Shown here: positions 1-57,545 of the stretch, in pieces
How positions within the stretch are numbered: position 1 is the first letter of the stretch
Layout: the number at the start of each line of letters is the position of its first letter
Assembly: GCA_902561015.1 (NCBI GenBank)
Contig: CACENB010000005.1
Span: forward strand, 1-57,545
Reading direction: 5' to 3'
DNA length: 57,545 bases
Source of the DNA: an uncultured Pelagibacteraceae bacterium
GTDB lineage: Bacteria > Pseudomonadota > Alphaproteobacteria > Pelagibacterales > Pelagibacteraceae
Made by a program: the position numbers and the translations under genes
Notes under the pieces: generated by a model
Database searches by the model: none
The model's input: only the letters and a program-made list of their open reading frames with translations
What the model was told of the DNA's origin: nothing

Positions 1-2
1 TT

Positions 3-155
3 ATAATTGAAAAAAAGTTAATTAATTACGTAGTCAATAGAATTCATAGATCATATAGTAAAATATTTGATTTTATATATAAGATCGATGAAATGAGTTT
101 AAAAAAAAAAAAATCTGTTAACATTAATTTGATTAAGGAAATTTTAGGAGAATAG
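3..155 (+). CDS. C-terminal fragment of DnaA-related Hda/HdaA-like protein (5' truncated by window)
   Basis: Open frame from base 3 to TAG at 153-155: IIEKKLINYVVNRIHRSYSKIFDFIYKIDEMSLKKKKSVNINLIKEILGE; resembles the C-terminal end of Hda/DnaA-like proteins. Confidence 0.55.
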   Translation: MIEKKLINYVVNRIHRSYSKIFDFIYKIDEMSLKKKKSVNINLIKEILGE

Positions 156-1940
156 TTGAATATTTATAGAAGTCATAATTGTGATGAGTTAAGAAAAAAA
201 GATGTTGGTAAAAAAGTATTACTTTCTGGATGGATAAACAAAAAAAGAGATCATGGTAATCTTTTATTTGTTGATTTAAGAGATAATTATGGAATTACAC
301 AATGTATAATTGATAAAGAAAATCAAAATTTCAGGATTTTTGAAAAAATGCAACTCGAAACAGTTGTTAAAATTGATGGACAAGTTGTTAATAGGTCAGA
401 AGAAACAGTAAACAAAGAAATAAACACAGGAGAGATAGAAGTTGCAATAAAAAGTTTTAAAATTTTAGGAGCTTGTAAAGAACTTCCAATGCCAATATTT
501 AGTGATCAGGAATATTCAGAAGAAATTAGATTAAAATATAGATTTTTAGATTTAAGAAGAAAAAAAATTCATGAAAATATTATTTTAAGATCAAAAGTAA
601 TTTCCTTCATTAGAAATGAGATGAATAAATTAGGTTTCTTAGAATATCAGACGCCGATTTTAACTTCGTCAAGTCCAGAGGGAGCAAGAGATTTTTTAGT
701 TCCAAGTAGATTGAACCCTGGTAAATTTTATGCACTTCCACAGGCACCACAACAATTTAAACAATTAATTATGGTTTCAGGATTTGATAAATATTTTCAA
801 ATTGCGCCGTGTTTTAGGGATGAAGATGCTAGAGCAGATAGGAGTCCAGGAGAGTTTTACCAGTTAGACTTAGAGATGTCTTTTGTTGAGCAAGAAGATG
901 TTTTCAATGTAGTAGAAACACTATTGATAAATACTTTTAATAATTTTTCAAAAAAAAGGTTATTAGAAAAAAAATTTCCAAGAATTCCTTTCAAGGAATC
1001 TATGATCAAGTATGGAACAGATAAACCTGATCTAAGAAATCCTTTAGTAATTAATGATATAACAGAGATCTTTTTAAGAGATGATGTCAAATTTGAGATC
1101 TTTAAAAAATTAGTTAAATCTGGTTCTAAAGTAAGATGTATAATAACAAAAGATACAAAGAATAAACCAAGAAGTTTTTTTGATGGGATTGACAAATGGG
1201 CTAAAGATCAAGGAGCATCTGGTATGGCGTACTTCACTTTTGAAAAAGAAAAAGAAATTTCTGGCAAAGGACCTGTTGGTAAATTTTTTTCAAAAGCAGC
1301 GTTAGAAGAATTAATGACAAAAACAGGCGCTAATATAGGCGATAGTATCTTTTTTGCATGTAACAAAGAAAAAGAATTAGAGACAATCACTTCATTAGCT
1401 AGAAATAAAATTGCTAAAGATTTAGATCTAATAGATGAAAATACTTTTGCATTTTGTTGGATCGTTGATTATCCAATGTACGAGAGAGATGAAGAGACGA
1501 AAAAAATTAATTTTAGTCATAATCCATTTTCCATGCCACAAGGAGATATAGATAAAATTGACTTTAATAAACCCCTCGAAATTTTAGCTTATCAGTATGA
1601 TATTGTATGTAATGGGATTGAGCTATCCTCTGGAGCTATCAGAAATCACATTCCTGAATTAATGTACAAATTATTTTCTATAGCTGGATATGACAAAAAT
1701 CAAGTCGATCAAAAATTTAGTGGTATGATTAATGCCTTGAATTATGGTGCACCTCCACATGGAGGAATCGCTCCAGGCCTAGATCGAATAGTTATGCTTT
1801 TAGCAAATGAAAAAAATATAAGAGAAGTTACCATGTTTCCAATGAATCAGAATGCTCAAGATCTGATGATGAATGCTCCCTCAGAGGTTAGTAATGATCA
1901 ATTGAAAGAATTGAATATTTCTCTAAAAATAAAAAAATAG
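156..1940 (+). CDS. aspS: Aspartyl-tRNA synthetase (TTG start)
   Basis: Full-length match to bacterial AspS pattern: N-terminal OB fold (VLLSGWINKKRDHGNLLFVDLRD), class II motifs (FRDEDARADRSPGEFYQLDLEMSF; GLDRIVMLL). Confidence 0.95.
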   Translation: MNIYRSHNCDELRKKDVGKKVLLSGWINKKRDHGNLLFVDLRDNYGITQCIIDKENQNFRIFEKMQLETVVKIDGQVVNRSEETVNKEINTGEIEVAIKSFKILGACKELPMPIFSDQEYSEEIRLKYRFLDLRRKKIHENIILRSKVISFIRNEMNKLGFLEYQTPILTSSSPEGARDFLVPSRLNPGKFYALPQAPQQFKQLIMVSGFDKYFQIAPCFRDEDARADRSPGEFYQLDLEMSFVEQEDVFNVVETLLINTFNNFSKKRLLEKKFPRIPFKESMIKYGTDKPDLRNPLVINDITEIFLRDDVKFEIFKKLVKSGSKVRCIITKDTKNKPRSFFDGIDKWAKDQGASGMAYFTFEKEKEISGKGPVGKFFSKAALEELMTKTGANIGDSIFFACNKEKELETITSLARNKIAKDLDLIDENTFAFCWIVDYPMYERDEETKKINFSHNPFSMPQGDIDKIDFNKPLEILAYQYDIVCNGIELSSGAIRNHIPELMYKLFSIAGYDKNQVDQKFSGMINALNYGAPPHGGIAPGLDRIVMLLANEKNIREVTMFPMNQNAQDLMMNAPSEVSNDQLKELNISLKIKK

Positions 1941-2765
1941 TTATTTTTTACCTTTTAGACTTATTTTTACATCGGATAAATCGACTAGATTTTTTTTATA
2001 GTTATTTCTCACAAAGCCTTTACTAGTCATATCCTTAACAATTTTTAATAACTGATTTTGTTCTTCGGGATTCTTTTCATCTAAATTTGTGTTTTCATTA
2101 TTTCCTATAGCTGGCGTATGAGCTAAATCCTCTCTATTTTGGTAAGATATAGCTAATTCTCTAAATATATAGTCTAAAATTGAGGTTGCACTTAAAATTC
2201 TATCATTTCCATAAACTTTACCAGATGGTTCAAATTTTGTTCCGACAAAAGCATTAATAAATTCATCCAGCGGAACGCCGTATTGAAGTCCGAGTGATAT
2301 GGCTATTGCAAAATTATTCATCAAGGCTTTAACCAACTCACCTTCTTTACTTGTATCAATAAAAATTTCTCCAATTTTACCATCCTCGTATTCCCCAGTA
2401 TGTAAATAAACTTTATGGTCACCTATTGTTGCTTTTTGAATATAACCTTTTCTTCTATCCGGCATACTAAATCTTTTTTCATGCACATCTAAATTTTTGG
2501 ATGTTTTTTTGATTATTTTTTCTAAATTTTTTTGATCAGTTTGTTTGACGTCAGATTTAATATCCACACTGGTTTTTTCTAGAATTTTTTTATTAATTGG
2601 GTCTAAACTTTTTGTTTTTCTGTTATCAAGTTTGACATCTAATATTTCAAATTCTCCGTCATCCCTCTTTTCTAAGTTTTTTAACTCAGTTTCGTTTATA
2701 CTATCTAAACGATGATTTACCTTAAATGTACATGTATAATAAGTTTCGACTAAATATTTTGCCAT
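1941..2765 (-). CDS. Stand-alone NrdJ C-terminal / TSCPD-domain protein (NrdJb-like)
   Basis: [84 protein letters not shown] matches the C-terminal part of B12-dependent RNR; catalytic domain absent. Confidence 0.75.
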
Positions 2766-2879
2766 TAAACCTCAATATTAAAAAAAATTTGATTAATGAT
2801 TCAATTTATTTATATACAAAAACAAATTTTAGTCTAATTTAATTTATACAATTTTAAATTGAAAATATTTTAATTTTAT

Positions 2880-3239
2880 ATGTTGACACTTTTTAAAAAA
2901 ATTTTCACTTGGTGGAATCAAGATACATTTGAAACAAGATTGAAAACAATTTTTTTTGGAAAATTTGTTGGTAAAGATGATTTTGGAAATAAATATTATG
3001 AGAGTAAAAAAGGAAAGAGATGGGTTATTTATTCGGATGAAATTGATGCAAGCAAAATACCTGTGGAGTGGTATTCGTGGATACATTTCACATCAAATAA
3101 AATTGAAAAAAATCATAAACTTGATAAATACAAATGGCAAAAACCTCATAAACCAAACTTAACGGGCACAGACTCCGCCTACTATCCAAATAAAAATAAA
3201 AACGTTAATGAAAAAAAATATAAAAGTTGGAAAGATTAA
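2880..3239 (+). CDS. NDUFA12-family NADH:ubiquinone oxidoreductase accessory subunit
   Basis: 119 aa; motifs GNKYYESKKGKRWVIY, WYSWIHF, KPHKPNLTGT typical of NDUFA12/B17.2. Confidence 0.85.
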   Translation: MLTLFKKIFTWWNQDTFETRLKTIFFGKFVGKDDFGNKYYESKKGKRWVIYSDEIDASKIPVEWYSWIHFTSNKIEKNHKLDKYKWQKPHKPNLTGTDSAYYPNKNKNVNEKKYKSWKD

Positions 3240-3609
3240 ATTCAAATTTTTATTCTTAATCTTATTTTTACTTTTAAATCTTAATAATAATTTGAGTTCG
3301 AGTTCTGAGTTAGAGGGCTCTATAACTGAAATTAAAGTATTAGATAAGATAAGTTCAAAAAATATATTAGTGAAACTTAAGAATGGTGATGAAATTCGAC
3401 ATAAAGATCTTTCTATAAAAAGTATGAAATGTAAAAATTCAGAGTTCGATGACAATCCTGAAATTACAGCTTACATTCAGGTAAAAGACTTAAAAAATAA
3501 AAACAAAGATGATGTATTTGTGTTCAATGGTTGGATGTTTTCTTCGAGCCCTTCTATAGCACCGTTTGATCATCCAGTATACGATATATGGCTTGTTAAA
3601 TGTTATTAA
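3208..3609 (+). CDS. DUF2155-family exported protein
   Basis: N-terminal hydrophobic signal; VFNGWMFSSSPSIAPFDHPVYDIWLVKC C-terminus typical of DUF2155, which often follows NDUFA12 in alphaproteobacteria. Confidence 0.75.
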   Translation: MKKNIKVGKIKFKFLFLILFLLLNLNNNLSSSSELEGSITEIKVLDKISSKNILVKLKNGDEIRHKDLSIKSMKCKNSEFDDNPEITAYIQVKDLKNKNKDDVFVFNGWMFSSSPSIAPFDHPVYDIWLVKCY

Positions 3610-4943
3610 ATAATTTTTTCATTATCAAGCCAACTAACATTAAAATCTGAATTAATAAACTTTTCGTGATTGAGTAGTCTTTTGTGTAAAGGTATAGTTG
3701 TTGTAATTCCATCAATCACAAATTCATCAAGAGATCTATTCATTCTTTGAATAGCCTCTGTTCTATTTCTTCCATGGCAAATTAATTTACAAATTAAGCT
3801 ATCATAATATGGTGTAACCTTGTAGCCTTGAAAAATCGCACCATCCACTCTAGTTCTAAATCCTGATGGTTGATTACACATTGTGATAGTTCCTGGAGAG
3901 GGTTGAAAATTATTACTTGGATCTTCCGCATTAATTCTACATTCTATAGCATGACCTCTTGGATTAATGTCTGATTGTTTTAGTGCAGTCTCTCCTGTAT
4001 AAGCTATCCATATCTGTTCTTTTATAATATCTATACCAGTAACCATTTCAGAAACTGGATGTTCTACTTGCACTCTTGTATTCATTTCTAAAAAGTAAAA
4101 TTTTCCATCTTCATATATATATTCCACAGTTCCAGCACCTTCATATCCAATTTTACTTACCATACTGACAGTTTTTTCAAAAAGATCTTTTCTAATTTCA
4201 TCATTTAAAACTGGACTTGGAGTTTCCTCAATTAATTTTTGATGTCTTCTTTGAACTGAACAATCTCTCTCATGTAAATGAATTGTTCTATTTTTTCCAG
4301 CTAATATCTGTACTTCAATATGCCTAGGATTCTGAAAAAACTTTTCTATGTATACCTCTTCGTTACCAAAATATTTTTTTGCCTCTGATCTAGCAGTTGC
4401 GAATAACAAATCAAAATCCTCCTCATTATGAACTATTTTCATCCCTTTTCCGCCCCCACCACCAGAAGCCTTAATTAAAACTGGAAAACCAATTTTTTTA
4501 GAGAGATCTTTTGCTTCAACTATGTCCTTAACCCCACCTTCTGATCCTTCAATAACTGGTAGACCATTTTCTTTTGCAATTTTTTTAGCTTGAATTTTGT
4601 CACCCATCATCTGTATATGTTTTGATGATGCACCAATAAATTTTATTTCGTTTTCTTCTAACATCCTCGCAAAATTTGCATTTTCTGATAAAAAACCATA
4701 GCCTGGATGGACAGCTTCAGCCCCAGTAAGATCTATAGCGGATAACAAGGCAGGTATATTCAAATAACTACTGGCAGGTTGATGTGAGCCGATGCAAACA
4801 CTTTCATCAGCCAATTTTACATGCATGCTATTTCTGTCAACGTCTGAATGAACAGCAACAGTAGAAATTCCCCATTCTTTACATGCTCTTATTACTCTAA
4901 CTGCAATTTCTCCGCGATTTGCGATTAGGATTTTTTTAAACAT
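3606..4943 (-). CDS. accC: Acetyl-CoA carboxylase biotin carboxylase subunit
   Basis: MFKKILIANRGEIAVRVIRACKEWGI...; ATP-grasp glycine loop KASGGGGGKGMK; EMNTRVQVEHPVSEMVTG. Confidence 0.97.
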   Translation of the reverse strand: MFKKILIANRGEIAVRVIRACKEWGISTVAVHSDVDRNSMHVKLADESVCIGSHQPASSYLNIPALLSAIDLTGAEAVHPGYGFLSENANFARMLEENEIKFIGASSKHIQMMGDKIQAKKIAKENGLPVIEGSEGGVKDIVEAKDLSKKIGFPVLIKASGGGGGKGMKIVHNEEDFDLLFATARSEAKKYFGNEEVYIEKFFQNPRHIEVQILAGKNRTIHLHERDCSVQRRHQKLIEETPSPVLNDEIRKDLFEKTVSMVSKIGYEGAGTVEYIYEDGKFYFLEMNTRVQVEHPVSEMVTGIDIIKEQIWIAYTGETALKQSDINPRGHAIECRINAEDPSNNFQPSPGTITMCNQPSGFRTRVDGAIFQGYKVTPYYDSLICKLICHGRNRTEAIQRMNRSLDEFVIDGITTTIPLHKRLLNHEKFINSDFNVSWLDNEKII

Positions 4944-5377
4944 TATTCTAGTATGATTAAGACTTGGCCAAATTCAACAGGTTGTCCATCATTCACCAAA
5001 ATTTTTTTTACAACACCAGCTGAAGTCGAAGAAACATGATTCATTGTTTTCATAGCTTCAACAATCATAACTGTATCACCTTTTTTAATTTTTTTTCCAA
5101 CTTCAACAAATTTTTTCGCTCCGGGTTCTGGTGCATGATAAGCAGTTCCAATTATTGGAGACTTAATTTCTATACCAGAAATAATATCATCTGAAATATT
5201 TATGTCTGGACTTGATGGGGATACAACTTTTGGATTTTGAAAAGATTGATTATTTACTGATATACTATTTTTCGAAACTTTTATTTTTGTATCCTTAACT
5301 GTATATTCTAATTCAGTGAGTTTAAATTCATCTAAATATTCAGTTAATTCTTTAATTATTTTTTTATCTATTTTCAT
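4943..5377 (-). CDS. accB: Biotin carboxyl carrier protein
   Basis: Biotinylation motif VEAMKTMNHV; adjacent to accC. Confidence 0.95.
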   Translation of the reverse strand: MKIDKKIIKELTEYLDEFKLTELEYTVKDTKIKVSKNSISVNNQSFQNPKVVSPSSPDINISDDIISGIEIKSPIIGTAYHAPEPGAKKFVEVGKKIKKGDTVMIVEAMKTMNHVSSTSAGVVKKILVNDGQPVEFGQVLIILE

Positions 5378-5813
5378 TTTTTAAGAGCTTTTGCATAGAA
5401 ATTATGGCTAAAATATAACCGTCTATTCCTAATCCAAAAATTCCACCTGTAACTATATCACTTATAAGGGATTTTTGTCTAAATTCTTCTCTCTTATATA
5501 TATTTGATATATGTAATTCTATTATAGGTTTTTTAAACACATCCAAAGCGTCCCTTATAGCAACTGATGTATGAGTAAAAGCGGCAGCATTAATTATAAT
5601 TCCATCAAATTTTTTTCTGGATTCCTGGATTATATTTACTAATTCTCCTTCAACATTTGATTGAGCAAATTCTACTTTTAGACCCGATTCATTTGATTTT
5701 TTAGCGCAGATTTCTTTTAGTTCTTTAAAAGTAACTGAGCCATATTGTGATTGTTCTCTTTCACCTAATAGATTAAGATTTGGACCGTTAATAATAATTA
5801 TTTTATTATTCAT
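5364..5813 (-). CDS. aroQ: Type II 3-dehydroquinate dehydratase
   Basis: IIINGPNLNLLGERE...; INAAAFTHTSVAIRDAL; ELHISNIYKREEFR. Confidence 0.95.
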   Translation of the reverse strand: MNNKIIIINGPNLNLLGEREQSQYGSVTFKELKEICAKKSNESGLKVEFAQSNVEGELVNIIQESRKKFDGIIINAAAFTHTSVAIRDALDVFKKPIIELHISNIYKREEFRQKSLISDIVTGGIFGLGIDGYILAIISMQKLLKNENR

Positions 5814-5826
5814 TCAGCTTTTATAT

Positions 5827-6048
5827 ATGATGAAAAAAATAAAAAAAATAAAAATTAAAATAAATGGTAGCTTCAAACTTGTAAAATATAATACCAATTT
5901 ATCTGATCTTTTAAAAACTTTGAAAATACCTTTAAAAAAAGTAGCAATAGAGTTAAATCAAGAAATAATAGATAAAAAAAAACTAAATAAACAACTTTTA
6001 AGAAATAATGATAAAATAGAAATAGTCCACTTTATTGGAGGTGGTTAG
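5827..6048 (+). CDS. thiS: Sulfur carrier protein ThiS
   Basis: 73 aa ubiquitin-like protein ending HFIGGG, directly upstream of thiG. Confidence 0.85.
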   Translation: MMKKIKKIKIKINGSFKLVKYNTNLSDLLKTLKIPLKKVAIELNQEIIDKKKLNKQLLRNNDKIEIVHFIGGG

Positions 6049-6823
6049 TTTGAAGAAAGACAAATTTATAGTTGCTGGAAGAAATTTTAAATCACGTTTG
6101 ATTGTTGGGACAGGAAAATATAAAAGTATGTCGCAATGCGCTAAGGCAGTGAAATTGTCAGGTGCAAGTATAGTTACTGTAGCTGTAAGAAGAGTTAATA
6201 TAACTGACAAAAAAAAAGCTCTATTAATGGATTATATTGATCCAAAGAAAATCACTTATTTGCCAAATACCGCAGGCTGTTTCAACTCAAAAGACGCTTT
6301 GAGAACACTAAGGTTAGCAAGAGAGATTGGAGGATGGAAATTGGTAAAACTAGAAGTTTTGGGCGATAAGAAAAATTTATTTCCAGAAATGATTGAAACT
6401 CTGAAGTCAACAGAGGTTTTGTCTAAAGAGGGATTTAAAGTTATGGTTTATTGCAATGATGATCCTTTAATGGCCAAGAGATTAGAAAACGCAGGAGCAT
6501 GTGCAATTATGCCTTTAGCTGCTCCAATTGGTTCAGGTCTTGGTATACAAAATCAAACAAATATAAAAATAATTAGAAAACAAACAAAATTGCCTTTAAT
6601 TATTGATGCTGGTCTTGGTCAAGCGTCAGACGCAACGATTGCAATGGAGCTTGGGTGTGATGGTGTCTTAGTTAATACTGCAATAGCAAAAGCTACGAAA
6701 CCTTTTGATATGGCTCTTGCATTTAAGAATGCTGTAATAGCAGGAAGACAATCTTATCTTTCTGGCAGGATTCAAAAAAATTTGATGGGTAGTGCTTCAT
6801 CTCCATCAAGAGGAATTATTTAG
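6035..6823 (+). CDS. thiG: Thiazole synthase ThiG (TTG start at 6035 or 6050)
   Basis: SRLIVGTGKY, LPNTAGC, KLEVLGD, MPLAAPIGSGLGIQN, DAGLGQASDA are ThiG signatures. Confidence 0.95.
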   Translation: MEVVSLKKDKFIVAGRNFKSRLIVGTGKYKSMSQCAKAVKLSGASIVTVAVRRVNITDKKKALLMDYIDPKKITYLPNTAGCFNSKDALRTLRLAREIGGWKLVKLEVLGDKKNLFPEMIETLKSTEVLSKEGFKVMVYCNDDPLMAKRLENAGACAIMPLAAPIGSGLGIQNQTNIKIIRKQTKLPLIIDAGLGQASDATIAMELGCDGVLVNTAIAKATKPFDMALAFKNAVIAGRQSYLSGRIQKNLMGSASSPSRGII

Positions 6824-8594
6824 CTTTTTTATAAAATCTTTTTTTTTTATAAATTTTCTTTTTGTATACTCTCTTATTCTTTAATTGAATTACATTTTCC
6901 TTTAATGTTGTTTTTTCTATATTTTTTAATTCTTCATAATGCTCTACTAGTTCAAGAGTTTTTTTTGATTTATTCTTTAAATCAATTATATATTCAGGTA
7001 TAATCAAACTGTTATCGGTTATTATATCTATTTTCATTTTATTCTTTTTTTCGAAATATTTTAAATCTTCAATAAAATTTTCTTTTAAAAAATTTGAGAT
7101 TTTTTCACATACTTTTAAATTCACATATTTTGCTTTATTTATAACTGTTTTAAGTTCAACTAATTTTAAAATTTTTAATGCAAAAGATTCATCGGTAAGA
7201 TTTATTTTCCATTTAACAGCACTTTCCCTTAACCTTTGTCTAGACATTTCTAATAAGCCAAAATTACTTATTCTTCCAATTTGAATTCTTGCTCTATCAG
7301 CTCGACATTTCTCTTTTAATCTTCTCTCTACTAGTTTTCTATTCCCATAACTAAGCATATCTATAAAATCAATAATTATTAACCCTGATAAATCTCTAAT
7401 TTTAATTTGTCTGGCAATCTCATCAACAGCCTCAAGATTTGTGTCTAAAGCAGTGCTTTCTACATTTTTTTGTTTTATTGAACTCCCTGAATTTATATCT
7501 ATTGAAACTAAAGCCTCAGTTGGATTTACAACTAAGTATCCCCCAGATCTTAATTTTATTTCTGTTTCAAATATTTGATTAAGCTTTTGTTCAATTCCTT
7601 CCTCAATGAATAATGGATTTTTACCTCTATATTTTTTTATTTTTTTCACATGTGAAGGCATCATCATTTTCATAAAATTTTGTGCTTTTTTATAACCTTC
7701 ATTTCCCTCTACAAATATATTTTGGGTATTTTCATCGTACATATCTCTAAGTGTTCTTTTTATAATTTCACTTTCTTGATGTATTAAATAGGGTGCAATA
7801 GAATTAATTGCATTTTCTTTTATTTGATTCCAAGTATTTATTAGTGTTGACAAATCATGATTGATTTCATTTTTTGTTTTATTACTTCCAGCTGTCCTAA
7901 CTATTAAACCCATTTCTTTTGGTATCTCAATTTCATTAAGTATTGATCTAATTTTTTTCCTATCAGCTGGGTTAAATATTTTTCTAGAAATTCCTCCTCC
8001 TTTAGGGGTATTAGGCATCAAAACAATATATTTACCTGCTATAGATATAAAAGTGCTTAAGGCAGCTCCTTTTTGACCTCTTTCATCTTTTATTACCTGA
8101 ACAAGTATTACTTGGTTAGGTTTGATAACCTCTTGTATCTTGTACCTTTTAAATTTTGTTTTATTATTATTTTTTTTATCTTTAAAATCTTCAGTACTTT
8201 CTTTTTCATTTTGACTTTTTATCTCAATTGGATCCTCTAACTCTAAATTTCCTTCAGCAATTCTCTCTTCCTCCTTTTCTTCTACTTTTTTTGATAGTTC
8301 TTCTCGAGCTTTCTCTTCCTCTAATTTAATTATTTCAAGATCACTTCTAGGAATTTGATAATAGTCTGACTGGATGTCATTAAAGGATAGAAAGCCGTGT
8401 CTTTCTCTACCAAAATCTACAAATGCAGCTTGTAAAGAAGGCTCAATTCTACTTACTTTGCCTAAATAAATATTATTTTTAATTAAATTATTTTTTAAGC
8501 CCTCGTACTCGTAATCTTCAATATTATCATTGGATTTAAGTACAACTCTAGTTTCATTCGGATGCGAAGCATCGATATATAAATTTTTTTCCAT
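6816..8594 (-). CDS. Ribonuclease E/G family endoribonuclease
   Basis: S1-like N-terminus (NIYLGKVSRIEPSLQAAFVDFGRERHGFL), VSIDINSGSS, LIIIDFIDM, GLLEMSRQRLR. Confidence 0.93.
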   Translation of the reverse strand: MEKNLYIDASHPNETRVVLKSNDNIEDYEYEGLKNNLIKNNIYLGKVSRIEPSLQAAFVDFGRERHGFLSFNDIQSDYYQIPRSDLEIIKLEEEKAREELSKKVEEKEEERIAEGNLELEDPIEIKSQNEKESTEDFKDKKNNNKTKFKRYKIQEVIKPNQVILVQVIKDERGQKGAALSTFISIAGKYIVLMPNTPKGGGISRKIFNPADRKKIRSILNEIEIPKEMGLIVRTAGSNKTKNEINHDLSTLINTWNQIKENAINSIAPYLIHQESEIIKRTLRDMYDENTQNIFVEGNEGYKKAQNFMKMMMPSHVKKIKKYRGKNPLFIEEGIEQKLNQIFETEIKLRSGGYLVVNPTEALVSIDINSGSSIKQKNVESTALDTNLEAVDEIARQIKIRDLSGLIIIDFIDMLSYGNRKLVERRLKEKCRADRARIQIGRISNFGLLEMSRQRLRESAVKWKINLTDESFALKILKLVELKTVINKAKYVNLKVCEKISNFLKENFIEDLKYFEKKNKMKIDIITDNSLIIPEYIIDLKNKSKKTLELVEHYEELKNIEKTTLKENVIQLKNKRVYKKKIYKKKRFYKKAK

Positions 8595-8692
8595 GGTTTC
8601 ATATTTGATTTTTTAATTAGATAATTCATTATAAATTTTGTGTATTCTTTATGCCATATCTTTAACAAATTCCCGTATATAATGGAATTAAA

Positions 8693-11029
8693 ATGAGTAG
8701 AATTTTAAAAAAAATATTTATTGGTATTATTGGTATTTCGCTAATTACCTTTACATTAATCATGGTAATTTTGTGGAATTTTTCAAATAATATCCCTGAT
8801 TATAAGTTTTTAAAGAACTATAAACCACCAGTATCGAGTAAAGTGTATTCAGGAAATGGTGAATTAGTATCTGACTTCTCAAAAGAAAAAAGAATATTTG
8901 TTCCCTATAGTTCCATTCCACAAAAAGTTATTAATGCTTTTTTATCTGCCGAAGATAAAAACTTTTTTTCACATCCTGGTGTAGATGCTAAAGGAGTTCT
9001 TCGAGCAATTATTAACAATATTGGTAATATATTTACTTCAAAAAGATTAGAGGGAGCATCTACGATTACGCAGCAAGTAGCAAAGAATTTTTTATTGACT
9101 AATGAAGTAAGCATAAATAGAAAAATTAAAGAGGCAATTCTTGCATTTAGAATTGAAAGAGCACTTTCGAAGGAAAGAATACTTGAGTTATACTTGAATC
9201 AAATCTATTTGGGAAGTGGTGCATACGGGGTGGCAGCAGCTAGTTTAGAATATTTTGATAAATCAATAAAAGAACTAAATTATGTTGAGTCTGCGATGCT
9301 AGCAGCACTACCTAAGGCACCAAGTAAATATAACCCATACCGCAATTTGGACTTAGCTAAATTCAGAAGAGATTTAGTATTAAAAAATTTATTAGAAAAT
9401 AATTTTATTAACTCAAATCAATATAAAAATTTTAAATCTCAAAAAATCCAACTTAAAAAAGCGAAAAAAGTTTTCCTTGAAGATGCTCAATATTACATTG
9501 AGGATGTGAGGAAAAATGTAATTGAAACCTTAACTTATGAGAAAGTTTACAAACAAGGATTTAATATCAATACACCTATCAATTTAGAATTACAAAAAAT
9601 TGCTACTACATCACTAAGAGAGGGATTAATTGAGTATGATAAAAGAAAAGGTTGGAGAGGACCAATAAAGAATAAAAAATTTAACAAAAATTGGATTAAT
9701 GATCTTGATAAGTACGAAATAGAAAAGTCGATAAACTGGAAAATAGCGATAATAAAAAAAATAAATAAATTTTCTGCTGAAATAGAAACTAAAGATAAAT
9801 TAAAAGGCTTTATAAAATACCAAGATATAACTTGGACTAAAAAAGAATTTGATGATTTATTAAAAGTTGGAGACGTCGTTTACGTAGAGCAAATTTCAGA
9901 AAACAATTTTAGTCTTCAACAAATTCCTAAAATTAATGGAGGTATCGTTGTTATGGATCCCTACACTGGAAGAGTAATGGCTATTTCAGGGGGTTTTAGT
10001 TTTAAAAATAGTGAGTTTAATAGAGCTTCACAAGCCTTAAGGCAACCAGGATCAGCTTTTAAACCTTTTGTATATGCTTTAGCTTTAGAAAATAATTTCA
10101 CCCCTTCGTCTTTAGTTTTAGATGCACCTCTAGTTTTAGATCAAGGATCAGATTTGAAGATGTGGAAGCCTGAAAATTATGGAAAAAAATTTTATGGTCC
10201 TTCTACTTTAAGAATAGGCTTAGAAAAATCTAGAAATTTGATGACGGTTCGAATTGCACAAAAAATAGGCATAAAAAATTTGGCTAAATTTTCTAAAAAT
10301 CTTGGTATATATGATGAACCTGACGAACTTTTATCGATATCCTTAGGTTCTGCAGAAACCACACTATTGAAACTTACCTCTGCTTATTCTGCTTTCGTTA
10401 ATGGAGGCAAGTTAGTAACACCAATTTTAATTGATCGTATTCAAGATAGTGAGGGAAATACGATTTTAAATAATGAAAAAAGAAATTGTAGTAATTGTGA
10501 TATGATTTCATTCACCGGAAGCGCTTATCCTGAAATTAAAGATACTTATAAACAAATTTTCTCACCTCAAACAGCTTATCAAGTTACTTCGTTATTAGAG
10601 GGAGTAGTTAAAAGAGGAACTGGAAAAAAATTAAGAGATCTTAACTTAAATCTAGCAGGCAAAACTGGTACAACTAACGAAAATACTGACACATGGTTTA
10701 TTGGTTTTACATCAAACTTGGTTATAGGTGTTTATGTAGGAATGGATAATCCTGAACCCTTAGGTAAGTTTGAAACTGGTTCAAAAACAGCTTTACCAAT
10801 ATTTAAAAAATTTGTTGAAAGAGCTGTGAAAAAATCAGATGCGAGACCGTTTAAAGTATCAAAAGGCATTACAATGATGGTAGTTGATCAATTAACTGGA
10901 CAAAAAGCTAAATTTACATCAAAGAATACAATTTTAGAGGCTTATAAAAGCAAAAATGTAATTGATGGAAAAATATTATATTCAAATAATAATAGATTAG
11001 ATACTAATAATATATTAAAGTTTTATTAA
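8693..11029 (+). CDS. mrcA: Penicillin-binding protein 1A
   Basis: GT51 domain (SAEDKNFFSHPGVD, EGASTITQQVAKNF), transpeptidase SxxK (RQPGSAFKPFVY) and KTGTT motif. Confidence 0.93.
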   Translation: MSRILKKIFIGIIGISLITFTLIMVILWNFSNNIPDYKFLKNYKPPVSSKVYSGNGELVSDFSKEKRIFVPYSSIPQKVINAFLSAEDKNFFSHPGVDAKGVLRAIINNIGNIFTSKRLEGASTITQQVAKNFLLTNEVSINRKIKEAILAFRIERALSKERILELYLNQIYLGSGAYGVAAASLEYFDKSIKELNYVESAMLAALPKAPSKYNPYRNLDLAKFRRDLVLKNLLENNFINSNQYKNFKSQKIQLKKAKKVFLEDAQYYIEDVRKNVIETLTYEKVYKQGFNINTPINLELQKIATTSLREGLIEYDKRKGWRGPIKNKKFNKNWINDLDKYEIEKSINWKIAIIKKINKFSAEIETKDKLKGFIKYQDITWTKKEFDDLLKVGDVVYVEQISENNFSLQQIPKINGGIVVMDPYTGRVMAISGGFSFKNSEFNRASQALRQPGSAFKPFVYALALENNFTPSSLVLDAPLVLDQGSDLKMWKPENYGKKFYGPSTLRIGLEKSRNLMTVRIAQKIGIKNLAKFSKNLGIYDEPDELLSISLGSAETTLLKLTSAYSAFVNGGKLVTPILIDRIQDSEGNTILNNEKRNCSNCDMISFTGSAYPEIKDTYKQIFSPQTAYQVTSLLEGVVKRGTGKKLRDLNLNLAGKTGTTNENTDTWFIGFTSNLVIGVYVGMDNPEPLGKFETGSKTALPIFKKFVERAVKKSDARPFKVSKGITMMVVDQLTGQKAKFTSKNTILEAYKSKNVIDGKILYSNNNRLDTNNILKFY

Positions 11030-12124
11030 TGGACTCAAAATACTTAGATTTTAAAAGAGATATTGAAAAAATTAATCAAAGAGTGAAGGAGTATCTTTGA
11101 AAAGAATGATATCTATAAAAAATTAGAAAGCCACAATAAAAAGATACTTGATGTAAATTTTTGGAAAGATAAATCAAACTCTCAAAAAATTATTAAAGAA
11201 AAAAAATTGTATGAAGAATTAGTAAGTTCTTACGAAAAATCTATTAATAATTTAAAAGACTTTGATGAACTAAATAAATTGGCTATTGAAGAAAGAAACA
11301 CAAATTTTCAAAATGAATTATTAAAAAATATTATAGATTTGAGGGTATTAGTAAAAAAAAATGAGATAAGATGTTTTTTGTCAAGTGAAGTAGATTCTCT
11401 TGATTGCTATATAGAGATACATGCAGGTGCGGGTGGTACAGAAAGTCAGGATTGGGCAGAAATGTTGAGGAGAATGTATCTAAAATGGTCTGTTCAAAAA
11501 AAGTTTAAGTCAAGTTTGATCAGTGAACACAAAGGTGACGAAGCAGGTATTAAATCATCTACAATTAAAATTGAGGGGGATTATATTTTTGGATGGTTAA
11601 AAAAAGAGTCAGGTATTCATAGACTGGTAAGAATTTCACCGTTCGACTCTGGCGCCAGAAGACACACAAGTTTCGCAAGCGTTTGGGTTTACCCAGTTGT
11701 AGATGAAAACATCAATATAGAAATATTGGATAAAGATTTAAGAATTGATACATATCGTTCGAGTGGAGCAGGCGGACAACACGTTAATACGACAGATAGT
11801 GCCGTAAGAATCACTCATATACCTACAAAAATTGTTGTTCAGTGCCAAAATGAGAGATCTCAACATAAAAATAAAGAAACATGTTTAAATATGCTTAAAG
11901 CAAGACTTTATGATTATGAAATAAAAAAAAAAGAAAAAGAAAATCAAAGTCATGAATCTATAAAATCAGAAATTGGATGGGGTCATCAGATTAGATCTTA
12001 TGTTTTACAACCTTATAGACTTGTTAAGGACAATAGGTCAAATCATGAAAGTTCAGATCCAGATAAAGTATTAAATGGAGATATTGATCAGTTTCTAGAG
12101 AAATCATTGTATCAAGATATATGA
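11029..12124 (+). CDS. prfB: Peptide chain release factor 2, expressed via programmed +1 frameshift
   Basis: ATG at 11029 opens a frame (MDSKYLDFKRDIEKINQRVKEYL) ending at in-frame TGA 11098-11100 in context AAG GAG TAT CTT TGA; +1 frame is the frame of ORF 11207..12124, which carries the RF GGQ motif (SSGAGGQHVNTTDSAVRITH). Confidence 0.95.
11086..11100 (+). promoter_or_regulatory. RF2 programmed frameshift site (AAGGAGTATCTTTGA)
   Basis: SD-like AGGAG followed by TAT CTT TGA, same layout as the known bacterial prfB recoding signal. Confidence 0.93.
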
Positions 12125-14322
12125 AAATAATTTCAAAAATTACAATAATATTTACCCTAGTTACTACTATATTTTTAACTTATTTTAGTTTTGTAGGAAT
12201 TGAAACAGATAAACTTAACAATCAAATAAAAAGTAAATTAACAAGTGTAAATAAGAATCTCGACCTTGAACTAAAGCAAATAAATTTAAAGCTTAACCCA
12301 TTAGAACTAAAAATAAACGTAAAAATCTTAGGCGCGAAAATTAAAAGTAGAAAAGAAGTCTTAGAAACCGAAAGCATCAAAACTAAAATATCTTTAATTT
12401 CTTTTTTTAAAGATGAATTCGTGATTAAAAATCTTGATATTTCAACTAAGTTTATGGATATTGGTGATTTAATATCATTTACAAAAACTTTTAACAACAA
12501 CCCAAAATTAATAATTTTTGAAAAACTTCTTCATGTTAAAGGTTTTATTTTAGCAGATTTAAAAATTAATTTCGATAATAAAGGAAATATAAAAAATAAT
12601 TACTTTGCGAAAGGATACGTCAAAGATGCAAAATTAAGTTTGCTTAAAGATTATAAATTACATGATTTAAATTTTGTATTTAAAATTGAAAAAGATAACT
12701 TTGAGATTCAAGATATTGAATTTATGTTCAATGATATTAATTTTATATCAGATACAGTAAATTTAAAAAGAAATAAACTAGGATATACCTTGAAAGGAAA
12801 CCTCGATAATAAGCTTGTTGAATTAAATAATAAAAACTTTGCTTTATTGAAGGAAAGATTTATCCCAGATTTGGGTGTTGAAAAAATAATTTTTGGCTCG
12901 AAAAATGAATTTTCGTTCAATTTAGATAAAAATTTTAAAATTTCAAATGAGTATATACTTTCTAATATTGATATTAAAAAATTTCGAATAACAAATAATT
13001 TTAAATTAAAAAATATTTTCCCAAAAATTAATGATAAAATTTTTATTGAAAATAATAATTTAAAAATAGAATATAATAAAAGCAATTTTTATATTGAAGG
13101 AAACGGTGATATTTATCTACAAAATAATAAAGATTATATTGATTTTAAAGTTGAAAAAAAAAATCAATTAATAAATTTCGAGGGTTTAATAAAATTAGAC
13201 AAAGATCCTTTCATCATAGATTTCTTAAACTTTAAAAAAGATCAAAATTATGAAACAAAAATTAAATTTAATGGATATAGGGATGTTACAAAAAAAATTT
13301 TTCTAAAATCGATTAGGCTCGATGAAAATAAAAACACTATTGAGGCAAAAAATATCCAACTTTCCTCTAAATTTAAGATAAAAAGTATTAACAATATTAA
13401 TGCTGATTATGTAGACATCCAAGATCAAAGAAATATTTTTAACATAAAAAAAACTAATAATAAATATGTATTACAGGGCAGTAGTTTTAATGGGGATAAC
13501 TTAGTTGAAAATATTTTGGTTGGTGATGAGAATAAAGATTATTTTAATGAAGATTTTGAACTAATTCTCAAAATAAAAAAAGTTCGTTTAGATAACGAGT
13601 TTAATTTAAAAAATTTATCCGGTAATTTAAAATTTAAAAAACAAAAATTGTTTGAAGCAAATCTAAAAGGAGATTTTACAAACCAAAAAGAGATGAAATT
13701 TACAGTTATTACAAAAGATAACAAAACTATCACTACTTTATTTTTAGATTTTGCTAAACCAATAGTTAAAAAATATAAATTTATTAAAGGGTTTGATGAT
13801 GGGATTTTAGATTTTTATAGTATTAGAGATGGTGATGTTTCTAATTCTACTCTAAAAATCTATGATTTTAAGTTAAAAGAACTTCCAACTTTAACTAAAT
13901 TGCTAACTCTTGCTTCTCTACAAGGTATTGCTGACATTTTGTCTGGTGAGGGAATAAGATTTGATGAATTTGAGATGAAGTTTGAAAATAAAAAAAAGTT
14001 AATGACTATAAATGAAATCTATGCAATTGGTCCTGCGATATCTGTATTGATGAATGGATACGTCGAAAAAGATAAGTTGATAAGCCTGAGAGGGACATTG
14101 GTTCCAGCAACTACAATTAATAAAGCAATAGGTACTATCCCTGTTTTGGGGAAAATATTAGTTGGCTCCAAGACTGGGGAGGGAGTTTTTGGTGTAAGTT
14201 TTAAGGTTAAAGGTCCACCTACAAATTTAGAGACATCTGTTAACCCAATTAAGACTTTAACTCCAAGATTTATAACAAGAACTCTAGAAAAAATTAAAAA
14301 AACTAACTCAATTGGATTCTAA
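12121..14322 (+). CDS. AsmA-like/DUF3971-type large exported protein
   Basis: N-terminal signal anchor, long beta-rich low-complexity body, C-terminal AsmA-like block (LTLASLQGIADILSGEGIRFDEFEMKF...GTLVPATTINKAIGTIPVLGKILVG...FGVSFKVKGP). Confidence 0.7.
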   Translation: MKIISKITIIFTLVTTIFLTYFSFVGIETDKLNNQIKSKLTSVNKNLDLELKQINLKLNPLELKINVKILGAKIKSRKEVLETESIKTKISLISFFKDEFVIKNLDISTKFMDIGDLISFTKTFNNNPKLIIFEKLLHVKGFILADLKINFDNKGNIKNNYFAKGYVKDAKLSLLKDYKLHDLNFVFKIEKDNFEIQDIEFMFNDINFISDTVNLKRNKLGYTLKGNLDNKLVELNNKNFALLKERFIPDLGVEKIIFGSKNEFSFNLDKNFKISNEYILSNIDIKKFRITNNFKLKNIFPKINDKIFIENNNLKIEYNKSNFYIEGNGDIYLQNNKDYIDFKVEKKNQLINFEGLIKLDKDPFIIDFLNFKKDQNYETKIKFNGYRDVTKKIFLKSIRLDENKNTIEAKNIQLSSKFKIKSINNINADYVDIQDQRNIFNIKKTNNKYVLQGSSFNGDNLVENILVGDENKDYFNEDFELILKIKKVRLDNEFNLKNLSGNLKFKKQKLFEANLKGDFTNQKEMKFTVITKDNKTITTLFLDFAKPIVKKYKFIKGFDDGILDFYSIRDGDVSNSTLKIYDFKLKELPTLTKLLTLASLQGIADILSGEGIRFDEFEMKFENKKKLMTINEIYAIGPAISVLMNGYVEKDKLISLRGTLVPATTINKAIGTIPVLGKILVGSKTGEGVFGVSFKVKGPPTNLETSVNPIKTLTPRFITRTLEKIKKTNSIGF

Positions 14323-15532
14323 TATGTCTTTTTTTTCCAATCGATAATTTTAAATAGTTATCTTTAAAAATTTTATCTGAAATTATAAACTTTTCATCTT
14401 CAATAATTTGATTGTTTATTTTGACCGCTTTCCCTTTAATTAATCTCCTTACTTCACTTTTTGATTGCTCAAATTTTGCTAAAACCACTAAATCAATTAT
14501 ATTTATATTTTCATTCAATATTCTTTTACTTAATTCAATTGATGGAAGACTTGAACCTGAAGAATTATCTGAAAATGCTTCTATTGCGATTTTTTCTGAT
14601 TTTAATGACTCTTTTTCACCATGAAGCATTTCAGTTGTTTTATTTGCAAGTAAAATTTTTAACTGATTTATATTTTGGTCACTAAAGTTTTCAATTTCTT
14701 GAATTTCAATATCCGTGAAAAATTTTAAGAATTTTTTTACATCTCTATCATCTGTATTTCGCCAAAATTGCCAATAGTCGTATGGTGAGATAAATTTTTT
14801 ATCAAGCCAAACCGCGCCATCAGCAGTCTTACCCATCTTAGCTCCACTTGCTAAAGTAATCAATGGTGTGGTTAAACCAAAAGCTTCTTTATCAGAATAT
14901 TTTTTGATTAAATCAACACCATTGATTATATTTCCCCACTGGTCTGACCCACCTATTTGCAATATGCAATTTTCTTTATTGTTTAATTCTAAAAAATCGT
15001 ATGCCTGGAGTATCATATAATTGAACTCCATGTAACTCAATGACTGTTCTCTTTCCAAACGTGTTTTAACACTATCAAATGATAGCATTTTATTTATAGT
15101 AAAGTGTTTACCAATTTTTCTTAAAAAATTAATATAGTTTAGGTTCTTTAACCATTTATAATTATCCACAAATATTGGTTTAGTTTTCTTATTTTTTTTA
15201 TCTAAAAATTTTTCTAGTATTTTTTTAATATTTTTTGAATTTTTTAAAATCTCTTTTTCAGATAGCAATTTACGTGTTTTATCTTTTCCAGATGGGTCCC
15301 CAATTCTTGTGGTACCCCCTCCTAATAACACTATTGGTCTATGACCATGCTTTTGGAGAAGCCTTAAACACATTATTTGAAGTAAACTACCCACATGAAG
15401 ACTTTCAGCAGTGCAATCAAAACCTATATATGCTGAAATTTTTTTTTTGTCTAATAACTCTGATAGCTCTTTCTCACTAGTACATTGATAAAAAAAACCT
15501 CTTTCTTTAAATTCTTTTAAAAATTTATTCAT
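14303..15532 (-). CDS. tyrS: Tyrosyl-tRNA synthetase
   Basis: AYIGFDCTAESLHVGSLLQIM, GGSDQWGNIINGVDLI, KMGKTADGAVWLD, C-terminal S4 domain. Confidence 0.96.
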   Translation of the reverse strand: MNKFLKEFKERGFFYQCTSEKELSELLDKKKISAYIGFDCTAESLHVGSLLQIMCLRLLQKHGHRPIVLLGGGTTRIGDPSGKDKTRKLLSEKEILKNSKNIKKILEKFLDKKNKKTKPIFVDNYKWLKNLNYINFLRKIGKHFTINKMLSFDSVKTRLEREQSLSYMEFNYMILQAYDFLELNNKENCILQIGGSDQWGNIINGVDLIKKYSDKEAFGLTTPLITLASGAKMGKTADGAVWLDKKFISPYDYWQFWRNTDDRDVKKFLKFFTDIEIQEIENFSDQNINQLKILLANKTTEMLHGEKESLKSEKIAIEAFSDNSSGSSLPSIELSKRILNENINIIDLVVLAKFEQSKSEVRRLIKGKAVKINNQIIEDEKFIISDKIFKDNYLKLSIGKKRHIRIQLS

Positions 15533-15579
15533 AAGTTTATAGTCTTACAATATACAAATTTTTTTAAAAAAAAATAATA

Positions 15580-16743
15580 ATGGGTAAGTTATATACAGTA
15601 TTAGGATTAATGAGCGGAACTTCAATGGATGGAGTAGATGCATCTATTATAAAATCTGATGGTGAGCGTGTATATTCAGCTTTATTTGACAGGTATTTTG
15701 AGTATGGGCATAAAATAAGACAAAAAATACTTGATATTAGAGCAAAAATTTTAGTTCCAGATCACCTTATTAAACATGAAGGCGAAATTAAAGATATCGA
15801 AAGAGAAATTACACTCTTCCATTCAAATGTAGTTAAGGAAATTTTAAATAACAATAAAATAGATGTAGATCTATTAGGCTTTCACGGACAAACGATATTT
15901 CACGATAGTAAAAAAAAAATTACTAAACAATTAGGTGATGGAAAACTCTTATCACAATTAACAAAAAAAAAGGTAGTTTATAATTTTAGACAAAACGATT
16001 TAAAAAATGGGGGTCAGGGTGCTCCATTAACACCTATTTTTCATAACTTAATTGCAAATAAATATTTAAAAGAAAAATTGGATAAATCTTATTCTATTAA
16101 TTTTGTTAATATTGGAGGAATTTCAAATATTACACAAACAGTTAAATGGGATGAATTAGATAAAAAAAAAAATTATATAAAAGCATGTGACATAGCTCCA
16201 GGAAATTGTTTGATAGATGAGTGGGTTAGAAAAAAATCAAAAAAAAAATATGATATAGATGGAACACTAGCAAGTATTGGTAAAACAGATGAATTAATTC
16301 TAAATCAAGCTTTAGAAAATTTTAATATTAGTCCACCTTATAAAGATTCATTAGATATAAAAGATTTTGATATATCTTTTGCAAAAGGTCTTTCTTTAGA
16401 AGATGGAACATCTACTTTAGCAGATTTTACATCATCACAAATTTCAAAAGCTCTCAAATATTTTAAAGACCCAAAAAAAAATACGATATTTTTGGTTTGT
16501 GGTGGAGGTAGAAAAAATAAATATTTAATGAAATCAATCTTCAGATCATTTGATATTATCAAAGACTCAAAAAAAATAAGCTTTTATCCTGTTGAGGAGT
16601 ATGGAATTGACGGTGACTTTGTAGAGTCACAAGCTTTTGGTTATCTTGCAATTAGATCTATTTTAAAATTACCTATTTCTTTTCCTAATACAACTGGATG
16701 TAAAAAACCAATTTCTGGAGGCGAGATAATTCAGAATTTTTAA
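15580..16743 (+). CDS. anmK: Anhydro-N-acetylmuramic acid kinase
   Basis: GLMSGTSMDGVDASI; GFHGQTIFH; VNIGGISNIT; DIAPGNCLIDEW. Confidence 0.93.
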   Translation: MGKLYTVLGLMSGTSMDGVDASIIKSDGERVYSALFDRYFEYGHKIRQKILDIRAKILVPDHLIKHEGEIKDIEREITLFHSNVVKEILNNNKIDVDLLGFHGQTIFHDSKKKITKQLGDGKLLSQLTKKKVVYNFRQNDLKNGGQGAPLTPIFHNLIANKYLKEKLDKSYSINFVNIGGISNITQTVKWDELDKKKNYIKACDIAPGNCLIDEWVRKKSKKKYDIDGTLASIGKTDELILNQALENFNISPPYKDSLDIKDFDISFAKGLSLEDGTSTLADFTSSQISKALKYFKDPKKNTIFLVCGGGRKNKYLMKSIFRSFDIIKDSKKISFYPVEEYGIDGDFVESQAFGYLAIRSILKLPISFPNTTGCKKPISGGEIIQNF

Positions 16744-17396
16744 TATAAAGCAGTTTCTTTTTTTATATATTTGTCTAAAACTTTAACTAAATTGACCTCA
16801 TTTTTTGAAAAAAAATGATTTGCATCTTGAACAGCTTGAAATTCAACTTTTATACCTTTTTGGTCACTCAGTCTTTTATTTAATTCATTAATATAATCAA
16901 CTGGCACTAGTTCATCTTTTTTTCCATAAACCATTAATCCAGAAGTCGGACAGGGTGATAAAAAAGAAAAATCGTAAACGTTTGGTTGAGGTGATATTGC
17001 GATGAATCTATTTATTTCTGGTCTTCTCATTAAAAGTTGCATTGCAATTAATGATCCAAAAGAAAAACCAGAGACCCAACACTGTGAATTATCGAAATTT
17101 TCCCTCTCTAGCCAATCTAATGCAGCAGCTGCATCAGCAAGTTCACCTTGTCCATTATCAAATTCCCCATCACTTTTTCCAACACCTCTAAAATTTACCC
17201 GACAAACAGAAAAGTTGTTATCCATAAAAGAGTGAAATGTTTCTACAACAACTTTATTATTCATTGTTCCTCCATACTGAGGATGTGGTTGTAATATTAA
17301 TGCTATTGGTGAAGTGCTTTTTTTACTTTTAAAATATTTAGCTTCGAGTCTTCCAGCAGGACCAGGAATAAAAATTTCTAAAATTTTATTATCCAT
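16740..17396 (-). CDS. Alpha/beta hydrolase
   Basis: LQPHPQYGGTMNNKVV, FRGVGKSDGEFDNGQGE, SGFSFGS, catalytic His region DANHFF. Confidence 0.88.
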   Translation of the reverse strand: MDNKILEIFIPGPAGRLEAKYFKSKKSTSPIALILQPHPQYGGTMNNKVVVETFHSFMDNNFSVCRVNFRGVGKSDGEFDNGQGELADAAAALDWLERENFDNSQCWVSGFSFGSLIAMQLLMRRPEINRFIAISPQPNVYDFSFLSPCPTSGLMVYGKKDELVPVDYINELNKRLSDQKGIKVEFQAVQDANHFFSKNEVNLVKVLDKYIKKETALY

Positions 17397-17478
17397 ATTT
17401 GTTATTGATAACTATTCTCAAAAAAAAATTAGACATATCACATGTGCGTGACAAATTGTTATTTTTTTTTGTTGTCAG

Positions 17479-17504
17479 ATACTTGACTAATTTAGTCAGG
17501 TTTA
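17479..17504 (+). promoter_or_regulatory. Type-1-like IscR operator upstream of the iscR-suf operon
   Basis: ATACTTGACTAATTTAGTCAGGTTTA closely follows the published IscR type 1 consensus ATASYYGACTRWWWYAGTCRRSTAT, 27 bp upstream of the regulator's probable ATG. Confidence 0.75.
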
Positions 17505-17530
17505 TATATATCCTTGAAAAACAAGGACTT

Positions 17531-17956
17531 ATGAAACTAACATCTAAAGGCAGATATGCGGTAATGGCTTTGGTGGACCTTGCAAAATTTAATGATATTA
17601 ATCCAGTTTCTCTTAGAGACATATCGTTAAGGCAAGGCATTTCCCTAGATTATTTAGAACAAATTTTTTCTAAATTAAGAAAAAAAGCAATTGTTCAGAG
17701 TGTTAGAGGAAATCAGGGTGGCTATGTTTTGAATAAAAAAGCTAATGAAATAAAACTTACTAACATTTTTGATGCTGTTGATGAAAAAGTAAAAACTGTG
17801 CGATGTAAAAAAGAGTCAAAAAAAGGTTGTAATGGAAAACCTACAAAATGTTTGACTCATAATTTATGGGATGAACTTGAAAACCATATTAATGATTTTT
17901 TTGAGAAAAAAAGTTTAGAAGATTTAATAAAAGATAATATTGAGAGAAGAATTTAA
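17531..17956 (+). CDS. iscR: Rrf2-family transcriptional regulator, IscR-like (start chosen at 17531)
   Basis: [20 protein letters not shown]...[38 protein letters not shown], with three Cys ([24 protein letters not shown]); precedes sufB. Confidence 0.9.
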
Positions 17957-17958
17957 AG

Positions 17959-19401
17959 ATGGATACTAGAGAAAAAGATATAGAAAAGTTAAAAGATTAT
18001 AAATATGGTTTTACCACTGATATAGAAAATATCAAAGCTCCAAAAGGTTTGAATGAAGATGTAATAAAGTTTATTTCTAATATTAAAAAAGAACCGCAGT
18101 GGATGTTAGACTTTAGATTAAAAGCTTTTGAGCGATTAAAACTTTTAAAAGAACCGAATTGGCAAAAACCAAAATATCCTAAAATTGATTATCAAAATTT
18201 ATATTACTACTCAGCACCAAAAAGCATGAAGGACAAACCAAAAAGTTTAGATGAGCTTGAGCCTAAACTTTTAGAAACTTATAAAAAACTTGGAATTCCA
18301 TTACAAGAACAAGCTAGACTAAATGGAATTGCTGTCGATGCTGTATTTGACTCCGTTTCAGTTGCAACTACTTTTAAGGGTGAATTGACTAAACATGGAA
18401 TAATTTTTTGCTCAATGTCAGAGGCAATTCAAAAACATCCTAACCTAGTAAAAAAATATTTAGGTACTGTAATACCAGTTACCGATCATTTCTTTGCTAC
18501 ACTAAATTCTGCTGTTTTCACAGATGGATCATTTGTCTATATTCCTGAAGGTGTTAAGTGTCCAATGGAATTGTCGACTTATTTTAGAATCAATGCATCA
18601 GAGACAGGACAGTTCGAAAGAACACTAATCATTGCTGATAAAGGCAGTTACGTAAGTTACCTCGAGGGATGTACTGCTCCAATGAGAGATGAAAACCAAT
18701 TACATGCAGCTAATGTAGAATTAATTGCCTTAGATGATGCGGAAATAAAATATTCAACAGTACAAAATTGGTATCCAGGCGATGAAAAAGGCAAAGGAGG
18801 AATTTATAATTTTGTAACTAAAAGAGGATTATGTAAGGGAAAAAATTCAAAGATTTCTTGGACACAAGTTGAAACTGGTTCAGCTATAACTTGGAAATAT
18901 CCAAGCTGTATATTAAAAGGTGATAATTCAATTGGTGAATTTTATTCTATAGCAATTACAAATAATCATCAGAAAGCTGACACCGGAACAAAGATGATTC
19001 ATCTAGGAAAAAATACCAAAAGTAAAATTATTTCCAAAGGTATAAGCGCTGGATTTTCTGACATGACTTACAGAGGTTTAGTGGATATCAATTCAAAAGC
19101 TAAAAATTCTAGTAACTACACACAATGTGACTCTTTATTAATGGGCAATAAGTGTGGTGCGCACACAGTACCCTATATAAAAAATAAAAATTTTGATTCA
19201 AATATTGCACATGAAGCCACAACATCAAAAATTAGCGAAGAACAATTACATTATTGTCAACAAAGAGGACTTAATCCTGAGGAAGCTGTGGGATTAATTG
19301 TTAATGGTTTTTGTAAGGAAGTACTACAACAATTACCAATGGAGTTTGCGGTGGAAGCTCAGAAGCTTGTAGGTATTAGCTTAGAAGGGAGTGTTGGTTA
19401 A
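17959..19401 (+). CDS. sufB: Fe-S cluster assembly protein SufB
   Basis: Characteristic SufB sequence ([60 protein letters not shown]). Confidence 0.97.
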
Positions 19402-20135
19402 TGCTTAAAATAAACAATTTAAATGCCAACGTCGAAAATAAATCTATATTAAAGGGATTTTCTTTAGATATAAATCCTGGCGAAGTTCATGCAATAATGG
19501 GCCCAAACGGATCAGGAAAAAGCACATTATCTAATATTTTATCAGGAAAAAAAGGGTACGAGTTATCAGGTGAAATTTTATTTGAAAATAAAAATTTATT
19601 TGATCTTGAGACCGAGGAAAGAGCGCATAAAGGAATATTTTTAGCTTTTCAATATCCTTTAGAAATTCCAGGAGTAAATACAAATATATTTTTAAAAACA
19701 TCATTAAACTCAATTAGAAAAGCACGTGGAGAAAAAGAATTAGATGCGATTGAATTCTTAAAGCTTGTTAAACAAAAAGCTAAAGAATTAAAATTTGACG
19801 AGGAAAAACTGAATAGACAATTAAATGTTGGTTTTTCTGGGGGAGAAAAAAAGAAGAATGAAATTTTACAAATGTCTATGTTGGCTCCAAAATTATCCAT
19901 TTTAGATGAGACGGACTCAGGTTTAGACATAGATGCTTTAAAAATAGTAGCTGATGGAGTTAATACGTTAAGAAACAAAAATAATTCTTTTTTAATAATT
20001 ACTCACTATCAAAGATTGCTAGATTACATAAAACCTGACTTTGTTCATGTTTTAATGAATGGAAAAATAATTAGATCTGGTGGTCCAGAATTAGCAATAG
20101 AGCTAGAAAAAAAAGGTTATGAAAGTTTTAATTAA
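19401..20135 (+). CDS. sufC: Fe-S cluster assembly ATPase SufC
   Basis: MGPNGSGKSTLSNILSG Walker A, FSGGEKKKNEILQM signature, LDETDSGLDIDALK. Confidence 0.96.
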   Translation: MLKINNLNANVENKSILKGFSLDINPGEVHAIMGPNGSGKSTLSNILSGKKGYELSGEILFENKNLFDLETEERAHKGIFLAFQYPLEIPGVNTNIFLKTSLNSIRKARGEKELDAIEFLKLVKQKAKELKFDEEKLNRQLNVGFSGGEKKKNEILQMSMLAPKLSILDETDSGLDIDALKIVADGVNTLRNKNNSFLIITHYQRLLDYIKPDFVHVLMNGKIIRSGGPELAIELEKKGYESFN

Positions 20136-21383
20136 ATGAATGAACAATTACAATTAGATTTTGATAAAATATCAAAAACTTTAAAAATTTCAGAAAAAGA
20201 AATTCAATTAAAAAGAAATTTTCTAAAAAAGTTTATTGAAAATGGTTTTCCAAACAGAAAACAAGAAGATTGGAAGTTTTTAGATATTAGTCAAATCATA
20301 AAAAAAAATATTGGTGACTTAAGTTTTTTTAATGATTATTCATCCCCAAATAAAATTGATCCATCTATTTTTGTCGATGGTTTAGAGCACAATAAGATTA
20401 TTTTTATTAATGGTAGAATTGAGAAAATTGATTTTAATTATGAAGATCAAAATCAAATTGAAATAAATGACGAAATTGGAAAAAATATTACATTCAACAC
20501 CGAAAATTCATTGATTAATTTAAACAATGCATTTACCAACAAAGTTTTTAAAGTTTTAGTAAAAAAAAATTATTCTTTAAAAAAACCTTTAATAATTTAC
20601 CACTCTACTAATGACAAAATAAAGTCAAAAAATGTAAATTTAAGTTTAAATTTTGAATTAGAGGAAAATAGTTGCCTAAAGCTTATTGACTATTTTAGAG
20701 CTAATTCAGATAAAAACTTTTTAAATATTTTGTATAATTTCGATTTGAAAAAAAATTCAATTCTTAAAAATTATAAACTAGATAAGTATATAAATAATAA
20801 TTTAAAATATTCTTTTAATAACATTGAACAGGAAAGCGAAAGTATTTCTGAAACATTTATATTGTCCTCTGGTTCAGACTATTTGAAAAATGAGGTTAAT
20901 TGTAACTTAAATGGTGAATACTCATCAGCTTTTATAAATGGAATTTTTTCGTTAAAAGAAAATCAACAGCATGAAATTAGATCTACAATTAATCATTTGG
21001 TTGAAAATACTAAAAGTTATCAACTTATTAAAAGCGTACTTGGAAAAAACTCAAAATCTGTTTATCAAGGAAGAATATTCGTAGATTCGAAAGCTCAAAA
21101 AACTGATGGGTATCAATTAAGTAAAGCAATACTGTTAGATGAAACTTCAGAGTTTAATGCAAAACCAGAATTAGAAATTTATGCGGATGACGTAAAATGC
21201 TCTCATGGATCAGCGTCTGGTAGTTTAAGTGAAGACTCAATCTTTTATTTAATGTCTCGTGGTTTAAATTACCATCAATCAAAAGAACTTTTGATAAATG
21301 GATTTTTATTAGATGTTGTTGAGAAGATTACAGACAATGAAATTAGAAACTTAATTAAGAATATTATCGGATTAAAAGAATGA
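20136..21383 (+). CDS. sufD: Fe-S cluster assembly protein SufD
   Basis: C-terminal SufD/B block (VYQGRIFVDSKAQKTDGYQLSKAILLDETSEFNAKPELEIYADDVKCSHGSASGSLSEDSIFYLMSRG). Confidence 0.95.
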   Translation: MNEQLQLDFDKISKTLKISEKEIQLKRNFLKKFIENGFPNRKQEDWKFLDISQIIKKNIGDLSFFNDYSSPNKIDPSIFVDGLEHNKIIFINGRIEKIDFNYEDQNQIEINDEIGKNITFNTENSLINLNNAFTNKVFKVLVKKNYSLKKPLIIYHSTNDKIKSKNVNLSLNFELEENSCLKLIDYFRANSDKNFLNILYNFDLKKNSILKNYKLDKYINNNLKYSFNNIEQESESISETFILSSGSDYLKNEVNCNLNGEYSSAFINGIFSLKENQQHEIRSTINHLVENTKSYQLIKSVLGKNSKSVYQGRIFVDSKAQKTDGYQLSKAILLDETSEFNAKPELEIYADDVKCSHGSASGSLSEDSIFYLMSRGLNYHQSKELLINGFLLDVVEKITDNEIRNLIKNIIGLKE

Positions 21384-22600
21384 ACATAAATAATATTAAA
21401 AAGGAATTTCCGATTTTTGATGAAAAAATTCAGAATAATGATTTAGTTTATTTGGATAGCGCTAATTCTTCTCAAAAACCAAAAGTAGTTCTGGATAAAA
21501 TTAACGATTTTTACTCTAAACAATTTTCAAATGTAGGCCGAAGTATTCACTATTTAGCAGTTGCAGCTACAAACTTATATGAAAATACAAGAATTTCTGT
21601 TCAAAAATATATAAATGCAAAAGATAAAAATGAAATAGTATTTACTAAAGGTGCTACTGAGGCATTAAACTTAGTTGCAAACACTCTTGGGCAGGTAATC
21701 TTGGAACCAAATGACGAAATTTTAATTACAGAACTAGAGCACCATTCGAATTATGTTCCATGGCATTTTTTAAGAAAATCTAAAAATATTAAAATAAATT
21801 TTGCAGAGATAAATGAAGATGGTGATATACCAATTGAAAATATAGAAAAAGAAATTACAGATAAAACTAAAGTAATAGCTATAACTCATTTATCTAATGT
21901 AACTGGCGCAGTTTTACCAATCAAAGAGATAACTCAATTAGCTCATTCAAAGGGGATTGTAGTTGTAGTGGATGGATGTCAGGGAGGACCTCACTTAAAA
22001 TTAGATATGCAGGATCTAGATTGTGATTTTTATGCAATATCATGTCATAAAATGTATGGTCCAACAGGTCTTGGAGTTTTGTACGGAAAAAAGAAATGGT
22101 TAGAGCAGCTTCCACCATACCAAGGAGGTGGGGGAATGATAAATGAAGTTAAAAAAGATAGAATTTCTTACGGCGAACTTCCAAATAAGTATGAAGCTGG
22201 AACAATGGCTACAGCTCAAGTCATTGCGTTCGACCAATCAATAAAATTTTTAGAAAGTATTGGAATTGATAATATTATTAAACATGAAAAAGAATTAATA
22301 GAATACGGCCAAGAAATTTTAAAAAAAAATAATTCTGTGAAGCTGATTGGAAATCCAAAAGAGCGAGGTGGAGTTCTATCTTTTACTGTAGAAGGAGTAC
22401 ATCCACATGACATTGCAACTATTCTAGATGAAACTGGAGTTGCTATTAGAGCGGGTCATCATTGTTGTCAAATACTTCATGACAAACTAGGTATACCCGC
22501 AAGTGCGCGAGCGTCATTAGGAGTTTATAATTCCAAAGATGATTTAGATAAACTAAATGAAGGTATTAATAATTGTAAAAAAATTTTTGATTTAAAATGA
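21380..22600 (+). CDS. sufS: Cysteine desulfurase SufS
   Basis: VYLDSANSSQKP, EHHSNYVPW, SCHKMYGPTGLGVLYGKKKWL, RAGHHCCQ. Confidence 0.96.
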   Translation: MNINNIKKEFPIFDEKIQNNDLVYLDSANSSQKPKVVLDKINDFYSKQFSNVGRSIHYLAVAATNLYENTRISVQKYINAKDKNEIVFTKGATEALNLVANTLGQVILEPNDEILITELEHHSNYVPWHFLRKSKNIKINFAEINEDGDIPIENIEKEITDKTKVIAITHLSNVTGAVLPIKEITQLAHSKGIVVVVDGCQGGPHLKLDMQDLDCDFYAISCHKMYGPTGLGVLYGKKKWLEQLPPYQGGGGMINEVKKDRISYGELPNKYEAGTMATAQVIAFDQSIKFLESIGIDNIIKHEKELIEYGQEILKKNNSVKLIGNPKERGGVLSFTVEGVHPHDIATILDETGVAIRAGHHCCQILHDKLGIPASARASLGVYNSKDDLDKLNEGINNCKKIFDLK

Positions 22601-23061
22601 ACTTAAAAGAATTATATCAAGAAATAATTTTAGAGCATGGAAAGAACCCTCGAAATTTAGGGAAAACAGTAAATTTTAATAAAGATGCAAAAGGTAATAA
22701 TCCATTATGTGGAGATAATGTACATGTATATCTTAAATTAAATGAACAAAGAAAAGTTGAGGATATTTCTTTCGAAGGAAGTGGATGCGCAATATCAATG
22801 GCATCAGCTTCTATAATGACTGATTTGATTAAAGGTAAAAGTGATAATGAAGCTAAAGAAATAATAGAGGATTTTTTAGGAATGATTAAAGAAAATCCTG
22901 AACTTAAAAATAATATTTTAAAAGAGGACGATAAAACAAAATTGATGTGTTTATCAGGTGTTAAACAATATCCAATGAGAGTTAAATGTGCTACCTTATC
23001 ATGGCACACTTTGGTATCTGCAATGGAAAATGATGGGAAAGAAATAACTACAGAAAATTAA
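22597..23061 (+). CDS. sufU: SUF-type NifU-family scaffold (SufU-like)
   Basis: ILEHGKNPRNLG, NPLCGDNVHVYL, FEGSGCAISMASASIMTD, CATLSWHTL. Confidence 0.88.
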   Translation: MNLKELYQEIILEHGKNPRNLGKTVNFNKDAKGNNPLCGDNVHVYLKLNEQRKVEDISFEGSGCAISMASASIMTDLIKGKSDNEAKEIIEDFLGMIKENPELKNNILKEDDKTKLMCLSGVKQYPMRVKCATLSWHTLVSAMENDGKEITTEN

Positions 23062-23063
23062 TT

Positions 23064-23360
23064 ATGGAAGTAAAAAACAAAATAATTGAGGAAATTAAGA
23101 AAATTTATGATCCTGAATTACCAGTGAACATATATGAACTTGGTTTAATTTATGATATACAAGTAAATGGTCGTAAAGCTGAAATTAAGATGACATTAAC
23201 TACACCGAATTGTCCTGTTGCGGAAAGTTTACCAAAAGAAGTAAAAGAGGGTGCAATGCAAGTAGAGGGAATAGATGATGTAAATCTTGAATTGGTTTGG
23301 GATCCTCCTTGGAATAAAGATATGATGTCAGATGCAGCGAAATTGGAGTTAAACTTATAA
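23064..23360 (+). CDS. SUF system MIP18/DUF59-family protein (SufT-like)
   Basis: KIYDPELPVNIYELGLIYDI, MTLTTPNCPVAESLP, VWDPPWNKDMMSDAAKLEL. Confidence 0.9.
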   Translation: MEVKNKIIEEIKKIYDPELPVNIYELGLIYDIQVNGRKAEIKMTLTTPNCPVAESLPKEVKEGAMQVEGIDDVNLELVWDPPWNKDMMSDAAKLELNL

Positions 23361-23692
23361 TGAACCCTATTATTAAATTAAGTGATAATGCAGCTTTAAG
23401 GATTAAAGAAATAATGTCTAACGCTGAAAAAAATGCGATAGGCGTAAGAGTTTCTGTAAAATCAGGTGGTTGTGCAGGTATGTCATACGTAATGGAATAT
23501 TCAAAAGAGGTAAATCCTAATGATGAGTTGATCGAAGATAAAGGAGTAAAAGTTTACATTGATTCGGCAGCAGTTATGTATCTTTTAGGCACTGAAATGG
23601 ATTATAAAAAGGAAGATTTTTCATCATCATTTGTCTTCAATAACCCCAATGAAACCGAGCGTTGTGGCTGTGGAGAATCTTTTAAAGTATAG
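23360..23692 (+). CDS. sufA: HesB/IscA-family A-type carrier (SufA-like)
   Basis: VSVKSGGCAGMSYVMEY and C-terminal CGCGESF cysteines. Confidence 0.9.
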   Translation: MNPIIKLSDNAALRIKEIMSNAEKNAIGVRVSVKSGGCAGMSYVMEYSKEVNPNDELIEDKGVKVYIDSAAVMYLLGTEMDYKKEDFSSSFVFNNPNETERCGCGESFKV

Positions 23693-23748
23693 TCCCATTT
23701 TGAACATATCAGAATTGCAATAAACGCATAGACTGATAATATCTATCC

Positions 23749-23919
23749 ATGAACATCTTTGAAATCAGAAATTTGCAAAACAGTGAGGACAGAAAAGAAA
23801 AGAGAAAAACTTTTTTAAGATCTCTTATAAAGTCTGTTGATACTGGAGCAAATGGAACACTTGATTACATTGTTAAAAACGGTTCTGGCAAAAATAAAGT
23901 TGCTAAAACTAGACAATAA
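23749..23919 (+). CDS. Small 56-aa protein of unknown function (below ORF-track cutoff)
   Basis: ATG..TAA frame: MNIFEIRNLQNSEDRKEKRKTFLRSLIKSVDTGANGTLDYIVKNGSGKNKVAKTRQ; fills the sufA-glnA gap, stop 2 bp from the convergent glnA stop. Confidence 0.55.
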   Translation: MNIFEIRNLQNSEDRKEKRKTFLRSLIKSVDTGANGTLDYIVKNGSGKNKVAKTRQ

Positions 23920-23921
23920 AA

Positions 23922-25328
23922 TTAACAACTGTAATACATCTCGAACTCTATAGGATGAGGGGTGTGCTCAAAATTGTGTATTTCTTCAAACTTTAATGCA
24001 ATGTAAGCATCTATTTGATCATCAGTAAATACATTACCTTGTTTTAAGAAATCTCTATCTTTATCAAGACTTTCCATTGCTTCTCTCAAAGATCCACAAA
24101 CCGTAGGAATTTTCTTAACTTCATCCTCTGATAAAGCATAAAGATCTTTATCAAATGATTTACCTGGATCAATTTTATTCTTAATTCCATCTAATCCAGC
24201 CATTAACATTGAAGCGAATGTTAAATATGGATTACCAGCAGCATCACCAAATCTAATTTCACATCTAGCTGCTTTTTTACTTAAAGTGATAGGAATTCTG
24301 CAAGATGCTGATCTGTTTCTTGCCGAATAAGCTAATAAAACTGGAGCTTCAAATCCTGGAATTAGTCTTTTGTAACTATTCGTTGTAGCATTTGAAAAAG
24401 CATTTATTGCTTTTGCATGTTTTAAAATTCCACCAATGTAATGTAAAGCTGTATCGGATAAACCAGCATATTTATCACCGGAAAATAATGCTTTATCACC
24501 TTTCCAAATCGATTGGTGAACGTGCATACCTGAACCATTGTCACCTTTAACAGGTTTAGGCATAAATGTGGCTGTCTTACCAAATGAGTGAGAAACCATG
24601 TGAACAGCATATTTATAAAGTTGTAGGTTATCTGCTTGGTCCACAAGAGTTCCAAAATACATTCCAAGTTCATGTTGACTAGGTGCAACTTCGTGGTGGT
24701 GTTTTTCCACTTTAATCCCCATTTCTTTCATTGCTTTTAAATATTCACTTCTCATATCCTGTTCACTATCAACAGGAGGAACTGGGAAATAACCACCTTT
24801 AATTCCTGGTCTGTGACCCATGTTTCCGTTTTCATATTCTTTGCCCGAATTGTAAGGACCTTCCTTACTATCTATTTTAAATCCAGTTTCATTCATGTCA
24901 TTTTTAAATCTTACATCGTCGAATACAAAAAATTCAGCTTCAGGACCAAAAAAGGCTTTATCTCCAATTCCTGAACTTTTTAGGTATGCCTCAGCTTTTT
25001 TTGCTGTTCCTCTCGGATCTCTTTCGTAAGGATCTTTTTTAATTGCATCTAAAACATCGCAAAAAAGGTTTAAAGTGTTATGAGATGTAAATGGATCAAC
25101 AATTGCTCTAGAATTATCTGGTTTTAGGATCATGTCAGACTCATTAATTGCTTTCCAACCGGCTATAGATGAACCATCAAAAAAAATTCCATCTTTCAAC
25201 ATATCCTCATCAACCATCTTAGCATCCATGGTCACGTGTTGAAGTTTTCCTCTTGGATCAGTGAATCTTAAATCTACGTATTCTATTTCTTTGTCTTTTA
25301 TAACTTTTAGTACATTGCTTGAACTCAT
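23922..25328 (-). CDS. glnA: Type I glutamine synthetase
   Basis: [69 protein letters not shown]. Confidence 0.97.
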
Positions 25329-25467
25329 TTATAGCCTCCGTAATTCTGTGGGTTGTGATATCAAATAAAGATTGATAAATAATCCTCTTTTACTTAATAA
25401 CACCTATGCATTTTTAACATAAGTGTATAATGAAATTAGATAAATAACTAACAATTAGAAGTTGAAA

Positions 25468-25947
25468 ATGACTGCGAAGGATAAAGAGCCTGTTAAAAGA
25501 GTTGAGAGGATAATAAAGGAATTTGACCAGAATTTAAACGTAAGTCTCTTAAAAACATCAGCAAGAACAGCCTTAGAGGCAGCAACTTCCTTAAATTGCG
25601 ATGTTGGAGCAATCGTCAAAAGCTTACTTTTCAAGACAGACAATAAGTATGCTTTATTCTTGGTAGCCGGAGATAAAAGGGCTTCTTTAAAAAAGATAAA
25701 AAAAAATATCAAATTTTCTGATGTTTCAATGGCTTCTGCTGATGAAGTAAAAAATATAACCGGATATACTATTGGAGGTGTTTCTCCAGTAGGTCATATA
25801 AACAATGTTGATATTTACATTGATAACTCCTTAGAAAGATTCGACTTTTTGTTTGCTGCAGCTGGACATCCTAATTGCATATTCAAAATAAGCTTTTTAG
25901 ATTTAAAAAAAATTACAAAGGGTGTAATTGAAGATATAATAGAATGA
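25468..25947 (+). CDS. YbaK/EbsC-type aminoacyl-tRNA deacylase family protein
   Basis: AATSLNCDVGAIVKSLLFKTDNKYALFLVAGDKRA... IGGVSPVGH; ORF opens at TTG 25462 but ATG at 25468 is more likely. Confidence 0.85.
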   Translation: MTAKDKEPVKRVERIIKEFDQNLNVSLLKTSARTALEAATSLNCDVGAIVKSLLFKTDNKYALFLVAGDKRASLKKIKKNIKFSDVSMASADEVKNITGYTIGGVSPVGHINNVDIYIDNSLERFDFLFAAAGHPNCIFKISFLDLKKITKGVIEDIIE

Positions 25948-26843
25948 AACAACCAAGTTTATTTGATTATCTTTTACTAATTTTTTTAGCACTAATTTGG
26001 GCATCTGCTTTTTTTAATATCAAAATCGCAACTTATTCATTCGGACCCATTACAATTGCATTTTTGAGAGTTTTTTTTGGAGCAATACCTGTTCTAATGC
26101 TTTGTTATTACAAAAAAATAAAATTAGAAGCATTTTCCAAAGACTGGCACTGGTTTGCTATGATTGGTTTTATAAATTTAGTTGCACCTTTTTATTTAAT
26201 AGCTTATGGGGTGCAGTCTGTTCAAAGCAATTTAGCAGCAATATTAATGTCAACAACACCATTAAGCTCTACAGTACTAGGTCATTTTTATACTAAAAAT
26301 GAAAAATTTAATTTTGTAAAAACAATTGGTATTTTAATAGGTTTTTCTGGAATACTATATCTATTCTCAGACAACATTTTAATAAACGAAAATAATATTC
26401 TATCTGCATTATTAATTCTTCTAGGATCGACTTGTTATGTAATTGGTGGAGTCTTAACTCTTAAAATTAGTAAAAAAAAAAATGAAAATGTGACAGGTTC
26501 AATATTAATTTGGGCTGTGATAATTTTGATACCAATTGTATGTTTTGCAGAACAACCTTGGAATATAAATCCTAGATTAGATTCTGCTATATCAGTGATA
26601 TATTTAGGTTTTGTTTCAACAGGAATAGCATGGCTGCTAAGATTTAAAATTTTAGTAAAAAATGGATTAATCTTCCAATCACAAGTTTCTTATTTAATTC
26701 CAATTTTTGGAACAATTTTAAGTTATATATTTTTAAAAGAGTTAATTACTTTTAAAGTTTTGATCTCTTTAATCGCTGTTTCTATTGGTATTTATTTTGT
26801 TAGACGAGCAGATAATAAAGCTTGTAAAATTAGGGTTGATTAG
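25944..26843 (+). CDS. DMT/EamA-family transporter
   Basis: About ten hydrophobic segments; ALIWASAFFNIKIA...FLRVFFGAIPV; second repeat ending in FLKELITFKVLISLIAVSIGIYFVRR. Confidence 0.87.
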   Translation: MKQPSLFDYLLLIFLALIWASAFFNIKIATYSFGPITIAFLRVFFGAIPVLMLCYYKKIKLEAFSKDWHWFAMIGFINLVAPFYLIAYGVQSVQSNLAAILMSTTPLSSTVLGHFYTKNEKFNFVKTIGILIGFSGILYLFSDNILINENNILSALLILLGSTCYVIGGVLTLKISKKKNENVTGSILIWAVIILIPIVCFAEQPWNINPRLDSAISVIYLGFVSTGIAWLLRFKILVKNGLIFQSQVSYLIPIFGTILSYIFLKELITFKVLISLIAVSIGIYFVRRADNKACKIRVD

Positions 26844-26917
26844 CACAATCCAAGGTTGAAAACATTATTGACCCATTTACAACATTATCAAAAAGGTCTT
26901 TAATTATAATTATATAA

Positions 26918-28636
26918 ATGGCTAAGAAAAAAAGGAAAAAAGCTGTAAATAAAAAAAGAAAGAAAATAAAAAAGTCGATTAAAAAAAGAAAAAAACTTAA
27001 AGCGGTACGACAAAAAAAACTTTCTTCAGTAAAAAAACCTAAAAAAATTCTTAAGTCAAAATCAACAAAACGTAAAAGAAGAGGAGTAAAAATGAGTGCA
27101 GAAGCGATGAAAGTGTCATCTGTATTGGATACTTCTCATTTAAAGGTTAAATTTCCATTTAAGGCTAAATATGGAAACTACATAAATGGAAAATTTGTGG
27201 AACCTAAATCAGGCAAATATTTTGATAATGTTAGTCCGATTTCTAATGAGAAAATCTGTTCAGTTGCGCGTTCAAATGAGCAAGACGTTGAAGCTGCATT
27301 AGATGCAGCTCACGCAGCTTTCCCTGAATGGGGAAAGACAGACATCACTACAAGATCAAACATTTTGTATAAAATTGCTGATGTTTTAGAAAAAAATCTA
27401 AACTTATTAGCGGTAGCTGAATGTTTAGATAATGGAAAACCTATCAGAGAATGTATGGCAGCAGATTTGCCTTTGGTTATTGATCATTGGAGATATTTTG
27501 CTGGGGTAATTAGAGCGGAAGAAGGATCTATCGCCGAGATTGCTAATAACCAATACTCATACAATTTTCATGAACCATTAGGAGTAGTTGGTCAGATAGT
27601 TCCGTGGAATTTCCCATTATTAATGGCGACATGGAAATTAGCACCAGCACTTGCTGCAGGAAACTGTTCAGTTTTAAAACCAGCTGAGCAAACTCCAGCA
27701 TCAATTATGGTAATGATGGAACTAATTGGAGATTTATTACCTCCAGGAGTAGTTAACATTGTTAGTGGTTTTGGATTAGAAGCAGGTAAACCTTTAGCGT
27801 CTTCTAAAAGAGTTGCTAAAGTCGCATTTACTGGTGAAACAACAACTGGAAGATTGATTATGCAGTATGCTGCACAAAACATAATTCCAATTACTTTGGA
27901 ATTAGGAGGAAAATCTCCGAATATTTTCTTTGAGGATGTTATGGAAAAAGATGATGACTTCTTTGATAAATGTATTGAAGGTTTTGTCATGTTCAATCTT
28001 AACCAAGGTGAAGTTTGTACTTGTCCAAGCAGAGCTTTAATACAAGAGTCGATCTATGACAAATTCATGGAAAGAGCTATTGCTAGAACTAAAGCTGTTG
28101 TTCAAGATAATCCTTTAAAAATGGAAACAATGATTGGAGCTCAAGCATCAGTAGAGCAAATGGAGAAGATAAAATCTTATCTAGAGCTTGGTAAAAAAGA
28201 AGGTGCTAAAGTTCTGACCGGTGGTAGCGTTGCTAAGTTAAATAGTGGATTGGAGAAAGGAAACTATATCCAACCTACTGTTTTTGAAGCTAAAAACGAC
28301 ATGCGTATATCACAAGAGGAAATCTTTGGACCTGTTGTATCTGTGATTAAATTTAAAGATGAAGCAGAAGCATTAAAAATTGCTAATGATACTCTTTATG
28401 GTTTAGGTGCAGCTGTATGGACCAGAAATGGAAACATAGCTCATAGAATGGGAAGAGCGATACAAGCAGGGATAGTATGGACTAATTGCTATCATGCTTA
28501 TCCTGCTCACTCTCCATTTGGTGGCTATAAACAATCTGGAGTTGGTAGAGAAACTCACAAAATGATGCTTAATCATTACAGACAGAATAAGAACTTACAC
28601 GTATCTTATGCTGAGAAAAAATTAGGCTTCTTTTAA
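26918..28636 (+). CDS. NAD(P)-dependent aldehyde dehydrogenase with Lys/Arg-rich N-terminal extension (alternative start 27092)
   Basis: ALDH signatures ([60 protein letters not shown]); first ~58 aa are KKRKK-type. In-frame ATG at 27092 has AGAGGAG just upstream. Confidence 0.92.
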
Positions 28637-28650
28637 ACAAATAATATATA

Positions 28651-28679
28651 CTGGCCCATGATTCGATATCATGGGCCAG
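28651..28679. repeat. 12-bp perfect inverted repeat hairpin, loop TCGAT
   Basis: CTGGCCCATGAT-TCGAT-ATCATGGGCCAG between ALDH and DUF779 ORFs; no T-run on either side. Confidence 0.85.
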
Positions 28680-29042
28680 AGAAAAAATATGAAAGTATCT
28701 GCAACACGTTCGGCTTTAAGCTTATTATCTGAATTAAAAGAAAAGTATGGTGAAAAATTGATGTTTCACCAATCCGGAGGATGTTGTGATGGAAGTGCAC
28801 CTATGTGTTTTCAGGAAGGTGAATTTCCTTTAGGTGATAATGATATAAAATTAGGTGAAATTGGAGGCGTCCCGTTTTACATGAATGGAGACCAATATGA
28901 AAAATGGAAACACACCGATTTAACAATAGATGCAGTTAAAGGTATTGGTGGAATGTTTTCACTGGATAATGGCACAGGAAGAAGATTCTTAACAAAATCT
29001 GAAATTTGTCTTGTTGTCGATAACGATAATCCAAATCATTAA
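28671..29042 (+). CDS. DUF779-family protein (probable start at the internal ATG 28689)
   Basis: KVSATRSALSLLSELKEKYGEKLMFHQSGGCCDGSAPMCF...GVPFYMNGDQYEKWKHTDLTIDAVKGIGGMFSLDNGTGRRF; DUF779 is commonly next to ALDH genes. The 28671 ATG lies inside the hairpin. Confidence 0.85.
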   Translation: MGQRKNMKVSATRSALSLLSELKEKYGEKLMFHQSGGCCDGSAPMCFQEGEFPLGDNDIKLGEIGGVPFYMNGDQYEKWKHTDLTIDAVKGIGGMFSLDNGTGRRFLTKSEICLVVDNDNPNH

Positions 29043-29054
29043 ATTTATTTAACA

Positions 29055-29525
29055 ATGCCGATTTTTTTAAGTTCACAAAAAATTGTGAAGGATTGGATTG
29101 ATTATAACAATCATATGAATGTTTCTTATTATCTTTTGATCTTTGATAAATATGGGGCTGATATATTAAATGACACCTTCAAAATGGGTGAGCATTCAGC
29201 AAAGACTACTGGAAAAAGTACAATGATTGTTGAGTCTCATATTACATATAATCAAGAATTAAAGATGAATGATGAGGTAAACGTAAATTTAGTTTTTTTT
29301 GATCACGATAAAAAAAGGTTGCAATATAAGATGGAAATGATCCATAAGCAAAAGCAATATTTAGCATCAACGATTGAAGTCCTTGCATTATATGTTGATT
29401 TGAATAATCGAAAAGTCTCAGAATTCGAGGGAGATAAATTAGAAATTATGGATAATTATATTAAAAACAATAAAGAAAAGTTTGATAATACAAACCTTAA
29501 GTTTTCCTCTAAATTGAAAAAGTAA
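29055..29525 (+). CDS. Thioesterase-like (4HBT hotdog fold) protein
   Basis: VKDWIDYNNHMNVSYYLLIFDKYG...; hotdog thioesterase D-x-N-x-H-M-N pattern. Confidence 0.8.
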   Translation: MPIFLSSQKIVKDWIDYNNHMNVSYYLLIFDKYGADILNDTFKMGEHSAKTTGKSTMIVESHITYNQELKMNDEVNVNLVFFDHDKKRLQYKMEMIHKQKQYLASTIEVLALYVDLNNRKVSEFEGDKLEIMDNYIKNNKEKFDNTNLKFSSKLKK

Positions 29526-29530
29526 ATAAA

Positions 29531-29560
29531 TTTACTTCCAGCCCGCGGACTGGAAGTAAA
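29531..29560. terminator. Bidirectional terminator-like hairpin between convergent genes
   Basis: TTTACTTCCAG-CCCGCGGA-CTGGAAGTAAA, perfect 11-bp stem between convergent stop codons. Confidence 0.75.
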
Positions 29561-29567
29561 AATCTAT

Positions 29568-29894
29568 TTATTGTCCTGGCGCTTTGTATGCTCCTGATGC
29601 AACTTCACTCGCTTTAACAGTAGCTTTATTAAAATCAATAGCTTCTAACATTGTTAAATTTTTAACTGCTCCTGATGCTTCTACTACAAGTTTTACTGCT
29701 GCAAAGTCTTCAAATGTTGTAAGTTCATTAACAACAATAAAGTCATATGGACCTCTAACTATATCCATACTATGCATTGTTCCACCCATAGCTTTTGTCA
29801 ATTGTTTAACTACTGCTTTTCTATCACTTTTAGGATCTTTTAAAAAACCTTGAAAAGCTTTTTCAGTGTAGTTTCCCATTATATATGCTTTCAT
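29568..29894 (-). CDS. GYD-domain protein
   Basis: MKAYIMGNYTEKAFQGFLKDPKSDRKAVVKQLTKAMGGTMHSMDIVRGPYDFIVVNEL resembles the GYD family. Confidence 0.75.
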   Translation of the reverse strand: MKAYIMGNYTEKAFQGFLKDPKSDRKAVVKQLTKAMGGTMHSMDIVRGPYDFIVVNELTTFEDFAAVKLVVEASGAVKNLTMLEAIDFNKATVKASEVASGAYKAPGQ

Positions 29895-29963
29895 ATGTTA
29901 CTCCTTTCTTATTTTAAAAAAATATTATAGCAAAATTTATGTCTGTAGAAGTGGTATATTTGT

Positions 29964-30761
29964 CTAATTATTTTCTATTCGGTCCATTTCTTTAAGTTCG
30001 ACTTCTAACTTATCTAATTCCTCACCACCTGCCATCATGCTTAAAAGTTTTTCTCTAGATATATCTTTTTTTTGAAATGTTCCCATACTTTTTCCTCGAT
30101 TTAAAACTGTAAAACTATTCCCAACAGGATAAGCATGATGAACGTTATGTGTTATTAAAATTACAGCTAAACCTTGTGATGCTGCTTTAACAATATATTT
30201 CAGGACCATTGAAGCTTGATGTACACCTAGTGCTGACGTTGGTTCATCTAATACCAAAACTTTTGCTCCAAAATAAATTGCTCTAGAAATTGCGAGACAT
30301 TGTCTTTCACCCCCAGACATCGTGCCTACAGCTTGTGATGGGTCTCTAACATCAATACCTATTTGACCCATTCTTTCAGCGGCTATGGTGTTTGCTTTTT
30401 CAATGTCAAAAGTTTTGAAAAAAGGCAAACCTTTTTGTGGTTCTCTACCCATAAAAAAATTTCTTGTAACACTCATAAGGGAAACCAACGCTAGATCTTG
30501 ATAAACAGTACCTATCCCAATATCCAAAGCATCTCGTGGTGAGTCAAAAACTATTTTTTTGTCTTCAAAAATAATTTCACCTTCATCAGGCTTATGAACG
30601 CCTGCTAAAGTTTTTATCAAAGTAGATTTTCCAGCTCCATTGTCACCAAGTAAGCACATTATTTCGCCTTTTTTTAGTTTCATGGTGACGTCTTTCAAAG
30701 CAATTACTTTACCAAAAAATTTACTTATATTATTAAATTGAACTAAATATTCAGACATCAC
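29964..30761 (-). CDS. Sugar ABC transporter ATP-binding protein
   Basis: [50 protein letters not shown]; single ATPase domain of FrcA type. Confidence 0.92.
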
Positions 30762-31885
30762 TTAGTCTCCGTAACTTTTTTTCTAATATAATTATTGAAT
30801 ACTACTGCAATTAACATCATTGCGCCTAAAAAAACCTTAAACCAATCAGTATCGACATCTGTATAAAAAATTCCCATTGATACAGTGCCAAAAATAATAG
30901 CGCCCAATGCTGCTCCGATGGCAGAGCCATAACCTCCAGTCAAAAGACAACCGCCAACCACGGCAGCTGCTATTGCTTCCAATTCTTTTAAAGTTCCTCT
31001 CATAGTATCTGCTGAACCTGCATCTAAAACTTGAATACAAGCAAATATTGTCGATGCTACAGCTGTTCCAATAAATAGACTTATTTTTACTCTTCCAACA
31101 GGCACACCAACATTTGTAGCACCAACTTTATCTCCACCTGATGCAAATATCCAATTTCCATATCTAGTTTTCATAAGTATCCAAGTCGCAAATAATGTAA
31201 GAGCAATAAACCATATTACTGATGGTGGAATACCTGTAGCTAATGGTGTACCATCAGTTCTCAGTGCAATTAATTTCATCGATCCTAGCCATGTGAATAA
31301 CCATTGAAAAGTATCTGTTGCAAACAACCAAGCAATTGGATCATCCTCTATTAAAACTCTTAACCCTGGTACTTGAGTTCTTCCTGTAATTAATCTCGTA
31401 ATAGCCAAAGTTGCCCCTCTTAAAATGAACAACATTGCTAGAGTTACTATGAAGGATGGAAGACCAGTTTTTACCACCATTATACCATTGAAATAACCAA
31501 TCAGTATTGCCATAGCAAAAGCAAAAATAATACTCGTCCATAAAGGCCAGCCCCAATAAATTGCAGGTATAGCGATACAGATTCCTGCAAAACCAATCAT
31601 TGAACCAATTGATAAATCAAACTCTCCACCGATCATTAACATTGCAGCAGCAATAGCAATAATCCCTAAATTAGCTGAAACATCTAAAAAATTTAATGTC
31701 CCATAAGCGCTAAACATTCCAGTGTCACCAGCAACTATTCCAAAAAAAATAAAAACTAAAATTGAGCCACCCAAAGCACCAAGCTCTGGTCTGTTTAATA
31801 AAACTCTAAGAGGTGAAATTTTTTTAAGTCTTTCATCTTGTCCACTATCTTTTTTTGATTGTATACTCTCTGATTTTACAGACAT
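30758..31885 (-). CDS. Sugar ABC transporter permease (RbsC/FrcC family)
   Basis: [81 protein letters not shown]. Confidence 0.92.
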
Positions 31886-31913
31886 ATAAAAATTATAATT
31901 TAAAGATGATTAA

Positions 31914-31946
31914 AAAAAAGGCCTGACTAATATTAGTCAGGCCTTT
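31914..31946 (-). terminator. Intrinsic terminator/attenuator between substrate-binding protein and permease genes
   Basis: Perfect 30-bp palindrome AAAGGCCTGACTAATATTAGTCAGGCCTTT (31917-31946), followed on the minus strand by a T-run. Confidence 0.88.
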
Positions 31947-31957
31947 AATTCATATTT

Positions 31958-32881
31958 TTATCTATAACCTTGAGCTGCCCATTTAATTACTTTAGACGCA
32001 TTGTCAGGAGTAACAAACCCAGGTCCAGTCATTACTACACCTGCTGGCATTGTTCCCCATCTCATATATTGTCCAAAGATAGCTATTGGTAAATATCCTT
32101 GTAGATATTGCTGTTGGTCAATTAAAAACTCTACTTTTCCTGCAGCAGCAGCTTTTAACATATTTGGAGACATATCAAATGTTCCTAATCTTACAGAACC
32201 AACTTTTCCAGCAGACTCGAGTGCTTTCAAAGCTGCTTCACCAGACAATCCAGCACCTAAAGTTAGAATAGTGTCATAGCCACCACCTAATTTTGCAGCA
32301 ACAGCTTTTTGAATTTCTGTTGGGTCATTTGAAGTACCTAAAATATCAACAGATCCACCAAAACCTTTTTTGAAACCAGCACATCTTCTATCAAGTGCAA
32401 CGTTTCCTACCTCATGGTTAACACATAATGCTTTTTTTCCACCAGCGGCTTTCATTTTTTGTCCACCACCTACACCTGCTTCAAACTCAGTTTGTCCAAC
32501 GTGTGCACTAATTCCTAAAGATGCATAATCATCAGATCCAGAGTTCATTGATATTACAGGAATACCAGCAGCTATTGCAGCTTTAACTGATTTTCCTAAA
32601 GCAGCAGCATCTGGTAATGTGATCACTATACCTTTCGGTTTTTGTGATACAGCATTATCAATTAATTTTGCCATTTCTACCATGTCAAAAGTAGCTGGTG
32701 CTGTGTATTTGCAAGACACTCCCATGTCTTTACATCCAGCATCAACTCCATTTTTAGCAACTGACCAGAAAGGATCGTTTGCTTGACCATGAGAAACCAC
32801 AATTATATCTACAGCTAAAGCAGATACAGACATCATTGCCCATGCAGCTAAAGCCAATATAAAGTTTTTTATTGTTTTCAT
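31958..32881 (-). CDS. Periplasmic sugar/inositol-type substrate-binding protein
   Basis: Signal peptide MKTIKNFILALAAWAMMSVSALA; Peripla_BP_4-like (VVSHGQANDPFWSVAKNGVDAG...ISAHVGQTEFEAG). Confidence 0.9.
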   Translation of the reverse strand: MKTIKNFILALAAWAMMSVSALAVDIIVVSHGQANDPFWSVAKNGVDAGCKDMGVSCKYTAPATFDMVEMAKLIDNAVSQKPKGIVITLPDAAALGKSVKAAIAAGIPVISMNSGSDDYASLGISAHVGQTEFEAGVGGGQKMKAAGGKKALCVNHEVGNVALDRRCAGFKKGFGGSVDILGTSNDPTEIQKAVAAKLGGGYDTILTLGAGLSGEAALKALESAGKVGSVRLGTFDMSPNMLKAAAAGKVEFLIDQQQYLQGYLPIAIFGQYMRWGTMPAGVVMTGPGFVTPDNASKVIKWAAQGYR

Positions 32882-32982
32882 TATTCCCCTTTAATTAAAG
32901 TTAACTTTTAAAAGTAAAATCTAATCAAAATATTATTTAGTTGTAAAGCAGACAGGTTGTATTCTACTAAGGGTTGATTCAA

Positions 32983-33984
32983 TTAAAGATTAAGTTTTTC
33001 AAACTTTTTTGATCTTAAAGATTTTTGAGCTGCATTCGCAATTATCAGAGCTTTTCTTCCCTCTTCAAATCCTGCAAGAGGTTGAATTTTCTTTCTAATA
33101 AATTTTGCAAAATCATTTAATTGATTTTTATAAGCATCTTTATACCTCTCAATAAAAAAATTAAGCAAAGGAGATTTATTTGAAGTTGATTGTGCAGAAT
33201 ATAAAGATGTCTCGTTTTGTCTTTTATTTTCTGAAATTAACATACCTTTTGATCCAAATAATTCTATTCTTTGATCATAACCGAAACTACAATGTCTAGA
33301 ATTAGTTATTATGCACTGAACGCCAGCTTTAGATCTAATTATAGTAGATGCTAATTCAAAATCTTTTATTTTATCAAATCTTTTGTCTGATATGTTGCTA
33401 CCAGAGGCTATTATTTTTGCAGGCTCATCATTACCAAGGTAGAATCTAACAAGATCAAAATCATGGATCATCATATCTCTAAAAATACCACCAGATTCTT
33501 TTAGATATTTCATAGTTGGCGGGGCAGGATCACGACTAGTGATAATAATTTTTTCTAATTTACCTATTTTTCCAGCAAGTAATTGTTTTCTCAAACTATT
33601 GTGTGTTGGATCATATCGTCTATTAAAACCTAATTGTATTTTTGGATTTAATTTATTAATTTTTTTTTTGCAGGTTTCAATTTTTTTAATATTTAAATCT
33701 AGTGGTTTTTCACAAAAGATTATTTTTCTATTTTTAACACCATCTAAAATAAATCTAACATGTGTCGATGTTGTTGAGGCAATAAAAATAGCTTTTATAT
33801 CTTTATCTTTGTAAGCCACAGATGGATTGTTTATAGCTTTTGTTTTTAATGTTTTTGAATATTTTTTAGATAATTTTTGTTCAATGTCATAAATATATTT
33901 AAGATTAAAATCTTTACTACGCATTAAATTTTTTCCATGCATAATACCAATTCTACCAAGTCCAAATAAAGCTATATCAATCAT
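32983..33984 (-). CDS. iolG: Gfo/Idh/MocA oxidoreductase, probable inositol 2-dehydrogenase
   Basis: IALFGLGRIGIMHGKNL, FCEKPLD, GFNRRYDPTH, GGIFRDMMIHDFDLVRFYLG; divergent from iolE. Confidence 0.8.
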   Translation of the reverse strand: MIDIALFGLGRIGIMHGKNLMRSKDFNLKYIYDIEQKLSKKYSKTLKTKAINNPSVAYKDKDIKAIFIASTTSTHVRFILDGVKNRKIIFCEKPLDLNIKKIETCKKKINKLNPKIQLGFNRRYDPTHNSLRKQLLAGKIGKLEKIIITSRDPAPPTMKYLKESGGIFRDMMIHDFDLVRFYLGNDEPAKIIASGSNISDKRFDKIKDFELASTIIRSKAGVQCIITNSRHCSFGYDQRIELFGSKGMLISENKRQNETSLYSAQSTSNKSPLLNFFIERYKDAYKNQLNDFAKFIRKKIQPLAGFEEGRKALIIANAAQKSLRSKKFEKLNL

Positions 33985-34028
33985 TTAAAATTTGTATTAA
34001 AATAATAACTTAACTAAAAAAATTTCTT

Positions 34029-34931
34029 ATGTCAGTAAAATTAGGAGTTGCACCCATTGCATGGAGTAATGATGACATGCCCGAGTTAGGTGGTGAAACT
34101 ACATTAGAACAATGTTTAAAAGAAGCCAATGAAGCAGGCTATATAGGCATAGAGTCTGGTGGAAAATTTCCAAAGAAATCTTCGGAATTAATTCCAAAAT
34201 TAAATCAATTTAATCTTAAACTTTGTTCAGGATGGTATGGTGCTAATCTAAGAAAAAATTCTGTTGAGGAAGAAAAAAAATCCATTCAAGAACAACTAAA
34301 TTTATTTAAAGATTGTGATGCACCTTGTATAGTTTTTGCGGAAGTTTCTGGCTCTATACAAGGAGATCCTAACAGAAAATTATCAACTCGGCCTCAAATG
34401 GAAAAAGATGAATGGCAGAAGTTTTGTGAAAAAATTTCTGAACTAGGAAAATATTTAGAGGATGAAGGGATGCCTTTGGCATATCACCATCATATGGGGA
34501 CAGTAATTGAAACTCAAAAAGATACTGAAAGACTTATAGAAAATACTCATGAAAGTGTAAAATTAACATTAGATACAGGACATATGTTATTTGCAAAAGG
34601 GGACTCAAAATCCATATTACAAAATTATCATGAGAGAATTTTGCACGTCCATTGTAAAGATATAAGAAAACAAGTTCTTGAAAAATCTTTAAAAGAGGAC
34701 TTAAGTTTTAGAGGTGCTTTCTTAGAGGGTGCGTTTACAGTGCCTGGAGATGGTTGTATTGATTATCAACCTTTATTTAATGTATTAAAAAATAATAATT
34801 ATTCAGGATGGTTGGTGGTTGAGGCAGAGCAGGATCCGGCAAAAGCAAATCCGTTTGAGTATGCAAAAATTGGTTATAATTATCTTACAGATACATTAAA
34901 AAAATCTGAAATTGAAATTTATAAAAATTGA
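34029..34931 (+). CDS. iolE: Myo-inosose-2 dehydratase
   Basis: LGVAPIAWSNDDMPELGGETTLEQCLKEANEAGYIGIE, MPLAYHHHMGTVIET, LDTGHMLFAKGD, VVEAEQDPAKA. Confidence 0.92.
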   Translation: MSVKLGVAPIAWSNDDMPELGGETTLEQCLKEANEAGYIGIESGGKFPKKSSELIPKLNQFNLKLCSGWYGANLRKNSVEEEKKSIQEQLNLFKDCDAPCIVFAEVSGSIQGDPNRKLSTRPQMEKDEWQKFCEKISELGKYLEDEGMPLAYHHHMGTVIETQKDTERLIENTHESVKLTLDTGHMLFAKGDSKSILQNYHERILHVHCKDIRKQVLEKSLKEDLSFRGAFLEGAFTVPGDGCIDYQPLFNVLKNNNYSGWLVVEAEQDPAKANPFEYAKIGYNYLTDTLKKSEIEIYKN

Positions 34932-35432
34932 TTATCTATAAAGTGAAGTTAGTTCATTATTTCCAGCAGCAACACATGGAGATTTAAAACAAGTACCCAC
35001 AACCCATTCAGATCCAGGATCAGGTAAAAAATTTGATGACATCACAAATATAACACCCATCTCAACTGACTGACCTGCTTTACCTTCTGCTTTAATTCTA
35101 GGATCAGGATCAGTTTTTACTTTAGTATCCTCTGAAAAAGGATTCTCTATATTAAGATTTTTGTTTATATAATTCACAACTTTAGATGAAGACCATTCGC
35201 CATTGCATGGATCACCCCAAACAGTCAATTTACCTTCATCATTGTTCCCACAATTATTTATTTCTCCATTGATAAAATCAACTACTTTCTTATGATTTTC
35301 TTTAACTAAGTTAGCTTTTGCTTCAACTGCGGGCCTTGTACTTGCAGTCCAGATCAACATCCCAACCACATATACTAATGATAACAATACTAATGCTTCT
35401 AATAGTCCAAAATTTTTGAAATTTATTCGCAT
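34932..35432 (-). CDS. Hypothetical type IV pilin/pseudopilin-like protein
   Basis: Short basic leader MRINFKN, then FGLLEALVLLSLVYVVGMLIW hydrophobic helix with a Glu at a pilin-like position; C-terminal Cys pair CFKSPC. Confidence 0.5.
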   Translation of the reverse strand: MRINFKNFGLLEALVLLSLVYVVGMLIWTASTRPAVEAKANLVKENHKKVVDFINGEINNCGNNDEGKLTVWGDPCNGEWSSSKVVNYINKNLNIENPFSEDTKVKTDPDPRIKAEGKAGQSVEMGVIFVMSSNFLPDPGSEWVVGTCFKSPCVAAGNNELTSLYR

Positions 35433-35434
35433 AA

Positions 35435-36400
35435 TTAAAGTTTAATAATTTTTGATTTGTCTAATTTTTTTTCAAAAAAATCAATTATATTTTGTATTGT
35501 TTCTTTTCCCATTCTTATCATGCATTCCTCAGTAAATGCAGCGGTATGAGGACTTAAAAAAACTTTATTGTTTTTTAGCAAAGGATTATCCTCTTTAGGT
35601 GGTTCTGTTTCAAAAACATCTAAACCTGCACCAAATATAAGACTTTCATTTAATGCTTTATCTAAGTCATTCTCATTAATCATTCCACCTCTTGCAGCAT
35701 TAATAATTATACAATTTTTCCTCATTGTTTTAAGTAAGTCATAATTAATAATATTTTTCGTTTTTTCATTAAGAGGCATATGTAAAGAAATGGCATCCAT
35801 AGATTTTACTGCTTCTGTAAGATCTTCAACTTTTTTTCCACCCAATTCCTCAATAATATCTTTTGAAACAAATGGATCATAAACAAAAACATTCATTTCA
35901 AATCCTTTGCATCTTCTAATTAAAGATTGACCAATTCTACCAAATCCAGCAATTAAAATATTTTTTTTCCAAAGTTCAATTGTTTTTGGAAGTTTGTTTC
36001 TATTAGAAAAATTTCCTGTTTTAACAGCCTCATCATACATGTTTTTTCTCTTTGATATATTGAGCAACATAAACATAACATGTTCTGCCACCGCAACAGC
36101 ATTTGCTGTAGCCGTAATTGCCAAGGTGATATTTTTTTCTTTAGAAGATTTTAAGTCAATATTATCGTACCCAACGCCATGACGAGATATAATTTTAAGT
36201 TTTTTTGATATATTGATTAATTCGCTAGATAAATTTGCTGTTCTAATTGATAGACCATCACACTCCAAAATTTTTTTTTTAATATCTTTGTTATCTATAT
36301 TTTCAATAATCTCATAATCATAATTTGTGTTATTCTTTATGAGATCTATCCCCGCTTTATGAATAGGTTGAATTATCAAAATTTTTTTTTTATCTGACAC
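35435..36400 (-). CDS. D-isomer 2-hydroxyacid dehydrogenase (phosphoglycerate dehydrogenase-like)
   Basis: SRHGVGYDNID, LIAGFGRIGQSLIRR, INAARGGMINENDL, GLDVFETEPP, LSPHTAAFTEE. Confidence 0.88.
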   Translation of the reverse strand: MSDKKKILIIQPIHKAGIDLIKNNTNYDYEIIENIDNKDIKKKILECDGLSIRTANLSSELINISKKLKIISRHGVGYDNIDLKSSKEKNITLAITATANAVAVAEHVMFMLLNISKRKNMYDEAVKTGNFSNRNKLPKTIELWKKNILIAGFGRIGQSLIRRCKGFEMNVFVYDPFVSKDIIEELGGKKVEDLTEAVKSMDAISLHMPLNEKTKNIINYDLLKTMRKNCIIINAARGGMINENDLDKALNESLIFGAGLDVFETEPPKEDNPLLKNNKVFLSPHTAAFTEECMIRMGKETIQNIIDFFEKKLDKSKIIKL

Positions 36401-36406
36401 TTAAAT

Positions 36407-37198
36407 TCAGTAAGCTTTAGAGTCTTCTTTTGATTTGATTGATTTTAATTTAGATACAGCATCTTTTGCACCTGCACTCATATACCTTTGATCGGATCCA
36501 ATGGTTACCAAATTAAATCCTAAATTAAGCATTTTTTTTGCATACTCTGGACTAGCATTATGAATACCTGCAAAAATTTTATTTTTTTTTGCATGTTCCA
36601 AGATATTCAAAATCTTTTCATAAGTTGGACTTCCTTCAGGATTATCAAAAGCTGGTTTTTGACCTATGGCCAGACTTAAATCAGCCGGTCCAATATAAAT
36701 TCCATCTATTCCAGGCGTACTCATAATTTCATCTAATTTATCCAAGGCCTCTTTTGTCTCTATCATTGCCATTTTTAAAATCTCATCGTTGGCAAAATCT
36801 CCATAATCTGCACCTCCATAAATTAATCCTCTAATTGGTCCAAAACTTCTATACCCTTTAGGGGGATACATACATGCTTGAACAAATTTTTCTGCCTCGG
36901 ATTTGTTACTCACCATTGGACAAATAACACCGTAGCACCCTGCATCTAAAATTTTCATTATTTGTCCTGGCTCATTCCAATTTACTCTTGCTAAAGGAGT
37001 AACATCCGTAGATGAAATTGATTGCAGCATTTGTAATGCATTTGGATAATCGATAACACCATGTTGCATATCAATTGTAAGCGAGTCCCAACCTTGATGA
37101 GACATTACTTCCGCTGAAAAAGAGCTAGGAATTTGTAACCAGCCATTAATTATTTGCTCACCATCTCTCATCATCTTTTTTATTTTATTTGGCCTCAT
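36407..37198 (-). CDS. HpcH/HpaI-family aldolase
   Basis: SLTIDMQHGVIDYPNALQML, ICPMVSNKSEAEKFVQACMYPPKGYRSFGPIRG, MIETKEALDKLDEIMSTPGIDGIYIGPADLSLAIG. Confidence 0.9.
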   Translation of the reverse strand: MRPNKIKKMMRDGEQIINGWLQIPSSFSAEVMSHQGWDSLTIDMQHGVIDYPNALQMLQSISSTDVTPLARVNWNEPGQIMKILDAGCYGVICPMVSNKSEAEKFVQACMYPPKGYRSFGPIRGLIYGGADYGDFANDEILKMAMIETKEALDKLDEIMSTPGIDGIYIGPADLSLAIGQKPAFDNPEGSPTYEKILNILEHAKKNKIFAGIHNASPEYAKKMLNLGFNLVTIGSDQRYMSAGAKDAVSKLKSIKSKEDSKAY

Positions 37199-37199
37199 T

Positions 37200-38642
37200 T
37201 TAAGATTTCAAACCAAGGTGAGTGTACTTTATATTTAGATAATCTTTAATTGCCATTGAACCACCTTCACGTCCATATCCAGTTTGTTTAATTCCTCCAA
37301 AAGGTGCCTCAGCTATCGCAACTGCAGGAGTGTTTACTGCAACAGTACCAGTTTCCATTAATTCTGAAGCTCTGTGAGCTTTATCCATAGAATTTGTATA
37401 AATATAACTACATAATCCTAAGTCATTATTATTAGCTCTCTCAACCACTTCATCAAAAGTTTTAAATGACAACATTGGAACTAATGGACCAAATGGTTCT
37501 TGTTTCATTATTGTAAAATTGTCCTTTACATTGTCAAAAACTGTTGGCTCATAAAAATATCCTTTGTTAAATCCTTGAGGTCTTTTTCCACCCAATAAAA
37601 CTTTTGCTCCTTCCTTTTTAGTTGTTTCAACTAATTCTTCTATTTCTCCTAATCTTTTTGCAGTTGTTAAAGGACCTAACTGAACCCCTTCATCTAAACC
37701 ATTTCCAATTTTTAATTTTTTTGTTCTTTCAATAAACGCATTAATGAATTCGTCTTTTTTATTTTCTTGTATATAAAATCTGTTAGGTGAAATACAAACT
37801 TGACCATTATTTCTAAATTTTGCAGTAATTGCCATATCTGCAACTTTATTTATATCAACATCATCAAAAACTATAAAAGGTGAGTGTCCACTAAGCTCCA
37901 TTGTGACTCTTTGAACTTTATCTGCGGCCTTTTTTAAGATTAATTTACCTACTCTTGTTGATCCAGTAATTGAAACTTTTTTAATAATATCAGACTCTAA
38001 CAATTCATTTGAAATACTTTCAGGATCTCCTGATAATAAGTTTACAACTCCAGGAGGGACTCCCGCTTCTTTACAAATATCTACCAACTCCATTACTGTT
38101 CCTGGAGTAATTACATCAGGCTTACAAATTACTGAACATCCGGCAGCTAATGCTGTTGAAATTTTTCTTGCTGCTAGAATCAAAGGAAAATTCCATGGCA
38201 CTAAAGCTGCTACAACTCCAACTGGCTGATAATAAACATGAACTCTCGTATCTGGAAATCGACTTTCGACTGTTTGTCCATAAATTCTTTTTGTTTCTTC
38301 AGCATTCCACTCAAAAATATCAGCAGCCCCGCCAGTTTCGCCAATTCCCTCTGCCAAAGGTTTTCCAACTTCAATCGTTAACCATTTTGCTAAAACATCT
38401 TGTTTTTTTCTTAAAAGATCAGCAATTTTTCTAATAATATATGATCTCTGCCAAGGTAAAGTGTTTTTCCAAACTTCCAAACCTTTCTCTGCAGATTTAA
38501 GAGCTTTTTGAACATCTGCTGAAGAAGCTTTAGACACTTTGCCAATAATTTCTTCCGTAGCTGGATTTATAACATCGTAAGTTTCTTTTTTTTCCGCTTG
38601 TTGCCACTTACCATCAATGAACTGCCCAAATTTACTATACAT
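37200..38642 (-). CDS. NAD-dependent aldehyde dehydrogenase (start chosen at 38642, not 38753)
   Basis: MYSKFGQFIDGKWQQAEKKETYDVINPATEE; PWNFPLILAARKISTALAAGCSVICKP; MELSGHSPFIVFDD; NNGQVCISPNRF. The longer ORF overlaps iolD. Confidence 0.9.
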   Translation of the reverse strand: MYSKFGQFIDGKWQQAEKKETYDVINPATEEIIGKVSKASSADVQKALKSAEKGLEVWKNTLPWQRSYIIRKIADLLRKKQDVLAKWLTIEVGKPLAEGIGETGGAADIFEWNAEETKRIYGQTVESRFPDTRVHVYYQPVGVVAALVPWNFPLILAARKISTALAAGCSVICKPDVITPGTVMELVDICKEAGVPPGVVNLLSGDPESISNELLESDIIKKVSITGSTRVGKLILKKAADKVQRVTMELSGHSPFIVFDDVDINKVADMAITAKFRNNGQVCISPNRFYIQENKKDEFINAFIERTKKLKIGNGLDEGVQLGPLTTAKRLGEIEELVETTKKEGAKVLLGGKRPQGFNKGYFYEPTVFDNVKDNFTIMKQEPFGPLVPMLSFKTFDEVVERANNNDLGLCSYIYTNSMDKAHRASELMETGTVAVNTPAVAIAEAPFGGIKQTGYGREGGSMAIKDYLNIKYTHLGLKS

Positions 38643-38696
38643 AATTTTTATTTTATGGTTAATTAAGCGAAATTTTAAGAGAATATATCTATAATT

Positions 38697-40541
38697 ATGA
38701 AAAAAATAAAGCTTACATGTGCTCATGCAATTGTAAAGTTCCTGACTTCTCAAAAAATTCTTATCGATGGTAAAAAAGAACCTTTATTCGCTGGTGCTTT
38801 TGGAATATTTGGTCATGGTAATGTAGCTTGTTTAGGACAAGCTTTAGAGGAAAATAAAGATAAACTTCCTACTTATAGAGGTCATCATGAGCAAAACATG
38901 GCTTTAACAGGAATTGCTTACGCTAGAGCAAAAAGAAGAAAACAAGTATTTGTAGCAACAAGTTCTGTAGGTCCTGGTTCTACAAATATGGTAACAGCTG
39001 CAGCAGTTGCGATGAGTAATAGACTGCCAATTTTATTTCTTCCAGGTGATACTTACGCAAACAGGATGCCTGATCCAGTTTTACAACAAGTAGAACATTT
39101 TAATAATCCAGGAATTACTCAAAATGATGCTTTTAAACCAGTTACAAAATATTTTGATAGAATAACCAGACCAGAACAAATTTTACAAACATTTCCCCAA
39201 GCTGTACAAATTTTATTAGACCCAGCTGATTGTGGTCCAGTATGCATATCTTTATGTCAGGATATACAAGGAGAAATTTTTGATTATCCTGAGGATTTTT
39301 TTAAAGAAAAAATCCATAATATACGAAGACCAAGACCTGATGATTTTCAAATTAAAGAGGCAGCTGAAAAAATTAAAAAATCAAAAAATCCAATCATAAT
39401 TTCTGGTGGAGGTGTTTTTTACTCAGATGCAATGGAGGAACTTTCTACTTTTGCAGTTAAACACAATATACCTGTAACACAAACTGTAATGGGTTATTCT
39501 TCTATGAAAAGAGACCATTCTCATTTTTTAGGACCTATTGGAGGTTTAGGAGGAAAAGCAGCAAACAACTTTGCAAAAAAAACTGATTTAGCGATTGCTA
39601 TTGGAACTAAGTTAGGAGATTTCACAACTGGATCATGGTCCAATTTTGAAAACCCAAATTTTTCATTAGTATCAATTAATGTTGCAAGATTTGATGCTAG
39701 TAAGCATATGGCACAATCAATTATTGGAGATGCAAAAGTTTCTCTAAATGAACTATCACAAGCTTTAGGTGATTGGAAAGCATCCGAGGAATGGCATAAA
39801 AAATCTAGAGATGAACTTAAATCTTGGAATGAATATGTTGATAAAGAAAGTGGACCAACTAATCAAAAACTCCCAAGTTATGCTCATGCAGTTGGTGCAA
39901 TTTATAGAAACTCTGATCCAAGTGATATCGCTGTAACTGCAGCTGGAGGTTTGGTAGGTGAAGTTGTTCAAATTTGGAGACCAAGAGAACTTAATACTCA
40001 TGAAACAGAGTGGGGCTTTAGTTGTATGAGTTATGAAATTTCTGGAGCTTTAGGAATTAAAATGGCTAATCCAAACAAAGAAGTTATCACATTTGTAGGT
40101 GATGGATCATATTTACTTTATAATTCAGATATATATTCATCTGTAATAACTAATAATAAACTAATTGTAATTGTCTGTGATAATGGTGGTCACGCTGTCA
40201 TTAATAGACTTCAATTATTTAAAGGTGGAAAAGAATTTAATTGTTTATTTGAGAGTTCAAATGTCTCAAATTTAGTAAAAGTAAATTTTGCAAAACATGC
40301 AGAAAGTATGGGGGCAAAGTCTGAAGAGGTAAGTTCTATCAGTGAATTAGAGGAAGCTTTCAAAAGAGCGAAGAAATCAAAAGTGACTTACGTTATTTCA
40401 ATCAAAACTCATTCGTATCAATGGCTTGAAGGATCAGCTTATTGGGAAAGTCCAACTTTAGAAATTCCTAAAACCAAAGAAAATGAAAAAGCTCTAAAAT
40501 TACACAAAGAAGGCAAAGCAAAACAAAGACAGGGAGTATAA
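38697..40541 (+). CDS. iolD: 3D-(3,5/4)-trihydroxycyclohexane-1,2-dione acylhydrolase (ThDP enzyme)
   Basis: GAFGIFGHGNVACLGQAL, YRGHHEQNMALTGIAYA, SSVGPGSTNMVTAAAVA, ThDP motif GDGSYLLYNSDIYSSVITNNKLIVIVCDNGG. Confidence 0.93.
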   Translation: MKKIKLTCAHAIVKFLTSQKILIDGKKEPLFAGAFGIFGHGNVACLGQALEENKDKLPTYRGHHEQNMALTGIAYARAKRRKQVFVATSSVGPGSTNMVTAAAVAMSNRLPILFLPGDTYANRMPDPVLQQVEHFNNPGITQNDAFKPVTKYFDRITRPEQILQTFPQAVQILLDPADCGPVCISLCQDIQGEIFDYPEDFFKEKIHNIRRPRPDDFQIKEAAEKIKKSKNPIIISGGGVFYSDAMEELSTFAVKHNIPVTQTVMGYSSMKRDHSHFLGPIGGLGGKAANNFAKKTDLAIAIGTKLGDFTTGSWSNFENPNFSLVSINVARFDASKHMAQSIIGDAKVSLNELSQALGDWKASEEWHKKSRDELKSWNEYVDKESGPTNQKLPSYAHAVGAIYRNSDPSDIAVTAAGGLVGEVVQIWRPRELNTHETEWGFSCMSYEISGALGIKMANPNKEVITFVGDGSYLLYNSDIYSSVITNNKLIVIVCDNGGHAVINRLQLFKGGKEFNCLFESSNVSNLVKVNFAKHAESMGAKSEEVSSISELEEAFKRAKKSKVTYVISIKTHSYQWLEGSAYWESPTLEIPKTKENEKALKLHKEGKAKQRQGV

Positions 40542-40546
40542 CCCTA

Positions 40547-41707
40547 ATGAGCAAAGTATTTAAAGTTGGCTTAATTGGTTGTGGTCATATTGCAGAAACA
40601 TATTTCAGAGCTCATAAATATTTCAAAAATTTTAAAATCATTAAATGTGCAGATGTTAAAAAAAAAGCAGCCAAGAAATGTGCTAAAATTTATAAAATTA
40701 AAGCAGTTTCGGTAAGTAATTTACTTAAAGATAAACAGGTTGAAATAATATTAAATCTAACCCCTCCAAAAGTTCATTACCAAATTGCAAAAAAGTCATT
40801 GTTAAATGGAAAACATGTATACTCAGAAAAACCATTAGCAATTAATTTAAAAGACGGAAAAGAATTACTAAAGCTTTCAAAAAAAAAGAAATTATATTTA
40901 GGAAATGCTCCAGATACTTTTTTAGGAGGAGGCAATCAAAAATCGAAAGAATTATTAGAAAGTAAAAGTATAGGCAAAGTAAATTTAGGTAATGCGATTT
41001 TTGCTTTTCCAGGGGTTCAATCTTATCATCCTGATCCAGAACCATGGTTTGCAAAAAAAGAAGGTGGCCCAGTAATCGATATGGGACCTTATTATCTCAC
41101 TGCATTAGTAAATTTATTGGGTCCAGCCAAAGAGGTAAAAGCAGCAAGTTTAATGAAAGGTTCAAGATTTAGAACAATTGGTATTGGTCCTAAAAAGGGA
41201 AAAAGAATTAAGGTAGAATGTCCAACTACATATTTTACAACAATCATATTTGAAAATGGAAGCATAATCAGACTCACTTTATCTTTTGATGTTATTGCTC
41301 ATCAAAGAAATCATATTGAACTTTATGGAACCAAAGGTTCAATGATTGTACCAGATCCTAATATGTTTGGTGGCTCAGTTTATGTTTGTAAAAAATTAGG
41401 AAGCCCATGGAAAGAATTTAAAACAAATCAATTGCCGCTAGGAAAAATTAATATTAGAACGCAAAGTTCTAGAGCAAATGAGTCACCTACTAATGCTAAT
41501 TACAGAGGAGTTGGTCTTGCAGAAATGGCTTATTGTATTAATAAAAAAAAAATACATAGATGCAATGGAGAAGTATCTTTGCATGTTCTTGACTTGATAC
41601 AATCAACTATGCAATCAGCTAAAACAAATAAACCAATTAAACTTAGCACAACATGTAAAATTCCAAAACTTTTTACCAATAAAGAAATAAATAAATTAAT
41701 GAGATAA
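40547..41707 (+). CDS. Gfo/Idh/MocA-family oxidoreductase
   Basis: VGLIGCGHIAETYFRAHKYF, YSEKPLAINLKDGKELLKL, GGPVIDMGPYYLTALVNLLGP. Confidence 0.9.
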   Translation: MSKVFKVGLIGCGHIAETYFRAHKYFKNFKIIKCADVKKKAAKKCAKIYKIKAVSVSNLLKDKQVEIILNLTPPKVHYQIAKKSLLNGKHVYSEKPLAINLKDGKELLKLSKKKKLYLGNAPDTFLGGGNQKSKELLESKSIGKVNLGNAIFAFPGVQSYHPDPEPWFAKKEGGPVIDMGPYYLTALVNLLGPAKEVKAASLMKGSRFRTIGIGPKKGKRIKVECPTTYFTTIIFENGSIIRLTLSFDVIAHQRNHIELYGTKGSMIVPDPNMFGGSVYVCKKLGSPWKEFKTNQLPLGKINIRTQSSRANESPTNANYRGVGLAEMAYCINKKKIHRCNGEVSLHVLDLIQSTMQSAKTNKPIKLSTTCKIPKLFTNKEINKLMR

Positions 41708-41710
41708 AAT

Positions 41711-42613
41711 ATGCAGATTGGTATCGATCTTGGAGCAAGTAAAATAGAGTATGTGTTATTAGATGATGTTGGCAATGAGCATCATAGAGAAAGAACCGAA
41801 GTTCCAAAAAATTATAAAGATACATTATCCATAATTAAAAAAATAGTTATCGAACTCGAGCGTAAAGCTGGTAAAGAATTACCAGTGGGCGTGTGTCATC
41901 CAGGGATTCATTCTATTCAAACAGGACTAGTTAAAAATGCGCCTAATTCTTTTTGGATAAATGGTAAACCTTTACAAAGAGATTTGCGGAGTGAGATTGG
42001 TAAAGAAATTTATTGTGAAAATGATGCAAACTGTTTTGCTTTATCAGAAGCAATAGATGGTTCTGGAAAACATTATAAAATTGTTTTTGGTGTAATTCTT
42101 GGATCTGGTGTTGGAGGCGGTTTAGTTATAGATAAACGAATTGTCAATGGACCTAATGGGATTACTGGAGAATGGGGGCGCAATCAAATACCGAGTGCTT
42201 GTATTGAAGGTGTTCAAATAAAAAAAACCAATTTAAGAGCCGGGGAAATAGAGAACTTTGTTGCAGGTATAGGTATTTCTAAAGCGTTCAAAAATGAGTT
42301 TAAAAAGGATTTATCTGCTCAAAAGATATTTGAGATGCATAGAAAACTTGATTTAGATGCAGAAAAATTAATTGATAAATATAAAGATCAACTCGCTATG
42401 TCTTTAGCCACTGTTGTTAATATTATTGATCCAGATGTGTTTGTTTTCGGGGGTGGAGTATCTAACGAAATAAATTTTTTAGATGAAATTAAACAAAAAA
42501 TGAAAAAATTTGTAGCAGGGGGTGAATTTGAGGGGACTTTCTTAAAACCTAAATTTGGTGATGCAAGCGGTGTTCGGGGCGCAGCTCGATTAGCAAGAAC
42601 CACAAATTATTGA
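41711..42613 (+). CDS. ROK-family sugar kinase
   Basis: MQIGIDLGASKIEYVLLDD, ENDANCFALSEA, VILGSGVGGGLVIDKRIVNG, GEWGRNQI, FVFGGGVSNE. Confidence 0.9.
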   Translation: MQIGIDLGASKIEYVLLDDVGNEHHRERTEVPKNYKDTLSIIKKIVIELERKAGKELPVGVCHPGIHSIQTGLVKNAPNSFWINGKPLQRDLRSEIGKEIYCENDANCFALSEAIDGSGKHYKIVFGVILGSGVGGGLVIDKRIVNGPNGITGEWGRNQIPSACIEGVQIKKTNLRAGEIENFVAGIGISKAFKNEFKKDLSAQKIFEMHRKLDLDAEKLIDKYKDQLAMSLATVVNIIDPDVFVFGGGVSNEINFLDEIKQKMKKFVAGGEFEGTFLKPKFGDASGVRGAARLARTTNY

Positions 42614-42674
42614 CTAGTGAATAAAATTCATTTACTACAAAAGGAGCTAATTATTTAAGTCTAGGAAGAGAAAT

Positions 42675-43523
42675 ATGAAATTATGTAGAATAGGTAGTGT
42701 TGGAGAAGAAAAACCAGCAATCATAGATAGTGAAAACAATTACCGAGATTTGTCATCAACAATTAATGATTTAAATCCTGACACATTAAATTTTGATACT
42801 TTAGAGAAAATAAAAAAAACTGATATTTCAACTTTACCAAAGCTTGATTCAAGTTCTAGAATAGGTGCATGCGTCTCTAACCCATCAAAATTTATTGGTA
42901 TTGGTTTGAATTTCAAAGATCATGCTGAAGAACAAAATTTACCAATTCCAAAAGAGCCAATTATTTTCTCAAAGTTTACAAGTTGTATCACAGGACCAAA
43001 TGATCCAATAGTTGTTCCAAAAGGATCTAATCATACCGACTGGGAAGTTGAAATTGGTTTTGTAATAGGAAAAAAAGCTATTAATGTCGGTGTTGAAAAT
43101 GCCTTAGATCATGTTCTTGGTTTTTTTCTTGTAAATGATGTGAGTGAAAGAGATTTCCAAAAAAATAGAGGTTTAACTTGGGATAAAGGAAAGGGTTTTG
43201 ATACGTTCGGTCCAATAGGCCCATTTGTAGTTACTACAGATGAATTACCAGACTATCAAAATTTAGATATGTTTTTAGATGTCAATGGAAAAAGGATGCA
43301 AACTGGAAATACAAGTAAAATGATTTTTGATATCAAAAATTTAGTTTCTTACATGAGCTCATGTATGAGCTTACATCCTGGTGACATTTGTTGCACGGGA
43401 ACTCCACCTGGTGTTGGTGAAAATATGAAGCCACCTGTTTTTTTAAAAGGCGGTGAAGAAGTCATTTTAGGAATAGACAAGCTAGGTCAACAAAAACATA
43501 AAGTCATTCCTTATAAAGATTAA
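42675..43523 (+). CDS. Fumarylacetoacetate hydrolase-family protein
   Basis: GIGLNFKDHAEEQNLPIPKEPIIFSKF, DWEVEIGFVIGKKA, NDVSERDFQ, GDICCTGTPPGVG. Confidence 0.92.
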   Translation: MKLCRIGSVGEEKPAIIDSENNYRDLSSTINDLNPDTLNFDTLEKIKKTDISTLPKLDSSSRIGACVSNPSKFIGIGLNFKDHAEEQNLPIPKEPIIFSKFTSCITGPNDPIVVPKGSNHTDWEVEIGFVIGKKAINVGVENALDHVLGFFLVNDVSERDFQKNRGLTWDKGKGFDTFGPIGPFVVTTDELPDYQNLDMFLDVNGKRMQTGNTSKMIFDIKNLVSYMSSCMSLHPGDICCTGTPPGVGENMKPPVFLKGGEEVILGIDKLGQQKHKVIPYKD

Positions 43524-43535
43524 TACAATTAAATA

Positions 43536-44240
43536 ATGGAACTATTTATTGCGTTAGGTGCTGGATTGATAAGTTTTTTATCCCCATGCGTTTTACCACT
43601 TATTCCAGGATATATTTCTTACATATCTGGAAGTTCAATTAATGAATTAATTGAAAAAAAAAGCGTAAATTTATTTCCTATTATTCTATTCACTGTTGGA
43701 TTTTCAATCGTCTTTATTTTTTTTGGTGCAGCATCTACATTACTTGGACAAGTTCTCCTACAAAATTCTTATGAGTTAAGAATAGTAGCAGGAGTTATAA
43801 TTATTATTCTATCTCTCCATTTAATTGGAATTATAAATATAAAATTCTTAAATTATGAAAAAAGAGTGCAAACAGATATAAAAAGAAATTTTTTTAGTCC
43901 AGCTTTGATTGGTATGGCTTTTGCATTTGGATGGACTCCTTGTATTGGTCCAATACTTGGATCAATACTAGTTTTAGCGTCAACAGAAGAAAGTTTACAA
44001 CAAGGTATTTTACTTTTAACTTTTTATTCTATTGGATTAGCAGTGCCATTTATATTGGCAGGATATTTGATACAAAGATTTTTAGTATTTTCAAAAAATT
44101 TTAGAAAAAATATTAATAAGGTATCTAAAATTGGGGGATCTATATTGTTAATCACTGGTATTTTAATGATAACTAATCACCTACAAGCACTTGGCTTTTA
44201 TTTATTAAATATATTTCCTTTTCTTCAAAATTTTGGATAA
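43536..44240 (+). CDS. ccdA: Cytochrome c biogenesis protein CcdA (DsbD-like)
   Basis: GLISFLSPCVLPLIPGYISYISG; GMAFAFGWTPCIGPILGSIL. Confidence 0.92.
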   Translation: MELFIALGAGLISFLSPCVLPLIPGYISYISGSSINELIEKKSVNLFPIILFTVGFSIVFIFFGAASTLLGQVLLQNSYELRIVAGVIIIILSLHLIGIINIKFLNYEKRVQTDIKRNFFSPALIGMAFAFGWTPCIGPILGSILVLASTEESLQQGILLLTFYSIGLAVPFILAGYLIQRFLVFSKNFRKNINKVSKIGGSILLITGILMITNHLQALGFYLLNIFPFLQNFG

Positions 44241-44247
44241 TTAAGAA

Positions 44248-44832
44248 ATGAAAATTTATCAAATAGACTCCAGTGCCAGAAAAGAGGGATCGACTTCAAG
44301 AGCTTTAGCTAAAAAGTTATTAGATAAAATTAAAAGTCCAGAGGATGAGATAATTTACAGGGATTTAAATGAGGAAATGGTTTTCGTCTCAGGGTTAACA
44401 GAGTCAGGGATGAATATTGAAAAAAAAGATCAAACTGATCATCATAGAAAAATGTTTGAGTTATCAGATCAACTGGTTAAAGAGCTTAAAGAAAGCGATA
44501 TTATTATAATTTCAGCTCCAATTTATAATTACGGACCACCAGCTACATTAAAAGCCTGGTCAGATTTAGCTGCAAGAGTTGGTGAAACTTTTAAATTTAA
44601 GCCAAATGGAAGAAGGGAGGGTTTATTAAAAAATAAAAAAGCTTATTTAGTTATTACATCTGGTGGAACTAAATTAAATAGTAAAGAGGATTTTTTAACA
44701 CCTTGGTTGAAATTTATATTAAATTTTTTTGGTATTGATAAAATAGAGACAATCAATGCCGATCAAATGGCTCTAAATTATGAAAAATCAATAAAGGATG
44801 CTGAAAAACAAATTGATAATATAATTTTGTAA
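44248..44832 (+). CDS. FMN-dependent NADH-azoreductase family flavodoxin-fold protein
   Basis: IYQIDSSARKEGSTSRALAKKLL, APIYNYGPPATLKAWSDLAARVGETFKF, YLVITSGGT. Confidence 0.88.
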   Translation: MKIYQIDSSARKEGSTSRALAKKLLDKIKSPEDEIIYRDLNEEMVFVSGLTESGMNIEKKDQTDHHRKMFELSDQLVKELKESDIIIISAPIYNYGPPATLKAWSDLAARVGETFKFKPNGRREGLLKNKKAYLVITSGGTKLNSKEDFLTPWLKFILNFFGIDKIETINADQMALNYEKSIKDAEKQIDNIIL

Positions 44833-44857
44833 AATTTCAAATTCGTATATATTGTTA

Positions 44858-44935
44858 TTAGTTTAATTAAGGGGTGTCTAAAAAGACTGAGATTAAACCC
44901 TAAGAACCTGTCCGGTAATTCAGAAAGGGAAAATG
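44858..44935 (+). promoter_or_regulatory. TPP riboswitch (THI element) ending at the start codon of the SSS transporter
   Basis: GGGGTGTCTAAAAAGACTGAGATTAAACCCTAAGAACCTGTCCGGTAATTCAGAAAGGGAAA: conserved CTGAGA, ACCCT, GAACCTG..CCGGTAAT..AGGGAA blocks; GTCT/AGAC stem. Confidence 0.93.
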
Positions 44936-46381
44936 GATAACTATTTTGTAAGCCAATCAACTACATTATCTTTAGTAGTTTGCACTTGCTTATTTTTTAC
45001 TTTTTTCGGAATTTTCTATTCAAGGAAATTTCAAGATTTGAGTAACTATTTAACTGCAAACCGTAGTGTAGGATTGTTCTCTCTTACTACCAGCTTAACT
45101 GCATCAGCATTAGGAGCATGGATTTTGTTTGGACCAGTATCTGCATCAACCTGGGGAGGGATCGGGTCAATTATAGGATACTCTTTAGGAACAGCATTTC
45201 CAATGTTCTTTCTCATTTTTTTAGGAAAAAAAATTAGAAAAGAATTTCCAAGAGGATCAACTTTAGTTGAATTTTTAAGAAAAAAATTTGGACAGAGTTT
45301 ATTTAAACTTATTTTGTTAATGATGATTTTTTATATGTTTATATTTTTATGCGCAGAGGTAACCGCTATTTCTGTTTTAATAAATTATATTTCAGGAACT
45401 CCATTATGGTTGACTGCCTTTATAGTATTATTAGCAACATTAACCTATACTTTTTATGGCGGTTTAAGAGCCTCACTTTTTACAGACAATATTCAAATGA
45501 TCTTAGTTGTAGTTCTTTTGATTATTTCTTTTTTTATAATTAAAAATTTAAATTTAGATCAATTTTCATTTAAATTTATAGGTGAAAAAAATCCTCATTT
45601 AATTAGCGCATCTTATATTCCAGGTTATACTGCAGGATTAACCTTTTTTATTGCAGTAGCTGCTACAAATTTGTTTCATCAAGGTAATTGGCAACGAGTT
45701 TATGCTGCTAAGAGTTTTGTGACTTTAAAGAAAAGTTTAATATTCTCTTTTTTTATTATTATTCCAATAGTTTTTTATACAGGTTTTGTTGGAATGGTTG
45801 CTTTTTCTATTGATCCAGTTACTAGACCTGATCTTGGTTTTTTTTCACTCTTACTTAAAAATAACTCTACCATGTTATCTTTAATAGTAATAATTCTTGG
45901 GCTTGCTTTAACGATATCAACGGTTGATACATTGGTCAATGCGATCTCGAGCTTAATTGTAGTTGATGGTAAAGCAGTAATTGATTTTAAAAAGAGAAAG
46001 AAAATAAACTATCTTAAATTTTCAAAATACGTAATTATACTTTTATCTTTGATCTCTTTTTTTATAGCATCTAAAGGATTTGATATTTTGTATCTTTTTT
46101 TATTGGCAGATTTATTTTGTTGTGCATTTGTTTTTACAATCTTTTATAGTTTTTTTGATAAGAGAATTAATGAAAAAACAGCATATTTTTCAATTATAAT
46201 AGGGCTAATTGGTGGCTTACTATTGTTTCCATCACCAGATTTTTCTAAAAGTTTATTAGTTGGTTTTCTTTTATCAAAGGAGCTATTTACACCCTTTATT
46301 AATCAATCATTGTTGTTTGTATCATTTCTGATAGCTACCTTTTTACCTCTAGTAGTTTTAAAGTTAACAAAGTTTAAATAA
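44933..46381 (+). CDS. thiV: Sodium:solute symporter family transporter, ThiV-like thiamin-precursor importer candidate
   Basis: Multi-TM SSS protein (LTANRSVGLFSLTTSLTASALGAWILFGP; YTFYGGLRASLFTDNIQ) directly controlled by a TPP riboswitch. Confidence 0.82.
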   Translation: MDNYFVSQSTTLSLVVCTCLFFTFFGIFYSRKFQDLSNYLTANRSVGLFSLTTSLTASALGAWILFGPVSASTWGGIGSIIGYSLGTAFPMFFLIFLGKKIRKEFPRGSTLVEFLRKKFGQSLFKLILLMMIFYMFIFLCAEVTAISVLINYISGTPLWLTAFIVLLATLTYTFYGGLRASLFTDNIQMILVVVLLIISFFIIKNLNLDQFSFKFIGEKNPHLISASYIPGYTAGLTFFIAVAATNLFHQGNWQRVYAAKSFVTLKKSLIFSFFIIIPIVFYTGFVGMVAFSIDPVTRPDLGFFSLLLKNNSTMLSLIVIILGLALTISTVDTLVNAISSLIVVDGKAVIDFKKRKKINYLKFSKYVIILLSLISFFIASKGFDILYLFLLADLFCCAFVFTIFYSFFDKRINEKTAYFSIIIGLIGGLLLFPSPDFSKSLLVGFLLSKELFTPFINQSLLFVSFLIATFLPLVVLKLTKFK

Positions 46382-46425
46382 TACAAGATTGTATAAGTTA
46401 AATTAATCGCTATATAACACTTCAA

Positions 46426-47361
46426 ATGCTGGAAAAACAAATCGAAATTAAAAATCTCTCTAAGGTTTATGATAATGGCTTCAAAGCTTTAAATAATATT
46501 AATTTACAAATTAATAAAGGAGAAATTTTTGCAATGTTAGGCCCAAATGGAGCCGGCAAAACATCTTTAATAAGTATAATTTGTGGTATTGTAAAACCAT
46601 CTTCTGGAAAAATTACTGTCGAAAATTTTGATATAATTAAAGACTATAGGGAAACTAGATCAAGAATTGGATTAGTTCCACAGGAGCTTACACTAGAACA
46701 ATTCGAGACAGTTTTTAATAATGTTTCATATTCAAGAGGTTTATATGGAAAAAAACCTGATCCAAAACATATAGAAAAAGTTTTAAGACAATTAACACTG
46801 TGGGACAAGAAAGATTTAAAACTTCGTCAGCTATCTGGTGGAATGAAAAGAAGAGTTTTAATTGCAAAAGCACTATCACATGAACCTCAAATTTTATTTT
46901 TAGATGAGCCAACAGCAGGCGTAGATGTTGAGTTAAGACAAGAAATGTGGAAAGTAGTTAAGTCTTTAAGAGAGACAGGTGTTACTATAATTCTTACAAC
47001 TCATTATATAGAGGAAGCTGAGGCGATTGCGGATCGTGTGGGTGTAATTAATCAAGGAGAAATTATAATTGTAGAGGAAAAAAATGAATTATTAAAAAAA
47101 ATGGGACAAAAAACATTAACAGTTGAATTACAAGAGGAAATAAAGAATATTCCAGTTTCCTTAAAGAAATATAGATTGGAAATTGGAAATAACAGAATGT
47201 CTCTAGACTACACTTATAATCTCAGCGAAAAACAAACAGGTATTACTAATCTTTTACAAGATATTAGGGATTCTGGTTTGAAATTGAAAGATTTAAAGAC
47301 TGAACAGAGCAATCTAGAAAAAATATTTGTAACATTGGTAAGGGAAAATAATGAAAATTAA
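46426..47361 (+). CDS. ABC-2 type transporter ATP-binding protein
   Basis: [56 protein letters not shown]. Confidence 0.93.
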
Positions 47362-48118
47362 TTTTTATGGCTTTAAAGCAATTTATTTTCATGAAATGGA
47401 TCGTTTTAGGCGAACACTAGGTCAGTCACTTTTATCTCCTGTTATATCTACCTCATTATATTTCATTGTATTTGGTTCAGTGATAGGAGGATACGTTCAA
47501 AAAATCGATGGAATTAGCTATGGATCATATATTGTACCTGGACTCTTAATGTTAACCCTACTGACACAATCAATAAGTAATACCTCTTTTGGTATTTTTT
47601 TTCCTAAATTTAATGGAACTATTTATGAAATTTTGGCTGCCCCAATTTCAACTTTTGAAATCGTGTTAGCTTTTGTAAGTGCGGGTGCCACAAAAACCCT
47701 AATAGTTGGAACCGTTATATTCACGACCTCTTCATTTTTTGTTGATGTTGAGGTTCAATTCCCGTTGTTAATGATCTTTTTACTAATTTTAGTCTCTTTT
47801 ACTTTTGCCTTATTTGGATTTTTAATTGGAATTTTGAGTAAAGATTTTGAACAGATGTCTATAGTGCCATCATTAGTTATAACACCTATGGTGTTTTTAG
47901 GCGGAAGTCTTTATTCTTTAGATATGCTGCCAGAATTTTGGCAAATGATTACTTATTTTAATCCAGTAGTTTATTTAATAAATGGTCTTAGATTTTCCTT
48001 TTATGGTATTTCAGATTTTAATATTTTGATCAGTGTTGGATTGATGGTTTTATTTCTAATAATTTGTGTGTTTGCTGTCTCAATATTACTCAAGAAGGGT
48101 TATAACATTAAGTCATAA
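47351..48118 (+). CDS. ABC-2 type transporter permease
   Basis: [43 protein letters not shown]; six hydrophobic segments; overlaps ATPase gene. Confidence 0.9.
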
Positions 48119-48140
48119 CTGACCCATCACTGGGCCAGTT
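48117..48140. terminator. Hairpin between convergent permease and aceA genes
   Basis: AACTGACCCA-TCAC-TGGGCCAGTT, one mismatch; weak because no T-run follows. Confidence 0.5.
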
Positions 48141-48169
48141 AAAACTAATTTATAAGAGGAATTTATTTA

Positions 48170-49444
48170 TTAGAATTGCTCAGACTCTGTTGAGCCGTCC
48201 ATAGCGGTAGTAGCACTTTTCCCGCTACTAATTGTATTTGATACAGCGTCAAAGTAAGAAGTACCGACTTCTCTTTGATGTTTTACACTGGTGTACCCAT
48301 CTTTTTCACGAGCGAATTCTTGTTGTTGAATTTTAGAATAAGCGGTCATTCCTTCTTTTTTATATTTTTCTGCTAATTCAAATATAGCTATATTTTGAGT
48401 ATGAAATCCTGCTAGAGTAATAAATTGGAATTTATATCCCATTTTACTTATTTCAGTTTGAAAAGTCGCTATCTCGCTATCTGATAAATGTTTTTTCCAA
48501 TTAAAAGAGGGTGAACAATTATAAGCTAACAGTTTTCCAGGAAATTTTTCATGGATAGCATCTGCAAATTTTTTCGCCTCTTTAAGGTTAGGAGTTGCAG
48601 TTTCACACCATATTAAATCTGAATAAGGTGCATACGCCAATCCTCTAGAGATCGCTTGATCAATTCCCGCTTTTACATAATAAAAGCCCTCTGGTGATCT
48701 TTCTCCAGTTAAGAAAGGTTTATCATTGTCGTCAAAATCATTAGTAATAAGTTTTGCGGCATTAGCATCAGTTCTAGCTAAAATTATTAATGGAACATCT
48801 GCTATATCAGCAGCTAACCTTGCGGCTTTTAAATTTTTAATCATTGTACCTGTTGGTACAAGAACTTTACCACCCATATGACCACATTTTTTTTCGCTGG
48901 CAAGTTGATCCTCAAAATGTACACCCGCCGCCCCAGCTTTGATAAATTTTTTTGCTAGTTCAAATACATTTAATGGTCCACCAAAACCTGCCTCACCATC
49001 AGCAATAATTGGAAGCATATAATCGGTCCTTTTTTCTTTCTTCATATCACCATCATTAATTTCCATATGTTGGATTTGATCTGCTCTAATTAAAGCATTG
49101 TTCATAGATTCAACTAATTTTGGTGCACTGTCATAAGGATATAAAGATTGATCTGGATACATTTCACCAGCAGTATTTGCATCAGCTGCTACCTGCCATC
49201 CACTTAAATAGATTGCTTTAAGTCCAGCTTTTGCATGTTGAACTGCATGATTTCCTGATAAAGATCCTAAAGTGTTAACATAAGGCTCTGAATTTAAAAG
49301 ATTCCATAATTTAATAGATTGTTGTTTACACAATGAATATTCAATTTTAATCGAACCTCGTAACCTCTCTACTTCTTTGGGTGTATAATCCCTTTTTATT
49401 CCAGCAAATCTTTTTAGGTCGTATGATATATTCTCTGCACTCAT
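48170..49444 (-). CDS. aceA: Isocitrate lyase
   Basis: [97 protein letters not shown]. Confidence 0.97.
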
Positions 49445-49493
49445 TTACTCTCTTTCTAAATTAGGCTGTGAAAATGAGATGTTAAAAATTAAA

Positions 49494-49655
49494 CTAGTTT
49501 GACTCTCTTGGAGTCTCAACTAAATCTTGCATTCCACTTGAACCCCAATCACAATGATCGTCTCTCATGTAAGTACCTCTTCTATTATGCTGAGCTAAGT
49601 CCTCATGACTAATGATTTGAGCCTCATTTTCGTAGTTTTTTAATTTTTCTTCCAT
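49494..49655 (-). CDS. Small 53-aa ORF between the operator array and aceA, same strand as aceA
   Basis: Frame MEEKLKNYENEAQIISHEDLAQHNRRGTYMRDDHCDWGSSGMQDLVETPRESN from CAT(rc) 49653-49655 to TAG(rc) 49494-49496; below ORF-track cutoff. Confidence 0.6.
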   Translation of the reverse strand: MEEKLKNYENEAQIISHEDLAQHNRRGTYMRDDHCDWGSSGMQDLVETPRESN

Positions 49656-49667
49656 GTAAATCTTATA

Positions 49668-49758
49668 ATTTACAAAATTTACAAAATCTACAAAAAAGCA
49701 TAAAAAGGTTGTAAATTAAGGAAAATTATTGTAAATATAAATTTACAAAATTTACAAA
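49668..49758. promoter_or_regulatory. Array of seven TTTACAAA-type sites in the aceA/regulator divergent promoter
   Basis: TTTACAAA at 49669, 49678, (TCTACAAA) 49687, 49742, 49751; inverted TTGTAAAT at 49709 and 49729; direct copies spaced 9 bp. Confidence 0.8.
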
Positions 49759-49766
49759 TAGAAAAC

Positions 49767-51200
49767 ATGAGTCAATTAAATTTAAAAATAGGCCCAAAAA
49801 TAAAGGCTTTTAGAAGACAGCTTGGTTTACAGGCCAATAAGCTTGCAGAGGAATTAAATATTTCACCAAGTTATTTAAATCTTATTGAAGGGGGCAAAAG
49901 AAAGATAGATGGAGATTTATTATTAAAGATTTGTGATAAATTGAATATAGAACTTTCACAATTAACTTCAAAAATTGATGTAAATTTAGAGAACACTTTA
50001 TCAGAAATTTTAGATGATAAGTTATTTGAAGACCTAGATATTTTAGGTCCCGAGGTAAAAGATTTAGTTAGCACAAATCCAAAAATTGGAAAAGCAATTG
50101 TTCGGTTGGGTGATATTCTGAAGAAAAAGGATCATGAATTAGTTAATAAAATAGAAAAAATTTCTGGTAAAATTGTGGATAATAGAAAAAATTCTTTTCC
50201 AGGTGAAGTAATTTCAGATTTTTTACAAGAAAATAAGAATTATTTTCCAAAATTAGAAGATTTTGCAAATCAAGTTTTTGAGAAAGTACAAAAAAATAAT
50301 AGAACTAGATATGTTGCTCTTTGTGATTATTTGAAATCAAAATATGGAATTGTAGTTAAAGACGTAATTCCTGAGGAAGATAAACCTTTTTCTAAAATTT
50401 TTATAAAAAATAAAAAAGAACTATTGTTAAGTGATTATAGTTCGTTAGAGACAAAAAAACTTCATGCTGCTGCTCAAATTGCGCAAGAGGGTGCAAGTAA
50501 AGATATTGAAGATTATTTATCTAAATTTTCTTTTCCTTCCGAGGAGTCTAAGAAGCTTTCGAAAGTAGCATTATTGAATTATTGTGGAGCAGCAATCTTA
50601 ATGCCGTATAAACTTTTTCACTCTGAATGTAAAAAACTCAAATATGATTTAGAATTACTTCAAAATACCTTTGCAACATCTTTTGAACAAGTTGCACATA
50701 GAGTAACTTGTTTACAAGATCCAAAGTTACCTGGAATTCCATTTCATTTTTTGAGAGTTGACATGGCTGGAAATATTTCAAAAAGATTTTCTTTATCAGG
50801 TATTGAAATTCCAAGATATGGAGGGGCATGTCCTAGATGGAACGTGTATTCAGCATTTACTAGACCGGGGGTTATCCAAAGTGCTGTAAGCAAAATGACT
50901 AATGGAGAAAAGTATGTTTGTATAGCTAGAACAGTCGAGAAGGGTATTGGACGATTTGGTAGGACTAAAAGTATTTTATCAATAGGATTAGGATGTGAAG
51001 CAAAATATGCAAAAGACTTTATTTATACAGAAAATTTAAATATGAGTGATAAATCAACAGAGATACCTATTGGTGTGTCATGTAGAACCTGTGATAGATT
51101 AGACTGTTCTCAAAGAGCATTTCCGCCATTACACAAAAAGTTTGACGTAGATATAAATACAAGAGGTGTTTCTATCTATGTAAGTGATAAGAAAAATTAA
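49767..51200 (+). CDS. XRE/ImmA-like regulator of the RamB/ScfR (short-chain acyl-CoA responsive) family
   Basis: N-terminal HTH (IGPKIKAFRRQLGLQANKLAEELNISPSYLNLIEGGKRKI), long C-terminus ending ...PIGVSCRTCDRLDCSQRAFPPLHKKFDVD. Confidence 0.85.
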   Translation: MSQLNLKIGPKIKAFRRQLGLQANKLAEELNISPSYLNLIEGGKRKIDGDLLLKICDKLNIELSQLTSKIDVNLENTLSEILDDKLFEDLDILGPEVKDLVSTNPKIGKAIVRLGDILKKKDHELVNKIEKISGKIVDNRKNSFPGEVISDFLQENKNYFPKLEDFANQVFEKVQKNNRTRYVALCDYLKSKYGIVVKDVIPEEDKPFSKIFIKNKKELLLSDYSSLETKKLHAAAQIAQEGASKDIEDYLSKFSFPSEESKKLSKVALLNYCGAAILMPYKLFHSECKKLKYDLELLQNTFATSFEQVAHRVTCLQDPKLPGIPFHFLRVDMAGNISKRFSLSGIEIPRYGGACPRWNVYSAFTRPGVIQSAVSKMTNGEKYVCIARTVEKGIGRFGRTKSILSIGLGCEAKYAKDFIYTENLNMSDKSTEIPIGVSCRTCDRLDCSQRAFPPLHKKFDVDINTRGVSIYVSDKKN

Positions 51201-51205
51201 AAATA

Positions 51206-51370
51206 ATGATAAAATTTATTATTCCAGCAATTATTGTTTTTTTAATAGTGTTATTTTGGGAAAAAATACAAGAATTTTTTTATAATAAGTTTAATATAAA
51301 AATGAACTATATTGTATTGGCTATTTTTGTTGTAATTTTAACTATTGTAATGGCTTTATTGTATTTTTAA
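51206..51370 (+). CDS. Small 54-aa two-helix membrane protein
   Basis: MIKFIIPAIIVFLIVLFWEKIQEFFYNKFNIKMNYIVLAIFVVILTIVMALLYF; missing from the ORF track. Confidence 0.5.
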   Translation: MIKFIIPAIIVFLIVLFWEKIQEFFYNKFNIKMNYIVLAIFVVILTIVMALLYF

Positions 51371-51409
51371 TTTAATGGACTTAAAAATTGAAATTATAAA
51401 AATTAGATT

Positions 51410-52039
51410 ATGAGAGAAATATTCAAAAATGTAAGGGATAAATTGGCTTCAAAGTATCTAGAAAACAGTTTATCCAAAAGTAATAAAAAATTTAAACCTC
51501 GAATTAAAGCTCGATTAAGAAAAAATAAACAAATTTTAAGTAAAAATTTAAGTAACTTTTTTGACTGGATTAAAGGAGCAGAATTAGTTGAATTAAAAGA
51601 ATGTAATACAAATGAGGACCCTGTAAGACCAGAATTAGACAACGCTTTTAGAACAAATTATGGAAGAAAAATATATGGAGTTAGATATAAAAATGAAATT
51701 CATGCGGTAATGTGTTTTGCGTTTACAAACAAAGTACCCAAAGATGTTACGCAACTGGATAAATTTAGTCATGATGCTTTTTTACAAAGCACCCAAAGGG
51801 GCCAAACTGTCGGGCAAATTGCTATTGCATATACTGTTTGGTCTAAAAAAAGAGGTGGTGGAAAATTAATTGTAAAAGAGGTTTTTAAGAAAATTAAAAA
51901 ATCAAATCATTTAAATAGGTTGGTAACTTTGTCTCCGCTAACGGATATGGCGACGAAATTTCACTTAAGAAATGGTGCTAAATTGTTACAAGTAAATGAG
52001 TCTACTCAAAATTTTGAATATATTGTAAGCAAAAAATGA
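51410..52039 (+). CDS. Uncharacterised protein, possibly GNAT-like
   Basis: Basic N-terminus; VGQIAIAYTVWSKKRGGGKLIVKEVFKKIKKSNHLNRLVTLSPLTDMATKFHLRNGAKLL vaguely resembles an acetyltransferase core. Confidence 0.5.
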   Translation: MREIFKNVRDKLASKYLENSLSKSNKKFKPRIKARLRKNKQILSKNLSNFFDWIKGAELVELKECNTNEDPVRPELDNAFRTNYGRKIYGVRYKNEIHAVMCFAFTNKVPKDVTQLDKFSHDAFLQSTQRGQTVGQIAIAYTVWSKKRGGGKLIVKEVFKKIKKSNHLNRLVTLSPLTDMATKFHLRNGAKLLQVNESTQNFEYIVSKK

Positions 52040-53160
52040 TTTCATTTATCCTAAGTTATTTAATTCCGTTTCTTATACTTATAATGATTGTTGTTTTCAT
52101 TCATGAATATGGACATTATTACTTTGCAAAAAAATATGGGGTAGGTGTTACAGACTTTTCAATTGGATTTGGTAAAGAAATATTTGGCTGGAATGATAAG
52201 TCTGGTACGCGTTGGAAATTATGTTGGATACCACTTGGAGGCTACGTAAAATTTTTTGGAGATCGAAATGTTTTTTCTCAAGCTGACCAAGAAGAATTAA
52301 TTAAAAAATATAATGATCAAGATAGGAAAAAATTATTTGTTCTCAAACCATTATATCAAAGAGTATTGATAGTATTCGGTGGTCCACTAGCTAATTTTAT
52401 TTTAGCTTTAGTCATCTTTTTTTCAATTTATACTTTTATCGGAAAAGATTTTACTCCTGCTGTTATTAATGAAGTACAAAAAGATAGCCCCGCAATGATT
52501 GGTGGTCTTAAACAAGACGACATTATTTTAGAAATTGATGGTAACGAGGTTCAAAGTATTATGGATGTGTCTAAATATATAACAATGTCCTCAGCTGATA
52601 TTATAGATTTTAAGGTCAAAAGATTTTCTAATGAAATTATACTTAAAATAAAACCAAACACTGTTCTTGGTGAAGATAATCTTGGTAACAAAATACAAAA
52701 AAGAATGGTTGGCATTAAATTAGGTGCATACAATAATGAAGTTAATCATGTAAAGTTAGGGCCTGTTAAAGCTCTATACCATGCAGCTAATGAAGTTATC
52801 TATGTAAGCACTGCATCATTAAAATACATAGGTAGCATGATAATAGGTAAAGCTGATACATCACAATTAGGAGGACCTATTAGAATTGCAAAAATATCTG
52901 GTCAAGTTGCGGAATTTGGAGTTTTGGCTTTTATAAGCATGATGGCTTATATTTCTATAAGTTTAGGGTTAGTAAATTTATTCCCAATTCCAATGTTGGA
53001 TGGAGGCCATTTAATGTTTTATACATTTGAGAAAATTCTAGGAAGACCATTATCGCAAAAAACACAGGAGGGTTTTTTTCGAATCGGTGTGTTTTTATTG
53101 TTAACCCTAATGTTTTTCACTACGTTTAATGATTTGAAGGACTTAGGAGTTTTACAATAA
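52036..53160 (+). CDS. rseP: RIP metalloprotease RseP (M50 site-2 protease with PDZ)
   Basis: VVFIHEYGHYYFAKKYGV (HExxH), GGYVKFFGD, PDZ region, LGLVNLFPIPMLDGGHL. Confidence 0.95.
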   Translation: MISFILSYLIPFLILIMIVVFIHEYGHYYFAKKYGVGVTDFSIGFGKEIFGWNDKSGTRWKLCWIPLGGYVKFFGDRNVFSQADQEELIKKYNDQDRKKLFVLKPLYQRVLIVFGGPLANFILALVIFFSIYTFIGKDFTPAVINEVQKDSPAMIGGLKQDDIILEIDGNEVQSIMDVSKYITMSSADIIDFKVKRFSNEIILKIKPNTVLGEDNLGNKIQKRMVGIKLGAYNNEVNHVKLGPVKALYHAANEVIYVSTASLKYIGSMIIGKADTSQLGGPIRIAKISGQVAEFGVLAFISMMAYISISLGLVNLFPIPMLDGGHLMFYTFEKILGRPLSQKTQEGFFRIGVFLLLTLMFFTTFNDLKDLGVLQ

Positions 53161-53312
53161 AATTTATTTAAAATTTAAAAAAACCAATAAAATCAACGTT
53201 TTTATGACTATACTAGATATTGTGTATAAGTATTTTATTTACACTAAAAAAAGTCTTGATTTATCAAGGTTTTTGATAAAGATAGTAAATAACCTAATAA
53301 ACCGGAGCTAAA

Positions 53313-53588
53313 ATGAACAAAAAACAATTAGTGGTCAAGCTTTCAGGGGCTTTAAACTTGAGTAAAGCTGATGCTGAGAGAACTTTTGACACAATTACCA
53401 ACACTATTTTGGACGCTTTAAAAGCTGACGATTCAGTGAAAATTGCTGGATTTGGCACCTATAAAGTTGCTAAGAGAAAAGCTAGAGTTGGAAGAAACCC
53501 AAGAACTGGTGAGCAAATTCAAATTGCTGCATCACAGAAGGTCAAATTCTTACCCGCAAAAGCTTTAAAAGAAGTTTTCAACAAATAA
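53313..53588 (+). CDS. hup: DNA-binding protein HU
   Basis: MNKKQLVVKLSGALNLSKADAERTFDTI...VKIAGFGTYKVAKRKARVGRNPRTGEQIQIAASQKVKFLPAKALKE. Confidence 0.95.
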   Translation: MNKKQLVVKLSGALNLSKADAERTFDTITNTILDALKADDSVKIAGFGTYKVAKRKARVGRNPRTGEQIQIAASQKVKFLPAKALKEVFNK

Positions 53589-53596
53589 AGGTCTTT

Positions 53597-53628
53597 ACAG
53601 CCTTAACATAATTGTGTGTTAAGGCTGT
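53597..53628 (+). terminator. 12-bp stem hairpin downstream of HU gene
   Basis: ACAGCCTTAACA-TAATTGTG-TGTTAAGGCTGT, perfect stem, but no long T-run after it. Confidence 0.6.
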
Positions 53629-53723
53629 TACTATATGCAAATTCTGCATATCAAATTCTCATAATCAACGTTAGTTTTTCGTATTTTTAAAAATATAAGA
53701 ACTTTCTTAACAGGGAGGTCTTA

Positions 53724-55022
53724 ATGACTAAATTATTAAAAAAAATAAGTGTGCCACTTGTTAGTTTAATTTTTTTATTAAACATGAGTAGTGCAGGATA
53801 TGCAGAATCAACTGTTTCTGCAGAAGTAGGGTTTATTTTTAATACTCTACTATTTTTAATGTGTGGATTCCTGGTCTTTTTTATGGCTTGTGGATTTGCA
53901 ATGTTAGAGTCAGGTATGGTTACATCTAAAAGTGTATCTGTAATCTGTGCAAAAAATATAGGTTTAGTATCTATCGGAGCAATAATGTTTTGGTTGGTTG
54001 GATATAACCTAGCATATGGTATCCCAGAAGGAGGATACATTGGAAAATTCATTCCATGGAGCGACGCTAGTAAGATCGATACTGGTTACGCAGATGGATC
54101 GGATTGGTATTTCCAAATGGTATTTTGTGTAACAACAGTTTCAATTGTTTCTGGAACAATGGCTGAAAGAATTAAATTATGGCCATTCTTTTTATTTGCA
54201 GCAATTTTAGCTGGTGTTATTTATCCAATTGTAATGGGTTGGCAGTGGGGAGGTGGCTGGTTAGCTAAAGCTGGTTTCTCAGACTTTGCTGGTTCAACAT
54301 TAGTACACTCAACTGGTGGAGCAGCTGCTTTAGCTGGTGCAATACTTATTGGGCCTAGATTAGGTAGATTTACTAAGTCTGGAGCTCCGGCACCACTTAA
54401 ACCTTTTGCAGCATCGTCAATTCCATTAGTTACATTAGGTGTATTTATCCTATGGTTAGGTTGGTTTGGATTTAATGGTGGTTCACAATTAGCAATTGGA
54501 ACTGCTCCTGATGCAATTGCTGTGTCAAAAATATTTATAAACACTCTATTAGCTGGTGCAGGTGGTGTAATGGCCGCTGCAGCTGTCACTAGATTATCTG
54601 GTAAAACAGACGTCGTGCAAATGCTTAATGGATGTATTGGTGGTTTAGTTGCTATCACTGCAGAGCCATTAATGCCTTCACCGTTTGCTTCAATTTTAAT
54701 TGGTGCAGTAGGAGGTATAATAGTTGTTTATGGTACGAAGATGTTGTTTGCTTTAAAAATCGATGACGTAGTCGGAGCAATTCCCGCTCACATGTTTGCA
54801 GGTATCTGGGGAACTTTAATAGTTCCAGCTACAAACTCGGGTGCGAATTTTGGTACTCAGTTACTAGGCGTAATTTCAATAAATGCATTTGTATTTGTTG
54901 CTGCGTTTATAGTTTGGTCATTGATGAAAGCTACAATGGGTATCAGATTGAGTAAAGAAGCTGAAATGAAAGGAACTGACGTGTCAGAGACTGGAGTTAT
55001 AGCTTACTCAATTAGAGACTAA
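53724..55022 (+). CDS. amtB: Ammonium transporter
   Basis: Signal peptide then GFAMLESGMVTSKS, ADGSDWYFQMVFCVTTVSIVSGTMAER, VHSTGGAAALAGAI, LGWFGFNGGSQL, GAIPAHMFAGIWG. Confidence 0.96.
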   Translation: MTKLLKKISVPLVSLIFLLNMSSAGYAESTVSAEVGFIFNTLLFLMCGFLVFFMACGFAMLESGMVTSKSVSVICAKNIGLVSIGAIMFWLVGYNLAYGIPEGGYIGKFIPWSDASKIDTGYADGSDWYFQMVFCVTTVSIVSGTMAERIKLWPFFLFAAILAGVIYPIVMGWQWGGGWLAKAGFSDFAGSTLVHSTGGAAALAGAILIGPRLGRFTKSGAPAPLKPFAASSIPLVTLGVFILWLGWFGFNGGSQLAIGTAPDAIAVSKIFINTLLAGAGGVMAAAAVTRLSGKTDVVQMLNGCIGGLVAITAEPLMPSPFASILIGAVGGIIVVYGTKMLFALKIDDVVGAIPAHMFAGIWGTLIVPATNSGANFGTQLLGVISINAFVFVAAFIVWSLMKATMGIRLSKEAEMKGTDVSETGVIAYSIRD

Positions 55023-55036
55023 TTGCTTGCAATATT

Positions 55037-55084
55037 AAGGAACTCTTCGCTCTCTGTAAATAATTACTCATCGGAGAGTTCCTT
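55037..55084 (+). other. Structured 3'-UTR/intergenic stem-loop (10-bp stem, 28-nt loop)
   Basis: AAGGAACTCT (55037-55046) pairs perfectly with AGAGTTCCTT (55075-55084). Confidence 0.6.
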
Positions 55085-55116
55085 TAAAACTTTTCTCTCT
55101 CTAGTTAGTTAAACTA

Positions 55117-55147
55117 AAAGCCCCCTCCCTCGGGGGCTTTTTTTACT
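55117..55147 (+). terminator. Rho-independent terminator
   Basis: AAAGCCCCC-TCCCTC-GGGGGCTTT followed by TTTT. Confidence 0.93.
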
Positions 55148-55324
55148 TTCTTTTTTTTTAAAAATCTTTGATTACTTTCAACTATTATGTTTTCTGTACA
55201 CCAGGTAAAAAGATATTAATATAATTTTCTAGGGTTATAGTTATAATTTTTAAATAAGATAAATGGCTTGGATTAAATTTATTTTTATGCAAATTGTTAA
55301 TGTTAAGTCAAAACCTTAAATTTG

Positions 55325-56290
55325 ATGAGAAATAATATTCTTACTACAATATTTTCATTATTAATTGTTTTTATATTTTTGGAATTAATTCTTAGATTTA
55401 GTGGTGATAAGCCAACGATAAATGATTTGGCCAGAGAGGAAGACCCAGTCGTTTATAAAAAGCATAATAAATTAGGATGGGTACATAAGCCAGGCGAATA
55501 TTTGTTTCAGCCATGGTCTAAAGAAGGTAAGATTACAAAATTTACAATAAATGAAGATGGCAGCAGAAAAATTAGAAATCAATCAGAGTCAAATAAAAAA
55601 ATACTTTTCTTTGGTGGCTCATTAACGGAGGGTTGGGCTGTTGGTGATGAAGAAAATTTTGTCAATTATTTCCAAAATTTTAACTTAAATTTTAAAGTTT
55701 TTAACTTTGGGGTAGGTGGTTATGGTGGTTTTCAATCTTTACTTTTACAAGAAATTGTAACAAAAAATTTAAAAGGAATAGACCATATAATTTATGGTTT
55801 TATTGATCATCATGAAGTAAGAAATGTTGCATCAGGTTCTTGGTTATATTTATTAAATAAATATTCTAACAGGGGACATGTTAAAATACCATTTGCCTCT
55901 CTAGATTCAGGTAATTTAACAAGGAATGAACCTACAGAATATTTTAGGTTACCCTTAAGTAGTTATTCAGCTTTAATTTCTAAAATTGAAAAAAGAGTGA
56001 TGAAACTCAAATCATATGATAGGGAAAAAAATAAATTTGAGATTTCAAAATTGATAATTGAAAATATGTATTCTAATTCTAATAATCTAGATGCGAAATT
56101 CACAGTCGTTTTTTTAGATGTTAAACAAGAAAATCTCAAAAATTATAAAGATTTTCTCTATAAAAAGAATATAAACTTCGTTAATTGTCAATTCAACCCA
56201 GATGAAATTGTTTTAGGTGAGTCTCATCCAAATGCTCTAAATCATAAAATTGTTGCTCAATGTTTATCTAAAAACTTAGAACTAAATTGA
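55325..56290 (+). CDS. Membrane-anchored SGNH/GDSL-hydrolase-like protein
   Basis: N-terminal TM; block I-like FFGGSLTEGW, NFGVGGYGGFQS, C-terminal ESHPNALNH. Confidence 0.65.
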   Translation: MRNNILTTIFSLLIVFIFLELILRFSGDKPTINDLAREEDPVVYKKHNKLGWVHKPGEYLFQPWSKEGKITKFTINEDGSRKIRNQSESNKKILFFGGSLTEGWAVGDEENFVNYFQNFNLNFKVFNFGVGGYGGFQSLLLQEIVTKNLKGIDHIIYGFIDHHEVRNVASGSWLYLLNKYSNRGHVKIPFASLDSGNLTRNEPTEYFRLPLSSYSALISKIEKRVMKLKSYDREKNKFEISKLIIENMYSNSNNLDAKFTVVFLDVKQENLKNYKDFLYKKNINFVNCQFNPDEIVLGESHPNALNHKIVAQCLSKNLELN

Positions 56291-56398
56291 GAAACTTTAA
56301 TAAGAGTTTACATTATATCCAGACAAGATAGAGAAATGTTTGACCAAAATATAGATTTAGTTCATAATACTAAAATCTAAAAGTAAAATATCATTGAC

Positions 56399-57388
56399 TT
56401 ACAGAAGATTCATAATTTGATTAAAAACTAAATTTGTTTTTAATTTTTTCATTCCTTCTCTATTTCTATTCCATGTATTATCCTTATATTCCTCTGGGGT
56501 AATGGGATTAATTTTACTATATTTTAGTTCACTTGCAGGATCGTTTGCTATTAAACCAAATGTTTTTATTCCTAATGCAGCTGATAGATTTAAAGGGCCA
56601 GAGTTATTTCCAACATAAAAATTAGAATTTTTTAATGCCAGAATTACACCTTCTAGATCTTTAGACGAACAATTAATAAAATAATTTTTTTTTGATTTTT
56701 TTATAATTTTGTCAGCTATATAAGATTTATCTGGGCCACAGATTAAATATATGTAATCGCAAAGACCCCTTTCTTTTAAAAGTTCAGCCAATTCGATAAA
56801 ATTTTCTTCATACCACATTTTGTAATCTTCAAAAGAATCAACCCCAAATGAAATTTTTTTTCCTTTGATAAGTAAATCGGAATTATTATTCTTTAGTCTT
56901 TCGACATTGATTTGAATTTCAGGATAGATATTATTTACGTTAATTGAATTTATTTTAAGTAATTTTCGAGATTGTTCTGAATAATTCAAAGTTTGATCAT
57001 TCTCATCAAGGTATTTAGATGTTGTAAGCCATTTTTTTTGATTACCTAGACCTGGACCAATTATATTTTTTATCTTAGCAAATTTAGCTGCAATAGCTGG
57101 TTTATTTACTTTATCTAAAATATAAATAATTTCGTATTTTTCTTTTTTAAAAAATTTCGTAAGCTTAAACACATCTATCCAATAATAAATACCTTTTCTA
57201 AATTCATTATAAAAAATTTTATTTATATGATTTAGGTCTTTTAAGATATTTTGTGCTTGTGTTTTTTTACGTACAACTAGATCAATATTTGTTTTGTAGT
57301 GATCACTTATTGCTTTTATATAAGGAAGTTGCCATATTAGGTCACCTAATTTGTGATGTGTATAAACAATGCAAATTTTTTTATTCAT
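56399..57388 (-). CDS. Glycosyltransferase family 9 (heptosyltransferase-like)
   Basis: YTHHKLGDLIWQLPYIKAI, NIIGPGLGNQKKW, VGNNSGPLNLSAALGIKTFGL. Confidence 0.8.
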   Translation of the reverse strand: MNKKICIVYTHHKLGDLIWQLPYIKAISDHYKTNIDLVVRKKTQAQNILKDLNHINKIFYNEFRKGIYYWIDVFKLTKFFKKEKYEIIYILDKVNKPAIAAKFAKIKNIIGPGLGNQKKWLTTSKYLDENDQTLNYSEQSRKLLKINSINVNNIYPEIQINVERLKNNNSDLLIKGKKISFGVDSFEDYKMWYEENFIELAELLKERGLCDYIYLICGPDKSYIADKIIKKSKKNYFINCSSKDLEGVILALKNSNFYVGNNSGPLNLSAALGIKTFGLIANDPASELKYSKINPITPEEYKDNTWNRNREGMKKLKTNLVFNQIMNLL

Positions 57389-57545
57389 TAAAAGTAAGAT
57401 TTATATCATCTCTTCTCTTTAAATTTCCAAAATCTAAGCCTTTAATTGGATATCTATTTTTTGATTTTTTTTTACTTATCTTAAATCTTTTTTTATTTAA
57501 AAAAGTAATTTCTAAAACTAATGGCATTCCCTTTTTGTCAAAACC
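57381..57545 (-). CDS. C-terminal fragment of an unidentified protein (truncated by window edge)
   Basis: Minus-strand frame GFDKKGMPLVLEITFLNKKRFKISKKKSKNRYPIKGLDFGNLKRRDDINLTFNE ending TAA at 57381-57383, overlapping the GT9 start. Confidence 0.5.
   Translation of the reverse strand, partial: GFDKKGMPLVLEITFLNKKRFKISKKKSKNRYPIKGLDFGNLKRRDDINLTFNE

Follow-up and report, generated by a model that had tools for sequence, protein, structure and literature searches.

The array of seven boxes between the isocitrate lyase gene aceA and a divergently transcribed ScfR-family regulator gene, found in the Pelagibacter-type (SAR11) window studied here (the whole stretch of DNA that was analysed, 57,545 nt), is in our judgement very likely the operator of that regulator, controlling isocitrate lyase and the regulator's own gene from one spot. 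Very probably the regulator binds at these strictly conserved repeats and thereby switches both its own gene and the glyoxylate shunt; judged by its sequence, the array is a real, well-conserved autoregulatory operator of the ScfR type, of a family and with a repeat unit that are already known. For the SAR11 layout, the apparently single-locus regulon and the accompanying microprotein, no description was found in the literature searched.

SAR11 bacteria are among the most abundant bacteria in the ocean; their transcription factors are few, and control is believed to run mostly through riboswitches and post-translational mechanisms. Field and culture data show their glyoxylate shunt responding to iron and light, and the literature searched yielded no assigned regulator for it. 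The locus described here gives a named regulator (SAR11_1242), an exact candidate operator, a regulon that apparently comprises a single locus, and a conserved companion microprotein. Since regulator and operator can be named at one locus, a single protein and a single DNA fragment are enough to test control in vitro, and with it, through the aceA-regulator array, an almost unstudied control point of SAR11.

The box array in the window

Table 1. Features of the aceA-regulator locus (coordinates of the window).
Feature	Position	Strand	Remarks
aceA, isocitrate lyase, 424 aa	48170..49444	-	NF011645, 722.7 bits (cut-off 562)
Microprotein gene, 53 aa, conserved	49494..49655	-	core YxRDDHCDWGSSGM; between array and aceA
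Putative -10 element TATAAG of the microprotein-aceA transcript	49662..49667	-	conserved in alignment
Box D1 TTTACAAA	49669..49676	+	aceA-proximal pair; TTTAC core the same throughout 79 distinct genus arrays
Box D2 TTTACAAA	49678..49685	+	9 bp from D1
Third box, degenerate, TCTACAAA	49687..49694	+	only some bases conserved
Box I4 TTGTAAAT, single, inverted	49709..49716	-	in all 136 arrays, GTAAA is exactly 31 nt ahead of D6
Box I5 TTGTAAAT, single, inverted	49729..49736	-	in all 136 arrays, GTAAA is exactly 11 nt ahead of D6
Box D6 TTTACAAA	49742..49749	+	regulator-proximal pair
Box D7 TTTACAAA	49751..49758	+	9 bp from D6; regulator ATG 8 nt on
ScfR-family regulator, 477 aa	49767..51200	+	HTH_3, IrrE-like domain, ScfRs C-terminal domain

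The original prediction placed seven like copies of the repeat between aceA and the regulator. All seven are present at their coordinates, and six of them are near-exact TTTACAAA/TTGTAAA boxes within 90 bp, while the third copy is degenerate; the region is indeed divergent, but aceA does not abut it, as the 53-aa microprotein gene, which that reading of the locus did not include, intervenes. Boxes I5 and D6 form a palindrome, TTGTAAAT-ATAA-ATTTACAA, with an 8-bp inverted repeat. Exact TTTACAA/TTGTAAA words occur six times in the 90 bp, compared to two in the best other cluster of the whole window and to a maximum of three per cluster in simulated windows (300 order-1 and 300 order-3 Markov sequences, n=600). 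Similar repeat clusters, which might have been equally frequent elsewhere, are not; none comparable was found.

The microprotein core is nearly invariant among 63 distinct genus sequences, with synonymous sites varying widely; pN/pS is ~0.19 in the core and 0.63 over the full length. Related forms are present in other SAR11 genera, and the microprotein matches no family in Pfam, NCBIfam, PHROGs or the PDB. TATAA[AG] is found at a matching distance in 71 of the 80 named loci (see below), and because the putative -10 element sits 6 nt before the microprotein ATG, the transcript is possibly leaderless. In the window, aceA has a sodium/solute symporter and an ABC-2 type transporter as neighbours; in HTCC1062 it adjoins the iron uptake genes sfuABC (L117, 3481-9682).

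Conservation and uniqueness across SAR11 genomes

The repeats are conserved upstream of orthologous aceA/regulator pairs, and the two genes are divergent in all 110 fetched loci (L007-L116). When 79 distinct genus arrays are aligned, the TTTAC/GTAAA cores are almost fixed and the linkers variable. The same pattern of kept box spacing and drifting linkers is seen among 136 distinct SAR11 arrays, picked for exact TTTAC-N4-TTTAC pairs, in which the pair-to-pair distance is 73 nt (115 arrays) or 74 nt (21 arrays). As 73 bp is about seven helical turns, both pairs would lie on one face of the DNA. Every one of 80 named loci, which overlap with the genus genomes otherwise counted, has aceA and a 9-bp pair adjoining the microprotein start, and 79 of them have the second pair, as 79 have the regulator.

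Of 101 genus genomes, 60 contain the exact pair TTTACAAANTTTACAAA, with one to two copies each, while the reversed control pattern gave one match in total. Among the 52 newly seen genomes that have the pair, 51 carry it at the regulator, the exception being G321, where the regulator was not found. A loose 9-bp TTTACA pair has 2-6 matches per genome, a background number that genomes lacking the regulator reach as well, and of 13 matches examined 12 fall in coding DNA; we thus claim no regulon outside the aceA-regulator locus. Upstream of malate synthase, no 9-bp pair was found in ten genomes. The exact 8-1-8 pair is essentially restricted to the aceA-regulator locus in each genome, and the regulator appears to have no target other than this locus.

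Co-loss of array and regulator

Twelve genus genomes without aceA likewise lack the regulator and the microprotein, and four apparent mismatches between aceA and regulator (G169, G171, G189, G277) lie at contig ends. That aceA and the regulator always occur together is contradicted by three genomes, G002, G050 and G109 (loci L255, L256 and L257), which retain aceA with other neighbours; regulator, microprotein and array are absent there, these being incomplete genomes in which genome-wide absence is not proven. Since these genomes keep aceA and lose both of the others, the array goes with the regulator and not with aceA, and the microprotein too is gone with the regulator even where aceA is retained. 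In G050, a -10-like TATAGT is retained and the boxes look decayed. The three genomes are natural cases of regulator loss. Conservation, rigid spacing, near-uniqueness, co-loss with the regulator and the match to published PrpR/RamB sites (see below) together argue well for the operator reading that was originally proposed.

The divergent regulator

The assignment of the divergent gene to the ScfR/RamB family has been borne out: PF09856 scores far over its cut-off (198.8 bits vs 24), HTH_3 scores 44.4 vs 23, and the protein is related to MtPrpR (6cz6, E 3.2e-63). Against the RamB equivalog NF038139 (class 1) it reaches 361 bits, under the curated cut-off of 700. No second PF09856 protein was found in any of the 14 genomes that have one, and the regulator's recognition-helix motif SYLNL is common to the SAR11 proteins and other alphaproteobacterial relatives. 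A tandem duplicated HTH domain, giving a regulator of ~565 aa, is seen in L046, L057, L062, L066, L075, L082, L087, L088, L089 and several further genomes, and the tree requires at least three gains or losses of this duplication. An AlphaFold2 model of the regulator alone was set aside (pLDDT 34.5).

Cysteines C355, C439, C442 and C447 (C-X2-C-X4-C plus a cysteine of the GAF-like domain) are invariant in 110 sequences; the regulator thereby has the cysteine set of the ScfR/IsaR family for a predicted [4Fe-4S] cluster. Residues H311, R330 and K339 of the putative CoA pocket are invariant, and H319 of MtPrpR is kept along with most phosphate-contact/CoA-contact residues. Two positions differ: F155 of MtPrpR, a pocket-bottom residue in contact with the thiol, gives way to an invariant Gly at the acyl end (G146), and the adenine-stacking F240 is replaced by L232, with Leu or Ile across the sequences. 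Due to these two replacements, the ligand identity of MtPrpR is not transferable to the SAR11 regulator. Acyl-CoA control of the glyoxylate shunt, another part of the original prediction, is suggested by family membership only.

Proposed mechanism and expression data

By analogy with its family, the regulator would be a tetramer with a [4Fe-4S] cluster and a CoA-ester pocket, binding tandem 8-1-8 half-site pairs with a 9-bp period. One such pair would cover the microprotein-aceA promoter region and the other would lie just upstream of the regulator's start codon, with the two single inverted boxes in between; most likely, the tetramer bridges or fills both pairs. If transcription starts at the microprotein ATG, as the predicted -10 suggests, the aceA-side pair would cover roughly -15 to -31, a stretch that lacks a good -35, in an activator-like position, whereas the regulator-side pair, 8-25 nt before the regulator's own ATG, looks autorepressor-like. 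As ligand one would expect a CoA thioester, with Fe-S status possibly having a modulating effect.

By locus order, SAR11_1242 of HTCC1062, a member of the same genus, is the ScfR-family regulator; it is reported to be slightly induced under iron stress. In HTCC1062 arrays under iron limitation, aceA changed 1.58-fold (P 0.091) and SAR11_1242 1.60-fold (P 0.054), neither being significant at 0.05 (PMC2864753). SAR11_1242 is up in light, and the published light response names this gene and does not name aceA (PMC3090418). In the field, SAR11 isocitrate lyase expression is higher in iron-limited water (PMC6618146). The small iron response, the light induction and the field data fit iron-linked control but do not prove it. 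The [4Fe-4S] cluster of MtPrpR is required for CoA retention and tetramer integrity. We speculate, while regarding it as rather unlikely, that the Fe-S cluster of the SAR11 regulator acts as an iron sensor, so that the array is occupied differently when iron is scarce and isocitrate lyase goes up, with the co-encoded microprotein taking part in the switch.

Alternative readings of the repeats

The repeats might mainly be core promoter elements, with TTTACA-like -35 and TAAAT-like -10 sequences of two AT-rich promoters kept for RNA polymerase. TTTACA is indeed one base off the -35 consensus, and the TATAA near the microprotein start is conserved; yet seven boxes with invariant spacing exceed the need of two promoters, and the boxes are gone or decayed without the regulator although aceA still needs transcription, as in G050 with its remaining -10-like element. 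We therefore consider this reading very unlikely. That the palindromic stretch acts in RNA instead, as a leader hairpin or riboswitch, is extremely improbable: although I5 and D6 provide an inverted repeat, the stems would be almost pure A-U, the direct pairs at a 9-bp period would be left unexplained, and an Rfam search at aceA (L007, L043, L112) returned no RNA family. In HTCC1062 and G017, malate synthase has a glycine riboswitch, in line with the original view that control of aceA is distinct from it.

It is likewise highly unlikely that the boxes are the operator of another regulator of the Fur/Irr type. Such a reading could draw on the relaxed Fur-box-like motifs reported upstream of SAR11_1242 (PMC3090418) and on the iron uptake neighbours of aceA in HTCC1062, but the authors of that study found no classical Fur box, the array vanishes along with the ScfR gene and is absent at other loci where a Fur box would be expected, and the unit matches PrpR/RamB sites, with related boxes at ScfR-aceA pairs of other Alphaproteobacteria. 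The array could instead account for the Fur-box-like motif that has been left unexplained. Against the operator reading itself, its layout is not that of Paracoccus, and in HTCC1062 the published light response does not name aceA and the iron response of both genes is small.

Comparison with known PrpR and RamB systems

The SAR11 repeat unit matches the footprint of MtPrpR, two 8-bp near-palindromes with one nucleotide between them, TTTGCAAA-N-TTTGCgAA (PMC3420887). It also agrees with the Paracoccus RamB boxes TGACAAACCTTACA and TGACAATACTGACT, each of which, on our reading of the published oligos (PMC10370305), contains two half-sites at a 9-bp period. This match to PrpR/RamB, which the original prediction did not include, is a closer precedent than a general resemblance to TTTGCAAA. 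Among 27 other alphaproteobacterial relatives, 21 of which have an isocitrate lyase match in the fetched stretch, 9-bp GTAAA/TTTAC pairs are found in 11 loci (shuffles gave no more than 1), with period 9 standing out clearly as the maximum.

RamB of Paracoccus denitrificans, a class 2 ScfR (PMC10370305), is likewise divergent from and adjoining glyoxylate genes, binds boxes of two TKACA half-sites 9 bp apart, one box touching the ramB start, and has an Fe-S cluster, predicted for SAR11 from the cysteines, and a CoA-ester pocket, which the SAR11 regulator may share. It differs in that its two boxes are separated by an 18-bp spacer, whereas the SAR11 pairs lie 73-74 bp apart with two single inverted boxes; in that it serves a malate synthase-icl operon, while SAR11 aceA is separate from malate synthase; and in that a microprotein gene intervenes in SAR11. 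Because of the difference in spacing we do not file the SAR11 regulator as a class 2 RamB, and would say no more than that it works in the manner of one.

PrpR of Mycobacterium tuberculosis (PMC3420887, PMC6765138) shares the 8-1-8 tandem near-palindrome operator in a divergent region, and its four Fe-S cysteines, His319 and several phosphate-contact residues are kept in SAR11. In contrast, it governs the methylcitrate genes prpDC as well as icl1, its site has TTTGCAAA where SAR11 has TTTACAAA, and its Phe155 and Phe240 are Gly and Leu/Ile in SAR11. Finally, the class 1 RamB of Corynebacterium glutamicum (PMC4448153) regulates aceA, the predicted SAR11 target, together with aceB, from a site that contains TTTGCAAA, but it does so through a 13-bp motif and has many targets.
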